From: Hydrogenothermaceae bacterium
GTDB lineage: Bacteria > Aquificota > Aquificia > Aquificales > Hydrogenothermaceae
Assembly (NCBI GenBank): GCA_012961365.1
Contig: DTZN01000242.1
Coordinates: 1 to 15,558, forward strand
Reading direction: 5' to 3'
Length of the DNA stretch: 15,558 nucleotides
The translations under genes and the position numbers were made by a program. Positions 1 through 15,558 of the stretch are shown piece by piece. How positions within the stretch are numbered: position 1 is the first letter of the stretch; each line of letters begins with the position of its first letter. Below the pieces are notes generated by a model, which had not been told where the DNA came from, searched no databases, and saw nothing but the letters and a program-made list of their open reading frames with translations.

Positions 1-183
1 CAAACCCTCCCCAAGAAGGTTAAATTCTAAAACAGACAAAGCTATAAAGACCATAGAATTGCAATGGGATTTAGTATATTAGGGCTAATTTCTGAGGAAG
101 GAATAACAATTAAAGATGCAGAGTGTGCAACTATTTCTTATCCAGATTTTTACAATGACTTAGGAAAATTGGTAAGTTGGTAG
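1..183 (+). pseudogene. aroA: 3-phosphoshikimate 1-carboxyvinyltransferase (EPSP synthase), C-terminal fragment with broken frame
   Basis: The frame from position 31 to the TAG at 181-183 reads SYKDHRIAMGFSILGL, then IKDAECATISYPDFYNDL. The DHRIAM block and the D-x-EC...S-(Y/F)-P-x-F ending are the signature C-terminus of AroA, which makes EPSP from shikimate-3-phosphate and PEP in the chorismate pathway. The gene begins outside the window. The same frame has a TAA at 28-30. Adding one T in the TT at 25-26 and one A in the AAA at 38-40 gives a continuous reading, ...KVKFSKTDKSYKDHRIAM. Two homopolymer undercalls near a contig end, or a recently broken gene, would both explain this. The family assignment is secure; whether the gene is truly broken is not. 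Confidence 0.8.
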
Positions 184-247
184 TTTTATGAGAATTTTCA
201 TTTTTTATATAAGTAATATCTTGTAATTAAATACACAAGGAAATAAT

Positions 248-255
248 AAGGAGGT
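248..255 (+). promoter_or_regulatory. Ribosome binding site of thiC
   Basis: AAGGAGGT is a full-strength Shine-Dalgarno sequence, 8 bases before the ATG at 264, and it fixes the thiC start. The 80-base gap after aroA is too short for a TPP riboswitch and none of the conserved THI-box bases are seen. Confidence 0.85.
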
Positions 256-260
256 TATAA

Positions 261-1640
<1,380 letters not shown>

Positions 1641-1644
1641 CTTT

Positions 1645-1676
1645 TAAGGGGAAGAATTACTTCCCCTTATTTTCGT
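1645..1676 (+). terminator. Intrinsic terminator after thiC
   Basis: A perfect 10-bp stem (1645-1654 with 1660-1669, core AGGGGAAG/CTTCCCCT) closes a five-base loop, AATTA, and is followed by a T-rich tract. It lies 4 bases after the thiC stop codon. This is the clearest terminator in the window and separates thiC from the next gene set. Confidence 0.9.
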
Positions 1677-1720
1677 TTATAATTTTATTTATAAAAATCA
1701 AAATTTTAATTTGGGAATAT

Positions 1721-2926
1721 ATGAAAAAAATTCTGATTTTACCACTTTTTATAATTTTTATGTTTTTTTTACCTTTTTATGGCTGTTCTATAAAACAGCA
1801 AATTCCCAAAAAAGAAATAGAAGATACAAAAAAACTTGCAAAATTTTATTATAAATTAGGGTTATCTTATCTAAATTCTGGAAACATTGCTCAAGCTCTC
1901 TACAACTTAAATAAAGCATTAGAACTTAATCCTAAGGATACCAAAATATACAGTGCTCTGGGAATAGCTTATTCTAAAGTAAATGAATTTGATAAAGCTA
2001 AGTATTACTTTTTACAGGCTTTAAAAATAGACCCTAAAAAACCAGAAATATATACAAACTTGGGTATTGTTTTAGCAAAAAAAGGACAAATAAATCAAGC
2101 TATAAAAAACTTTAAAAAAGCTATAAGCTTTCCAAATTATGAAAGAAGAGAAATAGCTTATTATAATCTTGCTTTGGCTTATAAAAAACTTGGCAATTTG
2201 GATAAGTATGAAAAATTTCTAAATAAAGCGATATCTTACAATAATTATTTTATTCCTGCTTATGAAGCTCTTATAGACTATTATTTGGAACTTGAAAAAA
2301 TAGATACAGCTAAAAATACTATATTGAGAGCAATTTCAAATGGAGTAGCTAATGCTAAATTATACTTTTCCCTTGGGAAAATATATTATCTTGAAAAAAA
2401 CTATAAACTTGCAAAAAAATATTTAAAAAAGGCAAAGCTATTAGCTGATAAAGATTTTATTTTAAAACAGAAAATAAATAGACTTTATAATAAGATTTTA
2501 GAAAGAGAAAAACAAATTAATAAACCAATTACAAGTTTTAACGAGAAAAAAACTAAAACAATTCAAGGGAAAACGAAAACTTTAAATATTTCAAATGTCA
2601 AACCTAAAACTGTGGAAAATAAACAAATTAATAAAAAAGAAAAAAATATAAAAAAATTAATTAGATTTTATATACAACTTGGGATTTTTCCTAATAAAAA
2701 AGATGCAACTAAACTACTAAGAAAGCTTGGTATTTACGGTCATAAGGCAAAAATAGAGGAAAGAAAAATAGGAAAATCTGTATACTATATAGTTTATATT
2801 GGCTATTTCAAAAATTATTTAGAGGCATCTAGATATTACAAGAAAAAACTAAAACCTGTAGGTTTTAAAGGAACAATAAAATTTACTAAAATAAAGGTGG
2901 AAGATGGAAAAAAACAAAAAGGTTGA
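1721..2926 (+). CDS. TPR-repeat lipoprotein with C-terminal SPOR domain
   Basis: Probable envelope lipoprotein of 401 residues. A hydrophobic N-terminus (4-20) ends in FYGC, a lipobox with C22 as the lipidated residue. Residues about 39-244 form roughly six tetratricopeptide repeats; the best have the GLSYLNSGNIAQALYNLNKA and GIAYSKVNEFDKAKYYFLQA patterns followed by L-x-P. A lysine-rich linker spans about 263-312. Residues about 314-390 look like a SPOR domain (FYIQLGIFPNKKDA at the start, YYIVYIGYFKNYLEA in the middle), a fold that binds denuded peptidoglycan glycans. The combination suggests a periplasmic scaffold held at the outer or inner membrane and drawn to sites of wall remodelling; that role is inferred. 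Only GGGA precedes the ATG. Its end overlaps the next gene by 23 bases. Confidence 0.85.
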   Translation: MKKILILPLFIIFMFFLPFYGCSIKQQIPKKEIEDTKKLAKFYYKLGLSYLNSGNIAQALYNLNKALELNPKDTKIYSALGIAYSKVNEFDKAKYYFLQALKIDPKKPEIYTNLGIVLAKKGQINQAIKNFKKAISFPNYERREIAYYNLALAYKKLGNLDKYEKFLNKAISYNNYFIPAYEALIDYYLELEKIDTAKNTILRAISNGVANAKLYFSLGKIYYLEKNYKLAKKYLKKAKLLADKDFILKQKINRLYNKILEREKQINKPITSFNEKKTKTIQGKTKTLNISNVKPKTVENKQINKKEKNIKKLIRFYIQLGIFPNKKDATKLLRKLGIYGHKAKIEERKIGKSVYYIVYIGYFKNYLEASRYYKKKLKPVGFKGTIKFTKIKVEDGKKQKG

Positions 2927-3869
2927 AATTTCTGTAGTAATTCCCATTTATAATGAAGAGGAAAATTTACCCATACTGTATGAAAGGTTAAAAACAGTTT
3001 TAGAAAAACTTGGAAAAAGTTATGAGATTATTTTTGTAAATGATGGTAGTACTGATAGGTCTTGGGAAATAATAAAACAACTTGTAGAGAAAGACCATCA
3101 TGTTATAGGTGTAAACTTTAAGAGGAATTATGGTCAAACTGCAGCGATGTCTGCTGGTTTTGATGTTGCAAAAGGGGACATTATTATTACAATGGATGGA
3201 GACCTTCAAAATGACCCTGAGGATATACCAAGATTGCTAGGAAAAATGTCAGAAGGATATGATATAATTAGTGGCTGGAGGAAAGATAGAAAAGATGCAT
3301 TTTTAAGTAGAACTTTACCGTCTAGAATTGCTAACTGGTTAATATCTAAAGTTACAGGAGTTCATCTACATGACTATGGTTGCTCCCTAAAAGCTTATAA
3401 AGCAGATATTGCAAAAAATTTAGATTATTTTGGAGAAATGCATAGATTTTTACCTGCTTTAGCAAAACCAATGGGGGCTAAAATAACAGAGCTTCCAGTG
3501 AAACATCATCCTAGAATTTACGGAAAATCAAAATATGGAATTTCCAGAACTTTTAAAGTTATTTTAGATTTATTTTTAGTTAAATTTTTACTAGATTATA
3601 GAACAAAACCTTTAAGGGTGTTTGGTGGAACTGGATTACTACTTTTATTTTTTGGATTAGGTGTTTTGTTTTATTTAGTTGGGATAAAGTTATTTTTGGG
3701 GCAGGATATTGGAAATAGACCTCTTTTAACTTTTGGGACTCTATTAGTTTTATCAGGTATTCAACTTTTATCAACAGGTATAGTTGCAGAGCTTATTGTT
3801 AGAACTTATTATGAAAGTCAAAATAAACGACCTTATTTAATAAAGGAAGTTGTCCAAAAAAGTGAATAA
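2904..3869 (+). CDS. Family 2 glycosyltransferase, polyprenyl-phosphate sugar transferase type (ArnC/GtrB/DPM1-like)
   Basis: Predicted membrane-anchored GT-A enzyme of 321 residues that moves a sugar from a nucleotide donor to a lipid carrier phosphate. The catalytic domain (about 8-230) has SVVIPIYNEEENL, the nucleotide-binding NDGSTD (46-51), and DGDLQNDP with D98 and D100 as the likely metal-binding DxD. RIYGKSKYG (204-212) is the conserved block before the membrane part. Two C-terminal hydrophobic segments (about 238-263 and 276-300) match the ArnC/GtrB layout. The ATG lies behind AAGGTGG inside the end of the previous gene, implying translational coupling. The sugar and acceptor cannot be read from sequence. 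The following flippase-like gene suggests a glycosylated lipid or glycan-lipid pathway. Confidence 0.93.
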   Translation: MEKNKKVEISVVIPIYNEEENLPILYERLKTVLEKLGKSYEIIFVNDGSTDRSWEIIKQLVEKDHHVIGVNFKRNYGQTAAMSAGFDVAKGDIIITMDGDLQNDPEDIPRLLGKMSEGYDIISGWRKDRKDAFLSRTLPSRIANWLISKVTGVHLHDYGCSLKAYKADIAKNLDYFGEMHRFLPALAKPMGAKITELPVKHHPRIYGKSKYGISRTFKVILDLFLVKFLLDYRTKPLRVFGGTGLLLLFFGLGVLFYLVGIKLFLGQDIGNRPLLTFGTLLVLSGIQLLSTGIVAELIVRTYYESQNKRPYLIKEVVQKSE

Positions 3870-4731
3870 AGCAGTAGAAATTTTTGAGTTTTTAGTTTCT
3901 ATTTTAATAACTTTTGGTTTTATATACCTATTTTATAAAGTTATAGGATTTGAAAGATTTATTAAATTTTTTTCTTCTATTAACTTAGTTAACGTTTTAT
4001 TTGCTTTTTTTCTATATTTTATCAGTTATATTCTAAGAACTATCCGATGGCGAATTACTTTACCAGTAAAAAACTTCTTTAAACTATTTAAATTGACTGT
4101 TTATAACACAGTTTTTAATATATTTTTGCCGTTTAGAACTGGAGAATTTTCATTTTTTTATATGCTAAAAAAAGAAGGAATAGAAATTTCAAAATCTGCT
4201 GTAAGTTTTTTTACTGTTAGAATATTTGATGCTTACGCTTTGTTTATTTTATTTATTTTTTCTTATTTTCTTATTAAAAATTTTATTTTAGCAATTTTAT
4301 TTTTACTTTTTTCTCCTATTGGGATAATTTTTATAGCTTTTGCTTCAAGTTTTATAAAATATGAAAAGTTTAAAAGTTTCAAAGAAGATATTTTACATAA
4401 AAAAAATATTTTTAGTTTGTATGTTTTATCTATATTAACGCTTTTTTTCAAATTTACTGCATTTTATTTAGTTCTTCCACAAGGGTTAAATTTAAGCTAT
4501 TCTTTAGCTTTATTTGCTTCTTCTGCTGGAGATTTAACAACAATACTACCAATACATGGTATAGCAGGAATAGGAACTTATGAAGGAGGATTTGCAGGTA
4601 TCCTCATTCTTCTTGGTATAGATAAAGACACTGCGATCTTATCTTCTGTTTTTGTTCATATATTTATTTTATCTGCATCAGCAGTTTTAGCATTAATAAC
4701 AAAGCTACTGTCTTACATTTTAAAAGCTTGA
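3850..4731 (+). CDS. Integral membrane protein of the YbhN/AglD/MprF N-terminal (lysylphosphatidylglycerol synthase TM-region) family
   Basis: A 293-residue, very hydrophobic protein with about seven membrane segments (near 10-30, 46-64, 127-145, 147-170, 188-208, 245-258 and 262-285). Family marks are RTIRWRI (63-69), the NIFLPFRTGEF block (90-100) and the late GIAGIGTYEGG loop (237-247). This fold is the flippase-like half of MprF and also occurs alone in YbhN and AglD, often beside polyprenyl glycosyltransferases. A role in moving or presenting a lipid-linked substrate made by the preceding enzyme is inference. The start is uncertain. TTG at 3850 overlaps the upstream gene by 20 bases, but its GGAAG is too close; GTG at 3862 is the alternative, with the same site rather far. 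The tail overlaps the convergent gene by 19 bases. Confidence 0.82.
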   Translation: MSKKVNKAVEIFEFLVSILITFGFIYLFYKVIGFERFIKFFSSINLVNVLFAFFLYFISYILRTIRWRITLPVKNFFKLFKLTVYNTVFNIFLPFRTGEFSFFYMLKKEGIEISKSAVSFFTVRIFDAYALFILFIFSYFLIKNFILAILFLLFSPIGIIFIAFASSFIKYEKFKSFKEDILHKKNIFSLYVLSILTLFFKFTAFYLVLPQGLNLSYSLALFASSAGDLTTILPIHGIAGIGTYEGGFAGILILLGIDKDTAILSSVFVHIFILSASAVLALITKLLSYILKA

Positions 4732-5672
4732 CTTATCTTTTCCTTAATTATTATTGTTATCTGCTCTGCTATGTAATCTTTTAGTTCAGTATTTATTTCT
4801 TTAAATATTTCCTTTTCCAATTTTTTGAATATGTTAGCTTTAACTTCTTGTTTTATTTCTTTTTTTATTGTTTCTAGCTCAAAGTTTATCCTATTTACAA
4901 AATCAAGTTTTACATTTTCAAAAATTTCTTTTATTTCTGACTTTTCCTTTAGCTCTGAAACAAGCTTATCAACAGCAAGCTTTACTATAGTATTTTCTAT
5001 TTCTTTTTTTGAAAAATTTAACGTAATAATTTCACCACTGGGTTGTTGATTTGTAGAAGGTCGATTTATAATATGCTCTTCTTTCATTTCAAAAGTATAT
5101 TCTTCTTCCAAAGAAAAAGTTGATTTTGAAGTTTCATGCTTACTATAGTTTATATCTTCTATTGGTATATCAGTGAATTCTTCAAAAGTTTCTTCAGTAG
5201 GTAAGTCTTGGGAATATATTTCTTCTACATCTTTGGGAGATTGAAATTTTGTCGTTGGTTCTTGAGTTTCAAAATTTTTTTGAGGTGTTAGTTTTTGAAC
5301 TAATTTGGTTTCTTCTTCCTTTATTTTCTTACTTTCTTCTAAAATGTCAGAAATAACTTTGTAAAGCTCTGTATTTTTTTCGTATATATCTATATCTTGA
5401 GAAAGAATTTCACTATCTTCTATTGGTTGTTCCTTTGAATATAAAACCTTAAATTCTATATCTTTTACTTTATCTCTAGATAGTAAAAATTTTAAATCAT
5501 CAAAAGCAAAATCTCCTGCAGAAGCATCGTAAACTATGAATATAGGCTTAAAATCATCAAGTTCTTTAAGCATAGATATACTATCTATATAAACTCTAAC
5601 ATTTTCTTCTCCTATTTGTTTTTTAAATTCTTCTGCTATGTTTGGGTCAAAAGAAATAATAGCAGTTTTCAT
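4713..5672 (-). CDS. Receiver-domain-like protein with acidic linker and helical C-terminal domain, coupled to reverse gyrase
   Basis: No named family recognised for the whole 319-residue protein. Residues 1-115 fit a CheY-like receiver fold: strand AIISFD with D9, FIVYD with D49 at the phospho-acceptor position, VLYS with S79 where Thr/Ser is usual, and IYEK with K99 as the conserved lysine. Only one of the usual acidic pair before D9 is present (FD instead of DD). Residues about 117-220 are a low-complexity acidic linker rich in E, T, S and P. Residues about 222-319 are predicted amphipathic or coiled-coil helices rich in K, E and I. There is no DNA-binding output domain. The start sits behind AAGGGAGG (5685-5678), and its ATG overlaps, as ATGA, the stop of the restored reverse gyrase tail. 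A scaffold or localisation role is speculation. Confidence 0.75.
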   Translation of the reverse strand: MKTAIISFDPNIAEEFKKQIGEENVRVYIDSISMLKELDDFKPIFIVYDASAGDFAFDDLKFLLSRDKVKDIEFKVLYSKEQPIEDSEILSQDIDIYEKNTELYKVISDILEESKKIKEEETKLVQKLTPQKNFETQEPTTKFQSPKDVEEIYSQDLPTEETFEEFTDIPIEDINYSKHETSKSTFSLEEEYTFEMKEEHIINRPSTNQQPSGEIITLNFSKKEIENTIVKLAVDKLVSELKEKSEIKEIFENVKLDFVNRINFELETIKKEIKQEVKANIFKKLEKEIFKEINTELKDYIAEQITIIIKEKISQAFKM

Positions 5673-5818
5673 AATTGCCTCCCTTGGTAATATTTTTCTA
5701 TTACATCTTCAAAAAGCTTTTCTAATGCTTTAGTATAATCTTCGTTGCTTTTTTCTATTTTGTCCATAATTTCTTCAAGCTCTTTTGTGTAGTTTTCATT
5801 AACAAACCTGTAAAACTC
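5669..5818 (-). other. C-terminal tail of reverse gyrase in the -1 frame
   Basis: From the GAG at 5818 the -1 frame is open for 49 codons to a TGA at 5671-5669. It encodes EFYRFVNENYTKELEEIMDK followed by an acidic helical stretch ending in YYQGRQL. This matches how type IA topoisomerases end (after the GRPSTYA...LIPT.LG block, F-x-x-x-x-Y-T-x-x-[LM]-E-x-x-[LM]-D-x-I). The zero-frame alternative gives only a lysine-rich 20-residue tail with no family look. The TGA overlaps the next start codon as ATGA, the spacing expected for an intact operon. I therefore take it as true reverse gyrase sequence, reached by frameshifting or after correcting one base. Confidence 0.85.
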
Positions 5819-8800
5819 TTTTTTTCCTTTATTATATTTAAAACTTCAATTCCCAGCTTCGTTGGAATTAAATGTCTGTTTTTTTCCACTATGTATTTTC
5901 TTTCTAATAGTTTTTCTATAGTTATAGCGTAAGTAGAAGGTCTTCCTATACCTTTTTCTTTCATATCTTGGATTACTTCTTCATATGTGTAGTATGGAAC
6001 TTTTGGTTTTAAAAAGTATGATTTATTTTGATTAACATTTATCTTTCCTTCTGGAATTTGATAAGTTTTTACTGGCAGTATTTTATTAAATCCTTCTTCT
6101 ATAATTTTAGTTATAAAACTTTCTTGCAGTATTTTATCAAATGCTTTTATTTCATATGTTGTTTTTTCTATTACTGTTTCTTTCATTTGTGAAGCTATAA
6201 ATTGTTTAAAAATTAGGTCATATAATTTTAAGTGTTTATCTGTTATTTCTGTTAAATTCATTGTAAATACTAATGATTTTAAATCATTTACATCATTTGG
6301 TTTCGTAGGTCTGATACATTCATGGGCTCCTTCAAAGCCTGAAAAAGTTTTTGGTTTAAAAAATCCTTCTCCAAAATTATCTGTTATATATTCTTTTGCT
6401 ACTGCAATTCCTGCTGGAGATACTCTTATACTATCAGTCCTATGGTAAGTGATTAGTCCTGCTTCAAATAAATCTTGAGCTAAGCTCATTGTTTCCTGTG
6501 GTGAAAACTTTAATTTGTGTGCTGCTGCTTTTAACATTTGGTCTGTGGAAAATGGTTTCTCAAAGAGAGTTTCTTGCACTAATTGTAGCTTCTTAATATA
6601 TATATACTCAAGATTATCAAAAAATTTTTTGGCCTCTTTTTTATCTTCAAATACAAACTCCACGGGGACATTGTTTATAAAAACTCTAACAACTGCCAAC
6701 TTTTTCTTTGCTTCTTCTGCTCTTTTAACTATCCACTCTAAAACTGGTGTTTGAACTCTACCTGCAGATAACCAATTTTTACCTAGTTTTTTTTGTATAA
6801 ATTTAGAAATTGTAAACCCTATCCATCTATCTGCAATTCTTCTAACTAACTGTGCTTTTACTAAATTTTTGTCTATATCTCTTAGCTCCTTTAAAGCATT
6901 TAAAAATGCCTTTCTTGTGATTTCGTGAAATTCTGCTCTTTTTATATTTAAGTTATAAGGTTTTGAGTTTAATGCTAAATCAAAAGCAATTTTTTCTCCT
7001 TCTGTATCTGGGTCAGTTGCAACAACTATCTCTTCTACTTCTATGTCTAATTCTCTTATACTTTCTATTACTTCTTTTTTAGATTGGTTGTTATCTTCAA
7101 TTGTTTCAAATATTGGAACAAAATACTTATCTTCTTTTAAAACTCCATAATATCCATATTCTTTAGTTAAATCAAATATATGCCCTTTACTTGCCACAAT
7201 TGTTAAAAATCTTTCCCCAACTACTATTTCGTAAGCATCTACTTTTTTTAGTTTTCTTCTAATTGGTTTTCCAAAAAAGTTTGATATAGTCCTTGCTTTA
7301 TTTGGTGATTCAACAATTACAAGAGTAGTTTTAAAACTTTGCTTTTCTTCTTCTAATTTTTCTCCTTTTAGAATTTTTTTTACTTTTTCTCTATCTTTGT
7401 CTATTTCTTTTAAAATTTCTTCTAAATTAATATTTGAAACAGGAACAAACTCAATATCTTCATTAAACCATTTAACCTTTTTCTGAAGTGAGTAAAATGC
7501 TTTTTCATCATCAACTAAAACATAAGAAAGCCCCTTTGTTAAACCTCCTGCATATAACCTTGAGGTTCTTCCTGATGCTTGTATATATCCTGTAATGTCT
7601 GCTGTTGTTAATGTAAAGTTTCCATTTTCTTCTTTTAGAGTAATTTCTGGTGAATTTTTAATAGCTTCGTATATTTGTTTATTATTTAAAAGCTGTAAAA
7701 CAAAGCTTTTTATTTCTAATAGTTTATTCTGTTTATCCTCTGGTAGTCTTTCAAGTTCCATAAATCCATAAATTTTTAGAAAGTTTATATATCTATAAAG
7801 TTTTAGCTGGGTATTTTGGTCTATTAGTTTTTTTCTAAATAAAAATGGAACAACTATAAGCAAAAAGTAGTATAAATGAGAAAATTTCTCTTCTATTGAT
7901 ATATTAAACTTTAGCTTTGGAACTCCAACAAAAAGTGCATATCTAATTGTATCTGGTAAGTCTACTCCTCTAGCTAGTGGATTTCTATAACTTGCAAATC
8001 CTACCGCAACTGAATATTTACCTAATTTGTATTCTTCTACTTTGTCTAAAAATTCTTCATAATGAAGAGCATTTATGCCATTTTGTTTTAGAAATTCTAT
8101 ATATTCTTCCAACCTTTCTTTTGTTTCGGAAGAAGGTAAAAATACAAGCCCTCCATTTCCAAGTTTCTTTATTTCTTCAATAGATTTTTCCCATAAATTT
8201 TTAGGTTTATCATAAGTATCAACTATATTTCTAAATGTTAAGGAAGGTCTTCCAACTTCAAATCCAAGTAATTCTCTAAATAGTAGAACCCTTTTTGAAC
8301 GAGGATTTGATGTAGCAGATGATACGATTAATGTCCCTTTTCTTTTTTGGGATATTTTTAAAATTTCTTCTTGAAATTTATTAAACTTTTCAAATTGTTT
8401 CTCTGATATATTATTAGACCTGAAAATTTTTGCCTTAAATTTTATAAATTCTAAAGTTTTTTCTATATCTTCCTGAGAAAAACCTAAAAGCATTAAAACC
8501 TTATCAATATTTTTTGCACTTTTTAAAATACTATCCACATCATCTATAAAAATGAGACTAAAAATTCCTTTAGGGATGATGTCTATATTTTTGTATAAAA
8601 ACATTACCGTTGTTAATAAAATATCAAAATTTCCATTTGAAATTTTATTTTTTAATTCTTCTTGTTTCTTCTTTGATTTTGCAAATTTTGAGCTGTATGG
8701 AAGAATATTTTTCCCTTTTACTCCATAACTAATAAGCCTATCATAAGCTTGATTAACTAAAATTTGCGTTGGAAATATTAGATAGACTTTTTGCTTTTTC

Positions 8801-9162
8801 TTTTCTATTAGATATCTAGCAAGTATAAGTCCAAAAGTGGTTTTACCTATTCCTGTTGGAGCAAGAAGTGCATGGGAAACTCCAAGAAAAAACCTTTTAG
8901 CCCATGTTTCTTGGATAGACCATAAATCGTTTTTTATTATTTTTTTAAATAGATGTTTAAAATTTTCTACTTCTTTATTTGTATCACAAAATTTTTTATA
9001 TTCTCCATATTCAACTATATTACAGATTTCATTATGTTTTATTTCTTCTGGTAAACACTCTTTACAAAGCAAACCTTTATATAGTCTTTCTGCATCTATA
9101 TTTCTTCCACAGTTAGGACACATATTTTTGTATATAGCTTTTATATCCAATAGATTCTCCAT
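5755..9162 (-). CDS. rgy: Reverse gyrase (helicase-topoisomerase IA fusion)
   Basis: ATP-dependent enzyme that introduces positive supercoils; found in hyperthermophiles. Open-frame length is 1135 residues, 1164 with the -1 frame tail. Order: N-terminal zinc finger (C15, C18, C33, C36); helicase-like part with Walker A APTGIGKTT (101-109), DDVD box (207-210), SSAT (281-284) and motif VI ASGRTSR (529-535); then topoisomerase with TOPRIM start VIVESPNKA (615-623), acidic DPDTEGE (717-723) and catalytic Y906 in GLITYHRTDS. The second zinc finger usually found after PVY/PIF in the TOPRIM region is absent: FVPIFETIEDNNQSKKE (681-697) has no cysteines. The frame leaves family similarity at codon 1115. 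The ATG at 9162 has no ribosome site; TTG at 9150, 6 bases behind GGAG, is a good alternative start. It is the first gene of a two-gene minus-strand operon. Confidence 0.96.
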   Translation of the reverse strand: MENLLDIKAIYKNMCPNCGRNIDAERLYKGLLCKECLPEEIKHNEICNIVEYGEYKKFCDTNKEVENFKHLFKKIIKNDLWSIQETWAKRFFLGVSHALLAPTGIGKTTFGLILARYLIEKKKQKVYLIFPTQILVNQAYDRLISYGVKGKNILPYSSKFAKSKKKQEELKNKISNGNFDILLTTVMFLYKNIDIIPKGIFSLIFIDDVDSILKSAKNIDKVLMLLGFSQEDIEKTLEFIKFKAKIFRSNNISEKQFEKFNKFQEEILKISQKRKGTLIVSSATSNPRSKRVLLFRELLGFEVGRPSLTFRNIVDTYDKPKNLWEKSIEEIKKLGNGGLVFLPSSETKERLEEYIEFLKQNGINALHYEEFLDKVEEYKLGKYSVAVGFASYRNPLARGVDLPDTIRYALFVGVPKLKFNISIEEKFSHLYYFLLIVVPFLFRKKLIDQNTQLKLYRYINFLKIYGFMELERLPEDKQNKLLEIKSFVLQLLNNKQIYEAIKNSPEITLKEENGNFTLTTADITGYIQASGRTSRLYAGGLTKGLSYVLVDDEKAFYSLQKKVKWFNEDIEFVPVSNINLEEILKEIDKDREKVKKILKGEKLEEEKQSFKTTLVIVESPNKARTISNFFGKPIRRKLKKVDAYEIVVGERFLTIVASKGHIFDLTKEYGYYGVLKEDKYFVPIFETIEDNNQSKKEVIESIRELDIEVEEIVVATDPDTEGEKIAFDLALNSKPYNLNIKRAEFHEITRKAFLNALKELRDIDKNLVKAQLVRRIADRWIGFTISKFIQKKLGKNWLSAGRVQTPVLEWIVKRAEEAKKKLAVVRVFINNVPVEFVFEDKKEAKKFFDNLEYIYIKKLQLVQETLFEKPFSTDQMLKAAAHKLKFSPQETMSLAQDLFEAGLITYHRTDSIRVSPAGIAVAKEYITDNFGEGFFKPKTFSGFEGAHECIRPTKPNDVNDLKSLVFTMNLTEITDKHLKLYDLIFKQFIASQMKETVIEKTTYEIKAFDKILQESFITKIIEEGFNKILPVKTYQIPEGKINVNQNKSYFLKPKVPYYTYEEVIQDMKEKGIGRPSTYAITIEKLLERKYIVEKNRHLIPTKLGIEVLNIIKEKKSFTGLLMKTTQKSLKKLWTK
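5818..5824 (-). promoter_or_regulatory. A AAA AAG slippery heptamer in the reverse gyrase gene (candidate -1 frameshift site)
   Basis: On the coding strand the zero-frame codons are GAA AAA AAG AGT, with AAA at 5823-5821 and AAG at 5820-5818. A_AAA_AAG is the same heptamer that drives -1 frameshifting in E. coli dnaX. A -1 slip leads exactly into the tail frame. An AAGG motif lies immediately upstream, too close to act like the dnaX stimulator, and only a weak GTTTT/AAAAC pairing follows. A missing A in the run of seven would give the same picture. Confidence 0.5.
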
Positions 9163-9339
9163 TTTTTTATATTTTTATTACATTATAAGTTAAATTTTAG
9201 GATAAGAGTTTATATTTTTGAGTATATATACTCTTTATAAAGGTAAAATAGAAACTATAATATTTTCATTAAAATCTAAAATTTAATTTGCAGTATAATT
9301 TTAATAATTTTATTCTAAAAAAGGACGGGAGGTCTTAAA
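9163..9339. promoter_or_regulatory. Divergent promoter region between reverse gyrase and serA
   Basis: This is a 177-base AT-rich gap between genes that read outward. A TATAAT faces serA at 9294-9299, and another faces reverse gyrase at 9187-9182. Neither has a good -35 hexamer at standard spacing. Between them lies the perfect palindrome GAGTATATATACTC (9220-9233), flanked by ATAAGAGT (9202-9209) and CTCTTTAT. It could be an operator for both promoters. If the reverse gyrase -10 is right, the transcript would leave about 12 bases before the ATG at 9162, or about 24 before the TTG at 9150. Confidence 0.45.
9327..9333 (+). promoter_or_regulatory. Ribosome binding site deciding the TTG start of serA
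   Basis: GGGAGGT ends 6 bases before the TTG at 9340. No in-frame ATG lies nearby, and the protein start FKVLITDPIS matches the family, so TTG is the true initiator. Confidence 0.85.
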
Positions 9340-10929
9340 TTGTTTAAAGTTTTAATAACAGACCCTATTTCTACAAAAGGAATTGATATTTTAAACAAAG
9401 AAAAAGATATTGAAGTGGATTATCAACCGGAAATTAAATGGGAAGAGCTTTTAGAAATAGTTGGTGAGTATGATGCAATAATTACAAGAAGTAGAACCCC
9501 TGTTAATAGAGAATTATTAGAAAGAGCTACAAACTTAAAAGTTGTTGGTAGAGCGGGTGTTGGTGTTGATAATGTTGATTTAGAGGAATGCTCTAAAAGA
9601 GGAATTTTAGTTGTAAATACTCCAGGCGCAAACACAATTGGTGCAGCAGAGATTGCTATGGCTCATCTTTACACAGTTTTAAGAAGATTACACTTAGCCC
9701 ATGAAGATATGCTTAAAGGAAACTGGAATAGAAAGAAATTTATGGGTGAAGAGTTAGATGGTAAAGTTGTTGGAATAGTAGGACTTGGAAATGTTGGTTC
9801 ACAGGTTGCAATTAGATGTAAAGCAGCTGGAGCTACAGTTATAGCTTACGACCCTTATATTCCAAGGGAAAAAGGAGATAGATTAGGTGTTGAACTTGTT
9901 GATACTTTAGATGAACTTGTAAAAAGGTCTGATATAATCACACTTCACTGCCCACTAACAGAAGAAACAAAAGGAATGATTGGGGCTAGAGAATTTGAAA
10001 TGATGAAAAATGGTGTTTACTTCATAAATGCTGCTAGGGGTGGTATTGTTGATGAAGATGCTATGTATGAATACATGAAAAAAGGAAAATTTGCAGGAGT
10101 AGGTCTTGATGTATTTTCTAAAGAACCTCCAGACGATAGAATAAGAAAACTATTTGAATTTCCAAATATTAGCTTATCTCCTCACATTGGTGCAAATACT
10201 TATGAATCTCAAGATAAAGTTGCTATTAAAATAGCACAACAAGTAATAAATGCGTTAAAAGGAAGATTTGTTGATGCAGCAGTTAATGCTCCATTTACAA
10301 TAACAGAAGGAATGGCTTCTATAAAGGCATTTTTAGAACTTGCAGAAAAAATGGGAAGTTTCTTAACTCAATATGCAGGTGCACACTTTAAAGAAGTTAT
10401 TGTAGAAGTAAGAGGAAATATTAAAGAATATATAGACCCTATTACTGCTTATGTTTTAAAAGGATTTTTATCTCCAATTTTAGAAAGAGATGTAAATATA
10501 ATAAATGCTCCTTACTTAGCTAAAGAAAGAGGTATAACAGTTAGTAAATTAACAAAGGAAGAAGGTGAGAACTTTAAAGATTTTATAAAAATAACTGCTA
10601 AAAATGATACAGAAGAAAAAATAATTGGTGGAACTGCATTCTATGGCACGATGCCTAGAATTATGCTTATAGATAATTATTGGATAGATATAGAACCACA
10701 AGGAGTAATTTTAATATTTGAAAATAAAGATGTTCCTGGAGTAATAGCGAAAGTAGGGGAAGTTTTAGCTAAACATAACATAAATATTGCAGGGTTTAGA
10801 CTTGGTAGAATAGAAAAGGGAAGCATAGCTTTAGGAGCTCTAGAGCTTGATGATAAATTAAATAAGGATATATTAGAAGAGATATCTAAAATTCCTGAAG
10901 TAATGAAAGCAAAGGAAATTATACTATGA
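9340..10929 (+). CDS. serA: D-3-phosphoglycerate dehydrogenase
   Basis: Oxidises 3-phosphoglycerate to 3-phosphohydroxypyruvate with NAD, the first step of serine synthesis in the cytoplasm. The 529-residue protein is the long form. The substrate domain is about 1-98 and 285-315. The NAD Rossmann domain holds GLGNVG (148-153) with the acidic D171 after the second strand (AYDPY). Catalytic residues are R233 (AARGG), E262 (KEPP) and H282 (SPHIG). An intervening allosteric domain spans about 320-455. A C-terminal ACT domain (about 457-529, ILIFENKDVPGVIAKVGEVL) is the usual serine-sensing module, so feedback control is likely. It starts with TTG. Its stop overlaps the next start as ATGA, so the small exported gene after it is co-translated. 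Confidence 0.97.
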   Translation: MFKVLITDPISTKGIDILNKEKDIEVDYQPEIKWEELLEIVGEYDAIITRSRTPVNRELLERATNLKVVGRAGVGVDNVDLEECSKRGILVVNTPGANTIGAAEIAMAHLYTVLRRLHLAHEDMLKGNWNRKKFMGEELDGKVVGIVGLGNVGSQVAIRCKAAGATVIAYDPYIPREKGDRLGVELVDTLDELVKRSDIITLHCPLTEETKGMIGAREFEMMKNGVYFINAARGGIVDEDAMYEYMKKGKFAGVGLDVFSKEPPDDRIRKLFEFPNISLSPHIGANTYESQDKVAIKIAQQVINALKGRFVDAAVNAPFTITEGMASIKAFLELAEKMGSFLTQYAGAHFKEVIVEVRGNIKEYIDPITAYVLKGFLSPILERDVNIINAPYLAKERGITVSKLTKEEGENFKDFIKITAKNDTEEKIIGGTAFYGTMPRIMLIDNYWIDIEPQGVILIFENKDVPGVIAKVGEVLAKHNINIAGFRLGRIEKGSIALGALELDDKLNKDILEEISKIPEVMKAKEIIL

Positions 10930-11258
10930 GAAATTTTATTTTAGCAGTTGTATTTTATGCTACTGCTTTTTCTTTTCCTAATCATTCATTTGAAAGCTCA
11001 ACTAATAATTTGTTAAATACCCAACCTACAGTTATAGAAGGTTGTATTGGGGATTGTGCTTCCTGTCATTCCCTTTACCCTTATGAAGCAAAGCAAATTT
11101 TAGGAAAAAAATTTGATATAAAGGAAATAATTTCTATAACTGTAAAAAGAGGATATTTTGAAATTATCTACAAAAATTCCAAAGGAGAAGAAGAAAAAAT
11201 AAATCTTTTGTTTAGTAAAGATAAAGCTTGTAAAGAGCTTATTCTTCTTGATAAGTAA
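10926..11258 (+). CDS. Small exported protein with a CxxxCxxCH motif
   Basis: The 110-residue product has an N-terminal signal-like segment (2-17, FILAVVFYATAFS), so it is probably periplasmic. The central block is GCIGDCASCHSLYPYEA, giving C40, C44, C47 and H48. CASCH is a formal CXXCH heme c site, but the G-D-C-x-x-C-H-S-L...EA context also resembles small DsbC-type N-terminal domains seen in cytochrome-rich bacteria. The rest (about 60-100) is short beta-rich sequence, and a further cysteine, C102, lies near the end. There is no thioredoxin fold or Met axial ligand obvious. It starts at an ATGA overlap with serA, whose function is unrelated. Either a monoheme cytochrome or a thiol-redox helper fits; I cannot choose. 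Confidence 0.75.
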   Translation: MRNFILAVVFYATAFSFPNHSFESSTNNLLNTQPTVIEGCIGDCASCHSLYPYEAKQILGKKFDIKEIISITVKRGYFEIIYKNSKGEEEKINLLFSKDKACKELILLDK

Positions 11259-11296
11259 AGTTATAGCTAAAAAGCTAGCTATTGAGGTAAAAACAT

Positions 11297-12415
11297 ATGT
11301 ATGAAGACCTTAAATTAAAACTATCAAATATAGAAGAAACATTTGCTAACGTAAAAGAAATCCTTAAACCTGCAAATTTAGAAGAAGAGATAAAAAAACT
11401 TGATGAAGAAATGGGAAAACCTGATTTTTGGGATAATCCTAAAAAAGCACAAGAAATTTCATCAAAAAGAAATGTTTTTGCAAACAAATTAGAAAAAATA
11501 AAAGAAGTAGAAGAAAAAATATCTTATTTAAAAGATTTTTTAGAGCTTTTGGAAATGGAACCTGATGAAAATTCTGCAAAAGAAGTAGAAGAAGAGTTAG
11601 CAAAACTAGAAAAAATAGTTAATAAGTTAGAAGTCGAAAGTCTTTTATCTGGTGAGTATGATGCTAAAAATGCAATTGTATCAGTTCAATCTGGTTCTGG
11701 TGGTGTTGAGGCTTGCGATTGGGCCGAAATGCTCCTACGAATGTATTTACGATGGGCAGAAGATAAAGGTTTTGATGTAGAAATGGTTGATTACCAACCT
11801 GATGATGTTGCAGGTATAAAAAGTGCAACCTTTATAGTAAAAGGACCTTATGCTTATGGATATCTAAAAGGAGAACAAGGAGTTCATAGACTAGTTAGAA
11901 TTTCTCCTTTTGATGCAAACAAAAGAAGACATACATCTTTTGCTGCTGTCTCTGTAATTCCAGAAATTGGAGAAGATGTAAAAGTAGAAATAAAAGATGA
12001 AGATTTAAGAATAGATACTTTTAGAGCATCTGGGGCAGGAGGTCAACATGTAAATAAAACAGATTCAGCAGTTAGAATAACCCATTTACCTACAGGTATA
12101 GTAGTAACCTGTCAATCTGAAAGGTCTCAAATACAAAATAGAGCAAAAGCAATGCAAATGCTTAAAGCAAAGTTATACCAATTAGAACTACAAAAACAAA
12201 AAGAAAAGAAAAAAGAGCTAGAAGGTGAAAAAAAAGATATTACATGGGGTAGCCAGATAAGGTCTTATGTATTTCAACCATACCAAATGGTAAAAGATTT
12301 AAGGACAGGATATGAAACAGGAAATATTCAGGCAGTTATGGATGGGAATATAGATGATTTTATTGATAGTTATCTAAAATGGAATGCAAAACAAACCCAA
12401 GAAAACCAATATTAA
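11297..12415 (+). CDS. prfB: Peptide chain release factor 2
   Basis: Reads UGA and UAA stops and triggers peptide release on the ribosome. The 372-residue protein has an N-terminal helical domain (about 1-110), the stop-recognition tripeptide SPF at 203-205, which identifies RF2 rather than RF1 (PxT), and the catalytic GGQ at 248-250 in [18 protein letters not shown]. The whole gene is one frame. The autoregulatory +1 frameshift (CUU UGA near codon 25) of many prfB genes is absent; that region reads [12 protein letters not shown]. It starts at ATG 8 bases after GAGGT (11284-11288), 38 bases after the preceding gene, so it may be the last gene of the serA unit. Confidence 0.97.
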
Positions 12416-12542
12416 TATTTAATAGAAAAAGATTGTTTGCCTAAAACTCATTTGACTAAAAAGGTTTACTTTTTTCATATCTTTACCGTACCATAAAAAC
12501 AAACGAGAATTCGAATGATATCCTTCGCCCAATTTTTGAGGG

Positions 12543-12622
12543 TATTGCGACCTTCTTTTTTTCTAACTATTCCCAAGAAACATATCGCTTGTATTTACCC
12601 ATTTGTCTAATAGTATTGCGAC
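12543..12622. repeat. TATTGCGAC repeat pair, 71 bases apart
   Basis: GTATTGCGAC occurs at 12542-12551 and 12613-12622. Each copy is preceded by a loosely similar stretch (CCCAATTTTTGAGG and CCCATTTGTCTAATA). The 71-base period is close to a CRISPR repeat plus spacer, but there are only two copies and similarity outside ten bases is poor, so I do not call an array. Confidence 0.35.
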
Positions 12623-12719
12623 ATTATATAACTAAGTAATTTCCAGCCAGGAATTTTTACTTTATTATATTTACTCACTTAATTAAGGATATTGAAATTA
12701 AATATAGTAAAGCTTTTAG

Positions 12720-12734
12720 TTACAAATGTTGTAA
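12720..12734. promoter_or_regulatory. Palindrome TTACAAATGTTGTAA
   Basis: Six-base arms TTACAA/TTGTAA flank a 3-base centre in the noncoding gap. This is typical size for a dimeric regulator site, but no promoter or gene start is close by, so its function is unknown and chance is possible in AT-rich DNA. Confidence 0.25.
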
Positions 12735-12933
12735 AAATTAAAAACATATGATGTATTATGTATTGATAATAAATGTTTTTAGAGTAATTAATCAGAGTCT
12801 ATTAACCAACTGGCTATTATATAAAAACATTCCAATTTTATCAAAAACTTCTATATTCAAAGTGAAAGTTATAAGGTTTTAAAATTTAATGAAGTTCATT
12901 TTTATATATTTCATTTTGACTCTCTTCATTCTC

Positions 12934-14253
12934 TCATCTCTTAACTTCCTTTTTTATTTTTTCTCCCCAGTTTTTAGCTTTTTCAACAAGCTCATCTTTA
13001 CATAAAGTTAACACTTTCTTCTCAGAAACTACTATATTTCCATTAACAATAACTGTATCTACATCTTTACCTGTTGATGAATAAACAATATGGGTATATG
13101 GGTCAAATATTGGTTGTAAATGAGGGTCATTTATATCTATAAGTATAATATCAGCAAGTTTTCCTGTTTCTAAACTTCCTAGTTTATCCTCTAATCTAAT
13201 AGATTTTGCTCCTCCTATTGTTGCCATTGCTAAAGCTTGTCTGGCATTAACAACTGTTGGGTCTAAATTTACCCCCTTATGTAGTTTTGCACATGTGGCT
13301 ATTTCTCCAATTAAATCTAAATCATCATTAGAAGCTGTTCCATCAGTTCCTATTCCTATTGTAATTCCTGCTTCTAACATTTTAGGAATAGGAGCAATAC
13401 CTGAAGCTAGTTTCAAATTACTTTCAGGACAATGAGCTACTTTTACACCTCTTTTAGCAAGAATTTCAATTTCTTCTTCTGTAGGATAAACCATATGTGC
13501 CGTCAAAACTCTATCATTTAAAACACCAATTTTATCAAGATGTTTTACTGGAGTTTCTCCATATTTTTCCTTTATTTCATTTACTTCATGTTTAGTTTCA
13601 GATACATGAATATGGAATAAAACATCATATTTTTCAGCTAAATCCATAGCTTTTTTTAATGTATTAGGAGAACATGTATATGGAGCATGTGGACCAACAC
13701 ATGGATATACATATTCATCTTTTTCAAACTGTTTTATAAAATCTTCTGTTTTTTTAAGTCCTTCATCTGGACTTTTTGCTCCAGGTGTTGGAAAATCAAG
13801 TATCCCTGTGCATAAAACCCCTCTTATTTTTGCAGCTTTTATACTCTCTGCAACAGCATCTTCAAAAAAATACATATCTACAAATGTTGTGATGCCATTT
13901 CTTAGCATTTCATAACAGGCTATACTACTACCATCTTTTACAAATTCATAGCTTACAAATTTCCCTTCTGCTGGCCAGATATACTCCTCAAGCCAAACTT
14001 TTAATGGGTTATCACTTCCATATCCTCTAAGTAATGTCATTGCAGCATGGGTATGTGTATTTATTAATCCAGGGATGGCTATTTTATCTTTACAAACAAT
14101 AGTTTTACCAAAATATTCATTTTTTTTGTTTTCTCCAATATCTATGATTTTTTCATCTTTAATCACAATATCTGCATTTTTGTATTCTGTAAAATTTTCG
14201 TCCATAGTTAAAATATAGCTAATATCAGTGAGAATTAAATCTGCTTTTTTCAA
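12934..14253 (-). CDS. mtaD: 5-methylthioadenosine/S-adenosylhomocysteine deaminase
   Basis: Amidohydrolase of the TrzA/MtaD/SsnA group, 439 residues, cytoplasmic. It likely deaminates methylthioadenosine and S-adenosylhomocysteine to the inosine forms, for methionine salvage and clearing of SAM by-products. Metal ligands by family position are H67 and H69 (NTHTHAA), H216 (HIHVSET) and D304 (GTDG). E96 (PAEGKF), H189 (GPHAPY), E219 and H253 fit the substrate pocket described for the Thermotoga enzyme TM0936. A C-terminal block, GSLETGKLADIILID, closes the small beta domain. The start is TTG, 8 bases after AGGAGG (14267-14262). The gene is divergent from nuoG across a short gap. Guanine or other purine-analogue deaminases of the same group are less likely. 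Confidence 0.92.
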   Translation of the reverse strand: MKKADLILTDISYILTMDENFTEYKNADIVIKDEKIIDIGENKKNEYFGKTIVCKDKIAIPGLINTHTHAAMTLLRGYGSDNPLKVWLEEYIWPAEGKFVSYEFVKDGSSIACYEMLRNGITTFVDMYFFEDAVAESIKAAKIRGVLCTGILDFPTPGAKSPDEGLKKTEDFIKQFEKDEYVYPCVGPHAPYTCSPNTLKKAMDLAEKYDVLFHIHVSETKHEVNEIKEKYGETPVKHLDKIGVLNDRVLTAHMVYPTEEEIEILAKRGVKVAHCPESNLKLASGIAPIPKMLEAGITIGIGTDGTASNDDLDLIGEIATCAKLHKGVNLDPTVVNARQALAMATIGGAKSIRLEDKLGSLETGKLADIILIDINDPHLQPIFDPYTHIVYSSTGKDVDTVIVNGNIVVSEKKVLTLCKDELVEKAKNWGEKIKKEVKR

Positions 14254-14261
14254 AATAACTG

Positions 14262-14267
14262 CCTCCT
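14262..14267 (-). promoter_or_regulatory. Ribosome binding site deciding the TTG start of mtaD
   Basis: AGGAGG on the minus strand lies 8 bases before the TTG at 14253-14251. It supports TTG as initiator; the protein then begins KKADLILTDI, usual for the family. Confidence 0.8.
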
Positions 14268-14328
14268 ATTTAATATTGGACTTTTATTATATTAAAATAA
14301 GAGAACATTATACAAATTGGAGAAAGCT

Positions 14329-15465
14329 ATGGAAAAAGTTAAAGTAATAATAGATGGAAAAGAAATAGAAGTTAATAAGAATACAACAGTTTTAGAAGCT
14401 GCAAAAAAGTTAAATATTTTAATTCCTACATTTTGTTATAACGAAAAACTGCCTATTTTTGGTGGTTGTAGAATATGTTTAGTATGGGATAAAAAATGGA
14501 AGAGAAGTATTATAGCCTGTGGAACATACGTTTATGATGGTATGGAAATAGAAACTTTAAATGAAAATGTTTTTAATGATAGAAAATTCATACTTGAAAT
14601 GTTATTTACAAGACATCCTTTAGATTGTCCTGTATGTGATAAAGCTGGAGAGTGTGATTTACAAAACTGGGGAACTTACTATGGTCCTCAACATAATGTT
14701 TTGCCTATTTCTGCTTATGAAAAAATAAGACCAGAAGAAGACTGGGAAAGTGATTATTTAGAATTTGTATCAAATAGATGTGTCCTTTGTCTTAAATGTG
14801 TAAGTGTTTGTCAAAATATAAATGGTGCAGATGCTTTATTTCAGGAAGAGAGAGGGTTTGAAATTGTTATAGCTCCTGATAAAAAGCCTATGGATATAGA
14901 AAGTTCATGTGAAATGTGTGGTTTATGTGTAGATATATGTCCTGTTGGGGCTATTTTATTTAAACCTTTCAAGTTTAATGCAAGACCTTGGTTATTAAAA
15001 GAAAGGATTAGCTATTGCGGTTTTTGTTCTATGAATTGTCCTGTTGCTATAGATTACGATGAAAAAACTCAAAAAATATACAGAATTCGTTCAACAGCAG
15101 ACCTACAAGTATGTAGTGGTGCTTATTTAGGATATGATTGTTATGAAACTAGTAGACTAAAAGGTGCAAAAATAAATGGAGAAAATAAATCTTTAAATGA
15201 AGTTGTAGAAAAGTTAGTTCAAATTATAAACGAAAATCCTGCTGAAACCGCTTATATATCCAGTCCATATTCAACTATAGAAACTTTTGAAACTATAAAT
15301 AAATTAGTAGAAAAAACAGATATAAAAACATCTTCAGTTATAACTATAGATTTATTACCTACTATAGCAGGTTTTAAAGAGCAAACACAAGAAGAGTATA
15401 AACTCCCAACATTTAAAGATATTTTGTCTGCAAAAAAAGTCGTTGTAATAGGTGAAGACGTATAA
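14329..15465 (+). CDS. nuoG: NADH-quinone oxidoreductase subunit G (complex I 75-kDa-type subunit), short or truncated
   Basis: Electron-transfer subunit of the complex I peripheral arm. I choose ATG 14329, 6 bases behind GGAG (14319-14322), over the in-frame TTG 14317 that overlaps that site; the product is 378 residues. Iron-sulfur ligands in order: [2Fe-2S] C36, C47, C50, C64; His-ligated cluster H96, C100, C103, C109; two [4Fe-4S] sets C151/154/157/161 and C194/197/200/204; and an N7-like set C230, C233, C237 with C262. A molybdopterin-enzyme-like domain begins after about 275 but stops at VVVIGEDV, where usual NuoG proteins continue for hundreds of residues. The TAA at 15463-15465 may be real, a frame error near the window edge, or the mark of a short form. 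Other nuo genes are not in view. Confidence 0.88.
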   Translation: MEKVKVIIDGKEIEVNKNTTVLEAAKKLNILIPTFCYNEKLPIFGGCRICLVWDKKWKRSIIACGTYVYDGMEIETLNENVFNDRKFILEMLFTRHPLDCPVCDKAGECDLQNWGTYYGPQHNVLPISAYEKIRPEEDWESDYLEFVSNRCVLCLKCVSVCQNINGADALFQEERGFEIVIAPDKKPMDIESSCEMCGLCVDICPVGAILFKPFKFNARPWLLKERISYCGFCSMNCPVAIDYDEKTQKIYRIRSTADLQVCSGAYLGYDCYETSRLKGAKINGENKSLNEVVEKLVQIINENPAETAYISSPYSTIETFETINKLVEKTDIKTSSVITIDLLPTIAGFKEQTQEEYKLPTFKDILSAKKVVVIGEDV

Positions 15466-15558
15466 TATTTGGGGGAGTTCTCATTATCTCATTAGTTTTA
15501 TTTATTAACTCATTAGCAACAGCATCTAAATCTAACGTATTTGAAGGTTTTGGAACAA
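15456..15558 (+). other. Open frame at the right edge with a signal-peptide-like start
   Basis: In the frame two bases on from nuoG, positions 15456-15558 read RRIIFGGVLIISLVLFINSL, then ATASKSNVFEGFGT, and run off the window. It looks like a signal peptide followed by an N-V-F-E-G-F-G start reminiscent of FadL/PorV-type outer-membrane proteins. No ATG, GTG or TTG begins it; GGGGGAG (15471-15477) precedes an ATT at 15483. It may be the start of the next gene with a base error or a rare start, or the displaced continuation of nuoG. The identity is a guess. Confidence 0.35.

Follow-up and report, generated by a model that had tools for sequence, protein, structure and literature searches.

The window, a stretch of 15,558 nucleotides from the genome of a Hydrogenothermaceae bacterium (G000; 315 contigs), carries a reverse gyrase gene that changes reading frame near its 3′ end, at a run of seven adenines (A7; Table 1). 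The encoded protein combines the zinc finger, helicase, Toprim and topoisomerase IA domains of a reverse gyrase, and the coding sequence around the break reads AAG GAA AAA AAG AGT TTT ACA. In the zero frame, the product of 1135 residues ends at a TAG codon at 5757-5755. By contrast, the −1 frame, which can be entered at a dnaX-type slippery heptamer, ends at a TGA codon at 5671-5669 and would give a full-length product of 1164 residues. Re-reading of the sequence upheld the coordinates and lengths (1135, 1164 and 49 residues) that an earlier note on this DNA had given for the frame change, and the overlap that it had described between the −1 frame stop and the next gene is present. Runs of seven or more A occur seven times in the gene. 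The genome of the window contains no full second copy of reverse gyrase; two further matches are partial and weak.

Table 1. Coordinates of the reverse gyrase gene, its frame break and the neighbouring gene in the window
Feature	Position	Strand	Basis
Reverse gyrase gene, zero frame, 1135 aa	5755..9162	-	ORF and domain matches
A7 run at the frame break	5819..5825	-	sequence
Heptamer A_AAA_AAG	5818-5824 (read 5824-5818)	-	sequence
Zero-frame tail 3′ of the tract, 20 residues (SFTGLLMKTTQKSLKKLWTK) and TAG	5755..5817	-	
−1 frame, 49 residues with the conserved topoisomerase IA C-terminus, and TGA	5669..5818	-	
Next gene, 319 aa; its ATG overlaps the −1 frame stop (ATGA)	4713..5672	-	

The earlier note had proposed that the −1 frame encodes the genuine topoisomerase IA C-terminus, and domain and motif comparisons agree. 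A complete topoisomerase IA C-terminus is absent from the zero frame, in which the Pfam Topoisom_bac match covers the 411-position profile only as far as position 381; the match in an intact protein from the same species (P0005) reaches position 409. Moreover, among the best 120 of 7824 protein-search matches, the motif [FYH]T..[LIV]E..MD is found near the C-terminus of all 116 of the other proteins listed (P0005-P0120) and in none of the four frame-broken ones. Given the extent of the Pfam match and the distribution of this motif, the −1 frame holds the true C-terminus of reverse gyrase.

All 61 genomes searched have a match to reverse gyrase, and the C-terminal DNA was compared in 30 of them with loci that reach the gene end; G024, the match of which has one TGA inside, stands outside this comparison. 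The C-terminus lies in a single, uninterrupted frame in 30/30 of these relatives, and the break is therefore, as far as their sequences indicate, not conserved. The sister genome G003 (93% identity) reads GAA AAA GAA GAA at the site, and G004 (88% identity) reads GAA AAA GAG GAA. An A7 run with the frame unbroken is present in the same region of two of the 30 (G028 and G036).

Within the species, both forms of the gene are represented. A protein search with reverse gyrase residues 900-1135 returned the same broken end in four proteins (P0001-P0004, on 1, 19, 6 and 2 contigs, respectively) and an intact end in one (P0005), a ratio of 28 contigs to 1 that was counted at the protein level and may derive from few samples. 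The rest of P0005 is as in the broken forms: before the tract, and apart from their starts, P0001-P0005 differ only at residues 415 (P/T) and 794 (G/R). Because P0001-P0004 differ at these two positions, the broken end is carried by three protein variants. Residue 415 (P0004 numbering) is threonine in P0001 and P0003, which together account for 7 contigs, each of which has the broken end. Proline occupies this position in 112/112 other aligned reverse gyrases, and P415T, on 7/28 broken contigs, may be a hint of loosened constraint.

The intact protein also bears on how the break arose. P0005 reads KEKKEFYR at the site, which is what a run of eight A (A8) would encode. Loss of one G from GAA AAA GAA GAG would give the same sequence as contraction of A8 to A7, and would fit the sister species in one step; this route was set aside, as P0005 does not read KEKEEFYR. 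Contraction of A8 is therefore the preferred origin, on the protein-level evidence of the intact same-species form. We consider it probable that the window records a natural, recent A8-to-A7 contraction in the reverse gyrase gene, with A7 the commonest allele sampled. This reading is favoured by the identical broken end on 28/29 same-species contigs, by the single frame in all 30 relatives and by an infB gene that is intact on 29/29 contigs of the species; against it stand four further one-base losses inside genes of G000 in 147 kb of aligned sequence. An A8 tract that lost one A would have given rise to an allele in which 49 conserved residues are replaced by a 20-residue out-of-frame tail. 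Normal translation would then yield the 1135-residue protein without the last conserved part of topoisomerase IA, and most of this product is probably impaired. Low-level slippage of RNA polymerase or ribosomes on A7 may yield a little of the 1164-residue enzyme. Of the three outcomes that the earlier note had offered, a genuine frameshift mutation is the best fit.

Substitution patterns indicate long constraint on the gene. Upstream of the tract, comparison of the window with G003 gives a dN of 0.026 and a dS of 0.258 (dN/dS about 0.10), and the tail carries one nonsynonymous and three synonymous changes in 47 codons (dN/dS 0.06). Because dN/dS is low both before the tract and in the tail, constraint prevailed for most of the history of the gene, with purifying selection until recently. 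The window branch has 20 nonsynonymous and 58 synonymous codon changes, versus 11 and 49 on the G003 branch, with 62 codons unassigned to either; the nonsynonymous excess on the window branch is not significant (Fisher p 0.41), and decay is therefore not demonstrated. The break would thus be young, or selection would still be acting through rescue, in either case after a long period of constraint.

Such rescue would consist of unprogrammed slippage, either by RNA polymerase, with an extra A in the transcript, or by ribosomes, with a −1 shift, at a frequency sufficient to provide functional reverse gyrase. The locus is a homopolymer indel in an otherwise intact, constrained gene; the tail sequence is conserved; both polymerase insertion of an A and a −1 ribosomal slip would restore the right frame; and tRNA-Lys(UUU) is the only lysine tRNA found, as in E. 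coli. Precedents are described for Blochmannia and Buchnera, in which poly(A) frameshifts are rescued by transcriptional slippage (PMC3017870, in the part cited), and for the A11 tract of tssM1, at which slippage occurs (PMC4256274, in the part cited). The endosymbiont cases resemble the window gene in having a one-base poly(A) indel in an otherwise intact gene of an AT-rich genome; they differ in having longer tracts, whereas the window has A7 in an organism that is free-living by inference, with rescue only a candidate. By E. coli figures, A7 is short for slippage: in the cited sections of PMC6260861, a reporter detected no slippage below eight A, and sequencing put insertion at a single A7 at 0.39%. 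A run of nine A is reported to slip efficiently (PMC5009743, in the part cited). In-frame A_AAA_AAG is not avoided in the genome, and the break may be too young for decay to show. We regard rescue to a functional level as unlikely, although it is the alternative that best survives. It would make this bacterium a free-living thermophile with a frequent reverse gyrase allele that is readable in full only after slippage on A7, with A7 and A8 alleles segregating and slippage perhaps greater at high temperature, a combination that we hold to be doubtful.

An error of sequencing or assembly, with eight A in the true sequence, was considered because of other one-base losses in G000. Comparison of G000 (393 kb) with G003 (805 kb), of which 147 kb aligned, revealed 23 isolated indels near open reading frames (ORFs) with lengths that are not multiples of three. 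By our reading, five of these break a G000 gene body, namely rgy (reverse gyrase), infB twice and two further genes, all as one-base losses at or near A/T-rich runs. The infB gene (encoding IF-2) is broken at about 9249 and 9490 on the minus strand of L098 (G000:C19), in a low-complexity linker. In a protein search of the same style, infB is intact at 905 aa on 29/29 same-species contigs (P0121-P0124), and the breaks in G000, which are missing from these contigs, are therefore likely to be assembly errors; G000's own broken infB is absent among the infB matches listed. At about 7200 and 10677 of L144 (G000:C272), two genes, presumably zinc-binding-protein-like and NnrS-like membrane-protein-like, go out of frame at an A7 and a T7 run; their G003 counterparts are unbroken. 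A protein search with the broken NnrS-like fragment gave no same-species entry among the matches listed and is uninformative. One of the 23 indels instead affects G003, in which dnaX loses frame near its start at an A7 (L113, G003:C34, about 10488); the G000 run is A6, and its dnaX frame is unbroken. Also consistent with an error is the single intact same-species contig, which at 10,824 bases is one base longer than the longest P0003 contig (10,823 bases); the two also differ at residue 415.

However, the break in rgy is not confined to one assembly, as it appears in three protein variants on 28 database contigs, possibly from few samples. The lengths of 8-base A/T runs are equal in G000 and G003 in 25/27 aligned cases, and so runs of eight are not undercalled in general in G000; the rgy run is itself merely seven or eight long. 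Over both strands of the whole genome, runs of exactly eight and exactly nine A number 601 and 29 in G000, 612 and 40 in G002, and 224 and 21 in G007. Because the counts in G002 and G007 fall likewise, the drop beyond eight A is not peculiar to the G000 assembly. Across ten genomes counted (G000, G003 and eight others), A runs of eight are common and runs of nine are rare in all. Taken together, the broken rgy on 28/29 contigs, the intact infB on 29/29 and the agreement of the eight-base runs argue that A7 is most likely in the real DNA. The possibility of a one-off assembly error is weakened by the same observations, and we rate an error at this site as improbable. The earlier note had called error the simplest reading; on the contig counts and run agreement we judge it less likely than a real mutation. 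Its suggestion that one A was missed does accord with the ancestry of the tract, for which the intact P0005 points to eight A, but the loss itself is less readily attributed to sequencing.

The earlier note had also raised programmed dnaX-type −1 ribosomal frameshifting, or transcriptional slippage, as a source of two reverse gyrase ends. The exact A_AAA_AAG at the break is in its favour, as is the finding by ARAGORN of tRNA-Lys(UUU) as the only lysine tRNA in G000 (26 of 27 tRNA candidates gave a gene, the exception being L216) and in G002 (5 of 35 candidates, without a locus, were left untyped). An argument against ribosomal slippage from the presence of two lysine tRNAs accordingly failed. 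A review ties the sole lysine tRNA of E. coli to slipping at A_AAA_AAG; for Thermus, which relies on slippage of the polymerase, it proposes the presence of two lysine tRNAs as the reason (PMC5009743, in the part cited). E. coli dnaX, as described there, is like the window gene in both its heptamer and its sole tRNA-Lys. The window gene is unlike it in three respects, namely downstream structure, conservation and a Shine–Dalgarno (SD)-like element at a distance. Three stretches examined for downstream RNA structure fold no better than shuffled sequences (z 0.07, 0.17 and 0.41), and none of the 30 relatives has the break. The E. coli dnaX frameshift has an SD-like stimulator; here, an AAGGA adjoins the heptamer and none lies upstream of it at a distance.

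The heptamer itself is frequent. In mechanically called ORFs, with expectations from 40 synonymous shuffles, in-frame copies of A_AAA_AAG number 79 in 272 G000 ORFs against 60.4 expected, and 181 in 589 G003 ORFs against 136.2 expected; it is common and not avoided. In the same kind of comparison, runs of nine A are strongly avoided in G000 ORFs (1 observed, about 98 expected) and are likewise far below expectation in G003 ORFs. Chance does not explain the frame break in the reverse gyrase gene, but as a signal the heptamer does lie within chance, because the gene has seven A-runs of at least seven and the 272 genes of the genome hold 79 in-phase copies of A_AAA_AAG. With an intact allele in the same species as a further objection, programmed frameshifting was rejected on conservation, RNA folding and heptamer counts, and we consider it very improbable. 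On balance, no evolved signal for frameshifting is seen. What may persist of the proposal is unprogrammed slippage, with which the single lysine tRNA is compatible. The observation in the earlier note is thus confirmed, and its interpretation partly supported. Least probable of all is phase variation, in which an A7/A8 contingency tract would switch reverse gyrase: broken and intact forms are both seen in one species (28 contigs and 1, judged from proteins) and high mutation frequencies are possible at poly(A) tracts (PMC2831843, in the part cited), but this tract is a short one at the 3′ end, belongs to a set of seven such A-runs in the gene, and is a site at which no relative among the 30 is out of frame.

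Broken reverse gyrases have been reported before. Thermus thermophilus HB27 has a decayed, truncated reverse gyrase and HB8 an intact one (PMC1274311), so that it is, like the species of the window, a thermophile with truncated and intact forms. The T. thermophilus gene differs in being megaplasmid-borne and thought to be acquired, and the passages cited from that paper do not describe a homopolymer change. In Aeropyrum camini, reverse gyrase is divided between two ORFs with a one-base frame offset, a state ascribed to potential pseudogenization or sequencing error (PMC6878951). As in the window, a single base breaks the gene, but the organism is an archaeon rather than a bacterium, and the cited text of PMC6878951 does not settle the cause. 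A literature search by title, with most subscription papers outside its scope, found no paper on a frameshifted reverse gyrase of Aquificota. To the broken genes of T. thermophilus and A. camini, the window gene adds population evidence.

As a case of programmed frameshifting the locus has little importance, because that reading is unsupported. Its interest lies in the enzyme itself. Reverse gyrase has been described as unique among proteins in being present in every hyperthermophile and in no mesophile, and strains that have lost it show temperature-sensitive growth defects (both from the part of PMC6878951 cited). If one species has both a common broken allele and a surviving intact one, it would offer a test of what reverse gyrase is needed for, and also of the shortest A run that slippage can rescue in a hot cell. 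If such rescue does take place, a hallmark enzyme of life in heat would be supplied by decoding errors.
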